From assembly GCA_020630775.1 (NCBI GenBank), contig JAHDIN010000014.1, forward strand, positions 1-64,000: a DNA stretch of 64,000 bases. The letters run 5' to 3'. The DNA is from Saprospiraceae bacterium. GTDB lineage: Bacteria; Bacteroidota; Bacteroidia; Chitinophagales; Saprospiraceae. The notes under the pieces were generated by a model that was not told the DNA's origin, did not search any database, and was given only the letters and a program-made list of their open reading frames with translations. This document shows, one piece after another, positions 1-64,000 of the stretch (within the stretch, counting starts at the first letter, position 1; each line of letters starts with the position of its first letter). Both the position numbers and the translations under genes were made by a program.

Positions 1-113
1 TAGAAACTAGAAACTAGAAACTAGAAACTAGAAACTAGAAACTAGAAACTAGAAAATCAAAAATCAAAAATCAAAAATCGAAAATCGAAAATCAAAAATC
101 AAAAATCAAAATT
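1..113. repeat. Two adjoining heptamer tandem arrays
   Basis: Bases 1-55 are about seven and a half copies of TAGAAAC. Bases 53-113 continue as about eight copies of AAAAATC with two A-to-G variants. The window starts inside the array, so its true length is unknown. A short copy of the first unit recurs at about 484-502. No coding potential is apparent. Similar 7-9 bp arrays of other units lie in other large intergenic gaps of this window. Confidence 0.9.
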
Positions 114-137
114 GGATGTCCCATATGCCCCATAAGC

Positions 138-329
138 TCACATCTTCTTCGTTTCATCATCCTCTTTATTTTCTTCGCTTTCAATAAGTTCTGTCTTATC
201 CTTATTGGGATCCCTTTTGCTACTGTTCGTAGGAATAGGGACACCGCCCGCCAAGCCTATACCCATACAAGCTAGAACGATAAGCATGATTAAAAACAGC
301 ATCCTAAAAAACCGCTTTATCTTCTTCAT
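138..329 (-). CDS. Small single-span membrane protein, unknown function
   Basis: This is a 63-residue protein if it starts at the Met of MKKIKRFF; an in-frame Met four codons upstream is also possible. A basic N-terminus is followed by a strongly hydrophobic stretch (about residues 8-28) and then a hydrophilic, acid- and Lys-rich tail, consistent with a small inner-membrane protein or an uncleaved signal anchor. No family is recognised. The complementary-strand frame over the same bases lacks this organisation, which favours this strand. Function cannot be inferred. Confidence 0.45.
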   Translation of the reverse strand: MKKIKRFFRMLFLIMLIVLACMGIGLAGGVPIPTNSSKRDPNKDKTELIESEENKEDDETKKM

Positions 330-400
330 AAAATATTCCAAGTTAAAATGTGAAAAAAAACCTCAAGAAGCCTCCAAAGTCAAAAACCACCTCCTAAAAA

Positions 401-428
401 GTCCCCTTTCAAGGGGATTTAGGGGTCC
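401..428. repeat. Dispersed palindromic intergenic repeat, copy 1
   Basis: The sequence contains GTCCCCTTTCAAGGGGATTT followed by AGGGGTCC. The CCCCTTtcAAGGGG core is self-complementary. Closely matching copies lie at 44668-44700 (inverted) and 57157-57184. The surrounding gap 342-612 otherwise holds AT-rich sequence, one short TAGAAAC-type repeat (about 484-502) and an AATCTCT-type triplicate near 616-636. I see no gene in it. Confidence 0.75.
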
Positions 429-612
429 AACCAAAAGATGGTGAGTCATTAAGTCGAATTAGAAACAGGAAGCGGAATATTGGTGACTAGAAACTAGAAA
501 TTGGGAGATTTCTTAAAGAAATTCTGTATGGCTAAAATATTTTAGTCCAATAAAAACTGAATAACTTTAAATCGCAAGACTTAATTACTATAACCTTAGA
601 TAAAAGGATTTA

Positions 613-978
613 CTAATCTCTAATCTCTAATCTCAAAACGAATGGCTCCCCAATAGAATCAGAATGAAGGCGTGATATGAAAGCCAAGTCCATTAATTGG
701 AAAGCCTGTCTGTTTCTCAATGCTACTTTAAGTAGCGTCCTGTACCAGCTTTTTTGTTGATATAGGCGCGGTCTAATTTGCTGACTTATGTATGTATCAG
801 CATTGAGCTTTACCGTGGTTTCAGATGCTTTAGAAAAATCAAAAACCGAATCGGTGTCCATCTTAAAGCGTATTTCAGTGCTGGGCTTGCTTAATGAGAC
901 GAAAGTGGGATGAGCATGACTGGTGAAGATGAATAGTGATAAACTAACACAAATGACCCATCTCCAAAGAGGCTTCAT
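613..978 (-). CDS. Secreted protein, unknown function
   Basis: This is a 121-residue protein starting at MKPLWRWV; an upstream in-frame Met exists but would bury the signal peptide. The N-terminus is a typical Sec signal (basic residues, hydrophobic core, cleavage near SHAHP). The mature part is about 100 residues, rich in Ser, Arg and Leu, with no recognised domain. It lies downstream of, and in the same direction as, the broken alginate-lyase gene, about 110 bp away, so the two may have been co-transcribed. No function is proposed. Confidence 0.55.
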   Translation of the reverse strand: MKPLWRWVICVSLSLFIFTSHAHPTFVSLSKPSTEIRFKMDTDSVFDFSKASETTVKLNADTYISQQIRPRLYQQKSWYRTLLKVALRNRQAFQLMDLAFISRLHSDSIGEPFVLRLEIRD

Positions 979-1091
979 GATCTGTTTTTTATATAATACA
1001 CTATTCATTACAAGTGGCAAGATAAGTGCTTTTCTTTAATGTTGCTTCTGCAGAATAGGCAGACATTGGTTTATTCGATGAGCAGATGTAT

Positions 1092-2318
1092 TTATCGCAT
1101 TAACGGGTAGGCTAATGTAGCGCGATGACTTTTGCATGGATCTATAGGGAATTGCTGAAGATAATTGTCAAAGTCAATATCTGGATAACGATCTTTTATA
1201 GATTGAATGATCGGGTATAGGGCCATTCGGTCTGTTTTCTTTATTGTTGGACTCGGCCAATTTTTATCTGAATCCACATAAGGTAAAAGATAGTCAATAG
1301 CTTTTTTTAGACGTCCATTTTTATTTTCGCTTTCCCAGATATCAACATCTACTTGTTCAGCAAAATGCGCGACTAAGCACATAGCATGTAAGTTGTAAAT
1401 ACTGTAAAAAAGTGGTCGTGTTCGAGCCGCTTCTTCAGGCATTGAACCGTCAGGTTTGATTTGATTTTGAAGTCTGGAATTGTAAAATTGTTCGGCGATA
1501 TTTTTTGCATCTTCTAGTTGATCAGAATAAATAGCTAAATACATGATTTGAACATCATAGTAACTGCCATGATTGTTTTTTGATCTCGCCTCCTGTAATG
1601 CTAACTCGTTTTGTGTCAACCAATTGTAATACGCATTTGCCCAGTTTTTTAAATCCAAATACTCCGAAGCGTTCAATGTATTTGAGGTTTCTATTAATAA
1701 GGATGCCTCAAATGCTTGTATCAATAAACGGCCATCTAATACACCTGACTTCGAGCCTAAGTTGTGACCTGGTCTACATTGTGCATGATTTAAATGCGTA
1801 TTCATTTTAGTGTCAGGATTCAAAAACCAAGTCCTTATCAATGCTGCTGCTTTTTCAGCATATTTTAATTCCCCAGTAAAATAGTAAGCGAGGCCTAATG
1901 TCTCGGAAGCTTGAGCGAATTGTCCAATTCTGGGACGATCAGATTTTTTGGGATCTTGGCTGTCTGGATTTGTTTCCCCATCTTTTCTAATGTAAGGAAG
2001 GCCATCGGATGTAGTAGAGTCGGGCCACCAATAGCGGCTGTAACTGGCATAGTCATTTTTGATCCCACTTGGTGCTAATTGCGTTTTAGAAGTGACAGAG
2101 TAGGGAGGTGCCATTAATGCCTTGTCCGCCTCTTATATTAATTTATTGAAGGCTATTAGATATCTGCTGTCATTATTTTGAATCGCTTTCTTAGTGTCCA
2201 AAAGCTGATTGGCGTTAAATAAAATCAACGCTTGTGTTGCATTGTCAGATGATGGAGTCTGGCAAGCACAAAGAAGCAGCGATACGGAAAGAAGTAAAAA
2301 GAAAAGAAGCCTATACAT
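1092..2318 (-). pseudogene. Alginate lyase family lipoprotein, interrupted by an in-frame stop
   Basis: Reading from 2318, a lipoprotein signal (lipobox LLCAC) and about 40 further residues end at a TAA at 2133-2135. The same frame continues without any shift as E-A-D-K-A-L-M and then the alginate-lyase core. That core has hallmark motifs PPYSVT, PSG..NDY, YWWPD, GLPYIRKDGE.NPDS, the NHAQC.PG segment and NNHG.YYD. Without the stop this would be a normal-length protein (about 408 residues) of the secreted alginate lyase family (PF05426), which cleaves uronate polysaccharides by beta-elimination. So a single nonsense codon separates a signal-bearing N-terminus from the catalytic body. An internal start at 2114 would give a cytoplasmic, N-truncated protein. 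It could be a true pseudogene, a sequencing error, or a readthrough case; the rest of the frame is clean, so the lesion is recent or artefactual. Confidence 0.85.
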
Positions 2319-2349
2319 CGCTATTTTTTTTGATTACTATGAATGCTTA

Positions 2350-3252
2350 TTATAAATCAGACTTTGGGTCATCATAATACTCAATATCAATATACGTTGT
2401 AATCCAATTGCCTTTGAATCCGCGATTTAAATTAGAATATTTTTTAATTGCATTACCACAAGCATCCTCAAAATAAATTGTTTTACTCTTAAACTTCTCA
2501 ATTTTATCAACGGTTACCTCTTCGTGATAGACTTCTTGCTTTATGAGTCTAAGACTTGTTTTTTTGTAGCTTTTATTTGCGGTTTCCTTGTAAGCTTTTT
2601 TTGATACCAATTTATTTTCGTAATCAAAATGTTCGAAAGTTAATAATTGATCACCATCATATTTTCTTTCGAAGGAGTAGTTTTCAGTCCTGTCAGGGAA
2701 TGTTACTGCAAATTTTGATTCGTTTCCGTGATCGTCATATTTGTAAGTTATGTTTTTAAGTGTGTCTCTTTTATCATTAAGAAATAACCTCTCTGTAGTG
2801 CGACCATCTTGATCTTTAATTAGAATATCTGTCGCAAAGATATTTCCCTGTTTGATTTTATGTATAATAATTTTATCTCCCAAATATTGTAGTTTATCAT
2901 AATAAGAATTTAAACCAATTTTGCGGTAAATGCCAATTATTCTTTTTTTTTCATCATAGGTGTATTTTGAAGTAAATTCTAAATTACCTTTTTTCGTAAA
3001 TAGTGAATCAGAAATAAACTTACCATCTATATCATAGTTGTATTTCTGCCTTAGATACATTTTATTCTTTTGGAATTTAGGCGTTAGTCTACCACGATCG
3101 AGACGAGTGTAAAAGTTTTTGTAAAATTTCTTAGACTTTATTTTACAACTCTTTCCTTGTGTATAAGTTCGGTTGGAAGCAGGGTTTTGACAAAAAATTA
3201 TCTGTGATAAGAGAATCGAAACGATCAACAGATATAATTTTTTAGCTTTCAT
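2350..3252 (-). CDS. Secreted protein with YD-like beta repeats, unknown function
   Basis: This is a 300-residue protein with a clear signal peptide (MKAKKLYLLIVSILLSQ, cleavage near IIFCQ). The mature part has recurrent short motifs of the type YxYDxxGxxxS (YNYDIDGKFISDS, YTYDEKKRIIG, YKYDDHGNESK), resembling the sparse YD-like beta repeats of many Bacteroidota extracellular proteins. One Cys lies near the C-terminus in ACGNAIKK. No catalytic motif is visible. It follows the next gene (3386-5098) in the same direction, but a strong hairpin lies between them, so it is probably transcribed separately. Confidence 0.65.
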   Translation of the reverse strand: MKAKKLYLLIVSILLSQIIFCQNPASNRTYTQGKSCKIKSKKFYKNFYTRLDRGRLTPKFQKNKMYLRQKYNYDIDGKFISDSLFTKKGNLEFTSKYTYDEKKRIIGIYRKIGLNSYYDKLQYLGDKIIIHKIKQGNIFATDILIKDQDGRTTERLFLNDKRDTLKNITYKYDDHGNESKFAVTFPDRTENYSFERKYDGDQLLTFEHFDYENKLVSKKAYKETANKSYKKTSLRLIKQEVYHEEVTVDKIEKFKSKTIYFEDACGNAIKKYSNLNRGFKGNWITTYIDIEYYDDPKSDL

Positions 3253-3325
3253 ACATGACTATTCTTATCGGCTTGGAGTAAGGTTTTTTATGAAGTATTT
3301 ATTTCGGAATATTTATTAATTAATT

Positions 3326-3363
3326 AAGAACAAGAAAGTAAACCCAATAACTTTCTTGTTCTT
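3326..3363 (-). terminator. Intrinsic terminator after the 570-residue secreted protein
   Basis: A perfect 14-bp inverted repeat (AAGAACAAGAAAGT / ACTTTCTTGTTCTT, arms 3326-3339 and 3350-3363) with a 10-nt loop lies 22 bp downstream of the stop of the gene at 3386. The T-tract on the minus strand is weak (TTAATTAATT), so termination efficiency is uncertain. Confidence 0.55.
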
Positions 3364-3385
3364 TTAATGTCTTGTTATATCTGTA

Positions 3386-5098
3386 TTAAAAAGTCATAGA
3401 AGTGAGTACGTTAGGATGAGATAGCTCACCATCTTCGTCTTGAGTTAATAATTTATTGACAAAGTAATACTGCCCTTTATGCTTGTATATCTTGGTCTTT
3501 TGCTCATACATAAGTCTTTCGAGATACATAGGGTTATTTTCGAAATTAGAAATCTGTTCAGCTTTGCCGTTAGCTATTCTGTAGAAAGTTGGTAAAGTAA
3601 CTTCTCCTCTGTAGTTTTTGACCTTTGTAAGTTCCTTTGTGACTGCAATGGTATTGTCAGCATCGTCAATGATAAGTTCGAAGTTTGATCCTTTGTTGTC
3701 TGAGTCAATATTGTCAATGACTATCGGGTTGTTAAAATCGGCATCGTTTAAAGGATGTAAATAGTAAGCGTTGTATGATTTTGTGGTTGACTTATAATTT
3801 TTGAAAACGATAAATTCACCTTGTTGGGTCGAATTGTAACTGTGCGGTACAATGTTCATTTTTTTATCTACATCAAACGCATACATTTTCTGCGAACTAG
3901 GACTGGAAACTAATACAAATTTATGAAACCATTTTTCCATCGTGCCAATAGCAATAGTCGTTTGGTGGTCCGAAGTAATTAAGGTGTCCAAAGTTCTAAA
4001 TTCCTTTGGCAAATCATAAATGTGGTCGTACAGGACACTGCCATCCGCATTGATGCCCAATAAATTCAATTGATTCTTATTCCCTTCGGCATTGATTTTT
4101 TTGGTTACTTTTTGTTTAAATAATTGTGTGCTGTAATTGATATCAGCTAGATTATTTTCATTTTTCGTGTAATGATTAGCACCAATTTCTTTCTCCCATG
4201 GAATGTCTAAATTTCGCTCTGTTCTATTAATGACCTCACCTTGGTTATCAATAAGAACTATTTCTTGTTGTTGAAATTCTGTTAAATTATCATCTTTTGA
4301 TTTATAGCTATTAATAGCTAAGACATTTCCAGTTAATGGTGACGCTGCAGATTCTATGACTGCCCAATAATTCTTTTTGTCCTGACCACCATTGTATATT
4401 TTTTCCCAATCTAAATTAACTTCCTCTACAACTTCGAAAGTATTGGATAGGTCTTCTCCATTGAGCTTACTGTTAAATTTGTTAAGATCAGTACCAACCT
4501 GAGCAACCTTACTTAATAATCCTTTTTTTCTACCTTTTTTCTTTTTGGGTGCTGCTTTTTCTGAGGCATTTTTTGAGATTTTTTTACTATTAAATCCAAG
4601 GACTTTACCCTTAAAGGCTGAGTAGGAAAGTTTGGATTTATAATAGCTTTCAGGGAAGATGCCATTGTGGTCATCCAATACGTCTATCTCTTTTAAAGCT
4701 GGATACTGTTCTGTAATCTCTTCATAATTTTTAATTGTAGATCCAAGACCCACTTCAAATTTATTCCTTCTCATCATGTCAATAGGTCTGTAGCTATTTA
4801 ATGCAGGTTGACTCAAAACGATTTGGTCTGAAATGACATAACGACCATTCGACTTTTGCTCCATTATCCAAATTTTATTAATGTATACAGCTTCTTGAGC
4901 ACCAGAGTTAGTGACATATTCCTTGGCCATAATAAAAAGTCTTAATCCACTGTCAATAGGTTCGACTTTTATAATCCTCATATCTGTATCTACAAAATGA
5001 GGAATCTCCGAATGGTTAAACTGCTGAGCTGATAAAGTGAGGCTTAGGGTCGTAAATAACAATAAAAAGTAACTTGTTAATTGATTCATCAAAAACAT
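3386..5098 (-). CDS. Large secreted protein, unknown function
   Basis: This is a 570-residue protein with a Sec signal peptide (cleavage near LTLSAQ). A second in-frame ATG three codons later (5089) would give a more compact signal peptide. After the signal comes a beta-rich N-terminal part, then a very basic low-complexity stretch (KKISKNASEKAAPKKKKGRK, about residues 174-193). The long C-terminal part has regularly spaced YxxxxxNxxxLxxxLxxI-type strands, as in extracellular propeller-like proteins. No enzyme motif or T9SS sorting domain is visible. It lies divergent from the efflux operon across the CGAGCC repeat array. Confidence 0.65.
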   Translation of the reverse strand: MFLMNQLTSYFLLLFTTLSLTLSAQQFNHSEIPHFVDTDMRIIKVEPIDSGLRLFIMAKEYVTNSGAQEAVYINKIWIMEQKSNGRYVISDQIVLSQPALNSYRPIDMMRRNKFEVGLGSTIKNYEEITEQYPALKEIDVLDDHNGIFPESYYKSKLSYSAFKGKVLGFNSKKISKNASEKAAPKKKKGRKKGLLSKVAQVGTDLNKFNSKLNGEDLSNTFEVVEEVNLDWEKIYNGGQDKKNYWAVIESAASPLTGNVLAINSYKSKDDNLTEFQQQEIVLIDNQGEVINRTERNLDIPWEKEIGANHYTKNENNLADINYSTQLFKQKVTKKINAEGNKNQLNLLGINADGSVLYDHIYDLPKEFRTLDTLITSDHQTTIAIGTMEKWFHKFVLVSSPSSQKMYAFDVDKKMNIVPHSYNSTQQGEFIVFKNYKSTTKSYNAYYLHPLNDADFNNPIVIDNIDSDNKGSNFELIIDDADNTIAVTKELTKVKNYRGEVTLPTFYRIANGKAEQISNFENNPMYLERLMYEQKTKIYKHKGQYYFVNKLLTQDEDGELSHPNVLTSMTF

Positions 5099-5362
5099 TT
5101 TTAGTTAAAAATTAAAAGTCCTTTTTAGATTATTTAGGCAACTTTTAGGAAATAAAATCCTCCAATTAATTGCCAATGGAAAAATAAGAAAAAACACTTA
5201 TTAAGCACATAACTTGGGTTTTAATTTTGTTAAAGTTGCTAGCGTCAAGATTCGTATGTCAGCCTTCAAGCTTCATCTCAACCAAATATGAGCCATTACA
5301 AAACAAATCCGACCAAAGATGTATTAATCCAACTCAACAACCAATATAATCAGCTTCAACCC

Positions 5363-5482
5363 CGAGCCTCCGAGCCTCCGAGCCTCCGAGCCTCCGAGCC
5401 TCCGAGCCTCCGAGCCCTCCGAGCCCCCCGAGCCCTCCGAGCCCTCCGAGCCCTCCGAGCCCTCCGAGCCCTCCGAGCCCTC
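5363..5482. repeat. CGAGCCTC octamer array switching to CGAGCCCTC nonamers
   Basis: There are six exact copies of the octamer CGAGCCTC (5363-5410), then eight copies of the nonamer CGAGCCCTC (5411-5482, one copy with T to C). The array is far more GC-rich than its surroundings. It lies in the 466-bp gap between the divergent gene at 5098 and the efflux operon at 5565. Open frames through it on both strands exist only because the repeat lacks stops. A candidate -7 box TAGCTTTT lies at 5536-5543, about 22 bp before the efflux operon start. Confidence 0.95.
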
Positions 5483-5564
5483 AAGAAACCAAGAAATAAA
5501 GAACCCCATTCCCCAATAAACCGTTACCTTCATAATAGCTTTTACGGCTCAAGAATACCAACTC

Positions 5565-6704
5565 ATGAATAAAGACCGCCAAACATCTGAAACAATCAGA
5601 AAAACAATCATAGCCTTACTATCTATAGGTATTATCGCTGGAGCCTATATGGTCTATAAAAACGTCAGCCAAAAGAACAGTCGAACGCGTAAGGCGAAAC
5701 CACAGAAGGTTACCCAAGTCTATACCAATACAGTGGAAAATGCGAGCATTCCTATTAATATCAAAGCGAGTGGTACGCTGAGTTCTAAAAAGCGTATTGA
5801 GTTGTATGCAGAAGTGGCCGGTATCTTTCAAGAAAGTGCGCATCCGTTTAAATCGGGGACCTATTTCGCCAAGGATGAAACGCTAATTAAAATTGAGAGT
5901 ATACAACAGCAGCTCAATCTTAAATCTCAGCGCAGCAGTTTTTATAATCAATTGGTACAAATGCTTCCGGATTTAAAGTTTGATTATCCGCAATCCGTGA
6001 ATCAATGGGAAGACTATATCAATAAGTATGAAATAGATCGACCCATCAAACCCATTCCGACACCAATCGACACTAGAGAAAAACTATTTATTGCAAATCA
6101 AAATATTTCCACGACTTACTACAATATCAAAAACTTAGAAGAGCAACTTAAAAAATTTATCATAAGAGCACCTTTTAATGGAATGCTTATCGAATCGATG
6201 ATCGAGCCCGGTACAGCAGTACGTGTAGGTCAGCAGTTGGGGACATTTATAAGTCCCTATACCTATGAAGTAGAAGTTTCAGTCAATACCAGTTATGATG
6301 ATTTTTTGAAGATTGGTAAACGCGTAAAGCTTTACAATAAAGACCGTTCTAAATCTTGGACTGGAAAGGTCAGTCGAATTAATTCAACCGTAGATCCAGG
6401 TTCCCAAACGATACCCGTATATGTAGATGTTAAAGGTGAAGGCTTAAGAGAGGGCATGTATTTGGAAGCGGACCTGACGGGTCGAAATGAACAGAATGTA
6501 TATGAAATCGATCGTAAATTATTGGTAGGTGATAATGAAATCTTTATTGTAAGAGATACACTTCTTGATCTTGTTCAAATTGAACCCATTTATTATAAAG
6601 ATGAAACAGTGCTGGTCAAGGGCTTGGACGATGGCGTTAAAATTTTGGCTAATAGTACACCAGGTGCGCATAAAGGCATGATTGTAAAGAATATCTCAGA
6701 ATAA
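5565..6704 (+). CDS. RND efflux periplasmic adaptor (membrane fusion protein)
   Basis: This is a 379-residue protein, normal for HlyD/AcrA-type adaptors that bridge an inner-membrane RND pump and a TolC channel in the periplasm. Residues about 14-31 form an uncleaved N-terminal membrane anchor. Next come the first half of a lipoyl/barrel-sandwich domain (SGTLSSKKRIELYAEVAG), a short alpha-hairpin region (about 110-200), the second lipoyl half (FIIRAPFNGMLIESMIEPGT), and a beta-barrel domain (YEVEVSVN...KVSRINSTVDPGSQT) ending in a membrane-proximal domain. It is the first gene of a three-gene operon, with 10 bp to the pump. Substrate is not predictable from sequence. Confidence 0.93.
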   Translation: MNKDRQTSETIRKTIIALLSIGIIAGAYMVYKNVSQKNSRTRKAKPQKVTQVYTNTVENASIPINIKASGTLSSKKRIELYAEVAGIFQESAHPFKSGTYFAKDETLIKIESIQQQLNLKSQRSSFYNQLVQMLPDLKFDYPQSVNQWEDYINKYEIDRPIKPIPTPIDTREKLFIANQNISTTYYNIKNLEEQLKKFIIRAPFNGMLIESMIEPGTAVRVGQQLGTFISPYTYEVEVSVNTSYDDFLKIGKRVKLYNKDRSKSWTGKVSRINSTVDPGSQTIPVYVDVKGEGLREGMYLEADLTGRNEQNVYEIDRKLLVGDNEIFIVRDTLLDLVQIEPIYYKDETVLVKGLDDGVKILANSTPGAHKGMIVKNISE

Positions 6705-6714
6705 GACCCTAGGC

Positions 6715-9700
6715 ATGAAGCGCATAATCGAATATTTCATAAAATATCCTGTAGCCGTCAATGTCTTGATGATTGCGATAATCTTGGGTGGATGGCAAGG
6801 TCTGAGAAGGATGAATTCTTCATTCTTTCCGCTCATACCTCCAGATACGATTACCATCACAGCGATATATCCAGGAGCGTCACCCCAAGAAGTAGAGGAA
6901 GGAGTTATTCTTAAAATTGAAGACAACCTACGTGGGCTGCAAGGGATCGAGCGCTTTACATCGGTGTCTTCCGAAAACACTGGCACCGTTACTGTAGAAA
7001 TTCAAGAGGACGAAGATATCAATGTGATATTGGCAGAAATTAAAAATGCGGTGGATCGGGTAGCTTCCTTTCCAGTCGATTTAGAGCCATTGGTCGTGGG
7101 TAAACAAGAAAGACTGAATTTGACGGTATCTATGGGCTTGAGTGGTGATGGCGTCAATTTAAAAACACTCAAATCTATATCAAGACGCATTGAAGATGAT
7201 CTCAGAGATTTAGGGGCTTCCCAAATTCAAATTGCAGGATTTCCTGATGAAGAAATTGAAATAGCTGTCAGGGAAAAAGACATGCGCGCATTCGATCTTA
7301 CCTTTGGCGAGGTAGCGTCTGCGGTAAGCGCTGCCAATATATTGACCACTGGAGGGTCTATTAAAACAGATGTTGAGGAGTATCTCATTCGGGCCAATAA
7401 CAGAAGTTACTATGGCGACGAAATGGATTACATTGTCATCAAATCAGACCCTTCGGGTAGAACGATTCGACTTAAGGACATTGCCACAGTCAATGATAAA
7501 TGGTCCGAAAGCCCTGATCGAATTTTTGTCAATGGAGAGGATGCTGTAGAGATAAGTGTATTCACCACCAACTCAGAAGACTTCTTGGGGATGGTGGATA
7601 TCGTTAAAGAATATATTCTCGGATTTAATGAAGAGAACAGCGGGGTGCGCCTAGATATCTTATTGGACAGGTCTATATCACTCGTTGATCGTACACGTAT
7701 TTTATTAGAAAATGGCGGCTATGGGATCATCATGGTCCTCTTATTGTTATCGATCTTCCTTAAGCCAAGCTTGGCATTTTGGGTGGCGGTAGGGATTCCG
7801 ATTTCATTTTTTGGAATGTTTATAATCGTCCCTGATATTTTGACTATCAATGTGATGTCGCTATTTGGAATGTTGATTGTCATCGGAATACTGGTAGATG
7901 ATGCCATTGTCATCGGCGAAAATATTTATGCGCATTACGAACGCGGGAAAACACCCATCAGGGCAGCGGTCGATGGCACCATGGAAGTGTTGCCAGCCAT
8001 CGTATCTGCTATTCTCACAACAGTAGTGGCATTCAGTACCTTCTTGTTTGTCCAAGGAGGGATCGGAGATTTCTATTATGAGGTGGCTGTCGTTGTGATT
8101 GTAACCTTATTGTTTTCATTGATTGAAGCCTTGATCATATTGCCAGCACATATCTCAGAGTCAAGAGCGATGAAGGAAGGGAAGAAGCCTTTCATACTCA
8201 ATCGATATGCTGATAACTTTATGGTATGGCTTCGCGAAAAATTTTACATCCCCGCACTACGATTCGGATTAAATAATCCTTTGTTTGGTATCGCTGTACC
8301 CTTAGCTTTATTGATTATGACTTTTGGTTGTGTGAAGGGCGGCATCATCAGAACTACTTTTTTCCCTAATATAACCAGTGATCGAATTTCAATCTCTATG
8401 TCCATGCCCGAGGGTACCAATGAAATGATTACGGACAGTCTTATTACTTTGATAGAAGCCGGTGCTTGGCGCGCTAATGAATCATTAACGGAGGAACAGT
8501 CAGACAACAAAACCATCATCGAATCTGCAGTTAAGCGGATTGGGCCAGGCAGTTCTAATGCGACTTTGACTTTGAATCTGCTGACTGGCGAACAACGCGA
8601 TTTTTCATCTAGTTATATCGCAAAAAAGGTAGAAGAAGAAGTGGGTCCTTTAACTGGTCCTGAGTCCCTGTCTTATGGCTCAGGTAGGAATTTCGGTGGT
8701 TTGCCTGTTTCTATTGCATTGACAGGAAGAAACATAAAAGAATTGAAAGGCGCCAAGGAAGAACTCAAAAATGAGTTGAGAAATATGGGTACTCTTAAAG
8801 ATATAAATGACAATGATCCGCAAGGTATCAAAGAAATTAAAATAGATCTAAAAGAAAATGCCTACTTGTTGGGTTTGACCCTAAATGGCGTAATGGCTCA
8901 AATTCGAAGTGCCTTTTTTGGACAGTCTGTACAGCGATTTCAGCGGGGTAGAGATGAGATACGGGTATGGGTGCGTTATGATCGCGCCGAACGCGCATCG
9001 GTCACTAATCTCGATAATATGTGGATCGTGACGCCTGATCGATCTAGAGTGCCTTTGTCCGAAATTGCGAATTATAGTGTAGAACGTGGAGAGGTAGATA
9101 TCAATCATTTAGATGGCATCAGACAGATTTCTGTAAGCGCTGATTTAAAAGAACAAAGTCAAAGTGCTACAGATGTATTGAGTTATGTACGAACAGAAAT
9201 TATCCCTAAAGTATTAGCGAAATATCCAAGTGTTCAACCGCTTTATGAAGGGCAGAATAGGGAAGCGGGTAAGGTCGTTGGCAGTATTCTAGGTTTACTG
9301 CCTGTTGTATTTGTGATTATGTATATGATCATAGCCTTTGTCTTTAGGTCTTATTCACAACCCATGTTGTTATTTCTTTTAATCCCTTTTAGTTTGGTTG
9401 GTGTTGCTTGGGGACATTGGATTCATGGTTCACCCATCAGTATATTATCCACTTTAGGGATCATTGCTTTAATTGGTATTTTAGTGAATGATGGTTTGGT
9501 ATTGGTGGGTAAATTCAATACCCATCTCAAAGAAGGGTTGAATTTTCATAAAGCTATCGTCGAAGCAGGGCGCTCTCGATTTAGAGCAATCTTTCTGACA
9601 TCCATTACAACAGCTGCAGGTTTGGCGCCGATCATATTTGAACCTAGCCGTACTGCGCAGTTCTTAATTCCTATGGCGATATCGATTGCTTATGGGATTG

Positions 9701-9885
9701 TTATGGCTACTTTTTTAACCTTGTTTATATTGCCACTTTTCCTTTATTTTAATAACACGCGCATGCTGGTTTGGCATTGGCTTAAGACAGGTGAATGGGC
9801 GGACAGAGCATCTTTAGAAAGTGCAGTCATGGAAATCGCTCATGAACAAGAGGCTTCCGCAGATCTAGAACTAACGAATAAGTAA
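6715..9885 (+). CDS. RND family efflux pump permease (AcrB/ACR_tran family)
   Basis: This is a 1056-residue inner-membrane proton/drug antiporter. It shows the canonical duplicated RND plan: TM1 near residues 12-28, a large periplasmic porter loop starting with FPLIPPDTITITAIYPGASP, a block of TM helices from about residue 335, a second large loop, then the final TM block (from about 860). The paired Asp of the proton relay in TM4 is present (GILVDDAIVIGENIY, about residues 395-396). The conserved GRSRFRAIFLTSITTAAGLAP segment of the second half is intact. It is co-transcribed with the adaptor upstream and the TolC-like gene 3 bp downstream. Motifs resemble the hydrophobe-exporting branch more than metal pumps, but the substrate is unknown. 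Confidence 0.95.
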   Translation: MKRIIEYFIKYPVAVNVLMIAIILGGWQGLRRMNSSFFPLIPPDTITITAIYPGASPQEVEEGVILKIEDNLRGLQGIERFTSVSSENTGTVTVEIQEDEDINVILAEIKNAVDRVASFPVDLEPLVVGKQERLNLTVSMGLSGDGVNLKTLKSISRRIEDDLRDLGASQIQIAGFPDEEIEIAVREKDMRAFDLTFGEVASAVSAANILTTGGSIKTDVEEYLIRANNRSYYGDEMDYIVIKSDPSGRTIRLKDIATVNDKWSESPDRIFVNGEDAVEISVFTTNSEDFLGMVDIVKEYILGFNEENSGVRLDILLDRSISLVDRTRILLENGGYGIIMVLLLLSIFLKPSLAFWVAVGIPISFFGMFIIVPDILTINVMSLFGMLIVIGILVDDAIVIGENIYAHYERGKTPIRAAVDGTMEVLPAIVSAILTTVVAFSTFLFVQGGIGDFYYEVAVVVIVTLLFSLIEALIILPAHISESRAMKEGKKPFILNRYADNFMVWLREKFYIPALRFGLNNPLFGIAVPLALLIMTFGCVKGGIIRTTFFPNITSDRISISMSMPEGTNEMITDSLITLIEAGAWRANESLTEEQSDNKTIIESAVKRIGPGSSNATLTLNLLTGEQRDFSSSYIAKKVEEEVGPLTGPESLSYGSGRNFGGLPVSIALTGRNIKELKGAKEELKNELRNMGTLKDINDNDPQGIKEIKIDLKENAYLLGLTLNGVMAQIRSAFFGQSVQRFQRGRDEIRVWVRYDRAERASVTNLDNMWIVTPDRSRVPLSEIANYSVERGEVDINHLDGIRQISVSADLKEQSQSATDVLSYVRTEIIPKVLAKYPSVQPLYEGQNREAGKVVGSILGLLPVVFVIMYMIIAFVFRSYSQPMLLFLLIPFSLVGVAWGHWIHGSPISILSTLGIIALIGILVNDGLVLVGKFNTHLKEGLNFHKAIVEAGRSRFRAIFLTSITTAAGLAPIIFEPSRTAQFLIPMAISIAYGIVMATFLTLFILPLFLYFNNTRMLVWHWLKTGEWADRASLESAVMEIAHEQEASADLELTNK

Positions 9886-9888
9886 ATT

Positions 9889-11193
9889 ATGAGAAGGATA
9901 GTTGTCAGTCTGATGTTTTGTTTTTGGGGTTTAAATATCTGGTGTCAAAATGTATTAAGTCCTGAAGATGCCGTATTACAAACATTGGCCAATAACTTCA
10001 ATATCCGGATTGCGCAAAATGACGTATCCATAGCGGCAAACAACACCGATAAAGCCTTGTTCGGATATAATCCAACAGTCACAACGGAGGCCAATTTGAA
10101 TGGGAATATCAATAACAACACAACCAAGTTTACCACTGGCGAATCCATTGTCACTGGTTACGGTTTAGCCTATGGTGCCAATGCCAATATTGGGGCCGCT
10201 TACAATATTATCGACCCCACTCGGAAAGCCAATTGGTCACAGGCTAAAGAACAGGTGGCTTTGGCAGATATCCAAAAACAATTGGCCATTCAAAACAATG
10301 TCGCCAATACATTATTAGCATACTATGACGCCAGTCGCGCATCAGCCAATATATCTGTATTGAACGATGTTCTCAGTCTGTCCCAAGAAAGATTAGAACG
10401 CCTCAAAATTCAGAATCAATATGGACAAGCCAATCGACTCGATATGCTCAATGCACAGGTCGATATAGATCGCGACAGTATCAATATGGTGAATGCTGTA
10501 CTGTTGTATGAAAATGCTATCAGAACATTAAATAACGTTATCGGTATACCCATAGAAACGGTGTACATGGTTTCAGAGGATGTGTCCTATAGAGATAATG
10601 TGCCTTTGGATGCGGTGATTGCTATGGCCCTAGAAAATAGTCTCCAAATAAAATTGATCAATCAAAATCAATTGATTACCGAACTCAGTTATGATATCAT
10701 CGATGCCAATCGAAAACCCGTCCTAGGCGCTACCGCTAATTATAATTTTAATTTTAACAGAAGTGCGCCCGGCTCTTTCTTTTCATCTTCTAGATCGGAT
10801 GGCCTGGGTGTTGGTTTGTCCTTGCGCTATAATCTCTATGATGGCGGTGTCCTTAATAATCAAAAAGAAAACACTAAGCTTTTATTACAAAGCCAATCAC
10901 TACAACGCGATCAATTGCTTAATGATCTGATCGCCCAACTCACCAACCTATGGCATCAATTTCAAAATGCCCAATTCATCATCCAATCCGAACAATCTAA
11001 CGTATCCACCACTCAAGTCAATTTCGAACGCACAAAAGAAGTCTACGAAGCCGGCCAAGCCACAAGCATCGAATTTAGAGAAGCCCAAATCAATATGTTG
11101 ACTGCAGAAAACAGTCTACTTAATGCGCGTTATGACGCGAAGTTGTTGGAGATTCAGATGCGTTTGTTGAGTGGGAAGATTTTGGAGGAATAG
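9889..11193 (+). CDS. TolC-like outer membrane efflux protein
   Basis: This is a 434-residue protein with an N-terminal signal peptide (cleavage near WCQN). It has two OEP repeats typical of TolC: helix-rich segments such as LSPEDAVLQTLANNFNIRIAQNDVSIA and LGVGLSLRYNLYDGGVLNNQ, each followed by long coiled-coil helices. It forms the trimeric outer-membrane exit duct for the pump encoded directly upstream. The three-gene order adaptor-pump-channel makes this a self-contained tripartite exporter. The downstream gap (to 11306) shows only GGTATACGGGATAGGG-like low-complexity sequence. Confidence 0.93.
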   Translation: MRRIVVSLMFCFWGLNIWCQNVLSPEDAVLQTLANNFNIRIAQNDVSIAANNTDKALFGYNPTVTTEANLNGNINNNTTKFTTGESIVTGYGLAYGANANIGAAYNIIDPTRKANWSQAKEQVALADIQKQLAIQNNVANTLLAYYDASRASANISVLNDVLSLSQERLERLKIQNQYGQANRLDMLNAQVDIDRDSINMVNAVLLYENAIRTLNNVIGIPIETVYMVSEDVSYRDNVPLDAVIAMALENSLQIKLINQNQLITELSYDIIDANRKPVLGATANYNFNFNRSAPGSFFSSSRSDGLGVGLSLRYNLYDGGVLNNQKENTKLLLQSQSLQRDQLLNDLIAQLTNLWHQFQNAQFIIQSEQSNVSTTQVNFERTKEVYEAGQATSIEFREAQINMLTAENSLLNARYDAKLLEIQMRLLSGKILEE

Positions 11194-11306
11194 GGTTGAG
11201 GGTATACGGGATAGGGTAGTGAGGGGCTGCTCAAGGTTGAATCATCGTGTTGGGAAACGCTTAATACCGATTTTTTTGGGTGACTACAATATCTGTCATT
11301 CATTAA

Positions 11307-11505
11307 GTGCAGTTTAATGCACTTTGAATTTCTTTTTTGATGAATTAGGTGAATACTCTATGAATAAGTGCGATTTAATGCACTTTTTATCACAGTATTT
11401 AATCCTTGATTATATTTTGATGCTAAAAATGCATTATAATGCACTTTAAGCGGTTTTGTAGTAAAGTAAGTATTATTTTTATATAAAAAGAGCATTATAA
11501 TGCAC
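11307..11505 (+). promoter_or_regulatory. Four palindromic operators at exact 61-bp spacing before the first hipB-like gene
   Basis: Copies of the 16-bp palindrome GTGCATTATAATGCAC occur at 11307-11322 (GTGCAGTTTAATGCAC), 11368-11383 (GTGCGATTTAATGCAC), 11429-11444 (ATGCATTATAATGCAC) and 11490-11505 (GAGCATTATAATGCAC). The start-to-start distance is exactly 61 bp each time. The DNA between them is not itself repeated. The right half (TAATGCAC) is invariant. The last copy contains the ATG of the antitoxin gene. This is the layout expected for autoregulation by the dimeric HTH protein encoded just downstream. Confidence 0.85.
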
Positions 11506-11703
11506 ATCCAAGAATTAATAAAAGCAATAAAAGAAAGAAGAAGAACATTAAAGATCAATCAAAAGCAATTGTCTGAACTCACAGAAATTGGTTTGAGGAC
11601 AATCAAAGGTTTAGAATCTGGAAAAACGAATCCCACGTTTAAGACTGTAACAACAATATTAGATGTATTAGGATTGCAGTTAAAAATTACTACTAAGAAA
11701 TGA
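11500..11703 (+). CDS. HipB-like XRE-family antitoxin / autorepressor
   Basis: This is a 67-residue protein made of a single XRE/Cro-type helix-turn-helix (residues about 5-60; NQKQLSELTEIGLRTIKGLE as the HTH core, then the conserved SGKTNPTFKTVTTILDVLGL). It is the DNA-binding member of a HipB-HipS-HipT-like toxin-antitoxin operon. It should bind the four palindromes upstream, the last of which overlaps its own start codon. Its stop overlaps the next start (ATGA), indicating translational coupling. Its length and lack of a C-terminal extension match HipB proteins of split HipA systems. Confidence 0.85.
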   Translation: MHIQELIKAIKERRRTLKINQKQLSELTEIGLRTIKGLESGKTNPTFKTVTTILDVLGLQLKITTKK

Positions 11704-12032
11704 AGAGAGGAGCAGAAGTTTATAGAAATAGTTTATTCGTAGGTATATTATCTCAAGAACACGACATGACATTTAAGTTTGAGTACGATCAAGAATACCT
11801 GAACAATGCTGCATATCCTGCAGTAAGTTTAACAATGCCTAAAAGTCAGAAAGTTTATAAGTCAAATTACTTATTTCCCTTCTTCTTTAATATGCTATCA
11901 GAAGGCGTTAATAGAAAACTCCAATCAAGACAACTTCAAATAAGTGAGGATGATCATTTTGGGCTGCTTCTTGCAACTTCATCTAATGATACAATTGGCG
12001 CAATAAGATTAAAGCAAATGGAGAATGATTGA
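11700..12032 (+). CDS. HipS-like protein (HipA N-terminal subdomain as a separate gene)
   Basis: This 110-residue protein corresponds to the N-terminal subdomain of HipA (couple_hipA/HipA_N type). Visible landmarks are the early beta hairpin VYRNSLFVGILSQ, the YDxxYL motif, the LFPFFFNMLSEG helix and the closing DDHFGLLLA segment. In the described HipBST systems this free-standing subdomain (HipS) acts as the antitoxin of the HipT kinase while HipB supports it. Here it overlaps hipB by four bases and the kinase gene by eight, so the three are made together. That it neutralises the kinase is inferred from the family. Confidence 0.85.
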   Translation: MKRGAEVYRNSLFVGILSQEHDMTFKFEYDQEYLNNAAYPAVSLTMPKSQKVYKSNYLFPFFFNMLSEGVNRKLQSRQLQISEDDHFGLLLATSSNDTIGAIRLKQMEND

Positions 12033-13011
12033 AGAATTATATAAATGCCCTGGAACTTTAAAAGAAGGTTTTAATACTTATTCTCCAAGTTGCAGAAGAA
12101 ACTTGTTTTCAAATAAAAATGTCGATCATGTGCTGCCTTACAAAAGTCCTGATCATTCAGAAGAAGCTAATGAGAAATTTATTGAAAACAGAAAAAGAAT
12201 ATCAATATCAGGTGTGCAAGAAAAACTATCTCTTACGCTAAAGAAGAATAAATTGAAATTAACTGAGGAAGGCGAGCAGGGTACCTATATACTTAAGCCC
12301 ATTCCAAGGGATTTAAAATTAGTGGATCAAGTTCCAGCAAATGAACACCTCACAATGCAAATAGCCAATCAAGTATTTAATATTAATACAGCAAAGAATG
12401 CTTTAATATTTTTTCAAACAGGCGAACATGCGTATATCACAAAAAGGTTCGATATTAAAAACGATGGAACAAAATGGGGTAAAGAAGATTTTGCAAGTTT
12501 AGCGAATAGATCCATAGATACTTATGGTAAAGACTTTAAATACGGCGATATAAGTTATGAAGAGATTGCTGATATGATGAAAGCATATATAGGGGCATAT
12601 CAAATCGAAATAGAAAAATTTTATGCGTTAATATTATTCAATTTTCTTTTCTCAAATGGAGATGCGCATCTCAAAAACTTTTCTTTGCTTGAAACCCCAG
12701 ATGGTGATTACACGCTAAGTCCAGCTTATGATCTTTTAAATACAAGAATTCATGTTGCGGATACTTATTTTGCATTAAAAAAAGGCTTGTTCAAAGATGA
12801 GTTTGTCAATAATCCTACTGGCAAGGACTTTATTAATTTTGGAATTAAAATAGGGATTAGAGAGGTAAGAGTTGAAAAACTTTACAATTCTTTTCTTGAG
12901 AATAGAGAGGGAGTAAACGCATTGATAGAAAAATCATTTTTGAATGATAAGGCAAGAAAGAGCTATCTTATTCATTATAATACTAGGTTTAATATCTTAA
13001 ACCAAAAGTAG
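12025..13011 (+). CDS. HipT-like serine/threonine kinase toxin (HipA C-terminal kinase)
   Basis: This 328-residue protein comprises the HipA kinase core without the N-terminal subdomain. Motifs are intact: a Cys pair near the N-terminus (C8 and C23), the Gly-rich loop S60-I-S62-G-V-Q-E-K, ATP-binding Lys in YILKPIP (K91), NEHL, YITKRFD, the catalytic NGDAHLKN (D213, N218) and metal-binding SPAYDLLN (D236). HipA kinases phosphorylate aminoacyl-tRNA synthetases (GltX for HipA, TrpS for HipT) and induce dormancy. The S-I-S spacing in the loop recalls the twin autophosphorylation serines reported for HipT. The target here is unknown. All catalytic residues are present, so it is predicted active. 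Confidence 0.85.
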   Translation: MIEELYKCPGTLKEGFNTYSPSCRRNLFSNKNVDHVLPYKSPDHSEEANEKFIENRKRISISGVQEKLSLTLKKNKLKLTEEGEQGTYILKPIPRDLKLVDQVPANEHLTMQIANQVFNINTAKNALIFFQTGEHAYITKRFDIKNDGTKWGKEDFASLANRSIDTYGKDFKYGDISYEEIADMMKAYIGAYQIEIEKFYALILFNFLFSNGDAHLKNFSLLETPDGDYTLSPAYDLLNTRIHVADTYFALKKGLFKDEFVNNPTGKDFINFGIKIGIREVRVEKLYNSFLENREGVNALIEKSFLNDKARKSYLIHYNTRFNILNQK

Positions 13012-13256
13012 CGGGTTAGAAAATACTTCCTCCTTTTATTACTGATATTCATTTCTCACTTTTTGATTAATCTGATGATTGACCATTGTGATTCTGTACG
13101 CAATATGATGATCATGACGGCTGCTGGTCCAATGTTATCCTCCTGCAAATTGGTATGAGGGTGATGATAATATGATCATTATGTTTGATCCTAGTCTGTG
13201 CTCTAATCCTTGTTTTATAATCTAATAAAGATGGTGGTCATGATTAGATTGATGTT

Positions 13257-13352
13257 ATATGTAATTGCATATTATATCAATTAAAATAGCATATTTATAT
13301 GCATTTGCATATAATAATGTAAAATACACTATTTTTATATGTATTTACATAT
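13257..13352 (+). promoter_or_regulatory. Three palindromic operators at exact 40-bp spacing before the second hipB-like gene
   Basis: Three 16-bp near-palindromes lie at 13257-13272 (ATATGTAATTGCATAT), 13297-13312 (ATATGCATTTGCATAT) and 13337-13352 (ATATGTATTTACATAT). Their start-to-start distance is exactly 40 bp. A degenerate fourth copy (ATACGCGAAAACATAT) starts at 13378, 41 bp on and just before the ATG at 13399. The motif differs from the operator of the first hip operon, so the two loci should be insulated. The rest of the gap 13012-13256 shows no gene, only GATCATG/ATGATCA-type short palindromes. Confidence 0.8.
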
Positions 13353-13398
13353 AAATTCTTTTAGATCAGATAGTATTATACGCGAAAACATATAAAAA

Positions 13399-13617
13399 AT
13401 GGATCATTTACCTCAATTTGTTAAAAAGAGAAGGAAGAAATTGAAACTTACTCAAGTAGAGTTAGCAGAAAAAGCTGGAGTTGGTCTCACAGTAATAAGA
13501 AAGATTGAACAAGGAAAAGAAAATCTAAGTATGGCTAAGGTAAATCAAGTTTTAATAATGTTTGGTCATATACTGCAGCCAGTTAATATTAAAGATTATG
13601 AGGAAAGCATTAGTTAA
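13399..13617 (+). CDS. HipB-like XRE-family antitoxin / autorepressor (second operon)
   Basis: This 72-residue XRE helix-turn-helix protein has the HTH core LTQVELAEKAGVGLTVIRKI followed by EQGKENLSMAKVNQVLIMFGH. Both its sequence and its operator set differ from the first copy, so it is not a recent duplicate. It is the first gene of a second hipB-hipS-hipT-like operon. The next gene starts 20 bases before its stop, so translation is probably coupled. Confidence 0.85.
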   Translation: MDHLPQFVKKRRKKLKLTQVELAEKAGVGLTVIRKIEQGKENLSMAKVNQVLIMFGHILQPVNIKDYEESIS

Positions 13618-13939
13618 GTATAACAATATAACAGCAGGGATACTAAGTGAAGAAGAGAATGGAGAGTATCAATTCGTGTACGATCAAAAATATGTCAAAA
13701 ATTTTCCTGAAAAGTTTATAACATTTAATATGCCCGTATCATCCCAACATTATAAGAATAAAAGACTTTTTCCATTTTTTGACGGATTGATACCAGAAGG
13801 ATGGTTACTCAACATTGCATCAAAAAGTTGGAAAATAAATAAGAATGATCGTATGGGATTACTATTGGCCTGTTGTCAAAATGCTATAGGTGCAGTTACT
13901 ATACATCCAATAAATAATAAAGCCGATGAAGAAGAATAA
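13598..13939 (+). CDS. HipS-like protein (HipA N-terminal subdomain), second operon
   Basis: Starting at MRKALVKYNN (ATG 13598) this is 113 residues. A longer frame beginning at 13562 would run deep into hipB and lacks family support. Landmarks are VKYNNITAGILS, YDQKYV, RLFPFFDGLIPEGWLL (closer to canonical HipA than copy 1) and NDRMGLLL. It ends in an acidic tail (KADEEE). It overlaps both neighbours (hipB by 20 bases, the kinase by 14). Predicted role: the HipS subunit paired with the downstream kinase. Confidence 0.85.
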   Translation: MRKALVKYNNITAGILSEEENGEYQFVYDQKYVKNFPEKFITFNMPVSSQHYKNKRLFPFFDGLIPEGWLLNIASKSWKINKNDRMGLLLACCQNAIGAVTIHPINNKADEEE

Positions 13940-14882
13940 GTGCCTGTACTGCTATGAATTATTATCTAAAGGAGAAAATGATTATCACGGTAGTTGTGCT
14001 AAAACTTTTTTCGATCAGGAAAAAGTACCACTGTTGCCTTACAATTTTTCTGAAATGGAAAAACTTGCTGAAGAAGCTGCCTTACAATCTGTGACAGTGC
14101 CAGGAGTACAACCTAAATTGTCACTCGGTTGGATCAAGTCTGAAATTGGAGATGGTCACATAGGACGTCTGACCATTATGGATGCATTAAATGGTCATTA
14201 CATTTTAAAACCTCAAAATACGCGTTATGCTGAAATGCCTGAGAATGAACATTTGTCAATGAAACTCGCAGAACTGTTCAAAATAAAAGTTGTGCCCTCA
14301 ATCATGATACGACTCAAATCAGGTGAATTATGTTATCTAACAAAACGCATTGATAGAGAAACCAATGGTAATAAAATACACATGATTGATTTTTTACAAA
14401 TAATGGAACTTGAAGACAAATACAAAGGTACGATGGAGCGATTGGGCAAGTTAATAGGAGAATTATCACAAAATACACTATTTGATAAATTGAGATTTTT
14501 TGAATTAACACTGTTCAATTTCATCATTGGCAATAATGATATGCATCTTAAGAACTTCTCAATGATCAACTCAGATATTGGTTGGGTATTATCTCCAGCA
14601 TACGATTTGCTAAATGTAAAAATCATACTCCCAGAAGACAAAGAAGATACCGCAATAATACTAGGTGGGAAAAAAGAGAATTTTAGTAAAATATATTTTG
14701 ATAGATTCGGTGTGAATTTGAAATTGAATAAAAAACAGATTGCGGGGGTTTATAAAAGATTAAAAACTTGGCGAACACAGGCTCAAGAACTTATCGAAAA
14801 ATCATTTTTGTCCTCAGATAATAAAACTAAATACCTAAATCTATTAAAAGAAAGAACAAATATATTTATCAGTAATGAATAG
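13926..14882 (+). CDS. HipA/HipT-like kinase toxin, second operon
   Basis: This 318-residue kinase core has an N-terminal Cys cluster C6-x2-C9 and C24 (CLYCYELLSKGENDYHGSC), typical of Bacteroidota HipA C-terminal proteins and possibly metal-binding. The Gly-rich loop reads S55-V-T-V-P-G-V-Q-P-K, lacking the S-x-S of the first copy. ATP Lys is in YILKP (K95). NEHL and YLTKRID are present, the catalytic loop is GNNDMHLKN (D205, N210), and SPAYDLLN carries D227. It is predicted to be catalytically competent. The different loop suggests a different autophosphorylation control or target from the first kinase. Confidence 0.85.
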   Translation: MKKNKCLYCYELLSKGENDYHGSCAKTFFDQEKVPLLPYNFSEMEKLAEEAALQSVTVPGVQPKLSLGWIKSEIGDGHIGRLTIMDALNGHYILKPQNTRYAEMPENEHLSMKLAELFKIKVVPSIMIRLKSGELCYLTKRIDRETNGNKIHMIDFLQIMELEDKYKGTMERLGKLIGELSQNTLFDKLRFFELTLFNFIIGNNDMHLKNFSMINSDIGWVLSPAYDLLNVKIILPEDKEDTAIILGGKKENFSKIYFDRFGVNLKLNKKQIAGVYKRLKTWRTQAQELIEKSFLSSDNKTKYLNLLKERTNIFISNE

Positions 14883-14889
14883 CTAGCAT

Positions 14890-14970
14890 GTAACACATAA
14901 AAAGGGTGAGCAAGGCTCCTACGTTTTTAAGCCAATTCCAAGGGATTTAAAACTAGCAGAACAAGTTCGG
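14890..14970 (+). pseudogene. Remnant of a third hipT-like kinase gene, fused to a half repeat element
   Basis: Bases 14905-14970 translate as GEQGSYVFKPIPRDLKLAEQ, closely matching residues 84-103 of the first HipT-like protein (GEQGTYILKPIPRDLKLVDQ), with clear nucleotide similarity as well. It is flanked by unrelated DNA and has no start or continuation. Directly before it, GTAACACAT (14890-14898) is identical to the 5' edge of the TAAC...GTTA element at 19455. The stretch therefore looks like a deletion scar joining a broken cassette element to a broken kinase gene. Confidence 0.75.
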
Positions 14971-15032
14971 ATACTTAAAGTAAACATCCGCATGTCTTAA
15001 ACTGTAGAATAAGAAATTGTTATTGATGTTTT

Positions 15033-15236
15033 ATGATTATCTTTTTAACCTCATTAAATCCATGTTGGGTAATAATAACCATCCCAGTGTTTTTAATTAG
15101 TATCGTTTTAATTTCCGTCGTCGCATACTTTATGCCGTTAATGAATTAGATTAAGAAGCACCTTAGTAGCACGATAACAACGGCTGAATTGAAGGCTAAG
15201 GAAGAATGCTTAATGCGTTACCTTGAGTCATTTTAA
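15033..15236 (+). pseudogene. Possible decayed small membrane-protein frame
   Basis: An ATG at 15033 opens a 38-codon frame with one strongly hydrophobic segment (ITIPVFLISIVLISVVAYF) ending at TAG 15147-15149. The same frame continues for another 28 sense codons (IKKHLSSTITTAELKAKEEC...) to a TAA at 15234-15236. This could be a small membrane protein broken by a stop, or chance. It lies in the 640-bp gap between the hip loci and the methyltransferase. Confidence 0.25.
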
Positions 15237-15362
15237 GCTATGGTACTTGAATTTATCATTTTAAATAGATTCATTATCAAGAATTTGATTAATTTAATGC
15301 ATTACCCCTCTCGACCAATTTTATTAAGGTCTTATAATCAGAATTATTTTGTCCGGTTAATA

Positions 15363-15428
15363 TCCGCATGTAGGGTTTATTGCGGAATTAGGTTATGCAA
15401 GGTTCTGGTTATAGGGGAGTTACCTGCA
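15363..15428 (+). other. Structured intergenic element with two imperfect hairpins
   Basis: TCCGCA (15363-15368) pairs with TGCGGA (15381-15386). TGCAAGGT (15396-15403) pairs with ACCTGCA (15422-15428) with one bulged A. The element lies about 95 bp before the methyltransferase gene. The string ATCCGCATGT also occurs near 14986. It could be a divergent member of the attC-like family found after the following genes, or a transcript structure controlling the restriction-modification operon. The short open frame across it (from 15240) shows no protein-like features. Confidence 0.35.
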
Positions 15429-15521
15429 AGACAAAACAGATTAAACAAAAACATTATATCTTATTAGTTAAATCGCCGTGTATTTATATATTTGCTATAG
15501 CGTTTTAAATAATACACATAG

Positions 15522-17972
15522 ATGGAGCTTTATAAAAAAATCAAGCAAATCCGAGAGGAGAATGGAATTTCACAAGAGGAATTGGCGAAGAGACTAAATG
15601 TATCATTCACATCGGTGAATAGATGGGAAACAAACAAATCTGAGCCAAGAACCAAGACTATCAGCGTGCTTCATGAAGAATTCCCTGAGTATTTCAAGAG
15701 AAAAAACACAAGTCGGAAAACAAGAAAATTAAAGGCAATTGCCTTATTCGCAGGAGGTGGTGGTCTACACATTGGAATGGAAAAGGCTGGGTTCAAAGTA
15801 ATATTAGCATCAGACATTGAACCAACATCTGAAAAAACACATAAAGCGAATTGGCCTGATTTACCCTTTTTATGCAAAGATATAAGCAAAGTCACGGCAG
15901 ATGAAATTCTAAAACTAACAAAAGGTAAAAAACCAGAAATCATATTTGGAGGCCCTCCTTGTCAAGGCTTTTCTACATTAGGTGCTAAAATGTCTGCTGA
16001 TCCGAGAAATGAACTATTTGATCACTACGCAAGGATAGTTGATGAATTAAATCCTAAATATTTCTTATTTGAAAATGTAAAAGCCTTAACTACTATGTAT
16101 AGTGGTCAATTCAAGGACAAAATTATTACTCGATTCACAAAACTCGGATATACATGCTTTGAAAAAATATTAAATGCTGCAGACTATGGAGTTCCTCAGT
16201 TTAGGGAGCGAATTATAATTTTTGGTACAAAAACAAATAAGCCTTTTAAGTTCCCAGAAATTACTCACGGTACTCATAATGGATTAAAGCCATTTAAAAC
16301 CGTCGGAGAAAGTATAATGGATTTAGCTAATCCAGATGATTCAATTAATGGCCATATAATTCTAAATCATTCTGAAACAGTAATTGAACGGTACAAATTA
16401 ATTCCTGAAGGAGGTCGACTCCCTCCCCCCGAAAAATTACCAAAAGAAATTAGAAGAAAGAATTTTGGTAATACTTATAAAAGACTAAATAGAAAAAAAC
16501 CATCACTTACTATGGTGCCTGGAAATAATGCTTTTCCAGTCCATCCAACAAAAAATAGAAGCCTAACACCTCGTGAAGCAGCAAGATTACAAACGTTTCC
16601 AGATAATCACTTGTTCATTGGAGATAGAAGAAGACAATGTATTCTAGTAGGTAATGCGGTACCACCACAATTAGGTTTAGTGTTGGGCCAAGCAATTCTA
16701 AATCATCATTCTGGAAAAGTAGTAAAAGAAGATGCTGATAGTCCTTCTAAAACAATCATGGTTTCGTCAACAAACATAGAGGGTCAAATATTGCCATGGA
16801 ATAAATTAAAAAAATTAAAGGATCAGAATGGTTTTATTGATCTCTTCTGTGGAGCTGGAGGTTTTACTATTGGCTTTGGTAAATCAGGGTGGAAACCATT
16901 ATTAGCTGCAGACTTCAATAAGGCGGTTCAAAAAACTCATTTAGCTAACTTTCCTTCTGTACCATACTTACATGGTGATTTGAGTGAACAAGAAATGAAG
17001 GAAACAATAATAAATAAATTTAAGAAAAGTAAAATAGGCGTAGTTATTGGAGGCCCACCTTGTCAAGGTTTTTCAATGTTTGGAAAAAGAAGATTTGTAA
17101 ATACAAAAGGATATGATCCTCATATTGACCCCAGAAATAAATTAGTATATGCGTTCTTAGAAATTGTAGAAAAAACAAATCCACGATGGTTTGTCATGGA
17201 GAATGTAGCTGGCTTAGCCAGTTTAGACAAAGGAATGTTCCTCGAAAAGTTAGTTGAGGAATTTAAGCAAATAGGCTATGGAAACACTGAGTACAAAATT
17301 CTAAATGCGGCAGATTATGGAGTCCCACAAAAAAGAAAAAGGTTACTAATCATAGGAAATAAAACTGGGCATATTATTCCATGGCCTAAAAAGAAATATT
17401 TCGAAGAACCAAAGGACTGGCAAAAACCATTCAGGACAGTAGGTCAAGTTATTAGCGATTTAGCTACGGACAAATCATTAGATAACTTTACATGTCATGT
17501 TCCTATGAATCACAAACCCCTTTTAGTTGAGCGGTATAAATATATTGAAGAAGGGCAAAAGTTGAATGTAGATAAACTTCCAGATAATTTAAAAAAGGGA
17601 TATCGAACGGATAAGGTAAAAAATTATAGTCATGTCTTTAAAAGACTTCACCGGGATAAACCATCAACCACAATGGTTCCAGGACATAATGCATTTCCTA
17701 TTCATCCGTGGCTGAATAGAGCATTGACTGTAAGAGAAGCTGCAAGAATTCAAACCTTCCCTGATGAGTTAGAATTTAAAGGAAATAGACAAGAGCAATG
17801 CATTCAAGCTGGCAATGCTTTTCCTCCCTTATTAGCTCAGATAATTGGTGAAAACATAATTAAGGCAGAGAAGAACAATTGGTTTCCAGGCGAAGTTCCA
17901 AATTCTGCCTACTACGCAATAATTGAAAAGAAGGAAGAAGAGCAACTTAAACTTGAATTACATGAGTCATGA
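15522..17972 (+). CDS. HTH-fused double DNA cytosine-5 methyltransferase
   Basis: This 816-residue protein carries three modules. Residues 1-55 are an XRE helix-turn-helix (NGISQEELAKRLNVSFTSVN). Residues about 70-395 are a first m5C methyltransferase (motif I ALFAGGGGLHIGMEKAG, catalytic GGPPCQGF with C147, ENVKAL, QCILVGNAVPP). Residues about 435-790 are a second (IDLFCGAGGFTIGFGKSG, GGPPCQGF with C514, ENVAGL, QCIQAGNAFPP). Both catalytic cores look complete. Each domain transfers methyl from AdoMet to cytosine C5. Two fused domains suit an asymmetric recognition site needing a different enzyme per strand, as in M.FokI for adenine. The HTH probably autoregulates the operon like a C protein. 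It overlaps the downstream nuclease gene by 11 bases. Confidence 0.9.
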   Translation: MELYKKIKQIREENGISQEELAKRLNVSFTSVNRWETNKSEPRTKTISVLHEEFPEYFKRKNTSRKTRKLKAIALFAGGGGLHIGMEKAGFKVILASDIEPTSEKTHKANWPDLPFLCKDISKVTADEILKLTKGKKPEIIFGGPPCQGFSTLGAKMSADPRNELFDHYARIVDELNPKYFLFENVKALTTMYSGQFKDKIITRFTKLGYTCFEKILNAADYGVPQFRERIIIFGTKTNKPFKFPEITHGTHNGLKPFKTVGESIMDLANPDDSINGHIILNHSETVIERYKLIPEGGRLPPPEKLPKEIRRKNFGNTYKRLNRKKPSLTMVPGNNAFPVHPTKNRSLTPREAARLQTFPDNHLFIGDRRRQCILVGNAVPPQLGLVLGQAILNHHSGKVVKEDADSPSKTIMVSSTNIEGQILPWNKLKKLKDQNGFIDLFCGAGGFTIGFGKSGWKPLLAADFNKAVQKTHLANFPSVPYLHGDLSEQEMKETIINKFKKSKIGVVIGGPPCQGFSMFGKRRFVNTKGYDPHIDPRNKLVYAFLEIVEKTNPRWFVMENVAGLASLDKGMFLEKLVEEFKQIGYGNTEYKILNAADYGVPQKRKRLLIIGNKTGHIIPWPKKKYFEEPKDWQKPFRTVGQVISDLATDKSLDNFTCHVPMNHKPLLVERYKYIEEGQKLNVDKLPDNLKKGYRTDKVKNYSHVFKRLHRDKPSTTMVPGHNAFPIHPWLNRALTVREAARIQTFPDELEFKGNRQEQCIQAGNAFPPLLAQIIGENIIKAEKNNWFPGEVPNSAYYAIIEKKEEEQLKLELHES

Positions 17973-19440
17973 TCTTTATGCAAATTGGGCAACAACAGAA
18001 ATAGTCCGACAAATAAAATTAAATCCAACATTACTTTTAAGTGGTAACCCTGTTGCTAGCCAATTGACTGCATATGCAAATAGAGAAAGCGGAAGATCTT
18101 GGCCTATCCCCGATGGAAGAATATCAGCAGACTATTCAACCAGAGATATTGAAATCGCCATCGAATTAAAGAGAACAAATGAAGGACTTCATGGAATTTT
18201 AACTGCAATTGGACAATCACAGGCTTATATTCATAAGGGGTATCATGGTTCCGCGATCATTATTCCAGAGGTGTACAATACACATAATTCTCCTGGAAAT
18301 TACATTCATCAAGTTCTTGAAAAAACAAATACAGATTTACCTATAGGTGTTTTTAGCTATAAAGAACCTGATACTACATTAACATCACCTTTTTTAAACA
18401 AACTTACTTGTCACAGACCAATATCATTTGATTTAGCAACTCCTGTTGTACCTAATTCAACTTTAACGCCAGGCTCAAGTACTCAATGGGCACATTTAAG
18501 AGAAGGTTCTAGTGAGTCTCATGCATTTTTTAAGTATTTGCAAACTTCAAAAAGAATAAGCTCAATAGATACTCCTACTGAACCTGATATATCATATTTA
18601 CCACCACAATTAATTGCTGCTTCAAATAGATTATCCACTAATTCGCCTCTGGAGTATTTGTCTTATGCAACTGGCATTACTTTACATGATACTATTTGGA
18701 GAACATTCTGGTTTGAAAACATTTTACTTCCAGGAGTAGTAAAATTATGGTCTTCTAAAAATCCATATGTTTTATCTAATGTGCCAACGTCATTGATTCT
18801 AGAGAATGGAAATCAAAAAATGTTCTTTTCAGGACGTAGCGATTCAATCAAAAACAAGACAATAGATAAGCTTAATGCAGGCACTATTACTGAAAATGAA
18901 GCGTGGGAGAATTTTGCTAAGAACATTCATACTAGGGCTCATAGCTATCGAGAAGATATTGATTCAGGATTATCTCACCTGGGATTTCTAGAAGACGATG
19001 GAAGGCCATCTAATTTAGGTTATAGATTCGTCGATGTATGCGAAAGGACAAAGCAGTACTATTCTGGACAAGCAAAAAAGATCTTAGGAAGTGCTATTTT
19101 AAAAAACGGAGATTTAAGTGTATTACTGCACTATTTCTACAAAATTTCAGAACAATTCTTTACGGCTAATTCTTTTGCACATACAACAGGGACCGGAAGA
19201 GCAGTTAAGTTTGATAAAGACTCTTATATTGATGCCGTTAAAAATGAATTAGCTAATAATCTCAATGTCATGAATACCGCTGCAATAAGAGGAGGAACTA
19301 GTAGAAAACCATTCCAAGGAGAATTAGCTGTGCTAAGTAAATTTGGTTTTATAGGTCCTTCAAGAAAGAGATTCAGAATTGGTAGTGGACTTCTGATAAA
19401 TTGGCCATTAATTCAAGAGTATTTAGATTTTGAATTGTAA
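17962..19440 (+). CDS. Type II restriction endonuclease, PD-(D/E)xK family
   Basis: Starting at MSHDLYANWA (ATG 17962) this is 492 residues. An upstream in-frame start would lie wholly within the methyltransferase. A PD-(D/E)xK nuclease signature is visible: WPIPDGRIS (D51) followed by the strand IEIAIELKRTNEG (E68-L-K70), then a helix with GQSQAYI, the QxxxY feature common in such enzymes. The C-terminal half has no recognised motif and probably contains target recognition. Tight coupling to the double methyltransferase (11-base overlap) makes it the cognate endonuclease of a type II, probably type IIS, restriction-modification system. The recognition sequence cannot be read from the protein. 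Confidence 0.8.
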   Translation: MSHDLYANWATTEIVRQIKLNPTLLLSGNPVASQLTAYANRESGRSWPIPDGRISADYSTRDIEIAIELKRTNEGLHGILTAIGQSQAYIHKGYHGSAIIIPEVYNTHNSPGNYIHQVLEKTNTDLPIGVFSYKEPDTTLTSPFLNKLTCHRPISFDLATPVVPNSTLTPGSSTQWAHLREGSSESHAFFKYLQTSKRISSIDTPTEPDISYLPPQLIAASNRLSTNSPLEYLSYATGITLHDTIWRTFWFENILLPGVVKLWSSKNPYVLSNVPTSLILENGNQKMFFSGRSDSIKNKTIDKLNAGTITENEAWENFAKNIHTRAHSYREDIDSGLSHLGFLEDDGRPSNLGYRFVDVCERTKQYYSGQAKKILGSAILKNGDLSVLLHYFYKISEQFFTANSFAHTTGTGRAVKFDKDSYIDAVKNELANNLNVMNTAAIRGGTSRKPFQGELAVLSKFGFIGPSRKRFRIGSGLLINWPLIQEYLDFEL

Positions 19441-19455
19441 AGAAAGTCCAGCAGG

Positions 19456-19513
19456 TAACACATGGTGATCACGGCATACCCTTCGGGATACGCCGGATAC
19501 CATCATTCCGTTA
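19456..19513 (+). other. attC-like TAAC...GTTA element, copy 1
   Basis: This is a 58-bp element between the nuclease gene and the ATPase gene. It begins TAAC and ends TTCCGTTA. An inner pair TGGT/ACCA forms the lower stem, and the top contains ATACCCTTCGGGATACGCC, identical to the element at 23311. The first nine bases (with the preceding G) recur at 14890. The architecture outer box, unpaired spacer, inner box, apical loop is that of integron attC sites. The core boxes only partly fit the RYYYAAC/GTTRRRY consensus. Confidence 0.6.
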
Positions 19514-19541
19514 TCACTCATCAAGAGACAAAAAGTAAAAT

Positions 19542-20717
19542 ATGACAATAGAAGAAAGAAAAAATTTATTAGGAAAGGTTTTCTCGCCAACATCACCAAT
19601 TAAGGAAGAATCATTTTTTAGAGGAAGGATTGAGCAAATTAGAAGAATCGTAGATGTAATGAATGAAGACGGTCAACATGCTATTCTGTTTGGAGAAAGA
19701 GGAGTTGGAAAAACTTCCATGGCCAATATAACCTGTAAAAGGATAACGAATCTCTACAGTGTAAAAATTATATGTAATAGTACTGATACTTTTAAATCAT
19801 TATGGGAACGTGCTTTAGATGAAGTCCAATTCACAACAACTACTAAAGGGATAGGATTTTCACCAGCTGTTAAATCAAACTTAGTTTCTCTTGGGGATCG
19901 CGTGAAAGGTAAAACAGAAATTAATCCACATGATGTTCAATTGGTACTTAGACAATTTCCAAACGATAAATTTCTATTTGTCTTTGATGAATTTGATAAT
20001 ATAAAAGATCAACATGCAAGAGCAAAATTTGCAGATTTGATTAAATCACTATCTGATGCATCTACGAACATCAAAATAATGATCGTAGGTATTGGAGAGA
20101 ATGTTATCAATTTGATTGGAAACCACCAATCTTTAGAAAGATGTTTGATGCAAATTCGAATGCCAAGAATGTCAGACGATGAATTAAAAGAAATTATTAC
20201 TAAAGGATTTCAACAGATGGAAATGACTATAACAAATCCAGCAATTCAAAAAATACTTAATTTCTCATCTGGATTTCCACACTATACTCACCTACTTTGC
20301 AAATACTCAATAAAGAATGCTCTTGAAAGTAATTCAATACAAGTGAAAGCAGATGAATTAAATTTAGCAATTCGTCAAGCTATTGAAAACTCTACTGAAC
20401 AATTAAGAGACTCATATAGCAAAGCAATCATGTCATCTACACAAAATTCCCAATGGAAACCTGTAATTCAAGCTTGTGCAACATGTGATGCTGATGAATT
20501 CGATAGCTTCACCACGACAGATATACTCAAAGAATTCAATAGGATTACTGGCAAAGATTCAATTCGTGAAAATATAACTCATAATTTGGGAAAACTGTGT
20601 CAAGATGTTAGAGGATTGATCTTAGAAAAAATTGGTACTGGGAGGAACATAAGGTATAGATTCTACAACCCAATGATGAAACCATTCGTATTATTAAACA
20701 TGGAAAATGACGAGTGA
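19542..20717 (+). CDS. AAA-type ATPase (Orc1/Cdc6-like P-loop protein)
   Basis: This 391-residue protein has Walker A GERGVGKTS (residues 51-59) and Walker B FLFVFDEFDN (144-153). Next come a sensor-1-like strand (IKIMIVGIGE), an arginine-rich segment and a helical lid (GFPHYTHLLCKYS). The C-terminal part (from about 300) looks like a winged-helix region (FTTTDILKEFNRITG). The N-terminal phrase EESFFRGRIEQI is typical of single-protein STAND/Orc-like ATPases in defence islands. It lies 101 bp after the restriction endonuclease but is separated from it by a repeat element, so it may be an independent unit. The partner and substrate are unknown. Confidence 0.75.
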   Translation: MTIEERKNLLGKVFSPTSPIKEESFFRGRIEQIRRIVDVMNEDGQHAILFGERGVGKTSMANITCKRITNLYSVKIICNSTDTFKSLWERALDEVQFTTTTKGIGFSPAVKSNLVSLGDRVKGKTEINPHDVQLVLRQFPNDKFLFVFDEFDNIKDQHARAKFADLIKSLSDASTNIKIMIVGIGENVINLIGNHQSLERCLMQIRMPRMSDDELKEIITKGFQQMEMTITNPAIQKILNFSSGFPHYTHLLCKYSIKNALESNSIQVKADELNLAIRQAIENSTEQLRDSYSKAIMSSTQNSQWKPVIQACATCDADEFDSFTTTDILKEFNRITGKDSIRENITHNLGKLCQDVRGLILEKIGTGRNIRYRFYNPMMKPFVLLNMENDE

Positions 20718-20778
20718 TAACATGCTGTGATCAGGGAATCGTTCCTTCGTCACGACTCCCGATACAGCCGATCCGTTA
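20718..20778 (+). other. attC-like TAAC...GTTA element, copy 2
   Basis: This 61-bp element starts immediately after the ATPase stop codon. Outer boxes are TAAC/GTTA and the inner boxes GCTGT/ACAGC pair perfectly. Between them are a 2-nt spacer on the left and CGATCC on the right. The apical stem GGGAATCGT/ACGACTCCC has one mismatch, and the left arm carries extra unpaired bases, as in attC sites. An alternative GTG start for the next gene falls inside this element and is not credible. Confidence 0.65.
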
Positions 20779-20795
20779 GAAATAAGCCGAAACAA

Positions 20796-23309
20796 ATGAA
20801 GAATCTGTTAATAATAAATATCATTCTTTGCATCCTTGGTTACAATGATGCACTATCACAAGCTGATTTAGTTTTGTCAGTTGCCGAACCTACAGAAACT
20901 GAATATAAACAATTAGATTTTTTGAGTATAGCAATCGAAATTCAAAACATCGGTAATCAGGTCTCGCAGGAAACAAATTTGCTGATTTACCTGACAAAAG
21001 ATTTAGATGTAGTCTATGAAGAAATAATTGGAAGAGTTTCAATACCAGTTTTAGAACCAAATGAAACAAGAAGTATCCCATATTTTTACCCTTTAGGAAG
21101 AGGCAATTACACAGGTGATTATTTTATAGGATTTAATATAGATCCAGAAAATCTTGTATTTGAAACAGATGAAAACAATTTGGTATGTTACACTAATGAA
21201 AATGAATGTGGGCAAATTCAAATAAATAACTCTATATCAGATGATTGGTATTCTTCATTGTTACCTGATCCAATTATTTTAATTCATGGCTTATCAGATA
21301 GAGACCAGACATGGGGAACGACAGTAAATTATTTAGCAAATAAATATGGTCTAAATTATGGAGGTTCTTTGAGTTACTGCCTTAATCCTGATGGTGATTT
21401 AAGTACATCTGATGATGGATTACTAATTGACTACTCTGATATTGATCCAAACGGTGTTGGTGATATATTCGTTTTGAACTTTGATATCTCAATGCTTGGA
21501 GAAAAATATGTTTCAGATGACTTTATCCCATTCAATGATGATTTTAGTAACCAAGCAGCCATATTTCGACAAGGCAAAGCAATCAAAGAAGCAATTATAA
21601 AAGTCAGAGGTCTCACAAGCAAAAGCAATGTAGTTTTAGTAGGTCATAGTATGGGTGGCTTGGCTGCAAGAGAGTATCTTGCTAATAAAGAAAATTGGTT
21701 AGATGACGGGAAACATCACGTAACAAAACTTTTAACTTTAGATACACCACATGGTGGAAGTAATCTTAATGGACCTGATTTAATAGAGATATTCCTTGGC
21801 AAAGATGATTCGTCAGAGGCTATTAGAGACTTAAGATACTATGACTTATTTAATAGAGGAATCTATCTTGAAGGAGGTAATGAAGCTGACTTTTTCTCAA
21901 CTAACTTTTTTTACAATACTGATGTAAACTGTAACGGTAGCTCAAATGATGACATAATTGGATTAAATTTAAAGCCTTCCCCTGATGATCTTTCATATGC
22001 TTGTTTAATCTCTAACCTTTTAGATTTTGGTTATGATGTGGTAGAATCAACAAGGGCGGATTTAAATAACTATCTCTATGCTCCTCCACCCTTGATCTCA
22101 CCACATTCAGACAGGTGGTTTATCAACGAAAATCATGGATCAATCAAGAATAATCATGAGCATTTAATTAAAGGTTTAGATGAATCTTCTTGGTTTAATT
22201 TATCAACTAAGATAGAATTAAATAGTGCATACCTTGGTTTTATATCTGAACAAGCACCAAATAGCAATTTGCCACAAAATCTGATAAATAAGGATTTTGA
22301 CGATTATGCTGTCAGTATTGAAAAGCTATCAAGCTTAGAAATAGATATTTTGAACGTTTCAGTTAATGATCTTTCTGTTTCAATATTTGATGATAATTTC
22401 AATTTGGTTTCTTCGATTAACAATGATGCCAATAGTATTCTGAATCTGACATCAGTTTTAGATGAAGGTGACTATTATATAGAAATAGAATCTATTCCAG
22501 ATACAGCAAGTTGGAGATATCCGTATTTGATGGTTGTCCAGAGTAATGAATTGGAACCTATGATAGCTAATTATACGGTATCTGAATCAACAATATGCGA
22601 AAATGATCATGTTGTATATGCTGATATCTCACAAGGAGAAGCAAATAACTACTTTTGGAAATTTGAGGGTGGGAATCCATCAACATCTACAGAAAGAAAC
22701 CCTTCTGTAGTATATCCTACCTCTGGTGTATTTGATGTCGAACTTGAAATTTCTAATGATTACCAGAATTCTGTTCTAAGGAGTGAAGATCAAATTTTTG
22801 TACAAAGTATTCCTGATGTCGCCTTTGATTTTGAAGAAGTATCTAATTCAGAAATTCAATTTAATAATACAAGTACCAATACTTCTTCTTCCACTAAGTA
22901 TGATTGGAGTTTTGGAGATGGTAATTCTAGCAAAGAAGAAAATCCACTTCACGGATATACTTCAGATGGTGATTTCAATGTCCGATTAAAAATTGAGGAC
23001 ACATGTGGAACAGACTCAACCTCTCAAGAAATAAAAATTAGGATAACTTCTTCGAATAGCATAATAAATGAGAAGACTTATAAAATATATCCAAATCCAA
23101 CATCATCTAGCGTAACAATAGACTCAAAATCAAACTTAGATATAAGAATAATAAGTGTCTTAGGTAAGGTAGTATATGAAGGAAATATAATCAAGGAAAA
23201 ATCTAAGAGAATAAATATGGAACATTTAGCTAATGGATCATATTTCATTGAATTGGAGAGAAACGGTAAGAAATCAACTCATACTATATTAAAAATAGAA
23301 GGCCTATAG
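20796..23309 (+). CDS. T9SS-secreted alpha/beta-hydrolase (lipase-like) with CARDB and PKD domains
   Basis: Starting at MKNLLIINII (ATG 20796) this is 837 residues with a signal peptide ending near ALSQA. Order: a CARDB-type adhesion domain (about 24-130, ADLVLSVAEPTETEYKQLDF), then an alpha/beta hydrolase with oxyanion motif IILIHGLSD (H164) and nucleophile elbow VLVGHSMGGLAA (S285), with LDTPHGG following as in triacylglycerol lipases. Two PKD-like domains (about 595-750, each with WSFGDG- or WKFEGG-type motifs) follow. The end is a type A T9SS sorting domain (YKIYPNPTSSSVTID...YFIEL). Predicted to be exported by type IX secretion and to hydrolyse lipid or ester substrates outside the cell. 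It sits between two attC-like elements. Confidence 0.85.
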   Translation: MKNLLIINIILCILGYNDALSQADLVLSVAEPTETEYKQLDFLSIAIEIQNIGNQVSQETNLLIYLTKDLDVVYEEIIGRVSIPVLEPNETRSIPYFYPLGRGNYTGDYFIGFNIDPENLVFETDENNLVCYTNENECGQIQINNSISDDWYSSLLPDPIILIHGLSDRDQTWGTTVNYLANKYGLNYGGSLSYCLNPDGDLSTSDDGLLIDYSDIDPNGVGDIFVLNFDISMLGEKYVSDDFIPFNDDFSNQAAIFRQGKAIKEAIIKVRGLTSKSNVVLVGHSMGGLAAREYLANKENWLDDGKHHVTKLLTLDTPHGGSNLNGPDLIEIFLGKDDSSEAIRDLRYYDLFNRGIYLEGGNEADFFSTNFFYNTDVNCNGSSNDDIIGLNLKPSPDDLSYACLISNLLDFGYDVVESTRADLNNYLYAPPPLISPHSDRWFINENHGSIKNNHEHLIKGLDESSWFNLSTKIELNSAYLGFISEQAPNSNLPQNLINKDFDDYAVSIEKLSSLEIDILNVSVNDLSVSIFDDNFNLVSSINNDANSILNLTSVLDEGDYYIEIESIPDTASWRYPYLMVVQSNELEPMIANYTVSESTICENDHVVYADISQGEANNYFWKFEGGNPSTSTERNPSVVYPTSGVFDVELEISNDYQNSVLRSEDQIFVQSIPDVAFDFEEVSNSEIQFNNTSTNTSSSTKYDWSFGDGNSSKEENPLHGYTSDGDFNVRLKIEDTCGTDSTSQEIKIRITSSNSIINEKTYKIYPNPTSSSVTIDSKSNLDIRIISVLGKVVYEGNIIKEKSKRINMEHLANGSYFIELERNGKKSTHTILKIEGL

Positions 23310-23310
23310 C

Positions 23311-23368
23311 TAATATCGTGTGATCACAGCATACCCTTCGGGATACGCCACATATCACAGATCCGTTA
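23311..23368 (+). other. attC-like element, copy 3
   Basis: This 58-bp element directly follows the lipase stop codon. The left edge reads TAAT (one change from TAAC) and the right edge GATCCGTTA. The inner boxes TGTGAT/ATCACA pair. The apex is CATACCCTTCGGGATACGCC, the same as copy 1, although the inner boxes differ. The right edge continues GTTAGTT, close to the attC consensus GTTRRRY. Confidence 0.6.
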
Positions 23369-23462
23369 GTTGTAATTGTATGAAGTCGTATTGGATATAA
23401 TAATCATCTTTGATGTACAAATAATTTTGAAGTAGAACCTAGTTAACTTAACTTAGAACTAG

Positions 23463-24407
23463 ATGAAAACATTTAATTCGGTATTCAAATTTGGGTTATG
23501 CTGCTTTATAAGTACAATTGCATTCTCTTCTTGCTTGAAACAGCATATGCCAGAAAAATCAGTTTTATCTAATTCAAGTTTTCCAAATGGATACTTTGAC
23601 ATTATAAAGCATTCTCAATTGGAAGAAAAAAACCGCGATTCTACTTATAGAAGGATAGACACTCTATTTGCGAAGCTTACACAATCTGAATATACTTTAT
23701 GTCATTTTCACTCTCGGTACTCAAGTAACCATGACTACAGTAAAATGCATAATGAAATATTAGATGAACTTGCATTTCTAAATGGCTATTCGAATAACTA
23801 CGAGTATTACATTACAAGGAAAATATATACTTACAGACCAAAATTAGAAAATGAAATAAAGTGGAGAGATTGTCTAAGGTTTCTAGAAGATAATGATTGC
23901 TCCCAAGATCACTTACTTAATCAAATGATTTGGATTTTAAAAGATACTACATACAATTTTGAACAATCTCAATCTCTTAATTACTTTGTTGATAGTGTTT
24001 TGAGACGAAATTGTGAAAATGTACAAGAGCAAATAAGAAAGGATACAATATGGAGAGAAAAACTATATAAAGCCATTGAGATACAATCAAAGAAATTTTA
24101 CAAGATTGACGAACATTATGATTCATATTTTTATGATATATTATCGTCACTTCCTGAAAGTCATACAACTCAATATGCTTACAATTATTTTTTATCGCAA
24201 GAAAATATTCCTGATGAAATAATTGATATATTAACCGAGCGATTATTAAATACTTATGAAGATGTAGACTTTAGTAGTCATGCAGGTCACGGAATTATTC
24301 TCAGCCAAGAACAAGAAAAGATATTGATTAAACGTGGAGAATATCTTCTAAGAATAAATAAGTGTGAAGAATGTCAAGACTTTATTGAATATTTAAAAGA
24401 GCGTTAA
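23463..24407 (+). CDS. Lipoprotein, unknown function
   Basis: This 314-residue protein starts at MKTFNSVFKFGLCC and has a lipoprotein signal with lipobox FSSC (lipid-modified Cys near residue 25). The mature protein is highly charged and helical, with many Tyr, Asp and Lys residues and repeated YxYxxxx patterns. A late Cys pair occurs in KCEECQDF. No family is recognised. Base composition is very AT-rich, like the other genes of the cassette region. It is flanked by elements at 23311 and 24423, consistent with a one-gene cassette. Confidence 0.6.
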   Translation: MKTFNSVFKFGLCCFISTIAFSSCLKQHMPEKSVLSNSSFPNGYFDIIKHSQLEEKNRDSTYRRIDTLFAKLTQSEYTLCHFHSRYSSNHDYSKMHNEILDELAFLNGYSNNYEYYITRKIYTYRPKLENEIKWRDCLRFLEDNDCSQDHLLNQMIWILKDTTYNFEQSQSLNYFVDSVLRRNCENVQEQIRKDTIWREKLYKAIEIQSKKFYKIDEHYDSYFYDILSSLPESHTTQYAYNYFLSQENIPDEIIDILTERLLNTYEDVDFSSHAGHGIILSQEQEKILIKRGEYLLRINKCEECQDFIEYLKER

Positions 24408-24422
24408 GTAAGCAACTGTTGC

Positions 24423-24481
24423 TAACAAGCGGTATATCATGTCATCTACTAGTGCAGACGCCAGATACCGCCGATCCGTCC
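24423..24481 (+). other. attC-like element, copy 4 (right edge degraded)
   Basis: The left edge is GCTAACAA. The inner boxes GCGGTAT (24429-24435) and ATACCGC pair perfectly, and the right side continues CGATCCGTC where the others have CGATCCGTTA. The spacers (AA on the left, CGATCC on the right) match copy 2 although the inner boxes are unrelated in sequence. It follows the lipoprotein stop by 15 bp. Confidence 0.6.
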
Positions 24482-24506
24482 GCTATTTCCAAACAGCAAC
24501 TAAAAA

Positions 24507-24848
24507 ATGAACAAAAACACAATAAATCTAAACGAGAGAAAAATTCAAGTTTACATTGACAAGAATAGACCTCCAATTGAAATAAGAGATAAACTTGATT
24601 TAGGTTATAGCTACGATAAGGATGTAATTGAGCTTTTTGAAATAAGGCCAGATTGGAGCAAACCAAACGAATTTGAAAATTCGTCATTTGCGAAAATAAA
24701 GCATGTCAAATCACAAAAGATTTGGAAGCTTTATTGGAAGAGAGGGTCTGGTAAGTGGCAATCTTATGAGCCTTTTCCTGAGTCTAGTAATTTAGATGAA
24801 TTATTGTCAATAATAGATGAAGATGCTTATGGATGTTTCAAAGGATAA
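24507..24848 (+). CDS. DUF3024 family protein
   Basis: This 113-residue protein matches the DUF3024 pattern: an N-terminal helix, PPIEIRDKLDLGYSYD, VIELFEIRPDW, FAKIKHVKSQKIWKLYW, a short SGKWQSYEP segment and the C-terminal LDELLSIIDEDAYGCFKG. The family is small, cytoplasmic and of unknown function, and often occurs in accessory regions. It overlaps the following UPF0158-type gene, so the two are translated together. Confidence 0.75.
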   Translation: MNKNTINLNERKIQVYIDKNRPPIEIRDKLDLGYSYDKDVIELFEIRPDWSKPNEFENSSFAKIKHVKSQKIWKLYWKRGSGKWQSYEPFPESSNLDELLSIIDEDAYGCFKG

Positions 24849-25278
24849 ACTGAAACAAATGATTAAAGAAATAGCGGACTATAATGACTCTGGTATGAAC
24901 GCTTTTGTAAACAAGGAGTCTTGCAAGATTATATATATACCAAATGAGTTAAATTACAATTTAATAGACGCTGAAGAATTTTATGAGGAAGACTTAAAAG
25001 AAATAGATAAAAATTATCATCATATATTTAAGATTGAGCCGCCAAGCTCAAATGAATCGTTTGTGATAATGGAAAAATTTGTAGATAAAATACATGACAA
25101 TAGTTTACGTACGGCATTAATAAATGCGTTGAATCGACGCCAACCATTCGCTAATTTCAAATATCTTATCGATAATTCTGACGTAAGAGAAGATTGGTTT
25201 AAACATAAAACTGACGAATTGGAAAGACGAGTAAAAATGGTGTTTGAAGGTGAAATGCCAGGACTTAACATTGTTTGA
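24829..25278 (+). CDS. UPF0158 family protein
   Basis: Starting at MDVSKDKLKQ (ATG 24829) this is 149 residues; an ATG at 24817 would add four residues. It shows the UPF0158 hallmarks: an early strand pair with a short acidic segment, IEPPSSNESFVIMEKFVDKI, LRTALINALNRRQPFANFKYLIDN, and VREDWFKHKTDELERRVKMV. Function is unknown. It begins inside the end of the DUF3024 gene (20 bases overlap), suggesting a two-gene module. Its last codons and TGA stop coincide with the left half of an attC-like element (TAACATTGTTTGATCACAGC). Confidence 0.75.
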   Translation: MDVSKDKLKQMIKEIADYNDSGMNAFVNKESCKIIYIPNELNYNLIDAEEFYEEDLKEIDKNYHHIFKIEPPSSNESFVIMEKFVDKIHDNSLRTALINALNRRQPFANFKYLIDNSDVREDWFKHKTDELERRVKMVFEGEMPGLNIV

Positions 25279-25290
25279 TCACAGCATATA
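25266..25290 (+). other. Half attC-like element, copy 5
   Basis: TAACATTGTTTGATCACAGC followed by ATATA matches the left half of copies 2 and 3 (TGATCACAGCATA), but no matching right half (GATCCGTTA) follows. The TGA of TGATCA is the stop codon of the UPF0158 gene. I read it as a truncated element marking the end of the array. Confidence 0.5.
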
Positions 25291-25408
25291 TTTTACGATA
25301 ATTCTTTATTCCAGCATTTATGAGGAAAAATGGTTATCAAACATAACCGAATGTCTTTAGGGATAGTTTTCTGATCCTCTCAGCTTCGGCAAAAGTAATT
25401 ATATCGGA

Positions 25409-25483
25409 TATCGCGATACACGATATATATTTTTTATGTATTGATTTACAGTATATTATTTATTATTATTGCATATCGCGATA
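25409..25483 (+). promoter_or_regulatory. Twin TATCGCGATA operators before the MarR-like/nucleotidyltransferase pair
   Basis: The perfect palindrome TATCGCGATA occurs at 25409-25418 and at 25474-25483, each followed by C. A related half site CGATATAT follows the first copy. The second copy lies 15 bp before the ATG at 25499. The sequence is much more GC-rich than its surroundings. The likely binder is the helix-turn-helix protein encoded next. Confidence 0.75.
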
Positions 25484-25498
25484 CGCAATAATTTACAT

Positions 25499-26023
25499 AT
25501 GGATGGCAATATAGCTCAAATGAAGCCGCAGGATATCCTGCTTTTACTCAAAATCGTAGGACTTAATAGCGAGTCATGGAAACAGCTTCCAATAGCAGTA
25601 TCCTTGGGCATGAGTCAGTCCGAGGTCAGTGAAGCCGTCAAGCGAAGCAAGTATGCTGGTTTATTAGATAGCAAGGGCAAATCTGTCATGAGGCAAGCTT
25701 TGATGGAATTTCTAGAATATGGTATCAAGTATGTATTTCCACAGAAACCTGGTCCCATTGTACGAGGGGTTCCTACAGCTCATTCGGCACCACCACTTAA
25801 TGATACTATTGTTAGCAATGAAGCCTATGTCTGGCCATACGCCAAAGGATCAGTACGTGGCCAGAGTATTTTGCCCTTATATGCTTCTGCACCATCCGCT
25901 GCATTGCGTGATCCTAAACTACACGAACTATTGGCTATGGTAGATGCACTTCGCGTAGGTAGATCTCGTGAACGAGCTCTTGCTTTGGAAGAACTCAAAA
26001 GACGGATATTGGATGGAAAATAA
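25499..26023 (+). CDS. MarR-like winged-helix regulator, putative antitoxin
   Basis: Starting at ATG 25499 (MDGNIAQMKPQD) this is 174 residues. An upstream TTG start would overlap the operator. The first 75 residues form a winged helix (LLLLKIVGLN, LPIAVSLGMSQSEVSEAVKR as HTH, then a wing). The C-terminal part has a proline-rich linker (QKPGPIVRGVPTAHSAPP) and a helix RSRERALALEELKRRI. It overlaps the nucleotidyltransferase gene by 11 bases. Such HTH-plus-nucleotidyltransferase pairs resemble AbiE-type or MNT-type toxin-antitoxin loci, with this protein as antitoxin and repressor. The role is inferred from pairing and operators. Confidence 0.7.
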   Translation: MDGNIAQMKPQDILLLLKIVGLNSESWKQLPIAVSLGMSQSEVSEAVKRSKYAGLLDSKGKSVMRQALMEFLEYGIKYVFPQKPGPIVRGVPTAHSAPPLNDTIVSNEAYVWPYAKGSVRGQSILPLYASAPSAALRDPKLHELLAMVDALRVGRSRERALALEELKRRILDGK

Positions 26024-26717
26024 AACCATCAATCTAGCCCTCGTAAAAGAGGTCGCCGAGGCACTAGCAGAATTACGGGATCGAATGGTCTTTGTAGGAG
26101 GAGCTACCATCAGCCTGTATACTGATGATCCAGCTGCAGGAGAGATCAGACCGACTAGTGACATTGATATGGCGATACGTATGTCCTATACTTATGGTCA
26201 ATGGGCCAGTATGCAAGAACGACTTGCCGAATTAGGCTTTAGTCCAGATCCTGACGGACATGCCATGTGCAGTTACAAGTACGACAACATATCTGTTGAT
26301 ATCATGCCTTCTAGTAATAGTAGTCATATGGGACCTGCCAACCGCTGGTATCAGATCGGATTTGAAAATATACAAGAAGTTCTGCTTGATGATCAGAACA
26401 TACAGATCCTTACAGCGCCTTGTTTTTTAGCAACAAAGTTTGAGGCCTTTAAGCATCGCGGTGGAGATTACAGAACAAGCCACGACTTTGAAGATATCAT
26501 CTATGTATTGGATAATCGGTTGGACATTGTGAATGAAATACTCCATGATGACCCAAGGGTCAAAGCGTTTTTACAAGAGGAGTTGAGAGCAATCATGGAT
26601 CATGTGTCTTCGGAAGAGATCTTATCATGTCATATTCATCCTTTGGTCATTGAGGGACGTCTACCAATTCTCAAAGAAAAAATAAATCATATCTTAAAAC
26701 GACAACAGGGGCAATGA
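26013..26717 (+). CDS. Nucleotidyltransferase, AbiEii-like putative toxin
   Basis: Starting at MENKTINLAL (ATG 26013) this is 234 residues. A nucleotidyltransferase-fold signature is present: FVGGATISLYTDD followed by RPTSDIDMAI (GG...T/S...DxD), then the third acidic strand in YDNISVDIMPSS. FLATKFEAFKHRGGDYRTSHDFEDI matches the C-terminal active-site segment K..A...R....KD..D of AbiEii/DUF1814 proteins. Related enzymes transfer nucleotides to tRNA or protein targets and are toxic. It overlaps its regulator by 11 bases. The active-site residues look intact. The target is unknown. Confidence 0.75.
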   Translation: MENKTINLALVKEVAEALAELRDRMVFVGGATISLYTDDPAAGEIRPTSDIDMAIRMSYTYGQWASMQERLAELGFSPDPDGHAMCSYKYDNISVDIMPSSNSSHMGPANRWYQIGFENIQEVLLDDQNIQILTAPCFLATKFEAFKHRGGDYRTSHDFEDIIYVLDNRLDIVNEILHDDPRVKAFLQEELRAIMDHVSSEEILSCHIHPLVIEGRLPILKEKINHILKRQQGQ

Positions 26718-26908
26718 GCTTTAACAAACTCAATAGTTTATAGCATTCCATTATCCAACAGCTAAGCGGTGTTAATTTCAATAGAAATACAATCAAAGAA
26801 CCTAATCCTTCTTGTGGAGCCCGATGGCTGAGTAAATGAAAGTCAAATTATTGATAAACCTAGAGCCAGCTTATAACAAATCACACACATTTCAAACCCT
26901 AAACTTCC

Positions 26909-26916
26909 TATCTTTA
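26909..26916 (+). promoter_or_regulatory. Candidate -7 box of the AsmA-like gene
   Basis: TATCTTTA fits the Bacteroidota -7 consensus TAnnTTTG except for the last base. It lies 6 bp before ATG 26923, implying an almost leaderless mRNA and supporting that start over the upstream in-frame ATG at 26836. The gap 26718-26908 shows no other feature. Confidence 0.4.
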
Positions 26917-26922
26917 CCCCAT

Positions 26923-29900
26923 ATGCAACTCAACTTCCTAAAGCGCTGGAAATTCTGGAAAAGAGCGATGCTCTTAGGCATCCTTCTGCCATTGTTGTTA
27001 TTTGGGATTTTAGTATTTATCGTATTTCAAAAACAGGATGCACTCATTCAAGGGGAAATTGACGCCTTGAATAAAACGCATCAGGGTTTAATTGAAATAG
27101 GGGACACGCATATTGACCCCATTAAGAACTTCCCTTACATATCCATCAAAGTCGATAGCATTCAGTTGTATGAATCAAAAGATAAGGATGATGCACTCAT
27201 TTTGGATGTAGCAGATATTTATGTCGGCTTTAATTTATGGGATGTCGTGGACGGTAACTATGACGTGCAGAAATTGTTGGTCGAAGATGGTTACTTCAAT
27301 ATTATCAAGCATAAGGACGGATCTATTAATATAGAAAATGCATTAGCTGCGCCAAGCGAGGAGGTAACAGAAGAGGCGCCGCTTGATATTCATCTGAAGA
27401 ATATAGAGCTCAAAAATATTGATATCCACAAGCTCGATGAAGAGAGCAACTTGGATATAGAAACCTATGTGTATTGGGCAAATAGTGGGATTAAAACAGC
27501 TGGCCATAAAATTAAAGCCCTTGTAGATACAGAGTTTGAGCTCAATATCATTGAAGGCCAAGATACCAGTTTTATAAAACATAAGCACTTTGAATGTCAT
27601 ACGGATGTGACGTTTGATAATCTGTCGGGTTTATTAGAAATAGCGCCATCAGGGATCAAGATGGAAAATGGTGATTTCAATATTCAGGGGAGTATAGAAA
27701 CGAAAAAGGATATGGCCTTGGACCTGCATGTCTATGGCACGAAGCCCAACTTTGATATGCTGATCGCTTTTGCGCCGGAAGATTTGATACCGACCCTAGA
27801 AAGTTATAATAATGCAGGAGAAGTTTTCTTTAATGCAGATATCGTTGGTCCGACAGGCAATGGGGCATTGCCATTTATTGATATTCAATTCGGGGCAGAT
27901 GAGGCCTATTTAGAAAATGTGGGCGTCCGCAAGCGCGTAGATGATCTTGGCTTTAAGGGGCACTTTACCAATGGCCAAGAAAAGTCCTTTGAATCAATGG
28001 AGTTTGCTATTGAAGACTTTACCTCAAAATTAGAAGAAGGCAACTTTAATGCGTCTTTGGTCGTGAAAAACTTCGTCGAACCTGATGTAGACTTAGAACT
28101 CAATACAGACTTTAACTTAGATTTTTTGACTAAGTTTTTTAATGTATCAAATATTGAGAATGTTTCGGGCCGTGTAGAACTCGATATGCATTTTCATGAT
28201 ATCATAGACCTAGCACATCCAGAAAAAGCATTGAACAAATTAAATCAGGCTTACTTCAGTGAATTAAATATCGCCAATCTGCATTTGGAGTCCCCCGATT
28301 TACCAGTACCCATTGATAGTCTTGATCTCCATCTCGCCATGAATGGTCAGAAAGGCGTTTTGGATAAATTCGAGCTGCTTATGGGGGCGACGGACTTATC
28401 GCTTAAAGGCTTTGTTTCTGATTTGCCAGCTTTAGTCCATCATACGGACATGCCCGTTGAGGCAGCATTGGATATCAAATCTAATCTATTGGATCTTTCA
28501 GAATTGACTGGTTTTTCAGTAGGGGATAGCACAGGGATAGATGAGCAAGTAGAAGACTTTAGTCTTCAAATACAACTCAATTCTAGTGCCCGTGCTATTA
28601 CAGAAGCTAAATACTTGCCAGAAGGGGAATTTGTTATAAAAGACTTGCATGCACAATTCAAACACTTTCCGCATGAGTTGCATGACGTTCATGGAAAGTT
28701 TGTTATTGATAGCACGCAATTAAAGATTGATGATCTCAAGGGGTATATAGATAAATCTGATTTTCATTTCAATGGCCATTTTCGTAATTACGGGACTTTG
28801 ATGGAAGACACGTTGGCTGGCCAACAAAATTTAAATACGCCCATCGAAGCTGATTTAGAAATGACTGCCGACATGTTGGACATTGCAGCGTTGACCGGTT
28901 TTTCAATAGGGGACAGCACGGGCATCGATGAGCAAATAGAAGACTTTAGTATCCAGATGAAATTCATTTCAACGGCAGATGGACTGAGCAATTTTGAATA
29001 TCTACCTAGAGGTGAGTTCTTTATCGAGGGACTCCATGCCCAGCTGAAGCACTATCCGCACGAGCTGCACGACTTCCATGCTGACATTCTTGTTGATGAC
29101 AAGGATCTGGAGATCATTGACTTCACGGGGTATATTGATAAATCAGATTTTCATTTTGATGGACGGGTTCATGACTACGGTTTTTGGATGCAAGATACCT
29201 TACAAGGGGATGTCACCCTGGACCTCAGCTTAAATGCGGATCTACTAAAACTGGAAGACATCTTTACGTATCAAGGTGAAAATTATGTGCCCGAAGATTA
29301 TCGCCATGAAGAATTTGAAAATCTTAAACTGCACGTCAATGGTGCAATGCATTATAAAGATCATGGACTCCATTCTATAGATATCGATCTGGATCAATTC
29401 GATGCAAAAATGCATGTGCATCCGATGCGCTTTGAGGATTTCTCTGGGCGAATTCATTATGAAGATGATCACCTGGTCATAGAAAAAATGCATGGCCAAA
29501 TAGGGCGTACCATTTTCGATATGGACATGAATTATTACCTAGGAGAAGATGCGTCGATTAAGTTGAGAGATAATCACTTTGGGCTAAAGGCTAATTACAT
29601 TGACTTTGATCAATTGTTTTCATTTAAAGTAGCGCCACCAAAAAAATCCAATACGACACAACCATCATTTCCAACGACCGAGGATGTTGCAGTACACAGC
29701 GAGGCATTCAATATATATGAATTGCCCTTTACTGACATGACTTTTGATATTGATGTGGATCATTTTATTTACCATCATATCGATCTGCAAAATATTCATA
29801 GCCGCTTCAGAACGACACACGATCATTATATCTATGTGGATACGATAAGCCTCAATGCTGCCGGTGGGCAATTCTTAGGATCTGGATACTTCAATGGCAG

Positions 29901-30531
29901 CGACCCTAACCATATCTATCTCAAGCCGAAGTTAAAAGTTATAAAAGCAGATGTCGATCAGCTCTTGTTCAAGTATGAAAATTTTGGGCAAGATGAGATG
30001 CTGTCCGATTATGTCCACGGTCAGTTATCAGGAGATATTACTGGAAATATTAGAATATACCCTGACATGATTCCGGATGTCGATCAATCAGAGATTCATA
30101 TGGACGTAGAACTATTGCACGGCCGTCTCGAAAACTATGAACCTGTGCTTATGCTGTCTGACTACATGGGCGACAAGAACTTGTCTTTAGTTCGATTTGA
30201 TACCCTTCAAAATCATATGGATATTACCAATGGCATCATCACGATACCTAATATGACCATAGAGTCTACGCTAGGTCATTATGAGTTGTCTGGAGAACAA
30301 TCCATGGCTGGTGATCTCGAATATTATCTTCGTATACCATGGAAAATAGTGCGGAAGAGTGCCCGCTATAAATTGTTTGGCAATAAAAAAACGAAAGACG
30401 GCGAAATTGGTGATGAAGAAATTATTGAAAAAGATCCCAACAAGAAAACACGATATCTAAACCTTAGAATAAAAGGGACACTAGATGATTATAATATTAA
30501 AGTAAGGAAAAAGAGAAATCGTAAAAAGTGA
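26923..30531 (+). CDS. AsmA-like envelope protein with an internal 129-residue duplication
   Basis: Starting at MQLNFLKRWK this is 1202 residues. One N-terminal membrane helix (about 12-36) is followed by a very long periplasmic beta-rich chain of AsmA/TamB-like type (VDSIQLYESKDKDDALILDV, VQKLLVEDGYFNI) and a basic C-terminus (KKRNRKK). Such proteins bridge the envelope and are linked to lipid transport and outer-membrane assembly. Residues about 511-639 and 640-768 are a tandem duplication: both contain LTGFS-GDSTGIDEQ-EDFS, LHAQ-KH-PHELHD and GYIDKSDFHF. There are no close operon partners. The predicted start lies just after a -7 box. Confidence 0.8.
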   Translation: MQLNFLKRWKFWKRAMLLGILLPLLLFGILVFIVFQKQDALIQGEIDALNKTHQGLIEIGDTHIDPIKNFPYISIKVDSIQLYESKDKDDALILDVADIYVGFNLWDVVDGNYDVQKLLVEDGYFNIIKHKDGSINIENALAAPSEEVTEEAPLDIHLKNIELKNIDIHKLDEESNLDIETYVYWANSGIKTAGHKIKALVDTEFELNIIEGQDTSFIKHKHFECHTDVTFDNLSGLLEIAPSGIKMENGDFNIQGSIETKKDMALDLHVYGTKPNFDMLIAFAPEDLIPTLESYNNAGEVFFNADIVGPTGNGALPFIDIQFGADEAYLENVGVRKRVDDLGFKGHFTNGQEKSFESMEFAIEDFTSKLEEGNFNASLVVKNFVEPDVDLELNTDFNLDFLTKFFNVSNIENVSGRVELDMHFHDIIDLAHPEKALNKLNQAYFSELNIANLHLESPDLPVPIDSLDLHLAMNGQKGVLDKFELLMGATDLSLKGFVSDLPALVHHTDMPVEAALDIKSNLLDLSELTGFSVGDSTGIDEQVEDFSLQIQLNSSARAITEAKYLPEGEFVIKDLHAQFKHFPHELHDVHGKFVIDSTQLKIDDLKGYIDKSDFHFNGHFRNYGTLMEDTLAGQQNLNTPIEADLEMTADMLDIAALTGFSIGDSTGIDEQIEDFSIQMKFISTADGLSNFEYLPRGEFFIEGLHAQLKHYPHELHDFHADILVDDKDLEIIDFTGYIDKSDFHFDGRVHDYGFWMQDTLQGDVTLDLSLNADLLKLEDIFTYQGENYVPEDYRHEEFENLKLHVNGAMHYKDHGLHSIDIDLDQFDAKMHVHPMRFEDFSGRIHYEDDHLVIEKMHGQIGRTIFDMDMNYYLGEDASIKLRDNHFGLKANYIDFDQLFSFKVAPPKKSNTTQPSFPTTEDVAVHSEAFNIYELPFTDMTFDIDVDHFIYHHIDLQNIHSRFRTTHDHYIYVDTISLNAAGGQFLGSGYFNGSDPNHIYLKPKLKVIKADVDQLLFKYENFGQDEMLSDYVHGQLSGDITGNIRIYPDMIPDVDQSEIHMDVELLHGRLENYEPVLMLSDYMGDKNLSLVRFDTLQNHMDITNGIITIPNMTIESTLGHYELSGEQSMAGDLEYYLRIPWKIVRKSARYKLFGNKKTKDGEIGDEEIIEKDPNKKTRYLNLRIKGTLDDYNIKVRKKRNRKK

Positions 30532-30683
30532 TAGGGTATTAGGTATACTATGAAGCATTTGAAGATGTCCTTGACTCGCCTTTATAGAATTCATTTCTAT
30601 TCTTAGTTTGTCTAACTTCATACAGCTTGATGGATTTTAATAGTTTTAGTTAACAGTATTTGAACAAGCTCTTCTTATATAGT

Positions 30684-31361
30684 ATGAAAAATTTAAAAAG
30701 ACATAGCATCATTCTATTGGCGCTAATTTTCTTAAGTTGTAATGAACAAGAAGTGATTCCGACAATTCAAATTGATGACCATGGAAATTACTTATATCAA
30801 GGAATTAAAATGATGCCATTAGATATTTGTAATAATATAAAAGGAGAGTTCGGAAACAAGACAGGAATAAATCTACTCGTATCAAAAAGCGCAACAATGG
30901 AATCTATAGGAAAGCTTAAAAACGAGTTAGTCAAAAACCAACTTGATAAAATTAGTTATTCTGAAATTTCAAGTATTAAGTCAGATTTCAATATAAATGG
31001 GAAGTGGAAAGTGGCATCTATGGCAAATTCATCAATTTATGCTCTAGAAAAAGACGATAAATATTTAAATCAAATTGTCGAAATAAGCCAATACCAAATT
31101 TCCCAAAAGTCAGACTTTTCGATACTTGAAGTAATTGATGACACAATTCCAATAGCTATTAAATCAATCGAATTAATTACTGAAGAAGATCTCCATAATA
31201 TTTACAAATTTAATATCAAAGAACTGAGCAATACGCACAAGTCGTTAAGTGAGCTAAAAACCAATTTGGACAATCATCCTTTCAGTTCAATATTAGTTAC
31301 GGAATTTGATGAATTAATTATTGGATGGGATGGTCTATGCTTTAAATTGGTAAAAATGTAA
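30684..31361 (+). CDS. Lipoprotein, unknown function
   Basis: Starting at MKNLKRHSII (ATG 30684; an upstream TTG is less likely) this is 225 residues with lipobox LSC (IFLSCNEQE, Cys about residue 18). The mature part is mixed alpha/beta, AT-rich in coding, with no recognised domain. It stands alone: the gap before it (30532-30683) and after it (31362-31474) show no structured element. No function is proposed. Confidence 0.6.
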   Translation: MKNLKRHSIILLALIFLSCNEQEVIPTIQIDDHGNYLYQGIKMMPLDICNNIKGEFGNKTGINLLVSKSATMESIGKLKNELVKNQLDKISYSEISSIKSDFNINGKWKVASMANSSIYALEKDDKYLNQIVEISQYQISQKSDFSILEVIDDTIPIAIKSIELITEEDLHNIYKFNIKELSNTHKSLSELKTNLDNHPFSSILVTEFDELIIGWDGLCFKLVKM

Positions 31362-31474
31362 ATGAAACATGCTAAAAAAAACAACTGACGATCACGGTAA
31401 TGTATCACTCCTTAAAACGACTTATATTGCTAATAGGTCATAGTTTAGTTAGTGATAAAACCCAATAGGTGAAA

Positions 31475-32320
31475 ATGGCATTTTCAAAAATCAAAAACTT
31501 ATTTAGTCAAAGTAAGCTTGAAGTATTTAATCATAGTCATATCTTAAATGGTTATTCTAGTATAGTTTGGAGTCCTGAAAATGAGAATAAAATTGTACAG
31601 CATTTTAGTAAAAATGAAGAACCTAAAAGTATCCTAATTAGAAACTTCAAGCAAGATGTAAACTCAATAGAAAAACTGATTTCTATTCGTAAATTAAAGG
31701 GGCTTGTGGTTCTCTCGGATATTACCGAATTTTTACCAATTGATTCATTTTTAGAACTTGAAGTTTTGGTTTGTGTAAATAAAATGCCTAGCAAGGTTGA
31801 TCTTGATAAATTACCAAATTTGAAGATCCTGAGCATATCGGCTAACAATGTAATAAATCTCAATTTGACTAATAATTTAGAAGCTCTACATTTGGAAAAT
31901 GTAAATCCTGACCTGAATTTATCGAAGAATAAAAATTTATTAGAAATATCATTTCATAATGGCAGCCTTGAAAATTTTAATGGCTTAAGTAATCTTATAA
32001 AGCTTAAGAAAATAGAAGCTCGAAATATGAGATTATTAAAGTCTTTGAATGGGCTCAATGAAAATCTTCAAAATTTAGAACATATAGAAATATTCAGAGC
32101 TGAGCAGTTACAAGATTTAAATGCCATTTCAACATTGAAAAACCTTAAGACAGTCTATTTACAAAGCATACCTGATGTTGACAATTTAAATTTTGTGAAG
32201 GACTTAATTAATTTAGACCGACTTGTGATGGGTTGTAATGTGAAGGATATTGATAAAAATTGTATCAAAAATATAAGCGAGATATTTATACCTAAATACA
32301 ATGCAAATACTTTAAATTAA
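31475..32320 (+). CDS. Leucine-rich repeat protein
   Basis: Starting at MAFSKIKNLF this is 281 residues; a GTG two codons upstream is possible. There is no signal peptide, so it is probably cytoplasmic. From about residue 80 it shows irregular leucine-rich repeats of 20-23 residues (LPNLKILSISANNVINLNL, NLEALHLENVNPDLNLSKN, LIKLKKIEARNMRLLKSLNG, LQNLEHIEIFRAEQLQDLNA, LKNLKTVYLQSIPDVDNL). LRR arrays form curved solenoids for protein binding. The partner is unknown. Confidence 0.7.
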   Translation: MAFSKIKNLFSQSKLEVFNHSHILNGYSSIVWSPENENKIVQHFSKNEEPKSILIRNFKQDVNSIEKLISIRKLKGLVVLSDITEFLPIDSFLELEVLVCVNKMPSKVDLDKLPNLKILSISANNVINLNLTNNLEALHLENVNPDLNLSKNKNLLEISFHNGSLENFNGLSNLIKLKKIEARNMRLLKSLNGLNENLQNLEHIEIFRAEQLQDLNAISTLKNLKTVYLQSIPDVDNLNFVKDLINLDRLVMGCNVKDIDKNCIKNISEIFIPKYNANTLN

Positions 32321-32447
32321 TGAATGTTAAGGTCTAGCTTTAAAAATCGTTTGAGACGACGATGTTTCCTTTTTTATTGCGGCATATGTCACGAAACCGT
32401 ATGAGCAAGAATAAGATAAAACAATTGAAACGTATTAATATAAAAGC

Positions 32448-33275
32448 ATGAAATATGAGTTAATCAAATACTTCCTTCTACTAATTCTTTGCATGGGTTG
32501 TTCTCAGCCAAAAGATAGGGTATTTGAAAAATTTGAATCAGAGTTGGAAAAGCAAGGATTAAGCATTGAGAAAGTAGATGGTGACGGATTAATACATGTT
32601 TCTCATAATAATGTTGTCTTTGAAGTAAGCCTGGATAATTTAAGAAAGGACTTTGAAAGAGATCAAGATGATTTACGTATAGTTGAATTTGTTAAAACTA
32701 TGAAAAGTCAATTCTCAGTGATGCCAGATTGGGAATTTTCAAAGGATAAAGTCTATGTCGGCTTGCTTCCAAATGATATTGATTTTACAGATTTGATAAA
32801 CGAAGAAATAAGTGAAAAATTCAGAAAGGTTTTCTCTATTCATTTTGATAATCAAATCAGATATATCTCAGAAAAGCAAGTTATAAATTGGGGAATAACA
32901 AGAGAAGAACTTAAAGAACAAGCGAATGAAAATTTATCGAAATTATTGAATAATTCTCAACTTGAAATTGAAGATATGGATGGACGAAAATTAGGCTTTA
33001 TTAATTGTCCCGAAAGTACATTGAAGGCTTCATTAATATTTTGTGATGATCTCAGACAAAAAGTTGAAAAGGATTTTGGTTGGCCCATACATGCAGCTAT
33101 TCCAGTAAGAGATTTTTGTTATATTTTTTCAAAGAATGATTTTCAATATTTTTCAAATAGAATCGGAAATATTGTAGTTGAAGAATATACACAGAGTGGT
33201 TATCCCATTACGACAGAAGTACTTGAGATTTCAGAAGCCGAAATAAAGCCTGTTGGAGCATACCCAATTGAATAA
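32448..33275 (+). CDS. DUF1444 family lipoprotein
   Basis: This 275-residue protein has a lipoprotein signal (LLILCMGCSQ, Cys about residue 18). The rest resembles DUF1444 proteins such as B. subtilis YtpQ: WGITREELKEQANENLSKL, YIFSKNDFQYFSNRIGNIV and GYPITTEVLEISEAEIKPV. YtpQ-type proteins are cytoplasmic in Firmicutes; the lipoprotein signal here is a variation. Function is unknown. It is a single gene with 100-130 bp gaps on both sides. Confidence 0.65.
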   Translation: MKYELIKYFLLLILCMGCSQPKDRVFEKFESELEKQGLSIEKVDGDGLIHVSHNNVVFEVSLDNLRKDFERDQDDLRIVEFVKTMKSQFSVMPDWEFSKDKVYVGLLPNDIDFTDLINEEISEKFRKVFSIHFDNQIRYISEKQVINWGITREELKEQANENLSKLLNNSQLEIEDMDGRKLGFINCPESTLKASLIFCDDLRQKVEKDFGWPIHAAIPVRDFCYIFSKNDFQYFSNRIGNIVVEEYTQSGYPITTEVLEISEAEIKPVGAYPIE

Positions 33276-33404
33276 TAATGAATAATGAACTATTAAGAGG
33301 ATCTTTTCAATATTATGATGGTTATAAATCAAGACTAATGTTCTAATGCTTTTCGATCAACTTGCCACATCTTTAAATGAAAGTACTAACGTAAAATTAT
33401 TATA

Positions 33405-34100
33405 ATGAATAAGCTAGGATTAATTGGAGGTACTTCATGGCATTCGACTGTTGAGTATTATAAATATATCAATCAATCTGTGAATGATTATTTTGGGAAT
33501 AATACCAACCCTCCGCTAATGGTATACACGCTAAACCAATCCTTGGTGCACCAATATCAGATCGAGAATAAATGGGAAGATATAGCAGGCCTAATTATTG
33601 AAGCTGCTAAAAGCCTTGAAAGGGCTGGCGTACAGATGCTTATGTTCTGCGCCAATACACCGCACAAAGTATATGATATTGTAATGGCACAAGTCAATAC
33701 GCCCATATTGCATATAGCAGATGCGACCTCAGATGCCATCAAGTCAAAAGACATAAAAAGGGTATGTTTCCTAGGTACAAAGTACTCTATGAAAGAAAGC
33801 TTTGTTACAGGCAGGATATCAGAAAGTTGTATAGAGGTGCTGGTTCCATCAAGCGAAAAAGACATCAATGAATTACATAGGATCATCCAAGAAGAACTGA
33901 CTTATGGCAAAATTATTTCTTCATCTAAACGATACGTTATCAGTGTCATTCAATCTTTTGTGGATAGGGGTGCGGAAGGTGTTATTTTAGGTTGTACAGA
34001 ATTCCCGCTAATGATAACCCCATCAGACTTAAGCATTCCAATTTTCAATACGACAGAAATTCACGCCAAAGCTGCAGTAAATTTTATATTAAATAATTGA
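33405..34100 (+). CDS. Aspartate/glutamate racemase family protein
   Basis: This 231-residue protein begins MNKLGLIGGTSWHSTVEYY, typical of cofactor-independent Asp/Glu racemases. The two catalytic cysteines are present in the standard contexts MFCANTPH (about residue 83) and LGCTEFPL (about residue 195). The enzyme interconverts L- and D-amino acids by a two-base thiol mechanism in the cytoplasm. The downstream hydrolase gene starts 3 bp after its stop, so they form an operon. The EcRacX/YgeA-type subgroup fits better than MurI; the substrate is not certain. Confidence 0.88.
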   Translation: MNKLGLIGGTSWHSTVEYYKYINQSVNDYFGNNTNPPLMVYTLNQSLVHQYQIENKWEDIAGLIIEAAKSLERAGVQMLMFCANTPHKVYDIVMAQVNTPILHIADATSDAIKSKDIKRVCFLGTKYSMKESFVTGRISESCIEVLVPSSEKDINELHRIIQEELTYGKIISSSKRYVISVIQSFVDRGAEGVILGCTEFPLMITPSDLSIPIFNTTEIHAKAAVNFILNN

Positions 34101-34103
34101 TCT

Positions 34104-35024
34104 ATGAGTTTGAGTATACCTAGAATTAAAAGCAGTTATTTGTTATTGGTATCAGTAATGATGTTTACAAAATGTAATTCAGTTAAAACGCCTCAAAAGT
34201 CTCAAGAAAATCAAGTTTCCAAGGATGCTATACGTGAATTACTGATTAGACCGTCTCTTACTGATAGTTCTATAACTAATGCAGATATAGCGCATCTGAT
34301 TATGTATGACTCTACTTCTCAGCAAAGTAAATTGCTTTTGTTTTTACCAGGTACAGGAGGCGTGCCTGTCAGAGGACCAAAGCGCTTGTTTGAAACGGCT
34401 ATTGAACAAGGATATAAGGTGATTAATTTATCTTACATTAACCGGCCTGCGGTGGCTCAAATATGTAGAAACGAGAATCTTGAAAATGACAAGGCATGTA
34501 CTTCAAAGTTCAGGACCCAAAGAATATTCGGTACACAAATGACAAGTCTGATTCCGGATTTAGAACAAGATGCCATTATAAATCGCTTTAAAAAACTATT
34601 GTTCTATTTAGATGCAAATGATGAGAGTGGGGATTGGAGTATGTTTTTGGATGGGAATACAATTAATTGGCAAAGTATTACAATTGCTGGACAATCTCAA
34701 GGTGGTGGCATGGCCGCTTTTATAGCCAAGCAAATAAATGTTAACCGAATTATTACTTTTTCAGGGGGTTGGGATTTTTCGGGTGTTGATAAAATAGCTG
34801 ATTGGTATGCCTCAAAAAGTATAACACCGCCTAATAATTGGTATGGTGTCTATCATACAAAGGAACCGCGTGCTACGGTCCTTGCAGAAACCTATGAAAC
34901 AATGAAAATTCCTAGTGATCATATATTCCCTTTAAATCGTGAAATAAGAACAGGTAAAAAAGCACATGGGGAAGGCATCAGAAATGTCGTTTATAAAGAC
35001 CTGTGGGTGAAATTATTGAAATAA
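34104..35024 (+). CDS. Alpha/beta-hydrolase lipoprotein (BPSS1187-like)
   Basis: This 306-residue protein has a hydrophobic N-terminal signal with Cys in FTKCNS (about residue 24), suggesting lipidation. Alpha/beta-hydrolase features are LLLFLPGTGGVPVRGP (oxyanion loop), the nucleophile elbow ITIAGQSQGGGMAAFIA (GxSxG with S about residue 199), and a C-terminal DHIFPLN...AHGEG segment providing Asp and His. It resembles BPSS1187-type hydrolases. It is co-transcribed with the racemase upstream (3-bp gap). Substrate unknown. Confidence 0.75.
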   Translation: MSLSIPRIKSSYLLLVSVMMFTKCNSVKTPQKSQENQVSKDAIRELLIRPSLTDSSITNADIAHLIMYDSTSQQSKLLLFLPGTGGVPVRGPKRLFETAIEQGYKVINLSYINRPAVAQICRNENLENDKACTSKFRTQRIFGTQMTSLIPDLEQDAIINRFKKLLFYLDANDESGDWSMFLDGNTINWQSITIAGQSQGGGMAAFIAKQINVNRIITFSGGWDFSGVDKIADWYASKSITPPNNWYGVYHTKEPRATVLAETYETMKIPSDHIFPLNREIRTGKKAHGEGIRNVVYKDLWVKLLK

Positions 35025-35420
35025 ACGGCTCGTAAATTTAGCTAAGACAGCTATATGTAAAGAAGTGCAAGGCATGCTTTATATGGATGCCTTAGATGCT
35101 ATTGTAGCTAAAAAGTTTCACAAAAATCTGTGTTTGATGCTACTAAAATTAATTTAAGCACTTATTTACAAGTATCAAAAATCTAATTTCATCAGATATG
35201 TTTCATTGTGTTGGTAACAAATTGATAATCAGAAATTTATCTCGCAAGTTTATGAGAATCAAAGGCTCAATTTGATAAAATAATTTGTATAATATTTTTC
35301 GAAAGGTAGGTCTTTTGGAAGTTGGATTGTCTCTATGAAGTTAAATGTAAGCCGAAGGAAATCAGGTATTATTCAGTCTAACCTTCGTATTCAAAAAATA
35401 ATTACTAAAAAAAAACTAAT
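35025..35420. other. Intergenic gap, no gene seen
   Basis: This 396-bp AT-rich stretch has one small inverted repeat (AGGCATGCTTTATATGGATGCCT, about 35070-35092, shown by its arms AGGCAT and ATGCCT). No open frame with protein-like features, tandem repeat or consensus promoter stands out. The short frame around 35075-35160 contains a YMDAL string vaguely reminiscent of transposases, but nothing more. Confidence 0.5.
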
Positions 35421-36530
35421 ATGACATTCCCTAACTCTTTATTTATTATCCTTTTAGGAGCACTATTTTTAATGACATCTTGTCAAGATGATGAGGTAGC
35501 ATGTGAAGAAACCGTTTGGTATCAAGATACGGATGGTGATGGACTGGGTAATCCAGATGTGAGTTTTCAATCTTGTGAACAACCGACAGGTTATGTTGAT
35601 AATTCAGATGATACAGATGATACACTTGCAGGAGATCCTGTACTCAATACAAGTATGTTTTCCAGTTTTTCCCAAGTTGGTGAATTTGAATTGGTTCCGT
35701 GCAATCTATCTAATGGCACAGCGTCGATGTGTTACAAAGTGGTTTATGAAAATATAAGAGAAACGGTGACGGTGATATGCCCAGAACACGAAGGTGAAGT
35801 GGGTGGTTTAGGAATTTATGATGGCAACACCAATCCTGGATTGCGTGTTTTAAATGATGATTTATGGGCGGATTTTGCCGCAGATGGTTATGATATTATT
35901 AATGATGATGGATCGATAAATATTCAAATTCCAGCAGGTGGACCAGGGTCAGGATTTATAGAGCCAGGTTCTGGAATAAACGGATCTTGCTTAGATGCCT
36001 TGCTAGATGAATCATATCAAATTACTTATCATATTCCAGCCTATCCAGTGCAGACAAATGTGTCGGCCTCAACTAATACAAGAGAGTATTGGGGCGTTTC
36101 ACTTGATGGATTTCCTTTTGCTCAACAGCCCCCTTCCGCAGCCAGTCCTATGGGGGCGGCCCTTCCAGGATTAGATGCCTGTGGTGGTCATCCGCAACCT
36201 GATGGTCCTTATCACTATCACCTCACGCCTCACGTGATTAATGATTTATTAGAAAAAAATGGGATTACTGAAGTCTCGTGTACCTACATAGAACAATCTA
36301 GTAATACAATATTAGCATATGCTAGAGATGGTTTCCCAATATATGGTTATGAAGAATCTGACGGGAGTACACCCAGTGATTTAGATGAATGTAGTGGTCA
36401 TTTTGGCCCAACTGCTGAATTTCCAGATGGTATATATCATTACCATATCATGAATGATGAAATCTTAAATATTATACCATGTACTAAGGGAGCCACAGTT
36501 GTAGGTGAAAGTTTTGCAAGTGTAAATTGA
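35421..36530 (+). CDS. YHYH-domain lipoprotein
   Basis: This 369-residue protein has a lipoprotein signal (LFLMTSC, Cys about residue 21). An acidic thrombospondin type 3-like calcium-binding segment follows (WYQDTDGDGLGNPD...DNSDDTDD, residues about 32-70). The rest is a YHYH domain with the two namesake motifs PDGPYHYHLTP and PDGIYHYHIM, plus ARDGFPIYGYEE. The clustered histidines suggest metal binding. It is exposed on an envelope membrane. A terminator hairpin follows at 36551. Confidence 0.85.
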   Translation: MTFPNSLFIILLGALFLMTSCQDDEVACEETVWYQDTDGDGLGNPDVSFQSCEQPTGYVDNSDDTDDTLAGDPVLNTSMFSSFSQVGEFELVPCNLSNGTASMCYKVVYENIRETVTVICPEHEGEVGGLGIYDGNTNPGLRVLNDDLWADFAADGYDIINDDGSINIQIPAGGPGSGFIEPGSGINGSCLDALLDESYQITYHIPAYPVQTNVSASTNTREYWGVSLDGFPFAQQPPSAASPMGAALPGLDACGGHPQPDGPYHYHLTPHVINDLLEKNGITEVSCTYIEQSSNTILAYARDGFPIYGYEESDGSTPSDLDECSGHFGPTAEFPDGIYHYHIMNDEILNIIPCTKGATVVGESFASVN

Positions 36531-36550
36531 TTCCAAAACAAATAAAAATA

Positions 36551-36587
36551 AGAGTAGCCAAGTAATATTTCTTGGTTGCTCTTTATT
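36551..36587 (+). terminator. Intrinsic terminator after the YHYH gene
   Basis: AGAGTAGCCAAG (36551-36562) pairs with CTTGGTTGCTCT (36571-36582) with one mismatch around an 8-nt loop, followed by TTATT. It lies 20 bp after the stop. Confidence 0.65.
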
Positions 36588-36598
36588 AAAAATAGCAT

Positions 36599-37213
36599 AT
36601 GAAAATCAAATTTATTATATCAATTGTTTTGTTGCTTTCTCAAAACTATTTACATGCACATAATCCGTTTCAGTCCAGCTTACAACTAAGTCTTTATGAA
36701 GGGTCGGTAACTGGAATATTAGAAATAAATTTAGCACAATATGGGGTAGAACAAGCCTTGGTGAAAAAATATAATCTTGATGTAGCGTCTATTGGGCAAA
36801 TAGAGTATAAGGAAAAAATTATTGCTTATCTAAAAGATAATATCAATATAGAAATAGACAATCAGCAAGTGAAAATTGGACAAGGGGTTATTAAATTAGG
36901 TAGCCATCAAACGGATGTAAAATTTCATATAGAAAAGATCCCCCTCAATCCTAAAAAAATATCTGTATATATTCCATGTTTTCAAGAAAACGAAAATCAT
37001 GTAAATTTTTTCAGAATCGTCCATGACCGAAATACAGCAAGATTGAAATTAAGTAAAGAAGTTAATTATAGAGGTACTTTCCAAATTGCAGATTCAGATA
37101 TTTTAGTCAATGACAAAATAGATCAACCACATCAGATGCAATTGCTTTTTCCAATAGCTTTGATTGGATTCGCTTTTGGTATGTCGTTTCTTTATAAAAG
37201 AATGAAAAATTAA
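36599..37213 (+). CDS. Membrane-anchored secreted protein, unknown function
   Basis: This 204-residue protein has a signal peptide (cleavage near LHAHN), a beta-rich periplasmic part and one C-terminal transmembrane helix (LLFPIALIGFAFGMSFLY, about residues 183-200) followed by KRMKN. The topology and the NPFQSSLQLSLYEGSVTGILEI start recall DUF6702-like or HupE-associated accessory proteins, but the match is weak. It starts right after the terminator of the YHYH gene. Confidence 0.6.
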   Translation: MKIKFIISIVLLLSQNYLHAHNPFQSSLQLSLYEGSVTGILEINLAQYGVEQALVKKYNLDVASIGQIEYKEKIIAYLKDNINIEIDNQQVKIGQGVIKLGSHQTDVKFHIEKIPLNPKKISVYIPCFQENENHVNFFRIVHDRNTARLKLSKEVNYRGTFQIADSDILVNDKIDQPHQMQLLFPIALIGFAFGMSFLYKRMKN

Positions 37214-37382
37214 GTAACTGTTATTAAGGGTATAAATTGAGTAGTAATAATTCAAAAGATGATTTTAATATATTGCACTTGAATTTTTGTTTTTAGATTG
37301 AGGTTGATGAATAGTAAACGTTTAAAAGCTGTTCCATATAATTTTTAATTTTAGCTATATTACAATATCAATATCTTGTAAT

Positions 37383-38717
37383 ATGAAAGCCCTCTCCCTC
37401 ATCTACTTATTCCTCTTTTCAATTTGTTCCCACGCCCAAGTGTCCGAAGGAGATATTATGTCTATGAAGGATCGTGCCGTGTGGATTGATGATATGCTAG
37501 AGTACAGATTGGATAGCCTCTTGCCTGATTTGATGGATCGCTCTGGCATAGACATGTGGATTTTGATTTCCAGAGAGTACAATGAAGACCCCGTTATGAA
37601 AACCATGTTGCCTTCCGAATGGTTGTCTGCCAGACGCCGTACGATCATGGTATTTCACAAACCAAAAGATGGGGCATTAAGTAAGATTGCTATTGCAAGA
37701 TACAGTGTAGGTCGATTGCTTAAAGGAGAATGGAATATCGATGTCTACCCGGATCAATGGGAGGCTTTAATGACGTATATCGATGACAAAGATCCAATGC
37801 AAATTGGACTTAATTATTCTGATGATTTTGGATTGGCGGACGGACTGGTGAGTACCGAGTATCAGACTTTTATGGAATACCTGCCTAAGGTATATCACGA
37901 TAGAGTAGTTAGCGCTGAAGACTTATCAATAGGTTGGCTTGAAACACGGTCCAAGGTCGAACTAGAAATGTACGATCATATTTGTAGTATTGGGCATGGG
38001 ATATTGCAAGAAGCGTTTTCGACAAAGGTGATCACGCCAGGTGAGACAGCCACCGAAGATGTCGTTTGGTGGTTAAGACAACGTGTAAGAGAACTAGGAT
38101 TGGTGACTTGGTTTCATCCTACGGTAAGCATCCAACGTGCAGATACTGAAAAGTTTGATCATTTGAGAAGTTTCTCTAAGCGACCAGAAGCACAGATCAT
38201 TCAGTATGGTGATCTATTGCATGTGGATTTTGGGATAAGCTATCTAAGACTCAATACGGATCAGCAGCAACAATTCTATGTGCTCAAACCTGAAGAAACA
38301 GAAGCTCCAGCGTATCTAAAGGAAGCCTTCAAGGTATCCAATAGAGTCCAAGATATTCTGACAGAAGCATTTAAGACTGGGAAAACGGGCAATCAGATTT
38401 TAAAGGATGCATTGGCTCAAGCAGAAGTCGAAGGAATACAAGCGTCTATTTATACTCATCCAATTGGATTTCATGGACATGCCGCAGGGCCGACGATAGG
38501 TATGTGGGATAATCAAAATGGCATTCCTGGACGTGGGGATTATCCATTATACTATAACACCGCTTACAGTATTGAATTAAATTCTTCTTCCGAAATAGAG
38601 GAATGGGGAAAAATTATTAGGATCATGTTGGAAGAAGACGGCGTACATACTGAGGAGGGGTTTAGGTATCTGGATAGTAGGCAAGAGGAATTATGGACAA
38701 TTCCGAGGAGTAGGTAG
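37383..38717 (+). CDS. Secreted M24 family metallopeptidase (Xaa-Pro aminopeptidase-like)
   Basis: This 444-residue protein has a signal peptide (cleavage near SHAQV). It has an N-terminal creatinase-like domain (about 20-190) and a C-terminal pita-bread domain. Metal ligands expected for M24 are visible: Asp in LLHVDFGISY, Asp in LNTDQQQ, His in HPIGFHGHAAGP, Glu in YSIELNSS and Glu in IMLEEDGV. Such enzymes release N-terminal residues, often before proline, with two metal ions. Predicted periplasmic. It is a single gene. Confidence 0.82.
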   Translation: MKALSLIYLFLFSICSHAQVSEGDIMSMKDRAVWIDDMLEYRLDSLLPDLMDRSGIDMWILISREYNEDPVMKTMLPSEWLSARRRTIMVFHKPKDGALSKIAIARYSVGRLLKGEWNIDVYPDQWEALMTYIDDKDPMQIGLNYSDDFGLADGLVSTEYQTFMEYLPKVYHDRVVSAEDLSIGWLETRSKVELEMYDHICSIGHGILQEAFSTKVITPGETATEDVVWWLRQRVRELGLVTWFHPTVSIQRADTEKFDHLRSFSKRPEAQIIQYGDLLHVDFGISYLRLNTDQQQQFYVLKPEETEAPAYLKEAFKVSNRVQDILTEAFKTGKTGNQILKDALAQAEVEGIQASIYTHPIGFHGHAAGPTIGMWDNQNGIPGRGDYPLYYNTAYSIELNSSSEIEEWGKIIRIMLEEDGVHTEEGFRYLDSRQEELWTIPRSR

Positions 38718-38903
38718 TTTTAACGTTTGCAGGTTAAGATGTTTTTTGCCTGAGCTTCCTGAATAAATAATCTGAAATCTAGTGAACTTATATAAAGCTT
38801 CTGCTTGTTATTTTGGTGTGGATGTCTCGAGTAACGTAGTAGTCAAATAGGCATAGCTTCTTGCTTTTTATTTAAATTCTTGGATTACCAAACAAAGAAT
38901 ATA

Positions 38904-39872
38904 ATGTCAGCGAAAGTTCTAATGTTGATAGTTGCAATGATATCTTTTTCAAATACGCTATCTGGGCAGTTGGATACATTGAGCAAAAATAAATATTTGG
39001 CATTTCCTAATTGGAAGATTGGTGATGCTAAGTATATAAATGCATCTTCAACTGAAATTGAAATAGAAAATGGAGATAGTACAACTAGTGTTTCAAACAG
39101 CCATAATCTTCTAACTGTTCTTGATAAAAACAACAAGTTTTATGTTTTAGGTCTTAAACAGTTAGATTTAAATTCTTTGGAATTTAAATACTTGAAAGAT
39201 CATGATGTGAATTTAAATAGTGACTTCGATTACTTAAATAAATTTACAAATAGAGTTATTTCAAGAACAATCGATCATATAATCAAAAATGTATCTTCTA
39301 TCAATGGTGTGCAGTTTAAAATAGATAATTGGGGTTATTATCAGGGGTTAGAAGAAGTCATTGATTTTGATACTTTGAAGTATATTTTAGATACAGAATT
39401 GAAGAAAACGAAAGAGCTTAGTTTCTTAGCGAAAGATGAACTTGATGAATTCTCTGATGTTTTTTCGGCTCAGGAAATACTGCAAATTATTTCTGTATCT
39501 TTTTATGATAATATTCGCATTTTTCTGGAACCTTATGACCTTGCTTTATCAAAAGAAGCAATAATTGATACCATGTTCTATAATATACCATGGTTTTTAA
39601 ATCCTATCGAATGTGAAAGGCGAGTAGTCTTACTTAGTAAGGATAGCGATATTCAATTAGAAATATTTTATAAATATTTGATTGATGAAAAAGATTATGT
39701 AGAAGACAATAATCTTAATGGACTCGATTTTTTCAGCTTAGAGTTGCATTCAACATATGTTTTGGATTACGAATCAAAGTGGATTGAAAAAATTAACTCT
39801 GAAACCATAAAAGTGGAAAACAATAAAATGTTTATTGATAAAACAGAGGTCATAATCCAGGATATGAGGTAG
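38904..39872 (+). CDS. Secreted protein, unknown function
   Basis: Starting at MSAKVLMLIV (ATG 38904; an upstream TTG would precede the signal) this is 322 residues with a signal peptide ending near TLSGQ. The mature protein is rich in Asp, Leu and Asn, with long charged helices and strands. No domain is recognised. It converges with the AraC-type gene on the opposite strand. Confidence 0.6.
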   Translation: MSAKVLMLIVAMISFSNTLSGQLDTLSKNKYLAFPNWKIGDAKYINASSTEIEIENGDSTTSVSNSHNLLTVLDKNNKFYVLGLKQLDLNSLEFKYLKDHDVNLNSDFDYLNKFTNRVISRTIDHIIKNVSSINGVQFKIDNWGYYQGLEEVIDFDTLKYILDTELKKTKELSFLAKDELDEFSDVFSAQEILQIISVSFYDNIRIFLEPYDLALSKEAIIDTMFYNIPWFLNPIECERRVVLLSKDSDIQLEIFYKYLIDEKDYVEDNNLNGLDFFSLELHSTYVLDYESKWIEKINSETIKVENNKMFIDKTEVIIQDMR

Positions 39873-39938
39873 ATAATGATGAATTATAAACAAACTAAAT
39901 CTTCATTTTTAATTCGCTGACAAATAGTTGTCCTTGTT

Positions 39939-40826
39939 TTATCTTATAATCTGGTATAACGACTTCTTGTAAGCAGATGGCGCTTCACCAGTGAGTTTCT
40001 TAAACTGCTTGTTGAAATGTGAGAAGTTGTTGAAGCCAACTTCAATAGATATTTCAGTGATGGATTTATTGCCTAAGGCTATTAATCTGATAGCTTGCCT
40101 GATTCTAAATTCGTTTACAAATTGGGTGAATGTCTTTTTGGTGTACTTTTTAAAATATCGACAAAAGGCTGGCTTGGTCATTAAAGCTACTTGGCTGATT
40201 TCATCCAAACTGATTTCAGCAGTGTAGTTGTCCTTTACATACTGGTAGACTTTGTTGATCCGTTCGTCATTTTGATTTTGGATAATAAGGGTCATACCAT
40301 CAGTATTGAGAACTTCATATTCCTCAGACTGTGCTAAAAATTGAAGTACTTTCAAGATGGTTAGTAATCTATCAAATGGATCCATCTTTTCCATCAGGAG
40401 CAATTCGTTACCCGCAATACGCTTGGTCTCTCCATAGAATGAAATGCCAGACTTCGCCTTTCTGATTAAATTGACAATGTCATCTAACTCTTGCATGAAC
40501 TGAACCGAACTCTTAATTAGATCTTTCTTAAACTGTATGACCACCTCTTCATTGATACCTTGCAGGCCAAATTCATATCCAAAGTGGGGGATATTAGGTC
40601 CCATTAATATGAGATCACCATCATCAAATTTTGAAATGTGGTTGCCTATATAGCGATTACCGTAGCCCTCACTGATGTATACCATTTCTACTTCTGGGTG
40701 ATAATGCCAGTAGGGTTTTGAGTTCGGATTCCTTTCCGTAAAACGCGTATAGCGCATGGAAGAACCGAGGTCAGGCTCTACTTTTTCTAGCCTTGGGATC
40801 AGATTGAATTTGGCTTTATTATCCAT
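39939..40826 (-). CDS. AraC family transcriptional regulator with cupin sensor
   Basis: This 295-residue protein has an N-terminal cupin-like ligand domain (PYWHYHPEVEMVYISEGYGN, about 38-110) and a C-terminal double HTH of AraC type (about 190-290: ISLDEISQVALMTKPAFCRY, then the family signature ITEISIEVGFNNFSHFNKQF). Such regulators activate nearby genes in response to a small molecule, often a sugar. It is divergent from the small secreted protein at 41001; the 174-bp intergenic space should contain both promoters. Target not proven. Confidence 0.9.
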   Translation of the reverse strand: MDNKAKFNLIPRLEKVEPDLGSSMRYTRFTERNPNSKPYWHYHPEVEMVYISEGYGNRYIGNHISKFDDGDLILMGPNIPHFGYEFGLQGINEEVVIQFKKDLIKSSVQFMQELDDIVNLIRKAKSGISFYGETKRIAGNELLLMEKMDPFDRLLTILKVLQFLAQSEEYEVLNTDGMTLIIQNQNDERINKVYQYVKDNYTAEISLDEISQVALMTKPAFCRYFKKYTKKTFTQFVNEFRIRQAIRLIALGNKSITEISIEVGFNNFSHFNKQFKKLTGEAPSAYKKSLYQIIR

Positions 40827-41000
40827 ATAATATTTGGCTTATTGCAAGAATGTGTTCTAAATTGTCTCAAATATATACTAAATTAACCCAATGTGTCAAT
40901 ATTGAACATGTTTTGACCAAAGTAAGCGCAGAATTATTTGGCTGATGGATAGATCTTTACATCATAAATATTGGTAAACACAAAAAAATTAAATTCCATT

Positions 41001-41585
41001 ATGAAAAATTTATTTTTAATTATTTCATTCGTTTCAGCAGTCACTTTTCAATTAGCTGCTAACAATATTATCACATCTACTTCATTAGATGTATTACCAA
41101 ATCAGAAAACTATCGTATTGAATTTAGTGGGCATGGATGCAGATATAAATACATTCTCAATCTATGACGCTGCAGGCCAGTTGGTATACAGCCAAGAAGT
41201 AAACAACACTAAAAACGGTGTTAAGTACAACTTAAACAAGTTACCTCAAGGTGATTATACTATCAGAGTAGAGGCCACTAATTTCGTTGAGATTCACGAG
41301 GCGATTATTACAAAGGATAGTATCATTTTAGAAAATGTAAGCTTTCACAACAGACCTTCTCTAGTAGAGATGGGAAAGAAATTTGTTGTTAATGCAGAAT
41401 TGGCTAATAATGAAGATGTACAAGTATACATTTATGATGCTGCAGGTAGAATGATTTACGATTACAAAGAAGAAGGAAATGGTAGTTTCCAAAAAACATT
41501 CAACTTAGAAAATTTAACTAAAGGATCTTATAATGTATCAGTATTAACTGACGCATTTAACATCACAAGAAACATCAGCTTATAA
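41001..41585 (+). CDS. Small secreted protein with two sorting-domain-like beta sandwiches
   Basis: Starting at MKNLFLIISF (ATG 41001) this is 194 residues with a signal peptide (cleavage near LAAN). The mature part has two repeats of the same pattern: FSIYDAAGQLVYSQEV...LPQGDYTIRVEA (about 55-95) and VYIYDAAGRMIYDYKE...LTKGSYNVSVLT (about 135-180). Both look like the T9SS C-terminal sorting-domain fold, but the PNP motif and upstream cargo are absent, so the fold may serve as a stand-alone DUF3244-like protein. An intrinsic terminator follows at 41617. Confidence 0.65.
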   Translation: MKNLFLIISFVSAVTFQLAANNIITSTSLDVLPNQKTIVLNLVGMDADINTFSIYDAAGQLVYSQEVNNTKNGVKYNLNKLPQGDYTIRVEATNFVEIHEAIITKDSIILENVSFHNRPSLVEMGKKFVVNAELANNEDVQVYIYDAAGRMIYDYKEEGNGSFQKTFNLENLTKGSYNVSVLTDAFNITRNISL

Positions 41586-41616
41586 ATGTAATGTTGGTTA
41601 AGCAATTTAATTAGGT

Positions 41617-41653
41617 AAGTCGAAGTTCCGAATAGGGGCTTCGACTTTTTTGT
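41617..41653 (+). terminator. Intrinsic terminator
   Basis: AAGTCGAAG (41617-41625) and CTTCGACTT (41639-41647) form a perfect 9-bp stem, followed by a T-run. It lies 31 bp after the small secreted protein. The gap to 41797 otherwise holds GGTATACGGAATAGGG-type low-complexity sequence. Confidence 0.85.
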
Positions 41654-41797
41654 TTTAATTAGGGTTTGTAACTATAACTTGTTTGGACCCATCCTGGCAT
41701 CCACATTAAAAGGTATACGGAATAGGGTTTATGGAATAAGGCACTATTTAGGAGTTGTATTCCTGCAGATAATTTCCAAGAATCAGTCTGCAGATCT

Positions 41798-43048
41798 CTA
41801 ATTAGAAAGCGGCAGCTTCACAATAAATGTAGATCCTTTACCTAGTTGCGATTTGAGACTGATTTGTCCACCCATTTTGTTGATGATTTTTTTGCAAAGT
41901 CCTAAACCAATACCAGTGCCTTCATAATCAGCTTTTGTGTGGAGTCTTTTGAAAAAATCAAAAATAGTATCAAAGTACTGTTCGTCAATACCAATACCAT
42001 TGTCTTTGAAATGAATTTCAATGAAGTTGTCTTTCTTTTTACTTGATATTTCAATTATGGGTACTTCAGATTGATTGTACTTTATGCCATTCTGAATCAA
42101 GTTTTGAAACACAAGCTTCATCTGCGTTTCATTACAATAGTAAGTAGGTAAATCTTCGGACTTGATTTGTGCTTTACTTTCTTCAATTTCTTGATATAAT
42201 GCTAGTTTAACAGCTTCTGTAACTTGATTGAGATTGATGTCTTCTTTTTGGTTTTGTTGGTCATTTTGAATTTCCGAAAATTCTAGAACGTCAGTGATTA
42301 AATCATTTAATTGTCTTGCGCCAGATTTAACATAGGATAAGTATTCAGCAGTGCTTTTAGAATCTTCATTTTTTAAGTCCCTTTCAATAAGGCTCGTAAA
42401 ACTTAAAATATTTCTTACCGGAGATTTTAAATCATGTGATGCGATATAGGTAAATTCTTCCAGTTCTTTATTTGTATACTCTAATTCACTGTTTTTACTT
42501 TTCAATTTTGAAAGCAATATTTGATTTTCTCTTTCATAAATGACGAATATTAGATATAGCCAAAATGCACATAAGAAAATACCAAAAATTTCATCTAAAG
42601 GATGATTATAAAGTTCAAAAAGAGGACCATTTAAATTGAGTATTGCATAGCTCAAAGTGGATATGATGAGTCCATAAGTGATTAGATAATTTCGCAGCTT
42701 TAGGTTGTCTCTAAAGAATACAAATACGAATCCTAGATTGGCGATAATAGAAGCCCCTTCAGCAAAGCCTCCTCCAACAAATATTATCCCAAAAAAATAC
42801 CATGTCGGTGTTACTAAAGAATAAAACAACTTTGAAGTTGAGGCAGAAAATTTATACGCAATTATCAAATTCATTGTGAAAACAAAGGCCAGATATAAGG
42901 CAACAGCATGGTAAGCCAGCGGCGCATCGTCAATGAGACCTATTATGATATTGCTTAATCCTGCAATAGCACTCGTACTTGAGATGAGTAGGACAATCCG
43001 CTTGTAAGAATTAGCAAACTGTTTAATAGAAATCATAATAGAAGTCAA
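41798..43048 (-). CDS. Membrane sensor histidine kinase
   Basis: This 416-residue protein has about six N-terminal transmembrane helices (residues about 18-172), a short coiled coil (about 172-198), a HisKA dimerisation domain with phospho-acceptor H205 (FTYIASHDLKSPVRNI) and a HATPase domain (N box NLIQNGIKYN, G1 KDNGIGID, F box FDFFKRLH, G2 GTGIGLGLCKKI). It autophosphorylates and passes phosphate to an unidentified regulator; no response regulator gene is adjacent, so it is an orphan here. The signal is unknown; the sensor part is purely membrane-embedded. Confidence 0.9.
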   Translation of the reverse strand: MTSIMISIKQFANSYKRIVLLISSTSAIAGLSNIIIGLIDDAPLAYHAVALYLAFVFTMNLIIAYKFSASTSKLFYSLVTPTWYFFGIIFVGGGFAEGASIIANLGFVFVFFRDNLKLRNYLITYGLIISTLSYAILNLNGPLFELYNHPLDEIFGIFLCAFWLYLIFVIYERENQILLSKLKSKNSELEYTNKELEEFTYIASHDLKSPVRNILSFTSLIERDLKNEDSKSTAEYLSYVKSGARQLNDLITDVLEFSEIQNDQQNQKEDINLNQVTEAVKLALYQEIEESKAQIKSEDLPTYYCNETQMKLVFQNLIQNGIKYNQSEVPIIEISSKKKDNFIEIHFKDNGIGIDEQYFDTIFDFFKRLHTKADYEGTGIGLGLCKKIINKMGGQISLKSQLGKGSTFIVKLPLSN

Positions 43049-43228
43049 TAGTTCAAGAATTGATCGCCAATAAAGTTAATGTATTATTGCTGCTTTTAAA
43101 GTATATTATCACGAACCACAAGCTAAAACATAAATCTATTATTCTCTGAATATTTTAGATATTAAAAAGCATTTGCTAATTGTGTGTCAGGGATTTGGCT
43201 TATAAGGTCAAAAGAGAAGAAAATCCAT

Positions 43229-43743
43229 TTAACCTACATGACCATATATTACAAATGCTTCTACCTGTTGGGTATAATCAGGCAGGATCTGACAAAGGTG
43301 GTGCTCCATATGAAAGAGATAATCCCAAATCAAATGGGAGAGCGAAGTCGACGCTTCCTCTGGTAGAAGATTCATACAAATTTTATGAAAATTATGATCA
43401 TTTGTAGATGCCGATAATAGCGATATTGGAAGTGCCTTGATGAGACCTTCCAAATGTAAATTGACAATTTGAAATGTTGCTATGACATTTTCTTTACTTC
43501 TATTTTGATAGTCGTTTCTGATAACCCAAGCATCTTGATCATAACCTTGGAATATCAAATGGTCTTGTGATGCCGCTCTTAAAAACCTTTGCTGATTATT
43601 GTAATCTGAATAAGGTGACCTAGGATTTCTTTCTTAGACCATTTCGTAGGGTTAAGCTTAGAGCTAAAATCATCATTACTTATGAGCGGTAATCTCTCGA
43701 GAGCCTGATCTAGTATGCTTATAAGTACTTTATCGTATGCCAT
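43229..43743 (-). pseudogene. DinB-family gene broken by a frameshift
   Basis: From 43743 the frame MAYDKVLISILDQALERLP...PTKWSKKEILGHLI is a good DinB-family N-terminus but ends at a TAA soon after. Shifting frame at about 43600 resumes the family as DYNNQQRFLRAASQDHLIFQ, GYDQDAWVIRNDYQNR, and LSHLIWDYLFHMEHHLCQIL. DinB homologues normally read HLIDSAxNN at the junction. The DNA reads CTT ATT CA GAT TAC AAT, consistent with loss of four bases from an ATTGATT direct repeat or loss of one base. DinB proteins are metal-binding four-helix bundles, often thiol transferases. Frames on the other strand over this area are shadows. Confidence 0.8.
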
Positions 43744-43840
43744 ACGACAGTAAAGTTATACTTTAATTATTTTCCCATTGTAATATCGGATCTAGTTCCG
43801 ATTGAAAGCATCGGACGCAGTTCTGATTGCCAACATCGGA

Positions 43841-44023
43841 CTAACTGCCTCCGTCAAGTAATCTATCCTTAAGCCCCATCAAAGTCCGATAAGGCATTTC
43901 ATGAATTTTTGGATTGATGAGCCAAGGTGGAATATTTTGATTAGGTTCGGAATGGAAATAATAAGTCAGTAGAGTAGAATCATTTTTGGATTCAAGAAGA
44001 ATGAAACTGACCAAATCATACAC
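43841..44023 (-). pseudogene. C-terminal fragment of a START-like lipid-binding protein gene
   Basis: This 60-codon frame reads DLVSFILLESKNDSTLLTYY, FHSEPNQNIPPWLINPKIHE, then MPYRTLMGLKDRLL. It resembles the end of bacterial START-domain proteins (TYYFH.DP.G.IP.WL.N....PY.TL..L). The N-terminal three quarters are missing: the frame begins inside the end of the AHSA1-like gene, overlapping it by 8 bases. Probably a deletion remnant. Family assignment is moderate. Confidence 0.5.
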
Positions 44024-44480
44024 TTAAAAACTCATAAGCCCCTTTCCTCAAGTTGACCCCATATTCTATAAAAGCTTTTAGCGATGCCAAAAAATTAGCC
44101 CAACCACCAGCATTGCTTACTAACCACTTTAGATTATCATCACTCATTGCTTTACCATCTTCTTCTACTCTAACGACCGTGCTTTTGTCATTAAATTTTT
44201 CTAGTCTCATTGTAACAACAGTTTCTGGATCCCAAACAAACGAAATAAATTCGTTGGCAATGGTTTTAATATTCGTAATCGGAAATCTTTCTTCAAACTC
44301 AGGAAACTTCCACTCAAGATCTTTACCCTCATCCAAATCCCCATTACTCTCGCTAATGAAATATTGCGTCAATTTTTCCTTTCTAATAATGGCTTCAAAA
44401 ACCTCCTCAATCGGTTTTGAAATTTGAAGACTAGCCTCTGATTTTAATTTCACCTTAATCTGATTTAGTAAAAAACACAA
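44016..44480 (-). CDS. AHSA1/SRPBCC-domain protein
   Basis: At up to 154 residues this is an SRPBCC fold of the AHSA1 type: ASLQISKPIEEVFEAIIRKE at the N-terminus, LTQYFISESNGDLDEG, EWKFPEF, then ISFVWDPETVVTMRLEKFND and the C-terminal helix GGWANFLASLKAFIEYGVNL. The family forms a hydrophobic ligand-binding cup; bacterial members lack a fixed function. A GTG at 44453 (VKLKSEASLQIS) may be the true start, because the first nine residues are atypical. It lies upstream of the START fragment and the broken DinB gene in the same direction. Confidence 0.8.
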   Translation of the reverse strand: MCFLLNQIKVKLKSEASLQISKPIEEVFEAIIRKEKLTQYFISESNGDLDEGKDLEWKFPEFEERFPITNIKTIANEFISFVWDPETVVTMRLEKFNDKSTVVRVEEDGKAMSDDNLKWLVSNAGGWANFLASLKAFIEYGVNLRKGAYEFLSV

Positions 44481-44510
44481 TTTAAGGAATTTGAGAGTTT
44501 TGCCCTAGAC

Positions 44511-44872
44511 TCGGCGGACTCGGGAAACTCGGTTACTCGGCGAGCTCGGATAATTTTATTAAAAAACGAAAACCTTAAAATCTTGATAAAACCTCGAGCC
44601 ACTATGTTACTTCACCATCCGATGCGTCGATCGGAATCTACGCCTATTCGTCGTGACTTAACAAATTAGGACCCCTAAATCCCCGTGAAAGGAGACTTTT
44701 TATCTTAGTCATGTGAAAGAGCTTTGGTAATATGGTAACCTAATTTCTAATTTCTAATTTCTAATTTCCCACTCAACCACCTAACCACTTAACCACTTTC
44801 CCACTTAACCACCTAACCACCTAACCACTTAACCACCTAACCACTCAACCACTCAACCACTCAACCACTCAC
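44511..44872. repeat. Intergenic repeat cluster (CTCGG units, dispersed repeat copy 2, AATTTCT and ACCACYTA arrays)
   Basis: The gap between the ATP-grasp and AHSA1-like genes is nearly all repeats. 44511-44550 has four to five 8-9 bp units of the form (A)CTCGGNN. 44668-44700 is an inverted copy of the dispersed repeat found at 401 and 57157. 44740-44768 is AATTTCT about four times. 44773-44872 is about twelve copies of the octamer ACCACYTA (variants ACCACTCA). No gene is seen. The arrays lie just after the ATP-grasp stop codon. Confidence 0.85.
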
Positions 44873-44887
44873 CCCTTCAACAAGTAA

Positions 44888-45856
44888 CTAAACCGCCACC
44901 AACTCCCCAAACCTAACTTCCTCCAACTTCAACGCTTCGCCCAGAAATTTAGCAATCTCATACATGCCTTCTTTCTTCAGTTCCGATTTTTGTTCGGCAG
45001 CAGAATTGTAATTCGTATTGGTGTTGACATCATAAACCCATTTTTCACCATTTTTATCTTCGACATATTCTAGAGCACCTACGCCAATATTATTTGATTT
45101 CAAGAATGCTTGATATTTATCTAGGTGCTTGTTGCTGTAAGGTTCTAGAATTTTAAATTTATTTGATTGCGCTTGGCTGTTGGCGGGGCAGAAGGCATCT
45201 TCAATGTTGCAAGAATCAGCAGGGCATAATTCAAAGCCATTCTGGGCATCTATACTTACAGCGTAAAGAAATTCACCTCCAACAAATTCCGCTCTTACAA
45301 TTCTACCATTATGAGGTTTGATATATTCTTGAACCAACCAAATGCCATCTAGAGACTCTCCAATTTGGTTTGTTTTAATCGAGTTTTCTAAGCTTTCTTT
45401 AGAATAGAATAATTGCACACCAGCCCCTTTTCCACCTCTATTGGGCTTTAAGATAAAGGGAAATTTATTAAACCTTTCAACAGCTGAAAGCAGGCTGTTC
45501 GTATGATTAGCGACTATTGTCTTGGGATGTTTTATGTTGAATTTCTGAAGTGCAATATACTGCTCGGATTTTCTCAGTTCTAACTGTAATGCTTGACGAC
45601 CATTGATGACATGACGCCCGTGCCTTTCTAACCATGCTAATATATTACCAGTCATTTCAGGGGAGTAGCGGTGTCCTCGAGTATGTGCTGATGCGCTCAT
45701 TCTATTATAGAAAATGCCTTCTGGCGGGGTAGCATCTAAGTCTAAGGTAAGGTCATTAATAAACCATTCTTCAAAAGGTAATTGTAGTTTTTTGAATGCT
45801 GCTCTTAATGGAATCACCCAATCATCATTTTCGTGAATTACATAGATTTTACTCAT
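44888..45856 (-). CDS. RimK-like ATP-grasp ligase under poly-Cys attenuator control
   Basis: Starting at MSKIYVIHEN (ATG 45856) this is 322 residues. The in-frame ATG at 45874 directly abuts the terminator T-tract and leaves no space for ribosome binding. ATP-grasp features: FPFILKPNRGGKGAGVQLF (ATP-binding Lys and Gly loop), IWLVQEYIKPHNGRIVRAEF, ALEYVEDKNGEKWVYDVNTNTNYN (metal-binding Glu/Asn). It is closest to RimK/alpha-glutamate-ligase-type enzymes, which form amide bonds between a carboxylate (via acyl phosphate) and an amine. A Cys-rich insert (ELCPADSCNIEDAFCPA) is unusual. The upstream leader with seven Cys codons implies expression rises when charged tRNA-Cys is scarce, pointing to cysteine- or thiol-linked chemistry. 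Substrates are unknown. Confidence 0.82.
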   Translation of the reverse strand: MSKIYVIHENDDWVIPLRAAFKKLQLPFEEWFINDLTLDLDATPPEGIFYNRMSASAHTRGHRYSPEMTGNILAWLERHGRHVINGRQALQLELRKSEQYIALQKFNIKHPKTIVANHTNSLLSAVERFNKFPFILKPNRGGKGAGVQLFYSKESLENSIKTNQIGESLDGIWLVQEYIKPHNGRIVRAEFVGGEFLYAVSIDAQNGFELCPADSCNIEDAFCPANSQAQSNKFKILEPYSNKHLDKYQAFLKSNNIGVGALEYVEDKNGEKWVYDVNTNTNYNSAAEQKSELKKEGMYEIAKFLGEALKLEEVRFGELVAV

Positions 45857-45873
45857 TATCTTGATTTTAGTCA

Positions 45874-45965
45874 TAAAAAAAGAGCCTTCCCACAGATAAG
45901 CGAGAAGGCTCTTAATATTTACTTTATTAATAAATCACATACACCATTCTCTGCTTATTAAAGCA
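45874..45965 (-). promoter_or_regulatory. Transcription attenuator: mutually exclusive hairpins and intrinsic terminator
   Basis: On the minus strand, segment 1 TGCTT (45965-45961, overlapping the last Cys codon) pairs with AAGCA (45956-45952). Segment 2 AAGCAGAGAATGG (45956-45944) pairs over 11 bp with segment 3 CCTTCTCGCTT (45908-45898), with one bulged A and one bulged T. Segment 3 is also the 5' part of the terminator stem AAGAGCCTTC (45913-45904) / GAAGGCTCTT (45889-45880), followed by seven T (to 45874). So 1:2 plus 3:4 (off) excludes 2:3 (on), the classical attenuator geometry. A ribosome stalled on the Cys codons covers segment 1 and favours 2:3, allowing readthrough into the ligase gene. 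Confidence 0.88.
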
Positions 45966-46015
45966 CAACAGCAACAACAGCAGCAAAATAGGTTTGTATG
46001 TATAGTATTATTCAT
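45935..46015 (-). CDS. Poly-cysteine leader peptide (26 residues)
   Basis: ATG 46015 opens a 26-codon frame: ten residues (MNNTIHTNLF), then seven consecutive Cys codons (45985-45965, mixed TGC/TGT), then ALISREWCM and TGA at 45937-45935. It begins about 9 bp after an exact -7 box, so the mRNA is nearly leaderless. An RNA switch and terminator follow, and then the ATP-grasp gene. The layout equals that of amino-acid operon leaders (for example seven His codons in the his leader). Mixed use of TGC and TGT argues against a simple microsatellite. Alternatively the peptide itself could be a substrate of the ligase, or a metal or thiol sensor. Confidence 0.88.
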   Translation of the reverse strand: MNNTIHTNLFCCCCCCCALISREWCM

Positions 46016-46023
46016 ATTTGATT

Positions 46024-46054
46024 CAAATCTAGAACGAAAATCCATAAGAGTCAA
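46024..46054 (-). promoter_or_regulatory. Consensus Bacteroidota promoter of the poly-Cys leader
   Basis: On the minus strand the -7 box TAGATTTG (46031-46024) matches TAnnTTTG exactly. A TTG (-33 element, 46054-46052) lies 20 nt upstream, the consensus spacing. The start codon of the leader peptide is 8 nt downstream of the -7 box. Confidence 0.8.
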
Positions 46055-46095
46055 CTTTGATTTCTAAAGATGATGTCGTTTGGTGAACAAATTGG

Positions 46096-46295
46096 GCAAG
46101 GGGTCAAGGTGTCAAGGTTTCAAGGTGTCAAGGCGTCTCGGTGTCACGGTGTCAAGGTTTCGGGGTATCATGGTTTCAAGGCTTTTGGATTTCTCAAGTT
46201 ATTGGATAATATAGCAAAATGTATTGACCCCTAGACCCTGAGTTGCCGAGGCCCTCAGAAACCGAGAAACCTTGAAACCGAGAAACCAAAAAATT
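46096..46295. repeat. Degenerate GGTGTCAA octamer array with an inverted counterpart
   Basis: 46096-46186 holds about ten degenerate octamers of the type GGTGTCAA / GGTTTCAA / GGTGTCTC. After a 50-bp AT-rich interval, 46233-46295 holds the opposite orientation (CCGAGAAACC, CCTTGAAACC, CCGAGAAACC). The two halves could pair into a long imperfect hairpin. The array lies between the divergent poly-Cys leader and the FAS1 lipoprotein gene, which starts about 100 bp further on. Confidence 0.8.
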
Positions 46296-46392
46296 ATTTA
46301 CAATAATTTTTTTTGCGGGGCAACCTTTCCCTCCCTATCTGCACACTACAAGGGACATTCGAAATATTTTTTAATCAATTTAAAATAACAAC

Positions 46393-47421
46393 ATGAAAAT
46401 TAAAGCCTTATGGTTTTGCACAATCATGGCAGTGCTACTGGCTAGCTGTGCTAAAGATGCAGAAATTAGTGAGACAGTAACTTCCGAAACAGCTATCGAG
46501 ATACGCTATGAAGACGGAACGGACATTATTGAAGCTCAAACAGATTGGATGCCTCAATCTACCAATGAACTCGAAAAAAGAAATGACTACAGAAGCTATT
46601 ATTCATTCAATACTTTAACGAGAGCTTTACAATGTACAGGCTTAGACAGAGCAGTTTTTGATGGAAGAAAAACGGTATATGCACCTTCTGATGCCGCTTT
46701 CAGAACATTAGGTTACGATGAGAGAAGTGTTTGCAATATCGATAAAAATACATTGATATCTATTTTGCTATATCATGTTGTCGATGGTAAAGTAGAGAAG
46801 GATGGCTGCATAGAAATGATTGATGGTAATATTGCTCAACTTAAAGAGGGTAGCCATGGGCCAGAAATTAATGGAGCTTTAAATTATACCTCTTTCACAT
46901 TATCTGGACCAGGATACAATGTTAGATTGAATGCGATCAATGAAATCTTATCAGCGCCTACTCAAAATATCGTAGGTACTGCAGCTGGTACAGAAATGTT
47001 TTCTTCTCTCGTAGCAGCAGTATTAGCAGCGGATCCTGCAGTAGCGGCAGCCTTATCAAATCCAGATGCAAGCTTTACAGTATTCGCTCCAACAAATGAA
47101 GCTTTCAGTAATTTGATTGATGCATTAGGTGTAGGAGACCTAAATGGATTAGTAGCGGCTATCGGTACTGAAGCTTTAACAGAAGTGTTGTTGTATCATG
47201 TTGTTGACGCTTGCGTCTTCTCAAATGAGTTATCAAACGGCATGCGTATTACCACTTTATTAGGTGAAGATATTACAACTGAATTTAGAAGAAAGAGAAA
47301 ACCAAGATTGGTTGACAGTACTGGTGGTAAATCAAAACTAGAACTTAATGCTTTAGATATCAGAACGACTAACGGCGTTGTACATACTATTGATAGGGTG
47401 TTGATTCCTAGTACGATATAG
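46393..47421 (+). CDS. Lipoprotein with two fasciclin (FAS1) domains
   Basis: This 342-residue protein has lipobox LLASC (Cys about residue 19). FAS1 domain 1 (about 60-185) has YYSFNTLTRALQCTGLDRAV, TVYAPSDAAFRTLG and LISILLYHVVDG. FAS1 domain 2 (about 195-342) has MFSSLVAAVLAAD, FTVFAPTNEAFSNL, LTEVLLYHVVDA and the closing TNGVVHTIDRVLIP. FAS1 domains mediate adhesion to proteins or polysaccharides. It is surface- or periplasm-anchored and single-gene, with a terminator at 47461. Confidence 0.9.
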   Translation: MKIKALWFCTIMAVLLASCAKDAEISETVTSETAIEIRYEDGTDIIEAQTDWMPQSTNELEKRNDYRSYYSFNTLTRALQCTGLDRAVFDGRKTVYAPSDAAFRTLGYDERSVCNIDKNTLISILLYHVVDGKVEKDGCIEMIDGNIAQLKEGSHGPEINGALNYTSFTLSGPGYNVRLNAINEILSAPTQNIVGTAAGTEMFSSLVAAVLAADPAVAAALSNPDASFTVFAPTNEAFSNLIDALGVGDLNGLVAAIGTEALTEVLLYHVVDACVFSNELSNGMRITTLLGEDITTEFRRKRKPRLVDSTGGKSKLELNALDIRTTNGVVHTIDRVLIPSTI

Positions 47422-47460
47422 GAAGCTTAAGTCTAAGCTTAAAGGAAATGTGAAATGTAA

Positions 47461-47514
47461 AAGAAGGTGAATTGTTATAGGATTGTATCTATAATTGATT
47501 TGCCTTCTTTTTTT
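47461..47514 (+). terminator. Intrinsic terminator after the FAS1 gene
   Basis: AAGAAGG (47461-47467) pairs with CCTTCTT (47503-47509). A second inner pairing AATTG...  is possible across the 35-nt loop, and a run of seven T follows. The long loop lowers certainty. Confidence 0.5.
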
Positions 47515-47604
47515 ATAATTGTTCCATTATTGGTAAGCGTATCTAAGAAATACTGAATTTATAACCCACTTATATTAAACTTATACTTAAGCTTGACCTT
47601 CAAC

Positions 47605-48660
47605 TTAATCTTTGTTGATCTCCCTAATAACCACAAAAGCCCCAATCAATGCCGGCAAGAAAATAAGAAAGCTTCTATGCATCAAAATGAACGATGCTAA
47701 ATAATCTTCAGATAAAATACCTGCCATCAATCCTCCGAGACTTATCTCAGCAATACCACTGGCACCAGGGCTTGGCGCAAAATAAAGTAGTAGAAACACC
47801 AAAGCTTGAATAGCAATAATGACTAAGAAATCTGCTTCTACGCCGAAGGCAATGACAATAAAATAAGCAATCAAGAATTTGTTGAAATACAAGATGATCG
47901 TAATAAGAAAACTGTACAGTACCAGTTGAGGTTTTTTGGATAGAAGTTTAGCGCATTTGTTACGGTAGTCTACCATGGAGGTTTTGGCTTTTTCTCCAAA
48001 AGCACGCAGTTTGTCTTTCCATTTACTATTTAGACTGCCCACTAAAGTTGATAATTTGAATATCAACCAGCCAATCGTTTTTGGAGAAAAAAGGGCAACG
48101 ATGACAACGATGAATAATGTTCCGAATATCGAAAAGCCAAATTTCGCTAATTGCGAAATGAAGCCTTCTGGAATCTTTTCAGAAATAATTTGATAAGCAA
48201 ACAAACCAGAAAGTGGAAGGAATAAAATAGTAGACACCCAATTGATAAAACTTATTGTAATCGCATCCGGTAACTTCACCCCGTTTTTATGAAAAACATA
48301 AAACTGCGCTAGGCCTCCTCCTGATTGAGATGGCGTTACCGCCCCCATAAATATATTCGCTAAATTGGCTTTGAAGGCGACCCAATGAGAAGTGCCGGGA
48401 CTAAATTCCTTCACAAAAATATGATTCCTCCAACCGCCGATAATAAGATCTAGCAGCATTAATGCCATGCATAAAAAAATATACTTTAATTCTATTTTTT
48501 GCCAAACTTCTATGGTCTTTCCTGTATTGGTGTAAAGGAAAAAACCAGTAAGTGCAATAATGGAAATGGTCACAAAAGTGATGACACCCTTCTTAATCAT
48601 TTGCTTGTTAAAAAGGCGACTCTTCTCAATTTTACTCTCTGTAGAATTTATATCAGCCAT
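47605..48660 (-). CDS. Flippase-like membrane protein (LPG synthase TM-region family)
   Basis: This 351-residue integral membrane protein has about eight transmembrane segments and belongs to the lysylphosphatidylglycerol synthase TM-region (YbhN/UPF0104) family. Typical motifs are the conserved GAVTPSQSGGGLAQFYVFHK loop (about 105-125) and PSPGASGIAEISLGG near the C-terminus. Without the catalytic C-terminal domain of MprF it is probably a lipid flippase or a lipid-pathway accessory. It overlaps the upstream phosphodiesterase gene by 8 bases, so they act in one operon, possibly in modification of a membrane lipid. Confidence 0.85.
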   Translation of the reverse strand: MADINSTESKIEKSRLFNKQMIKKGVITFVTISIIALTGFFLYTNTGKTIEVWQKIELKYIFLCMALMLLDLIIGGWRNHIFVKEFSPGTSHWVAFKANLANIFMGAVTPSQSGGGLAQFYVFHKNGVKLPDAITISFINWVSTILFLPLSGLFAYQIISEKIPEGFISQLAKFGFSIFGTLFIVVIVALFSPKTIGWLIFKLSTLVGSLNSKWKDKLRAFGEKAKTSMVDYRNKCAKLLSKKPQLVLYSFLITIILYFNKFLIAYFIVIAFGVEADFLVIIAIQALVFLLLYFAPSPGASGIAEISLGGLMAGILSEDYLASFILMHRSFLIFLPALIGAFVVIREINKD

Positions 48661-50020
48661 CTAAATGAGATCTTATAAGATGGTATACTTCAGTTGTGCG
48701 AATCGGTTGGGGAAGGAGATCTTTTTTGTTCATTAAAATTGGGACATGGATGTGTTCTTTATGTAAAGATCCATGCGAACCTAAATGTTCTGGGATTTCC
48801 CAAAAGTCTCTAAGATCATAACCAACATTGGCACTTACGACAACATCTCCGGAACGGTGACTGGCAAATAATTGTTTGATCTGCACAAATGCATCAGGGT
48901 AATCTGAATCAAAGCAATAGTCAAATGCTTCTTTATCATTAAGCCACTTATTGGTGTTCTCTAAGCCTAATGGATTAGCAGTAATGGCTTCATAGGACAT
49001 TTGACCATCTTTGACCTTTATTAGGGCTTCACCATCTTTATTGATCACAGAAATGTCGGTTGCATTTTTTCTTGTCAGTATAAAATCAATAGCCTCGTTT
49101 TCCACAAAAGCTGTCAAAGCTTGGCCATGTTTTTTCATCAATTGATCTGTAAAATAAAAACCTTCTTGGTCCAAAAATGAAACGCTAGCAAAAGAGTTTC
49201 CTGATATGAAAACCGCGACTTGAGGGAATAAAGTCCATATGGTAGGATAGGCCAGTGTGCGATATCCTTGCTTTCTGAAAAACTTAGCGACATCCAAATG
49301 CACTTTAGTGGAAGTTAAACCATGGTCGCTAGCCATAACGATGAGTGTGTCGTCAAGCCAATTTTTTTCTTCTAATTTTTGAATAACCTCACCTACACTT
49401 TGATCTGCAATCTTATAGGCCTCCAACGTCTCTTCATGATCATAATGATGGTAATGAGAGTCCCAGTCGATACTTGGGAAAACAGCAAAAATGAATTGAA
49501 ACTCATTTTCTATGGCTTCCATTAATCTGGCGTGACCGAGTTTGTCTACAGGGTGATGGATTTTTTTAAAATGAGCTCTGGTATACAACTTTGATTTTCC
49601 GACTCGAGTCAAATCATTTTCCTCCTCAACACCTTTGGTAATCATGTTATATATGTTCAACCCTCCTGGATAAGTTTCAAATAAAGAAGGGTAATCGGGG
49701 TTCATGTCCTCATTGAAGTACTTGGCTTCATAACCACAATAGCTTCTCATTGCATTACGACCCCATCGACCTTTCTTAAATGCATCTTTGTCGAACCATC
49801 TTATACCTGTTATATGATGATCTCCGGGGAAACTGCCACAAAGATAAGGGAGGTAAGCTGGGCCTGTTGTAGATGGGAAACAAGTGGTCCCTTTAGTATA
49901 AGAGCCTTCCTCTAGAAAGTGTTTTTTCATATTAGGAAGGTGCCCTTGTTGTGCATACTTCTGAAGTATGTCTGGCCTAGCACCATCTATAAGATAGAAT
50001 ATGACTCTTTTTTTGCCCAT
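48653..50020 (-). CDS. Alkaline phosphatase superfamily phosphodiesterase
   Basis: This 455-residue protein of the type I phosphodiesterase/nucleotide pyrophosphatase group has metal-site motifs YLIDGARPDIL at the start, nucleophile in TCFPSTTGPAYLPYLCG (Thr/Ser), AVFPSIDWDSHYHHYD, and MASDHGLTSTKVH, with the last His pair in HLGSHGSLHKEH. There is no obvious signal peptide, so it is likely cytoplasmic or membrane-associated. It hydrolyses phosphodiester or pyrophosphate substrates with two metal ions. The 8-base overlap with the flippase-like gene suggests a joint lipid-linked function. Confidence 0.85.
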   Translation of the reverse strand: MGKKRVIFYLIDGARPDILQKYAQQGHLPNMKKHFLEEGSYTKGTTCFPSTTGPAYLPYLCGSFPGDHHITGIRWFDKDAFKKGRWGRNAMRSYCGYEAKYFNEDMNPDYPSLFETYPGGLNIYNMITKGVEEENDLTRVGKSKLYTRAHFKKIHHPVDKLGHARLMEAIENEFQFIFAVFPSIDWDSHYHHYDHEETLEAYKIADQSVGEVIQKLEEKNWLDDTLIVMASDHGLTSTKVHLDVAKFFRKQGYRTLAYPTIWTLFPQVAVFISGNSFASVSFLDQEGFYFTDQLMKKHGQALTAFVENEAIDFILTRKNATDISVINKDGEALIKVKDGQMSYEAITANPLGLENTNKWLNDKEAFDYCFDSDYPDAFVQIKQLFASHRSGDVVVSANVGYDLRDFWEIPEHLGSHGSLHKEHIHVPILMNKKDLLPQPIRTTEVYHLIRSHLDG

Positions 50021-50087
50021 TAACAGATTGAAGGCGCAAAACTAATAGAATTGTTTGCTCGATAAGAGCTATTTATTGAATATTCGA

Positions 50088-50792
50088 CTAGCGTCTTCGG
50101 AATCCACCATTTTGCTTCACATAATCAGGGCGAAACATAAGCCTGAGACCAAAAGTTATACGACGCATGTTATGGGAAGTTTCTATCATACTGTTTGTAG
50201 AACTATAAATTTCTATAGGTTGTGCGACGCTAAAATCTAAATTATACACAGCAAATGGGGAGATGGTGATAATATCCTGTAAGCCAATATCTAGTCCTGC
50301 ACCCAATCCAACTCTTGGGACTGTAGAAGAAACGGGTTTAGATTCTATAGCGTCTCTGATATCAATAGCTTCTGCTTGGTGAAATAGCACGCCAGAAGTT
50401 ACCATCCAATGAAATCCTTTAGAAAAAAAGTCTCCTTGCTTAGAGAAAGTAGGACAATTGCAATCGCCTTCAAAATCAAGTGGGTAGACTAAGGTGTTTA
50501 CTTGAAATCCAAAATAGCTACGCTTAATGGATGCTGCATTAAATGTGAGACCCAGGTCATTGGTGTAGTTAGCAAAAGTTACCTCAGGCAAAAATTCAAC
50601 TCTATAGTTTTTAAGTCTAAACCAGTAATTGAGTCCAAATTCTATCGAAGGCTCAGTAATTGTGAGCTCTTGACTGAAATCATCTATAGTTTTCCAAGTA
50701 TTGGCATTAAACTTTGCTGAGACTCCAAATTGTGCCGATGCCACTGATAATACGACAAGATTGAGGATAATAGGGAAGATTATTTTTTTCAT
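50088..50792 (-). CDS. Outer membrane beta-barrel protein
   Basis: This 234-residue protein has a signal peptide (cleavage near ASAQF). The mature chain alternates hydrophobic and polar residues over about eight strands (IEFGLNYWFRLKNYRVEFLP, VGLGAGLDIGLQDIITISPF, RRITFGLRLMF), as in small PF13568-type outer-membrane barrels. Four nearby residues EGDCNCPTF add a Cys pair. It is divergent from rimO across a 72-bp gap. Confidence 0.75.
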   Translation of the reverse strand: MKKIIFPIILNLVVLSVASAQFGVSAKFNANTWKTIDDFSQELTITEPSIEFGLNYWFRLKNYRVEFLPEVTFANYTNDLGLTFNAASIKRSYFGFQVNTLVYPLDFEGDCNCPTFSKQGDFFSKGFHWMVTSGVLFHQAEAIDIRDAIESKPVSSTVPRVGLGAGLDIGLQDIITISPFAVYNLDFSVAQPIEIYSSTNSMIETSHNMRRITFGLRLMFRPDYVKQNGGFRRR

Positions 50793-50849
50793 AAGGCACT
50801 TTTTAGGATAACGTGGTAATTATCGTAAAGATTATGAGATAAAGCTAAT

Positions 50850-50857
50850 TATCTTTG
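50850..50857 (+). promoter_or_regulatory. -7 box of rimO
   Basis: TATCTTTG is an exact TAnnTTTG match and ends 7 bp before the ATG at 50865, predicting a leaderless or nearly leaderless rimO transcript. Confidence 0.6.
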
Positions 50858-50864
50858 TGCACTA

Positions 50865-52175
50865 ATGAAAACGAAGACAAAGCAGAATAAGGTAAGTGTC
50901 ATCACTTTGGGTTGTTCTAAGAATCTTGTTGATTCAGAAAACCTAATTACACAGCTAAAAGCTAATGACTACAGCGTAGAGCATGATACAAAATCAGAAG
51001 ATGCCAATATACTCATCATTAATACGTGTGGGTTTATTGACAGAGCCAAACAAGAATCAGTCGATACGATACTGGAAGGCGTGGAATTGAAGAAATCTGG
51101 GGATATCGAAAAGTTATACGTCACAGGTTGCCTTTCAGAACGCTATAAAGCAGATCTTGAAAAGGAAATACCATTAGTAGATGCTTATTTTGGAACAATG
51201 GAGCTGCCCGGTTTACTGCACAAACTCAATGCGGATTATAAGCATGAACTAATAGGCGAGCGAAGTATCACGACCCCTCAGCATTATGCTTATTTAAAGA
51301 TATCTGAAGGCTGTAATCGGACCTGTTCTTTTTGTGCCATACCATTGATGAGAGGAAAGCATATCTCGCAACCTATAGAAGCGTTGGTTAAGCAAGCTAA
51401 AAATTTAGCTAAGCATGGTGTTAAAGAATTAATCTTAATCGCACAGGAGTTAACATATTATGGTTTAGACATTTACAAAAAGAGAGCGCTAGGTGATCTT
51501 TTGAATGCACTTTGTGAAGTAGAAGGTATTGAGTGGATACGCTTGCATTATGCTTATCCGAGCAAATTTCCTTTAGAGATTATTGAAGTCATGAAAGCGC
51601 AGCCCAAAGTCTGTAATTATTTAGATATGCCATTGCAGCATGCAAGTGATCCCGTTCTCAAAGCAATGAAAAGACAGATCACCCAAGAAGAACAAATAGA
51701 GTTAATTAAAAATATTAAAGCGCTTTGTCCAGAAATCGCAATGCGAACAACCATGTTAGTAGGCTTTCCGGGCGAAACGGAAGAAGACTTTCAGACTTTA
51801 TGCGATTATGTGCAAATGATGGAATTTGATCGATTGGGCGTATTTCATTATTCACATGAAGAAAATACATCCGCGTTTGAATTAGAAGACAACATTTCTG
51901 ATGAAGTGAAAGCGGAACGTGCAGCGCGATTGATGGAAATTCAAGAAGATATTTCTTTTCAGAAAAATTTGGCGAAAATTGGTTCGACTTATAAAGTGCT
52001 TATAGATCGGAAAGAAGGCGAATACTTTGTTGGACGGACTGAATATGATTCTCCAGAGGTAGACAATGAAGTGCTGATAGATGCCAAAACCCATTTCGTT
52101 AGGGTAGGAGACTTTGTTATGTGTGAAATCACGAATGCTGAAGCATATGATTTATATGGAGTGCCTGTTTCGTAA
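50865..52175 (+). CDS. rimO: Ribosomal protein uS12 methylthiotransferase RimO
   Basis: This 436-residue radical-SAM methylthiotransferase modifies the conserved Asp of ribosomal protein S12. The N-terminal UPF0004 domain has cluster cysteines C17, C55 and C89 (TLGCSKN, NTCGFID, VTGCLSERY). The radical-SAM motif is C150-x3-C154-x2-C157 (EGCNRTCSFCAIP), and a C-terminal TRAM domain (from about 370) follows. ISEGCNRTCSFCAIPLMRG and MRTTMLVGFPGETEEDF distinguish RimO from MiaB. Length is normal. The start is supported by the promoter just upstream. Confidence 0.95.
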   Translation: MKTKTKQNKVSVITLGCSKNLVDSENLITQLKANDYSVEHDTKSEDANILIINTCGFIDRAKQESVDTILEGVELKKSGDIEKLYVTGCLSERYKADLEKEIPLVDAYFGTMELPGLLHKLNADYKHELIGERSITTPQHYAYLKISEGCNRTCSFCAIPLMRGKHISQPIEALVKQAKNLAKHGVKELILIAQELTYYGLDIYKKRALGDLLNALCEVEGIEWIRLHYAYPSKFPLEIIEVMKAQPKVCNYLDMPLQHASDPVLKAMKRQITQEEQIELIKNIKALCPEIAMRTTMLVGFPGETEEDFQTLCDYVQMMEFDRLGVFHYSHEENTSAFELEDNISDEVKAERAARLMEIQEDISFQKNLAKIGSTYKVLIDRKEGEYFVGRTEYDSPEVDNEVLIDAKTHFVRVGDFVMCEITNAEAYDLYGVPVS

Positions 52176-52217
52176 ACATTATTGCTGAAATCTTATTTAT
52201 AGAGTGTAATTTATCCA

Positions 52218-52670
52218 ATGGAGTCTAACTCTCTTTTCGCAAGATCTATTCATCCCTTTAAGCAAGCCACCACTATACTGGCTTTCTACATAGTATGCAA
52301 TATCTTTGTGTGGGCCTTTGTGTCTGCTGGCGTGCTCGATAAAAATCCAGTTCTATATTGGGAAGCGGGTTTTACCTGTATAATGATTTATGTCATTTTC
52401 AGCAGTGCGCTATGTTTTTCGTATAAGAACAAAATGCAGTATTATACGTTTGCTTTGATAGCCTTTGCCATCATGGTGGTGGTGACCGGATTCGGTGCTT
52501 ATTTTATCTCTGGTTTAAGTATCGATGAAGTACACCATGGATCATTTAGGTGGCTATATATAGTATTTACATTCTCTTACTTAGTGCTTCTGACAATAGT
52601 CAATGCGATGTCAAAAATCATCAATTATGCTAGAAAACAAGATGCAGCACTAAGAGGAGAGCAAAAGTAA
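52218..52670 (+). CDS. Four-helix membrane protein, unknown function
   Basis: This 150-residue protein has four predicted transmembrane helices (about 16-36, 48-66, 76-98, 110-130) and a charged C-terminal tail (NYARKQDAALRGEQK). No family is firmly recognised. It lies 42 bp after rimO and 9 bp before msrB, in the same direction, so it is probably in an operon with msrB. Confidence 0.7.
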   Translation: MESNSLFARSIHPFKQATTILAFYIVCNIFVWAFVSAGVLDKNPVLYWEAGFTCIMIYVIFSSALCFSYKNKMQYYTFALIAFAIMVVVTGFGAYFISGLSIDEVHHGSFRWLYIVFTFSYLVLLTIVNAMSKIINYARKQDAALRGEQK

Positions 52671-52679
52671 CTTAGAATT

Positions 52680-53216
52680 ATGAAAGCATTTATTGGATTG
52701 ATTTTTATGTCTCTTTCTTTAATGGGCTCTTGCCAAACAAAGAAAGAAGTAGCTAAAGTTGATAACGCTAATCCTGAATCCATGGAAAATACCGCAGAAA
52801 ATCCCACTTGGTTTAAGAAGGTTGTTAAAACTGAAGCTGAATGGAAAGCCCAACTCAATGATCAGGAGTATTATGTGTTGAGGCAAGCTGGAACAGAGCG
52901 CGCCTTTACAGGAGAATATTGGGACAATAAGTTGAATGGTGTTTATTCATGTAAAGCTTGTGGACTGCCTCTCTTTTCATCAGACACAAAGTATAAGTCT
53001 GGCACTGGATGGCCAAGTTTTTACGAGCCGATAGCCAAAGATGCTGTGGGTGAAGATGTGGATTACAAAATTGGATACAAGCGTACTGAGGTTCATTGCG
53101 CTAGATGTGACGGACACTTAGGTCATGTCTTTGAGGATGGACCTGAACCAACGGGTTTACGCTATTGTATAAATTCAGTTTCCTTATTCTTTTCTGAAAT
53201 TGTTAGAGGCCAGTAA
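52680..53216 (+). CDS. msrB: Peptide-methionine (R)-S-oxide reductase MsrB, lipoprotein form
   Basis: This 178-residue protein has a lipoprotein signal (lipobox MGSC, C18). The MsrB domain (about 48-176) shows [14 protein letters not shown], zinc cysteines C91 and C94 (SCKACG) and C140 and C143 ([13 protein letters not shown]), [12 protein letters not shown], and catalytic C163 in RYCINSVSL. It reduces the R form of methionine sulfoxide in envelope proteins using thiols. The signal places it outside the cytoplasm, an oxidative-stress repair role. Confidence 0.95.
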
Positions 53217-53263
53217 AGTAATTGTTGACTATTATTTGAGATGATTTTAACCTTACGTTATAA

Positions 53264-54541
53264 CTACTCAAATGCCACAACATACTTATTCTTCTTCCCA
53301 TTTTCAACCATCAAGTATTTGTCCTGTAACAAAGAATCTGGTTGAATAACTAAAGCGTTGTCAGATATCTTAGCCTTGTTTAAACTTACAGCATTACCTT
53401 TAATGGCCCTTCTAAATTCACTTAAAGAGCTAAATAATGGGGCATGCTCAGTAACCAACTTGTCAAAGTTTAATCCCCCTGATAAGACATTTTTACTTAC
53501 CGTATAACTTGGAATCTCATTACTTACCATACTAAGGACCTCAGAACTCATGCCCTTCAAAGTATCTGCATCTAATTTCTTATTGAATAAAACTTCAGAT
53601 ACGTTTTTGACTGCATTAAAGTTTTCAGCTCCATGAATACGTTTTGTCAATTCTTCAGCTAATAGGAGTTTTTGCGCTCTCTTGTCCTCTCCTAAATCTG
53701 CTTCCATTGTCTCGACTTCTTCTCTTGATTTTAAAGTAAAATATCGCGTAAACTTAGGTATGTCGGCATCATCAGAATTGATCCAAAATTGATAAAACTT
53801 ATAAGGCGAAGTTAATTTCGCATCCATCCATAAATTACCTTCTTCAGACTTGCCAAACTTCTTCCCATCTGATTTTGTAACCAGCTTACTTGTAACAGCA
53901 TAGGCCTTTGCATCAGTTAAGTTACGTCGAATAAATTCTGTCCCGGAGGTAATATTGCCCCATTGATCAGAGCCGCCCATTTGAAAATGGCAATTGTCTT
54001 GTTCGTATAAACATTGGAAGTCGTATGCTTGAAGCAGTTGATAAGAAAACTCAGTAAATGATAATCCTGAATCCAATCTGTTTTTGACTGAGTCTTTGGA
54101 CATCATGTAATTGACAGTTAATGTTTTACCGACTTTCCTAAGAAAATCTAAAACATTCATTTCTTTATAGAAATCCAAATTGTTTCGTAGTATAGCTTGG
54201 TTGCCAGAATCTCCAAATTCTAGATACTGCTCCATTTGCTTAACCTGAAAGGCAAGGTTCGAATCTAATTCTTCATAGGACTTTAGTTGTCTTTCTTTAT
54301 CCTTTCCAGAAGGATCTCCAATTCGACCAGTTGCACCACCCATAAGCACTACGGGTTTGTGACCCGATTGCTGCCAAAGCTTTAAAACCATAACTTGGAC
54401 ATAATTACCAATAGTTATTGAAGGTGCCGTAGGATCAAATCCAATATATCCTGTACACATGCCCTTTTCAGTGGCTTCTCTTGCTCCAGGCGTCATATCA
54501 TGAAGCATACCTCGCCATTCTAATTCCTCGAAAAAATTCAT
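53264..54541 (-). CDS. tyrS: Tyrosyl-tRNA synthetase
   Basis: This 425-residue class I synthetase charges tRNA-Tyr. The catalytic domain contains GYIGFDPTAPSITIGNYVQ (HIGH-type motif), YDFQCLYEQDNCHFQMGGSD (tyrosine-binding), and KFGKSEEGNLW (KMSKS-type loop). The C-terminal S4-like RNA-binding domain covers about 360-425. Length and order match bacterial TyrRS. An exact -7 box lies 19 bp upstream of the start. Confidence 0.96.
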   Translation of the reverse strand: MNFFEELEWRGMLHDMTPGAREATEKGMCTGYIGFDPTAPSITIGNYVQVMVLKLWQQSGHKPVVLMGGATGRIGDPSGKDKERQLKSYEELDSNLAFQVKQMEQYLEFGDSGNQAILRNNLDFYKEMNVLDFLRKVGKTLTVNYMMSKDSVKNRLDSGLSFTEFSYQLLQAYDFQCLYEQDNCHFQMGGSDQWGNITSGTEFIRRNLTDAKAYAVTSKLVTKSDGKKFGKSEEGNLWMDAKLTSPYKFYQFWINSDDADIPKFTRYFTLKSREEVETMEADLGEDKRAQKLLLAEELTKRIHGAENFNAVKNVSEVLFNKKLDADTLKGMSSEVLSMVSNEIPSYTVSKNVLSGGLNFDKLVTEHAPLFSSLSEFRRAIKGNAVSLNKAKISDNALVIQPDSLLQDKYLMVENGKKNKYVVAFE

Positions 54542-54559
54542 ATCTCTTTAATTGAAAAG

Positions 54560-54567
54560 CAAAATTA
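54560..54567 (-). promoter_or_regulatory. -7 box of tyrS
   Basis: The minus strand reads TAATTTTG, an exact TAnnTTTG match, 18 bp before the tyrS ATG at 54541. Confidence 0.6.
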
Positions 54568-54577
54568 AAAATATGCT

Positions 54578-55060
54578 TTAGAACAGGTCGTCTTTTGAAA
54601 AGCTATTCGGCAACAAATGACGAATTCCTTCAACTTTTATAGTGCCTACATTCTTGGCACTTAAATACATTGTAATAGGGTGGTTTTGCCTCATTTCAAA
54701 TTCTTGAATGACTTGCCTACAGGATCCACATGGCATACACGGTGACGATAACGCTTTATGAGGATTGTGAGCAGTAATAGCTAAAGCTTTGATCTTGAAT
54801 GCTTTCTCATAACTTCCTAGATTATATAATGCGACACTTTCTGCACATAAACCAATGGGGTAAGATGCATTTTCTTGATTGCATCCAGGATAAATGGTAC
54901 CCGAATCAGAAAGTACTGCGGCACCTACATAAAACTCGGAATATGGCGCATAAGCCAAGTCTAATTGCAATTCTGCCTTTTGAATTAATTCTTGAATATC
55001 TTGATCTAAAGTATCAAGTGCCAATATTTCCTCGTATTCAAAGTCGAAAGGTGTACCCAT
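54578..55060 (-). CDS. cdd: Cytidine deaminase
   Basis: Starting at MGTPFDFEYE (ATG 55060) this is 160 residues, the usual length. A longer open frame to 55300 overlaps the divergent sulfotransferase and is not needed. Zinc ligands are C72 in LCAES, C108 and C111 in PCMPCGSCRQ. The catalytic Glu is E74, and the substrate segment is YSEFYVGAAVL. It deaminates cytidine and deoxycytidine in pyrimidine salvage in the cytoplasm. An exact -7 box TAATTTTG (55085-55078, minus) lies 17 bp before this ATG, confirming the start. Confidence 0.93.
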   Translation of the reverse strand: MGTPFDFEYEEILALDTLDQDIQELIQKAELQLDLAYAPYSEFYVGAAVLSDSGTIYPGCNQENASYPIGLCAESVALYNLGSYEKAFKIKALAITAHNPHKALSSPCMPCGSCRQVIQEFEMRQNHPITMYLSAKNVGTIKVEGIRHLLPNSFSKDDLF

Positions 55061-55077
55061 AACTAGTGATCTTAAGG

Positions 55078-55085
55078 CAAAATTA
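55078..55085 (-). promoter_or_regulatory. -7 box of cdd
   Basis: The minus strand reads TAATTTTG, an exact match to TAnnTTTG, 17 bp upstream of ATG 55060. With the + strand box at 55108-55115 it forms a compact divergent promoter pair in the 64-bp gap. Confidence 0.6.
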
Positions 55086-55107
55086 CGTGTTATCACACTT
55101 AGATGTT

Positions 55108-55115
55108 TAATTTTG
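55108..55115 (+). promoter_or_regulatory. -7 box of the sulfotransferase-like gene
   Basis: TAATTTTG matches TAnnTTTG exactly and ends 9 bp before ATG 55125, supporting that ATG over the TTG at 55113, which lies inside the box. Confidence 0.6.
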
Positions 55116-55124
55116 CGATCCGCT

Positions 55125-56105
55125 ATGGCAATACTGATAGGAGGAAGTCCAAGTACAGGCAGTTCATTACTCAGGCGAATATTGAACAGACATTCAATGA
55201 TTTTCTGTGGTTCAGAAACTTCATTGTTTTCTAAAATGCCTTTGTATACCCATTGGGATACAGCGAAATTCCGATTAACTAAAAAAGGCTTCAAAGCCAT
55301 GCCTAATGCTGGCTGGAGGCATTACAGAGCTATCGATATCGAAGCAGATTATGGTTTATCTATTCAGCACTTAAACGAAATTCTTAGACGTGCAGATTCC
55401 TTCTCTGATTTTGTCAGGTCATTTTATAAGCCTGTTTTAGCAAAGTCCAATAAGCTTATTTGGGCTGAAAAAACACCATCGAATGCGTTCACTTTATATG
55501 CATTTTCAAAGGCGTTTCCTCAAGCTCAAACCATTCATATCGTCAGAAATCCTTTGGATAGCATAGCATCATTAGTTCAAAGAGGCGTGCCTATCTATGA
55601 TGCGATTTGTGTTCATTTATTAAGCACTTCAGAAGCATTGAAACTTAATGTGAGTGATCGGCATTATTTAATTAAATATGAAGATCTTGTCACCAAGCCA
55701 AATCAAAGCGTATCTGATTTATTAAAATTTTTAAAGCTCAATATGGAAGACCATATTTTAGAAGCTAATGATCAAGAGGGGGGTGTGGTGACGATGCAAG
55801 GATGGAATTATAAAGAAACAGGAGCTATCGGTTCTAAATCTATTAATAGGTTTCAAAAATTAGATGTTAACATTCAAAAGAAAGTTTTAAGCTACATTTC
55901 TGCAATAAGGTCTACTCTGAATCCGGAAATTGATTCTGTTGCAAAACTGGCTGAAGTATTGGGATATCAAAATATTGAAATCCTATCTCCAGATAAGACT
56001 ACAATCCAAGAGCTACGGTCTATAAAACGTTGGGACGTACTGAAACGAACAATAAAACAATCCTATTATTCAAGTAAAAACTATCCGATCAGCATCAATG
56101 GGTAA
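55125..56105 (+). CDS. Sulfotransferase family protein
   Basis: Starting at MAILIGGSPSTGSSLLRRIL this is 326 residues. The PAPS-binding 5' loop is GGSPSTGSSLLRRIL (residues about 5-19). The 3' phosphate-binding segment is IHIVRNPLDSIASLVQRG (about 140-157), and IKYEDLVTKPNQSVSDLLKF follows as usual. It would transfer sulfate from PAPS to a hydroxyl or amine acceptor; the acceptor is unknown. The start codon follows an exact -7 box. Its end overlaps prmC by 8 bases, so prmC is probably expressed from this promoter. Confidence 0.8.
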   Translation: MAILIGGSPSTGSSLLRRILNRHSMIFCGSETSLFSKMPLYTHWDTAKFRLTKKGFKAMPNAGWRHYRAIDIEADYGLSIQHLNEILRRADSFSDFVRSFYKPVLAKSNKLIWAEKTPSNAFTLYAFSKAFPQAQTIHIVRNPLDSIASLVQRGVPIYDAICVHLLSTSEALKLNVSDRHYLIKYEDLVTKPNQSVSDLLKFLKLNMEDHILEANDQEGGVVTMQGWNYKETGAIGSKSINRFQKLDVNIQKKVLSYISAIRSTLNPEIDSVAKLAEVLGYQNIEILSPDKTTIQELRSIKRWDVLKRTIKQSYYSSKNYPISING

Positions 56106-56898
56106 ACATCTTCATTTTAAGAAATATCTAAGTCGACATGGAGATTTTGAATCTAATTCAAGAGAGCTTGAAAATGTCGTTGCTTACTATAGAGATGCAA
56201 CAAAAGATGATGAATTAAGAGATCCCGTAAAAGATGCTCGTCGCTTATTAGAAGGGGAGCCCATCCAGTATATCTGTAATAAATCATTTTTTTATGGATT
56301 GGAATATTATGTAGATCCCCACGTCCTCATCCCCAGACCTGAAACGGAAGAACTGGTCCATTGGGTATTATCAGAGCATAAAAATCAAGAAGGCCATATT
56401 TTAGATATAGGTACTGGGAGCGGCTGTATCTTGTTGACACTGCTTTATAAAAATCCTTCATTTAAAGGCATGGGAATTGATATCTCAGCAGATGCACTAA
56501 ATGTGTTTATGGTTAATAATCAAAAACTAAACACAAATGCCAAAGCTAAAGAAGTAGATATCCTTAATGATCATCTAACAGCCTTCAATAATCAGTTTGA
56601 TATCATTGTTTCGAATCCCCCCTATATTCTTAAATCTGAAAAGCCAAGAATGGGTGAGTCCGTAGTAAAACATGAGCCCGAAGAAGCACTCTTCGTCAAT
56701 AGTAATGACCCATTGATTTTTTACAAACATATAATTGATATTGCACCCCATTTGCTGAAGCATAACGGAAGTTTATATTTTGAAACCAGCGATTTGTATC
56801 ATAATGAACTAAAAGCATTCTGCGCTGCATCTAATAAGCAAGCAACATTTCGAAAAGACCTACAAGGCAATATGCGTATGCTTAAGGTCAGTTATTAG
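56098..56898 (+). CDS. prmC: Release factor glutamine methyltransferase PrmC (HemK)
   Basis: This 266-residue AdoMet-dependent enzyme methylates the GGQ glutamine of peptide-chain release factors. The N-terminal helical domain has EPIQYI (about 54-59). VLIPRPETEELV precedes motif I LDIGTGSGCI (102-111), and the catalytic NPPY is in IIVSNPPYILKSE (173-176). Length is slightly short but complete. Its ATG lies inside the last codons of the sulfotransferase gene. Confidence 0.93.
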   Translation: MGKHLHFKKYLSRHGDFESNSRELENVVAYYRDATKDDELRDPVKDARRLLEGEPIQYICNKSFFYGLEYYVDPHVLIPRPETEELVHWVLSEHKNQEGHILDIGTGSGCILLTLLYKNPSFKGMGIDISADALNVFMVNNQKLNTNAKAKEVDILNDHLTAFNNQFDIIVSNPPYILKSEKPRMGESVVKHEPEEALFVNSNDPLIFYKHIIDIAPHLLKHNGSLYFETSDLYHNELKAFCAASNKQATFRKDLQGNMRMLKVSY

Positions 56899-57156
56899 TA
56901 ATGTAGTTAAGTTGTTAAGTTGTGAGTGGTGTTTTATTGCCACAAAACTGAGCTATTTTGAAATTCTCTGCATCTGCTATTCGAAGTCTCCAGACTTCGA
57001 ATCAATTTGACAAAACATCATATAAGGTCAGCAAAATAAAGGCATGATTTTAATCCCATGATCAATCCTAAAGCTATAGACTTTAAGCCGTCTTGGACCC
57101 ATCCCAGCCTTCCCTTAGTAGGAAAGGAGTTTAAAAAACTGCATACGAAAAAAGAA

Positions 57157-57184
57157 GTCCCCTTGTAAGGGGATTTAGGGGTCC
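57157..57184. repeat. Dispersed palindromic intergenic repeat, copy 3
   Basis: GTCCCCTTGTAAGGGGATTT followed by AGGGGTCC differs at two positions from the copy at 401. The enclosing gap 56899-57276 also has GACCCATCCCAGCCTTCCC (about 57097-57115), akin to a string near 41685, and an ACCCCGTAAGCCCCATACCC run near 57228. No gene is seen there; a 66-codon frame over it on the minus strand is built from these repeats. Confidence 0.75.
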
Positions 57185-57276
57185 CAAAACGGTCAACGTT
57201 ATTAAGGCAAAGCCACACAAAAAACCGTACCCCGTAAGCCCCATACCCTAAACCGAAACGCGTGCAACAAGTTTCC

Positions 57277-57636
57277 CTATGCGCCAGATTTCTTTATATC
57301 CTTAGCACCTTTCTTTTTGAAGTACTCAATAATCTTATCTCTTTTGTCTCCCTGAATGATGATCTCACCATTCTTTTGAGTACCACCAACACCACAGATA
57401 GATTTTAGATCCTTCTCGATGTTTTTCATCAAGGCGTTGGTCATTTTAAGACCTCTTACTATAGATACAGGCTTACCACCTCTACCTTTCTTTTCTAGAT
57501 GTACTCGAATAGTAGATTTACTTATAAAATGATCAGGTTTGTCCATTTTTTCTTCTTTTTCTTCAGGTGCATTTTCAGGATTTCCAAGTTTTTGGAAAGC
57601 ATCCCAGCTCAATGAATTGTTTTTATTCTTTGACAT
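57277..57636 (-). CDS. SUI1/eIF1-like translation factor (YciH family)
   Basis: This 119-residue protein has a charged N-terminal linker and a SUI1 domain (about 42-115): IRVHLEKKGRGGKPVSIVRG, LKMTNALMKNIEKDLKSICG, VGGTQKNGEIIIQGDKRDKI, then IIEYFKKKGAKDIK. Bacterial YciH proteins resemble eIF1 and are thought to influence initiation fidelity on the small ribosomal subunit. It is a single gene, transcribed away from the giant secreted protein. Confidence 0.9.
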   Translation of the reverse strand: MSKNKNNSLSWDAFQKLGNPENAPEEKEEKMDKPDHFISKSTIRVHLEKKGRGGKPVSIVRGLKMTNALMKNIEKDLKSICGVGGTQKNGEIIIQGDKRDKIIEYFKKKGAKDIKKSGA

Positions 57637-57942
57637 AAGACTTGTTAATTAATGCTTTGAGCAAGTGATTGACATTTGCGAAATGCGCCGATTTTGTGAG
57701 CCCTTCACCTGCTTTTGCAAAATAAACGCTTTTTTACATATAAAATCTTTTTTCCCTCTTTGGAGATATCTCCTTGGCTTATCGCCTAATACGCATAGTG
57801 GTTTTTTATCATATGTAAACACATTACACATAGTCATAATGTGAAAGCCCTTTTGGAATAAATCTTGGTTTTACATGCCTGTTGAAGCAGGTCATGGTAT
57901 ATCCATACCTCAAGTGCCTGTTTTGAGCAAAAACGAATACAT

Positions 57943-60900
57943 ATGAATACAATTTTTTTGACAAATCTTATTGAAATGATTCAGAGAAAGAGTGTGTTGA
58001 CCTTAATGTCTTTTTTAATGGTATTAAGTTTATCCGCACAAGCTCCGACAGTTTCCTACTTCTGTAGTTGTGATGATGCTTTACCAGATGGATTTCTGGA
58101 ATTTCAAATCACAGTCAATGGAAACGCTGCTGGTGAAGTTTATACTATAAACAATCCACAGTCTATTTTTCAGAGCATCAGTCCGATGACGCCATTTGCT
58201 AACCCAACGACCATTCCGGCAAGTATGGCTGATCCTACAATGTATGTGATCAGTGGTTTTGCTATGAGCACGGTATTGCCTTCAGTTGAAGTGCGTAACG
58301 CTGCTGGAGATATGGTTCCCATAGACATGATCACATGTATGGAGCCTGAGGCTACATTAGATGTGATGGGCAGTCCTGGTCAAACAGAGTTTTGTGTTGG
58401 CGAGGATTTTACACTTGATTTAGAAGTGATGAAAGGAAATATTATTCCTGCCAATGTCGTGACATCAAGTATCACGTGGTCAGCACCAGGTAGTAATCTT
58501 TTTGCTGAGTCAGCAGATAAGATGATGTTGACTGTTGATTATCCTTTAAATGGGCAGTACACAATTATGGTAAGCGGAGAGACAAGTGCAATGTGCGATT
58601 TTAGCGCATCTTTCATTGCTATCGTCAGCTCTATAGAAAGTGAAAGCATGTTTACAGGCCCACTTGAAATATGCACTGCTAATGCTTCTTCAGTGAATTA
58701 TCAATTTTCAAATCCTAATGTACCAGTTTATAATTGGTCTGCGGATTTGCCAGGTGTTACATTTAGCCCATCTGTAATGGGTAACCCAACAACTGGATCT
58801 GGAGCAAACGTTGCTGTTACTTTCCCAGGTACGGGTACATATGAATTATTAATTGTTAATCCTGATACTGACGGATGTACATTAAATTATACACAGGAAG
58901 TTGTCGTGTCTGATGTCTTGATGAGAGATGACTTAATAGAAGGTACAACCTTTGCTTGTCTCGGTGAAGCGGAAGAGTATACCGTACCAAATGCATCAAG
59001 TTATGCTAATATCCAGTGGTCTATATCACCTACAGCTGGTGTTACTATGGCTCCAGTGTCTGGTATGAGTGAGTTGATTACTTTAGATTTTTCTGCAAGT
59101 GGAACATATACTCTAATGTTTTCAGCTACGGATAGCGATGGTTGTCCAGTTGAAGCAACTATGGAAATCACTGCTCCAGATGATTCATCTGCTTCTTTGG
59201 CATGTAACAACTCAGTAAATATTTCATTAAATAATAACTGCTTCTTAGAATTAGATGCTGACTTTATCCTAGAAGGAGATGATGTTAATAATGATGCATT
59301 TATATTAGAAATATTTGATGTTACTGGTGATTCAATCGTGACATCTGGAATGATTACACAAGAGCAATTAGGAAATGTATTCACAGTAACGGTAAGAGAA
59401 AAATGTGGAACTAATTCTTGTTGGGGTAACCTTATTGTTGAAGATAAGTCAATTACACCTCTAGAATGTCCTACAAATCCTTACTTCACAACTTGCTTCG
59501 AATTTGATGACGCTAGTGCAACACCTCCTGGATTTCCAGTATTTGATGCATCAGTGACAGTAACTTATAATGCAGATGATAATAGCTGGTTGTTAGAGGG
59601 TTTTGATAATTGTAGTGATGCGATATTAACTGTTGCGGATGATAATGTATCTAATGATGCATGTGCTAATCCTCAAGAGATAGAAAGAACATGGACAGCA
59701 ATGGACGTGACTAATGGCGCAACAACGACTTGTAAGTCTACAGTGTTTGTAAGTCTTGTAGATGCTAGTTCTATTATGTGGCCTCCAAACTGGGATACTG
59801 GTTTAGATGCTGAAAATGGTGATGTTAACCAAACAGATACAGATAATACATTCGGATCTTTAAATCCTTGTAATACTGTAGGTAGCGATTCTGGTTTACC
59901 TAACACTTCTTTGCTTTGTGGTGATGCTTGGACAACAGATGATAATGGTAATCCGCATCCTGATTGTACAGGTAGACCAACAGGATTGTTATGTGTTAAC
60001 TTACAATTGATTGGTTATAAAGATGAAGTGTTGCCAATTTGTGGTGATTCTAAAAAGATATTAAGAGAGTGGACGATATGGGATGCTTGTGCGAATCGTG
60101 ATGAAACACATACGCAGATCATTACAATTATGGACACTCAAGATCCAATATGTATCGCACCACCTGAAACGCAAGCATTTACTGAGGTACATGAATGTGG
60201 CGCTACTGTTTGTCTAGACCCACCGGCTGTTGCTGGCGAATGCGGTACATGGACGTATTCTGTGGCTTATAAATTAAGAGATGAAAATGGTTTGATTCCT
60301 GCACTTTTCTCTACTGAAGGTGTAGAGTTTGATCGAACTTTAAATCAATACTGTATTAAAGATTTACCATTTGATTCTGATACGTTATGGGTTAACTATA
60401 TCGTAAGAGATGAGTGTGGTAATGTGACTAACGAATGTTTAACTGAGGTAGAATTATTAGATAACGAGCAACCTATTCCTGCTTGTGATTTAAATAATTC
60501 AATCACTCTAAATGATGATGGTTGTGCATTTGCTGGTCCTGGTACATTTGATGATAATTCTTGGGACAATTGTGGCATCTTCCAGACGGTCATAAGAAGA
60601 ATGGATAACAGATGTAATTGTGATGTGCCAAGATTTGATTACATGCATTACTTAGGTGAGAGAGGAGATAACTATTACTACCTTTCAAAAGATAAAGTAC
60701 ACGCAGCAAGAGCTTTCTATTACGCACAAGCTATTGAAGGTCAACCAGTGACTATTAATGATGCTGCAGAAGGTGCTTGGTTACATGAGCAAGTGTCTGC
60801 TTTTACTAATGAGCCTTATATCATCGGATATAGAGATTTCTCTACGACGCCAGGTCTAGGATTTGGTTGGGAAGATGGTTCTAATTCAAGTTATACGAAT

Positions 60901-63576
60901 TGGGGAGCTGGAGAGCCTAATATTGCCGTACAAAATGTGGCAGGTGTTTCTATTCAAGGATTCATTCACACATTTGTTGATGCTGATGGCACATGGGATG
61001 CGGAAAGAAGAAATTTCCAATCTGCTTTCTATGTGGTAGAATTACCTAAGACTGCAGAATGTGCATGGTCACAAAAAGTTAAATTCTGTTGTGCAGATGT
61101 TGCAGAAGAGACGATGGTATTGATGAGAGTTATTGATCATTTCGGTAATCATAACGAATGTATGGTTATGGTAAATGTAAGAGATCATGTAGCTCCAGTT
61201 ATTACTTGTCCTTCAAATAGAGATATTAATTGTGATGAAGATTTCGATATCAATACAGCTGATTTGACTCAGTATGGTATGGCTACTGCGACTGACCTTT
61301 GTGAGGTGACTGTTGTAGAAATGGATCCTAATCACTTCCCTCAAGATTGTGGTGAAGGAACAATTATCAGAACCTTCAGGGCAACAGATAAAGATGGAAA
61401 TACTACAGATTGTACACAAACATTAACAATGGTTAATCAATCTCCATTTGGATTAAATGACATCACTTTCCCAAGAGATGTTGATTATACAAATGATAGA
61501 TGTACACTAAGAGATATCGATCCTGAAGTGAGTGGTGAGCCAAGATTAAGAAGTAAGTCTTGTAGCCAACCTTCAGCTACATATTCTGATTTATTATTCA
61601 CAGTTGTTGATGGTGCTTGCCAAAAATTGGTAAGAACATGGACAGTTGTTGATTGGTGTCAGCCTGAAAAATCATGGAGTCATGATCAGGTGATCAAATT
61701 GATAAACACAGTAGCACCTCAGATTGATCCAGCTTCATTATCTGCTATGACTGTAAGTGATGGAGAGCTAGTAGGGCAGTGCGAAATCAGAGTTGATAGT
61801 TTGACGGCTAGCCTCAGAGATGTAAATAATAACTGCGACGATAATGTAAGATGGAGTTATGCTGTAAATTATCAAGGTAATTCTGGTGCTCCAGATGTTA
61901 CTGGAATGGGTAATGATGCTTCTGGAGTATATCCTTTCGGAACGCATACCATTACATGGACTGTTATAGATGATTGTGAAAATGTAACAACAGGTACTAA
62001 GCGATTAACTGTTGTTGATAATAAAGCACCGACACCATACTGTCTATCGGAAGTAGTTGTTCCTTTAAGTCAAGATAGTTGTGTGACTATTTGGGCAAGT
62101 GATTTAGATTTAGGTAGTGGAGACAATTGTCCAAATGAAAATGTGACGCTTTCATTTAGCGAAACATCAACTGTTACAAACAGAACATTCTGTTGTGAAG
62201 ATTTGGACATGGGGTCAAACGTAGGTAATGTAGAGTTAAGATTATATGTGTCTGATCAATTCGGTAACCAAGATTTCTGTACAGTTACTGTTCAAGTTCA
62301 GGATAATAGAAACTTATGTGATAATATAGGTACTGGAGCTATGTCAGCTATTTCTGGAACTATCTCTACTGAAGATTTTGAAATGGTGGATAATGTGGAG
62401 ATGACTATTGAGTCTTCTGATCCAGCTTTCCCACTTAATGATATGGCCAATATGGGTGAATACGCTTTTGACGATTTACCGATGCACCAAGACTATGCTG
62501 TAGATCCGCATAAAGATGGTGATTACCTAAATGGTGTATCTACTTTGGATATTGTAATTATGCAGAGACACATCTTGGGTTCTGTATTATTAGATTCTCC
62601 TTATAAAATTATTGCAGCAGATATCGATAATTCACAATCAATAACTGCAATTGATTTAATTGAATTAAGAAAATTAATATTAGGTATCTATGATGATCTA
62701 CCATTAAACGACTCTTGGAGATTTGTTGATGCAGGTCATAGATTTAATGATCCTTTTAATCCATTCCCATACCCTGAATCTATCAGAGTTCCATATCTAA
62801 ACAGTATGGTCGATGATGCAGATTTTATGGCTGTGAAGATTGGTGATGTTAATGGTTCTGTAGCAGCTAATGCTCAGAGTCAAGAAATTGATAGAAGAAG
62901 CAGACAAGCTTTCGAAATTAAAGTTCAAGCTACTGCTACAGATAAAGGCAATACAAGACTACAGTTTATCTCTAAGTCTGATGTAGAGTTAGCAGGTATG
63001 CAGTTTTCACTAGATGTAGTAGATGCAGATGCAGAATTAATGGCAGTGATTCCAATGTCATTAGAAATAGGACAAGAAAATGTTGCATGGGATAAGATAT
63101 CTGAAGGTCAAGTGGTCTTGAGTTGGAATGCTATAAAGGCACAGTCTGTTTACGAGGGAGAAGTATTATTCGAAATACTTGTAAAAGGTGATTCTGAAGA
63201 TCTTGGATTACAGTTGTCTGATTGGCCACTTAGATCTGAATCTTACAGCATTGAAGCTGGCGATTTACAGATCAATACTTTAGAAATTGAGTCTGAAAAA
63301 ATTACAAAAGACTTTGATTTCAAAGTATTACAAAATGTACCGAATCCATTCAAGGACGAAACAACTATTGAGTTCACTCTACCTAAAGCTTCTTTAGTAA
63401 GCTTCAAGGTAACAGACCAGAATGGAAGATTGGTTTATGCTAAAGAAGCGCTTTACGAAGCGGGAAGAAATAAAATGCTCGTTGAAGCACAGTCGATAAA
63501 CGCAAGTGGATTGCTTTACTATCAACTGTCAACGGATAGCTATACTGCTACTAAGAAAATGATCATCATTCAGTAA
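57943..63576 (+). CDS. Giant T9SS-secreted multidomain protein (C-type lectin, dockerin- and cohesin-like modules)
   Basis: This 1877-residue protein (start at 57943 or at MIQRKSVLTL, 57976) has a signal peptide ending near LSAQA. Order: PKD/Ig-like beta domains (about 150-420), Cys-rich HYR-like modules (about 420-890 and 1085-1480), a C-type-lectin-like segment (about 895-1040, GWEDGSNSSYTNWGAGEPN, AFYVVELP), a dockerin-type calcium repeat pair (about 1520-1585, DGDYLNGVSTLDIVIMQRHI and DIDNSQSITAIDLIELRKLI), a cohesin-like domain (about 1640-1780), and a type A sorting domain (VLQNVPNPFKDETTIEFTLP). Predicted to be exported by type IX secretion and anchored at the cell surface for adhesion or polysaccharide capture. 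A related gene follows 21 bp downstream. Confidence 0.85.
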   Translation: MNTIFLTNLIEMIQRKSVLTLMSFLMVLSLSAQAPTVSYFCSCDDALPDGFLEFQITVNGNAAGEVYTINNPQSIFQSISPMTPFANPTTIPASMADPTMYVISGFAMSTVLPSVEVRNAAGDMVPIDMITCMEPEATLDVMGSPGQTEFCVGEDFTLDLEVMKGNIIPANVVTSSITWSAPGSNLFAESADKMMLTVDYPLNGQYTIMVSGETSAMCDFSASFIAIVSSIESESMFTGPLEICTANASSVNYQFSNPNVPVYNWSADLPGVTFSPSVMGNPTTGSGANVAVTFPGTGTYELLIVNPDTDGCTLNYTQEVVVSDVLMRDDLIEGTTFACLGEAEEYTVPNASSYANIQWSISPTAGVTMAPVSGMSELITLDFSASGTYTLMFSATDSDGCPVEATMEITAPDDSSASLACNNSVNISLNNNCFLELDADFILEGDDVNNDAFILEIFDVTGDSIVTSGMITQEQLGNVFTVTVREKCGTNSCWGNLIVEDKSITPLECPTNPYFTTCFEFDDASATPPGFPVFDASVTVTYNADDNSWLLEGFDNCSDAILTVADDNVSNDACANPQEIERTWTAMDVTNGATTTCKSTVFVSLVDASSIMWPPNWDTGLDAENGDVNQTDTDNTFGSLNPCNTVGSDSGLPNTSLLCGDAWTTDDNGNPHPDCTGRPTGLLCVNLQLIGYKDEVLPICGDSKKILREWTIWDACANRDETHTQIITIMDTQDPICIAPPETQAFTEVHECGATVCLDPPAVAGECGTWTYSVAYKLRDENGLIPALFSTEGVEFDRTLNQYCIKDLPFDSDTLWVNYIVRDECGNVTNECLTEVELLDNEQPIPACDLNNSITLNDDGCAFAGPGTFDDNSWDNCGIFQTVIRRMDNRCNCDVPRFDYMHYLGERGDNYYYLSKDKVHAARAFYYAQAIEGQPVTINDAAEGAWLHEQVSAFTNEPYIIGYRDFSTTPGLGFGWEDGSNSSYTNWGAGEPNIAVQNVAGVSIQGFIHTFVDADGTWDAERRNFQSAFYVVELPKTAECAWSQKVKFCCADVAEETMVLMRVIDHFGNHNECMVMVNVRDHVAPVITCPSNRDINCDEDFDINTADLTQYGMATATDLCEVTVVEMDPNHFPQDCGEGTIIRTFRATDKDGNTTDCTQTLTMVNQSPFGLNDITFPRDVDYTNDRCTLRDIDPEVSGEPRLRSKSCSQPSATYSDLLFTVVDGACQKLVRTWTVVDWCQPEKSWSHDQVIKLINTVAPQIDPASLSAMTVSDGELVGQCEIRVDSLTASLRDVNNNCDDNVRWSYAVNYQGNSGAPDVTGMGNDASGVYPFGTHTITWTVIDDCENVTTGTKRLTVVDNKAPTPYCLSEVVVPLSQDSCVTIWASDLDLGSGDNCPNENVTLSFSETSTVTNRTFCCEDLDMGSNVGNVELRLYVSDQFGNQDFCTVTVQVQDNRNLCDNIGTGAMSAISGTISTEDFEMVDNVEMTIESSDPAFPLNDMANMGEYAFDDLPMHQDYAVDPHKDGDYLNGVSTLDIVIMQRHILGSVLLDSPYKIIAADIDNSQSITAIDLIELRKLILGIYDDLPLNDSWRFVDAGHRFNDPFNPFPYPESIRVPYLNSMVDDADFMAVKIGDVNGSVAANAQSQEIDRRSRQAFEIKVQATATDKGNTRLQFISKSDVELAGMQFSLDVVDADAELMAVIPMSLEIGQENVAWDKISEGQVVLSWNAIKAQSVYEGEVLFEILVKGDSEDLGLQLSDWPLRSESYSIEAGDLQINTLEIESEKITKDFDFKVLQNVPNPFKDETTIEFTLPKASLVSFKVTDQNGRLVYAKEALYEAGRNKMLVEAQSINASGLLYYQLSTDSYTATKKMIIIQ

Positions 63577-63597
63577 TCGATCAAAAAGAAAGTAGCT

Positions 63598-64000
63598 ATG
63601 AAAAACGAAATTATTCAAAATCATCAGTATAAAACTTACATGAAAATGAATTTCATAAAAGATAAGTTTTCTATCGTCAAATCATTTTTAGCAGTCTTTG
63701 CTATGCTCTTTGTGAGTGCACAAGTACATGCTCAATGTGATAACTTAAATCTTGCTTGTAATGGATCTATTAATGTATCCATTAACGAGGATTGCTTTGC
63801 AGCCATTACAGTAGATTTGATTTTAGAAAATCCTCCATTTGATGAATTTCCTAATCTTGGTGATTACGAAATCACTCTAAAAGATGAAAATGGAGATATA
63901 ATTACACCAAGTAATCAAATAGGTGATCAGTATGTTGGTCAGACTATTGAAGCTTCAGTGGCATTGACACCTTGTGGTATCAGTTGCTGGGGTAATATAG
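63598..64000 (+). CDS. Start of a second Cys-rich secreted protein, related to the preceding gene (truncated by window end)
   Basis: ATG 63598 opens a frame that stays open to the window end (134 codons). A long signal peptide (hydrophobic core KSFLAVFAMLFVSAQ, cleavage near VHAQC) is followed by a Cys-rich segment LACNGSINVSINEDCFAAIT...CGISCWGNI. This is clearly similar to residues about 424-500 of the preceding protein (LACNNSVNISLNNNCFLELD...CGTNSCWGNL). It starts 21 bp after the upstream stop, so the two are probably one transcript. Its C-terminal domains are not visible. Confidence 0.85.
   Translation, partial: MKNEIIQNHQYKTYMKMNFIKDKFSIVKSFLAVFAMLFVSAQVHAQCDNLNLACNGSINVSINEDCFAAITVDLILENPPFDEFPNLGDYEITLKDENGDIITPSNQIGDQYVGQTIEASVALTPCGISCWGNI

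Follow-up and report, generated by a model that had tools for sequence, protein, structure and literature searches.

A poly-cysteine leader peptide and predicted transcription attenuator ahead of an orphan ATP-grasp ligase gene in Bacteroidota

Whether Bacteroidota read their cysteine supply through leader peptides is a question raised by a short open reading frame (ORF) with seven adjacent cysteine (Cys) codons, which lies ahead of an ATP-grasp ligase gene in a Saprospiraceae bacterium. The window analyzed here is the whole stretch of 64,000 nucleotides from contig JAHDIN010000014.1 (assembly GCA_020630775.1); the host genome belongs to the Bacteroidota and is 53.9% complete, and its nearest named relatives are Saprospiraceae. 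Judged from sequence and predicted folding, the locus very probably (a probability of roughly 0.88) carries a classical ribosome-mediated transcription attenuator that would sense charged tRNACys and control an orphan ATP-grasp ligase of a cysteine/sulfur regulon. Cysteine-responsive attenuation is a known mechanism; what is new is its occurrence in this phylum, the regulon, and the orphan ligase. Cysteine-responsive leaderless attenuators were reportedly described in mycobacteria by Canestrari et al. in 2020. The trp, his, leu, and ilv attenuators of Proteobacteria share with the present locus a leader ORF with control codons, mutually exclusive 1:2, 2:3, and 3:4 pairing, and an intrinsic terminator, whereas cysteine as the control amino acid, a nearly leaderless Bacteroidota-type promoter, and an orphan ATP-grasp gene set this locus apart from them.

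All features of the locus are on the minus strand. The leader ORF (45935..46015) comprises 26 codons (MNNTIHTNLFCCCCCCCALISREWCM), from an ATG at 46015 to a TGA stop codon at 45937-45935, and was recognized by direct reading and by analogous leaders in orthologs. The seven Cys codons (45985-45965), the putative sensor, overlap segment 1 of the RNA structure; such a run of adjacent TGY codons, observed once, is expected 0.00 times when the window is shuffled. Clustered codons of one amino acid in a translatable short ORF, as expected of an attenuator, are accordingly present, and we infer that the leader is translated and that it responds to cysteine. Upstream lies a Bacteroidota-type promoter (46024..46054), in which TTG (46054-46052) is separated by a 20-nt spacer from TAGATTTG (46031-46024), a 6/6 match to TAnnTTTG. 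The score of this pair (6/6 plus TTG) was matched by 0.5% of shuffles of the 75 nt upstream. With 8 nt between the promoter and its ATG, the leader is expected to be transcribed as a nearly leaderless mRNA; in the wider set of attenuators treated below, the promoter motif is evident in part of the cases only. Two degenerate 8-bp tandem-repeat arrays (CAAGGTGT and AGAAACCG, window positions 46097-46181 and 46257-46287) occupy the intergenic DNA upstream of this promoter.

The leader RNA folds far more stably than its dinucleotide shuffles (z = -5.6). Segment 2 (45943..45958), the antiterminator strand, is predicted to have two alternative partners, namely segment 1 in the absence of a ribosome and the terminator 5′ arm (cis duplex of -15.4 kcal/mol). 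The intrinsic terminator hairpin itself (segments 3 and 4; 45880..45913) has 14 pairs and -23 kcal/mol, is followed by T5 (45879-45875), and stands between the leader and the first gene, the position expected in an attenuator. On the minus strand, no gene lies immediately upstream of the leader, and its neighbor at 46393 is divergent; therefore, this terminator cannot mark where some other transcript ends. The gap between the terminator and the ligase start is 24 nt, too short to accommodate a promoter, and a ligase transcription start beyond the terminator, named by the sequence-only reading as an observation that would count against attenuation, is thus not indicated. No Rfam leader family matched at the gathering score in the window or in eight relative loci.

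The switch was followed by folding the RNA 3′ of a stalled ribosome before the 3′ arm of the terminator exists, with a Cys codon in the A-site and an assumed footprint that reaches 14 nt beyond the first base of that codon. With any of Cys codons 1 to 5 in the A-site, segment 2 forms 14 pairs with the terminator 5′ arm, i.e., an 11-bp antiterminator plus three extra pairs from the fold, and with Cys 6 or 7 there, 12 or 8 segment 2:3 pairs are formed. When no ribosome is present, segment 2 is bound by segment 1 and has zero pairs with the terminator 5′ arm, while a ribosome at the stop codon allows the terminator to form (-23.5 kcal/mol). The sequence-only reading had claimed an exact TAnnTTTG promoter with TTG 20 nt upstream, a 26-codon leader with seven adjacent Cys codons, alternative pairing of segments 1 and 2, an 11-bp pairing of segments 2 and 3, and a strong intrinsic terminator ahead of the ligase gene, and each of these elements was recovered, the 11-bp pairing being extended by the fold.

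In the proposed mechanism, scarcity of Cys-tRNA would stall the ribosome in the Cys run and thereby mask segment 1, so that segment 2 would pair with the terminator 5′ arm and RNA polymerase would read through into the ligase gene. When Cys-tRNA is plentiful, the ribosome would reach the stop codon and mask segment 2, the terminator would form, and transcription would end. An untranslated leader would also be terminated, through pairing of segments 1 and 2.

Orthologs of the ligase were found at the level of the order, phylum, and class, as well as in a set of named metagenome-assembled genomes (MAGs). The gene is patchily distributed, being present in 5 of 199 genomes of the order and in 10 of 395 genomes of the phylum. 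The upstream DNA could be read for 21 orthologs, which are 29-77% identical and come from several families, and a Cys-rich short leader was found ahead of 20 of them; leaving aside the window's own, 19 of 20 have analogous leaders. One further ortholog (L011), whose upstream region is cut by a contig end, was left out of this count. Examples include MLQRIGLYTSCCCCCNLSISLSRERRM, MINLSLNRNLCCCCCCCTRVHWKGFYVLND, MNYTYLHTACCCCCPLRKWSRVRHM, and MKLFTNSINACCCCCCCNNPNLN, the GC-rich MLTRLHMYCCCCPSSRV and MTAPSPAHCCCCPYTRA, and the Hymenobacter-like MRRAGMGCCCCCWLA. In a few leaders, the run is shorter or interrupted (CCC, CRCRC, or CMCGC), and the single exception (L080, genome G491) has two spaced Cys codons only (MTGWCLSCSPMW). 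The relatives include Hymenobacter and Rhodothermia/Salinibacter, names that represent our own reading of kinship and sequence, and the arrangement is repeated ahead of this gene in about eight families. Conservation of the leader upstream of orthologous ATP-grasp genes, to which the sequence-only reading had looked for support, is therefore extensive. Two orthologs that came to light after the prediction had been fixed both have a Cys leader; one leader (MKTISHIAAAFCCVCCCCACWRGKASCVLR) is followed by a terminator, and the other (MRNLSFISFLNILSRIFYSAGNYCCCCCPCLGEKVF) precedes a protein of 29% identity.

These data bear on the possibility that a low-complexity TGY repeat happens to lie next to an ordinary terminator. 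Similar TGY runs do exist elsewhere, antisense to poly-Gln and comparable stretches, and those remaining in the window's genome are antisense to poly-Gln or within genes; no further poly-Cys leader was found in this 53.9% complete assembly. However, such runs lack the arrangement of ATG, stop codon, and terminator. Moreover, the ligase loci, 283,681 bases in total, contain 13 short ORFs with at least four adjacent Cys codons, each of which precedes the ligase or its operon, so that the recurrence before one gene in about eight families has no match elsewhere in these 284 kb. With the two later orthologs also preceded by Cys leaders, chance is regarded as refuted by conservation and retains a vanishingly small probability.

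A second possibility is that the ORF encodes a functional small Cys-rich peptide, which binds metal or thiols, and that the hairpin is incidental. The peptide is indeed rich in Cys and conserved in position, but outside the Cys run it is unrelated between families and varies in length from 12 to 36 residues. This explanation also leaves unaccounted for the terminator before the gene and the specificity of the antiterminator for its own terminator. Among 27 attenuators, the segment that follows the Cys run pairs with its own terminator at a mean of -13.7 kcal/mol, compared with -9.4 kcal/mol in cross combinations (Wilcoxon p = 2 × 10−6, an optimistic value because the 27 are not phylogenetically independent). 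A peptide function as the explanation is accordingly considered very improbable. Alternative pairing in relatives, another point on which the sequence-only reading had staked its case, is thus kept in cis, and together with the stall folding this comparison indicates an antiterminator that excludes the terminator and is freed by a stalled ribosome. The antiterminator pairs weakly in two loci (L009 and L079), and in another (L003) the terminator has no strong T-run and was missed by terminator detection.

It could also be supposed that the leader acts by translation coupling or through Rho, as proposed for mycobacterial poly-Cys leaders, and that the hairpin is not a switch. In Actinobacteria, short ORFs with Cys runs precede cys genes without terminators (PMC1262725), the mycobacterial poly-Cys leaders are described as cysteine-responsive leaderless attenuators in a citing passage of PMC13236596, and the leader studied here is nearly leaderless as well. 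On the other hand, nearly all attenuators of the present set have a strong hairpin with a T-run, and the alternative pairing of the region immediately after the Cys run is kept; a short Cys-run ORF is common to both groups, while the full terminator and antiterminator are found here only. Coupling or Rho control is thus unlikely, if somewhat less so than a peptide function, and classical attenuation remains the preferred reading.

Cys runs, alone or together with a terminator, were also searched for across the order, and the genes downstream are, as expected for an attenuator, related to the sensed amino acid. Poly-Cys attenuators precede PLP-dependent cysteine synthase-like (PALP) genes, whose closest NCBIfam models are CysM and CysK/M, and NIR_SIR genes, whose closest models are NirA-type and which should therefore encode nitrite or sulfite reductases. 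In one ligase genome, a poly-Cys attenuator lies before a gene closest to mercaptopyruvate sulfurtransferase, and in another (G353, locus L162) a leader with a GTG start (VDCFPNRPVSSLAPVRRRARLAGCCCCC) precedes an amino acid permease gene. The permease leader and the ligase leader of G353 have the 5′ sequence AAAAACAAGTTGCCGTGGAC in common. In G023, the ligase gene is the third of an operon, metY - metX/hom fusion - ligase, which is preceded by a mixed Cys/Met leader (MKLNSVNIIPSAKHNNSCCMCMCCCCMTSNGRCMI) and a terminator. A fusion of a homoserine acetyltransferase-like domain to homoserine dehydrogenase is seen at L069 (positions 2303-4318; a protein of 671 amino acids). Poly-Cys leaders with terminators also precede 1-Cys peroxiredoxin genes (L047, L048, L049, L091, and L100), which suggests that this peroxide-defense enzyme is under cysteine attenuation. 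At L093, a poly-Cys leader and terminator lie ahead of a gene for a small membrane-like protein.

With regard to CysK/M in ligase genomes, no clear poly-Cys leader was found before these genes in G135, G023, G006, G073, and G353, and a possible one (MAPEAVRCRCWCRCCSPPERP...) was seen in G337 (L131). CysK/M genes of other genomes in the order carry poly-Cys leaders, as if the sensor were placed on different genes in different lineages. Control by charged tRNACys is strengthened by the occurrence of the same device before cysteine synthase, NirA/sulfite reductase-type, sulfurtransferase, and metY-metX/hom genes. Since distantly related genomes share the device and further sulfur genes are preceded by it, it probably marks a gene set under cysteine control, one undescribed in the phylum.

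The ligase (44888..45856) has 322 amino acids when its start is set by orthology; an in-frame ATG upstream at 45874 would give 328. Its RimK-like ATP-grasp nature, asserted by the sequence-only reading, is upheld by a match to Pfam PF08443 (E = 6 × 10−9; 36.2 bits against a gathering score of 21), which places it in this superfamily, and by the predicted fold. The AlphaFold model (mean pLDDT of 70) resembles LysX/ArgX, RimK, and Ddl, with 3vpb, 3vpd, and 5zct as the best fold matches to LysX/ArgX and RimK ligases. The RimK family alpha-L-glutamate ligase profile of NCBIfam (rimK_fam, TIGR00768) also matched (E = 4 × 10−20), with 72.3 bits, below its curated cut-off of 143.4. The ligase differs from LysX/ArgX and RimK in that it is 16-19% identical to them, falls below the curated NCBIfam cut-offs, and has a conserved LCPAxxC motif, invariant among orthologs down to about 31% identity. 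The region of this motif (model residues 207-232) has a pLDDT below 50, and no active-site argument is drawn from the model for that reason. A LysX-type amino-group-carrier pathway was considered and rejected: LysW (TIGR01206) is absent from eight ligase genomes, and a control search was positive where expected (4 of 14), which puts the ligase outside this pathway.

In eight loci, the gene after the ligase encodes a flavin monooxygenase that is closest to the FMNH2-dependent SfnG and SsuD but falls below the SfnG equivalog cut-off. SfnG/SsuD enzymes cleave C-S bonds for sulfur supply. Neither in the window nor in its Saprospiraceae relatives does such a gene adjoin that of the ligase, and the best match to an SfnG-like gene in the window's genome (53.9% complete) is 28% only, so the partner of the ligase may vary. 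The neighbor, together with the one metY-metX/hom operon, suggests sulfur scavenging. The sequence-only reading stands as regards the attenuator, with leader conserved and alternative pairing kept in cis. Its proposal of a cysteine- or thiol-forming ligase is one possible reading, and scavenging of sulfur from an organosulfur compound would fit the monooxygenase neighbors at least equally well. Our best guess, much less certain than the attenuator, is an ATP-dependent amide (carboxylate-amine) ligase activity toward a sulfur-containing amino compound in such scavenging. A more specific and rather doubtful proposal is an undescribed route of sulfur acquisition made up of the ligase and its SfnG/SsuD-like partner. 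In it, the ATP-grasp enzyme might join a carrier group to an organosulfur amine or amino acid, the monooxygenase might then break the C-S bond, and a phylum-wide poly-Cys attenuator regulon might switch the set on.

A close described counterpart is the uORFC-8-2 motif before cysS in Rhodobacterales, a predicted attenuator with two tandem Cys codons and an intrinsic terminator (PMC8632094). A Cys-codon attenuator with an intrinsic terminator is common to both, whereas the present attenuators belong to another phylum, have runs mostly of 4-8 Cys codons rather than two, and precede sulfur genes rather than a cysteinyl-tRNA synthetase gene. Within the Bacteroidota, leader-peptide attenuation before amino-acid operons has been described for Flavobacterium psychrophilum, in passages of PMC9723704 that make no mention of cysteine. 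A literature search with most subscription journals outside its scope returned no report of Cys leaders or poly-Cys attenuators in Bacteroidota, and none of the ATP-grasp/SfnG-like gene pair.

Bacteroidota would thus gain a readable cysteine sensor, and a poly-Cys leader followed by a terminator would provide a simple rule for locating their sulfur genes, orphans among them. This is clearest for the ligase: regulation conserved across several families ties the gene to cysteine supply, and through this link its function becomes a testable biochemical question.
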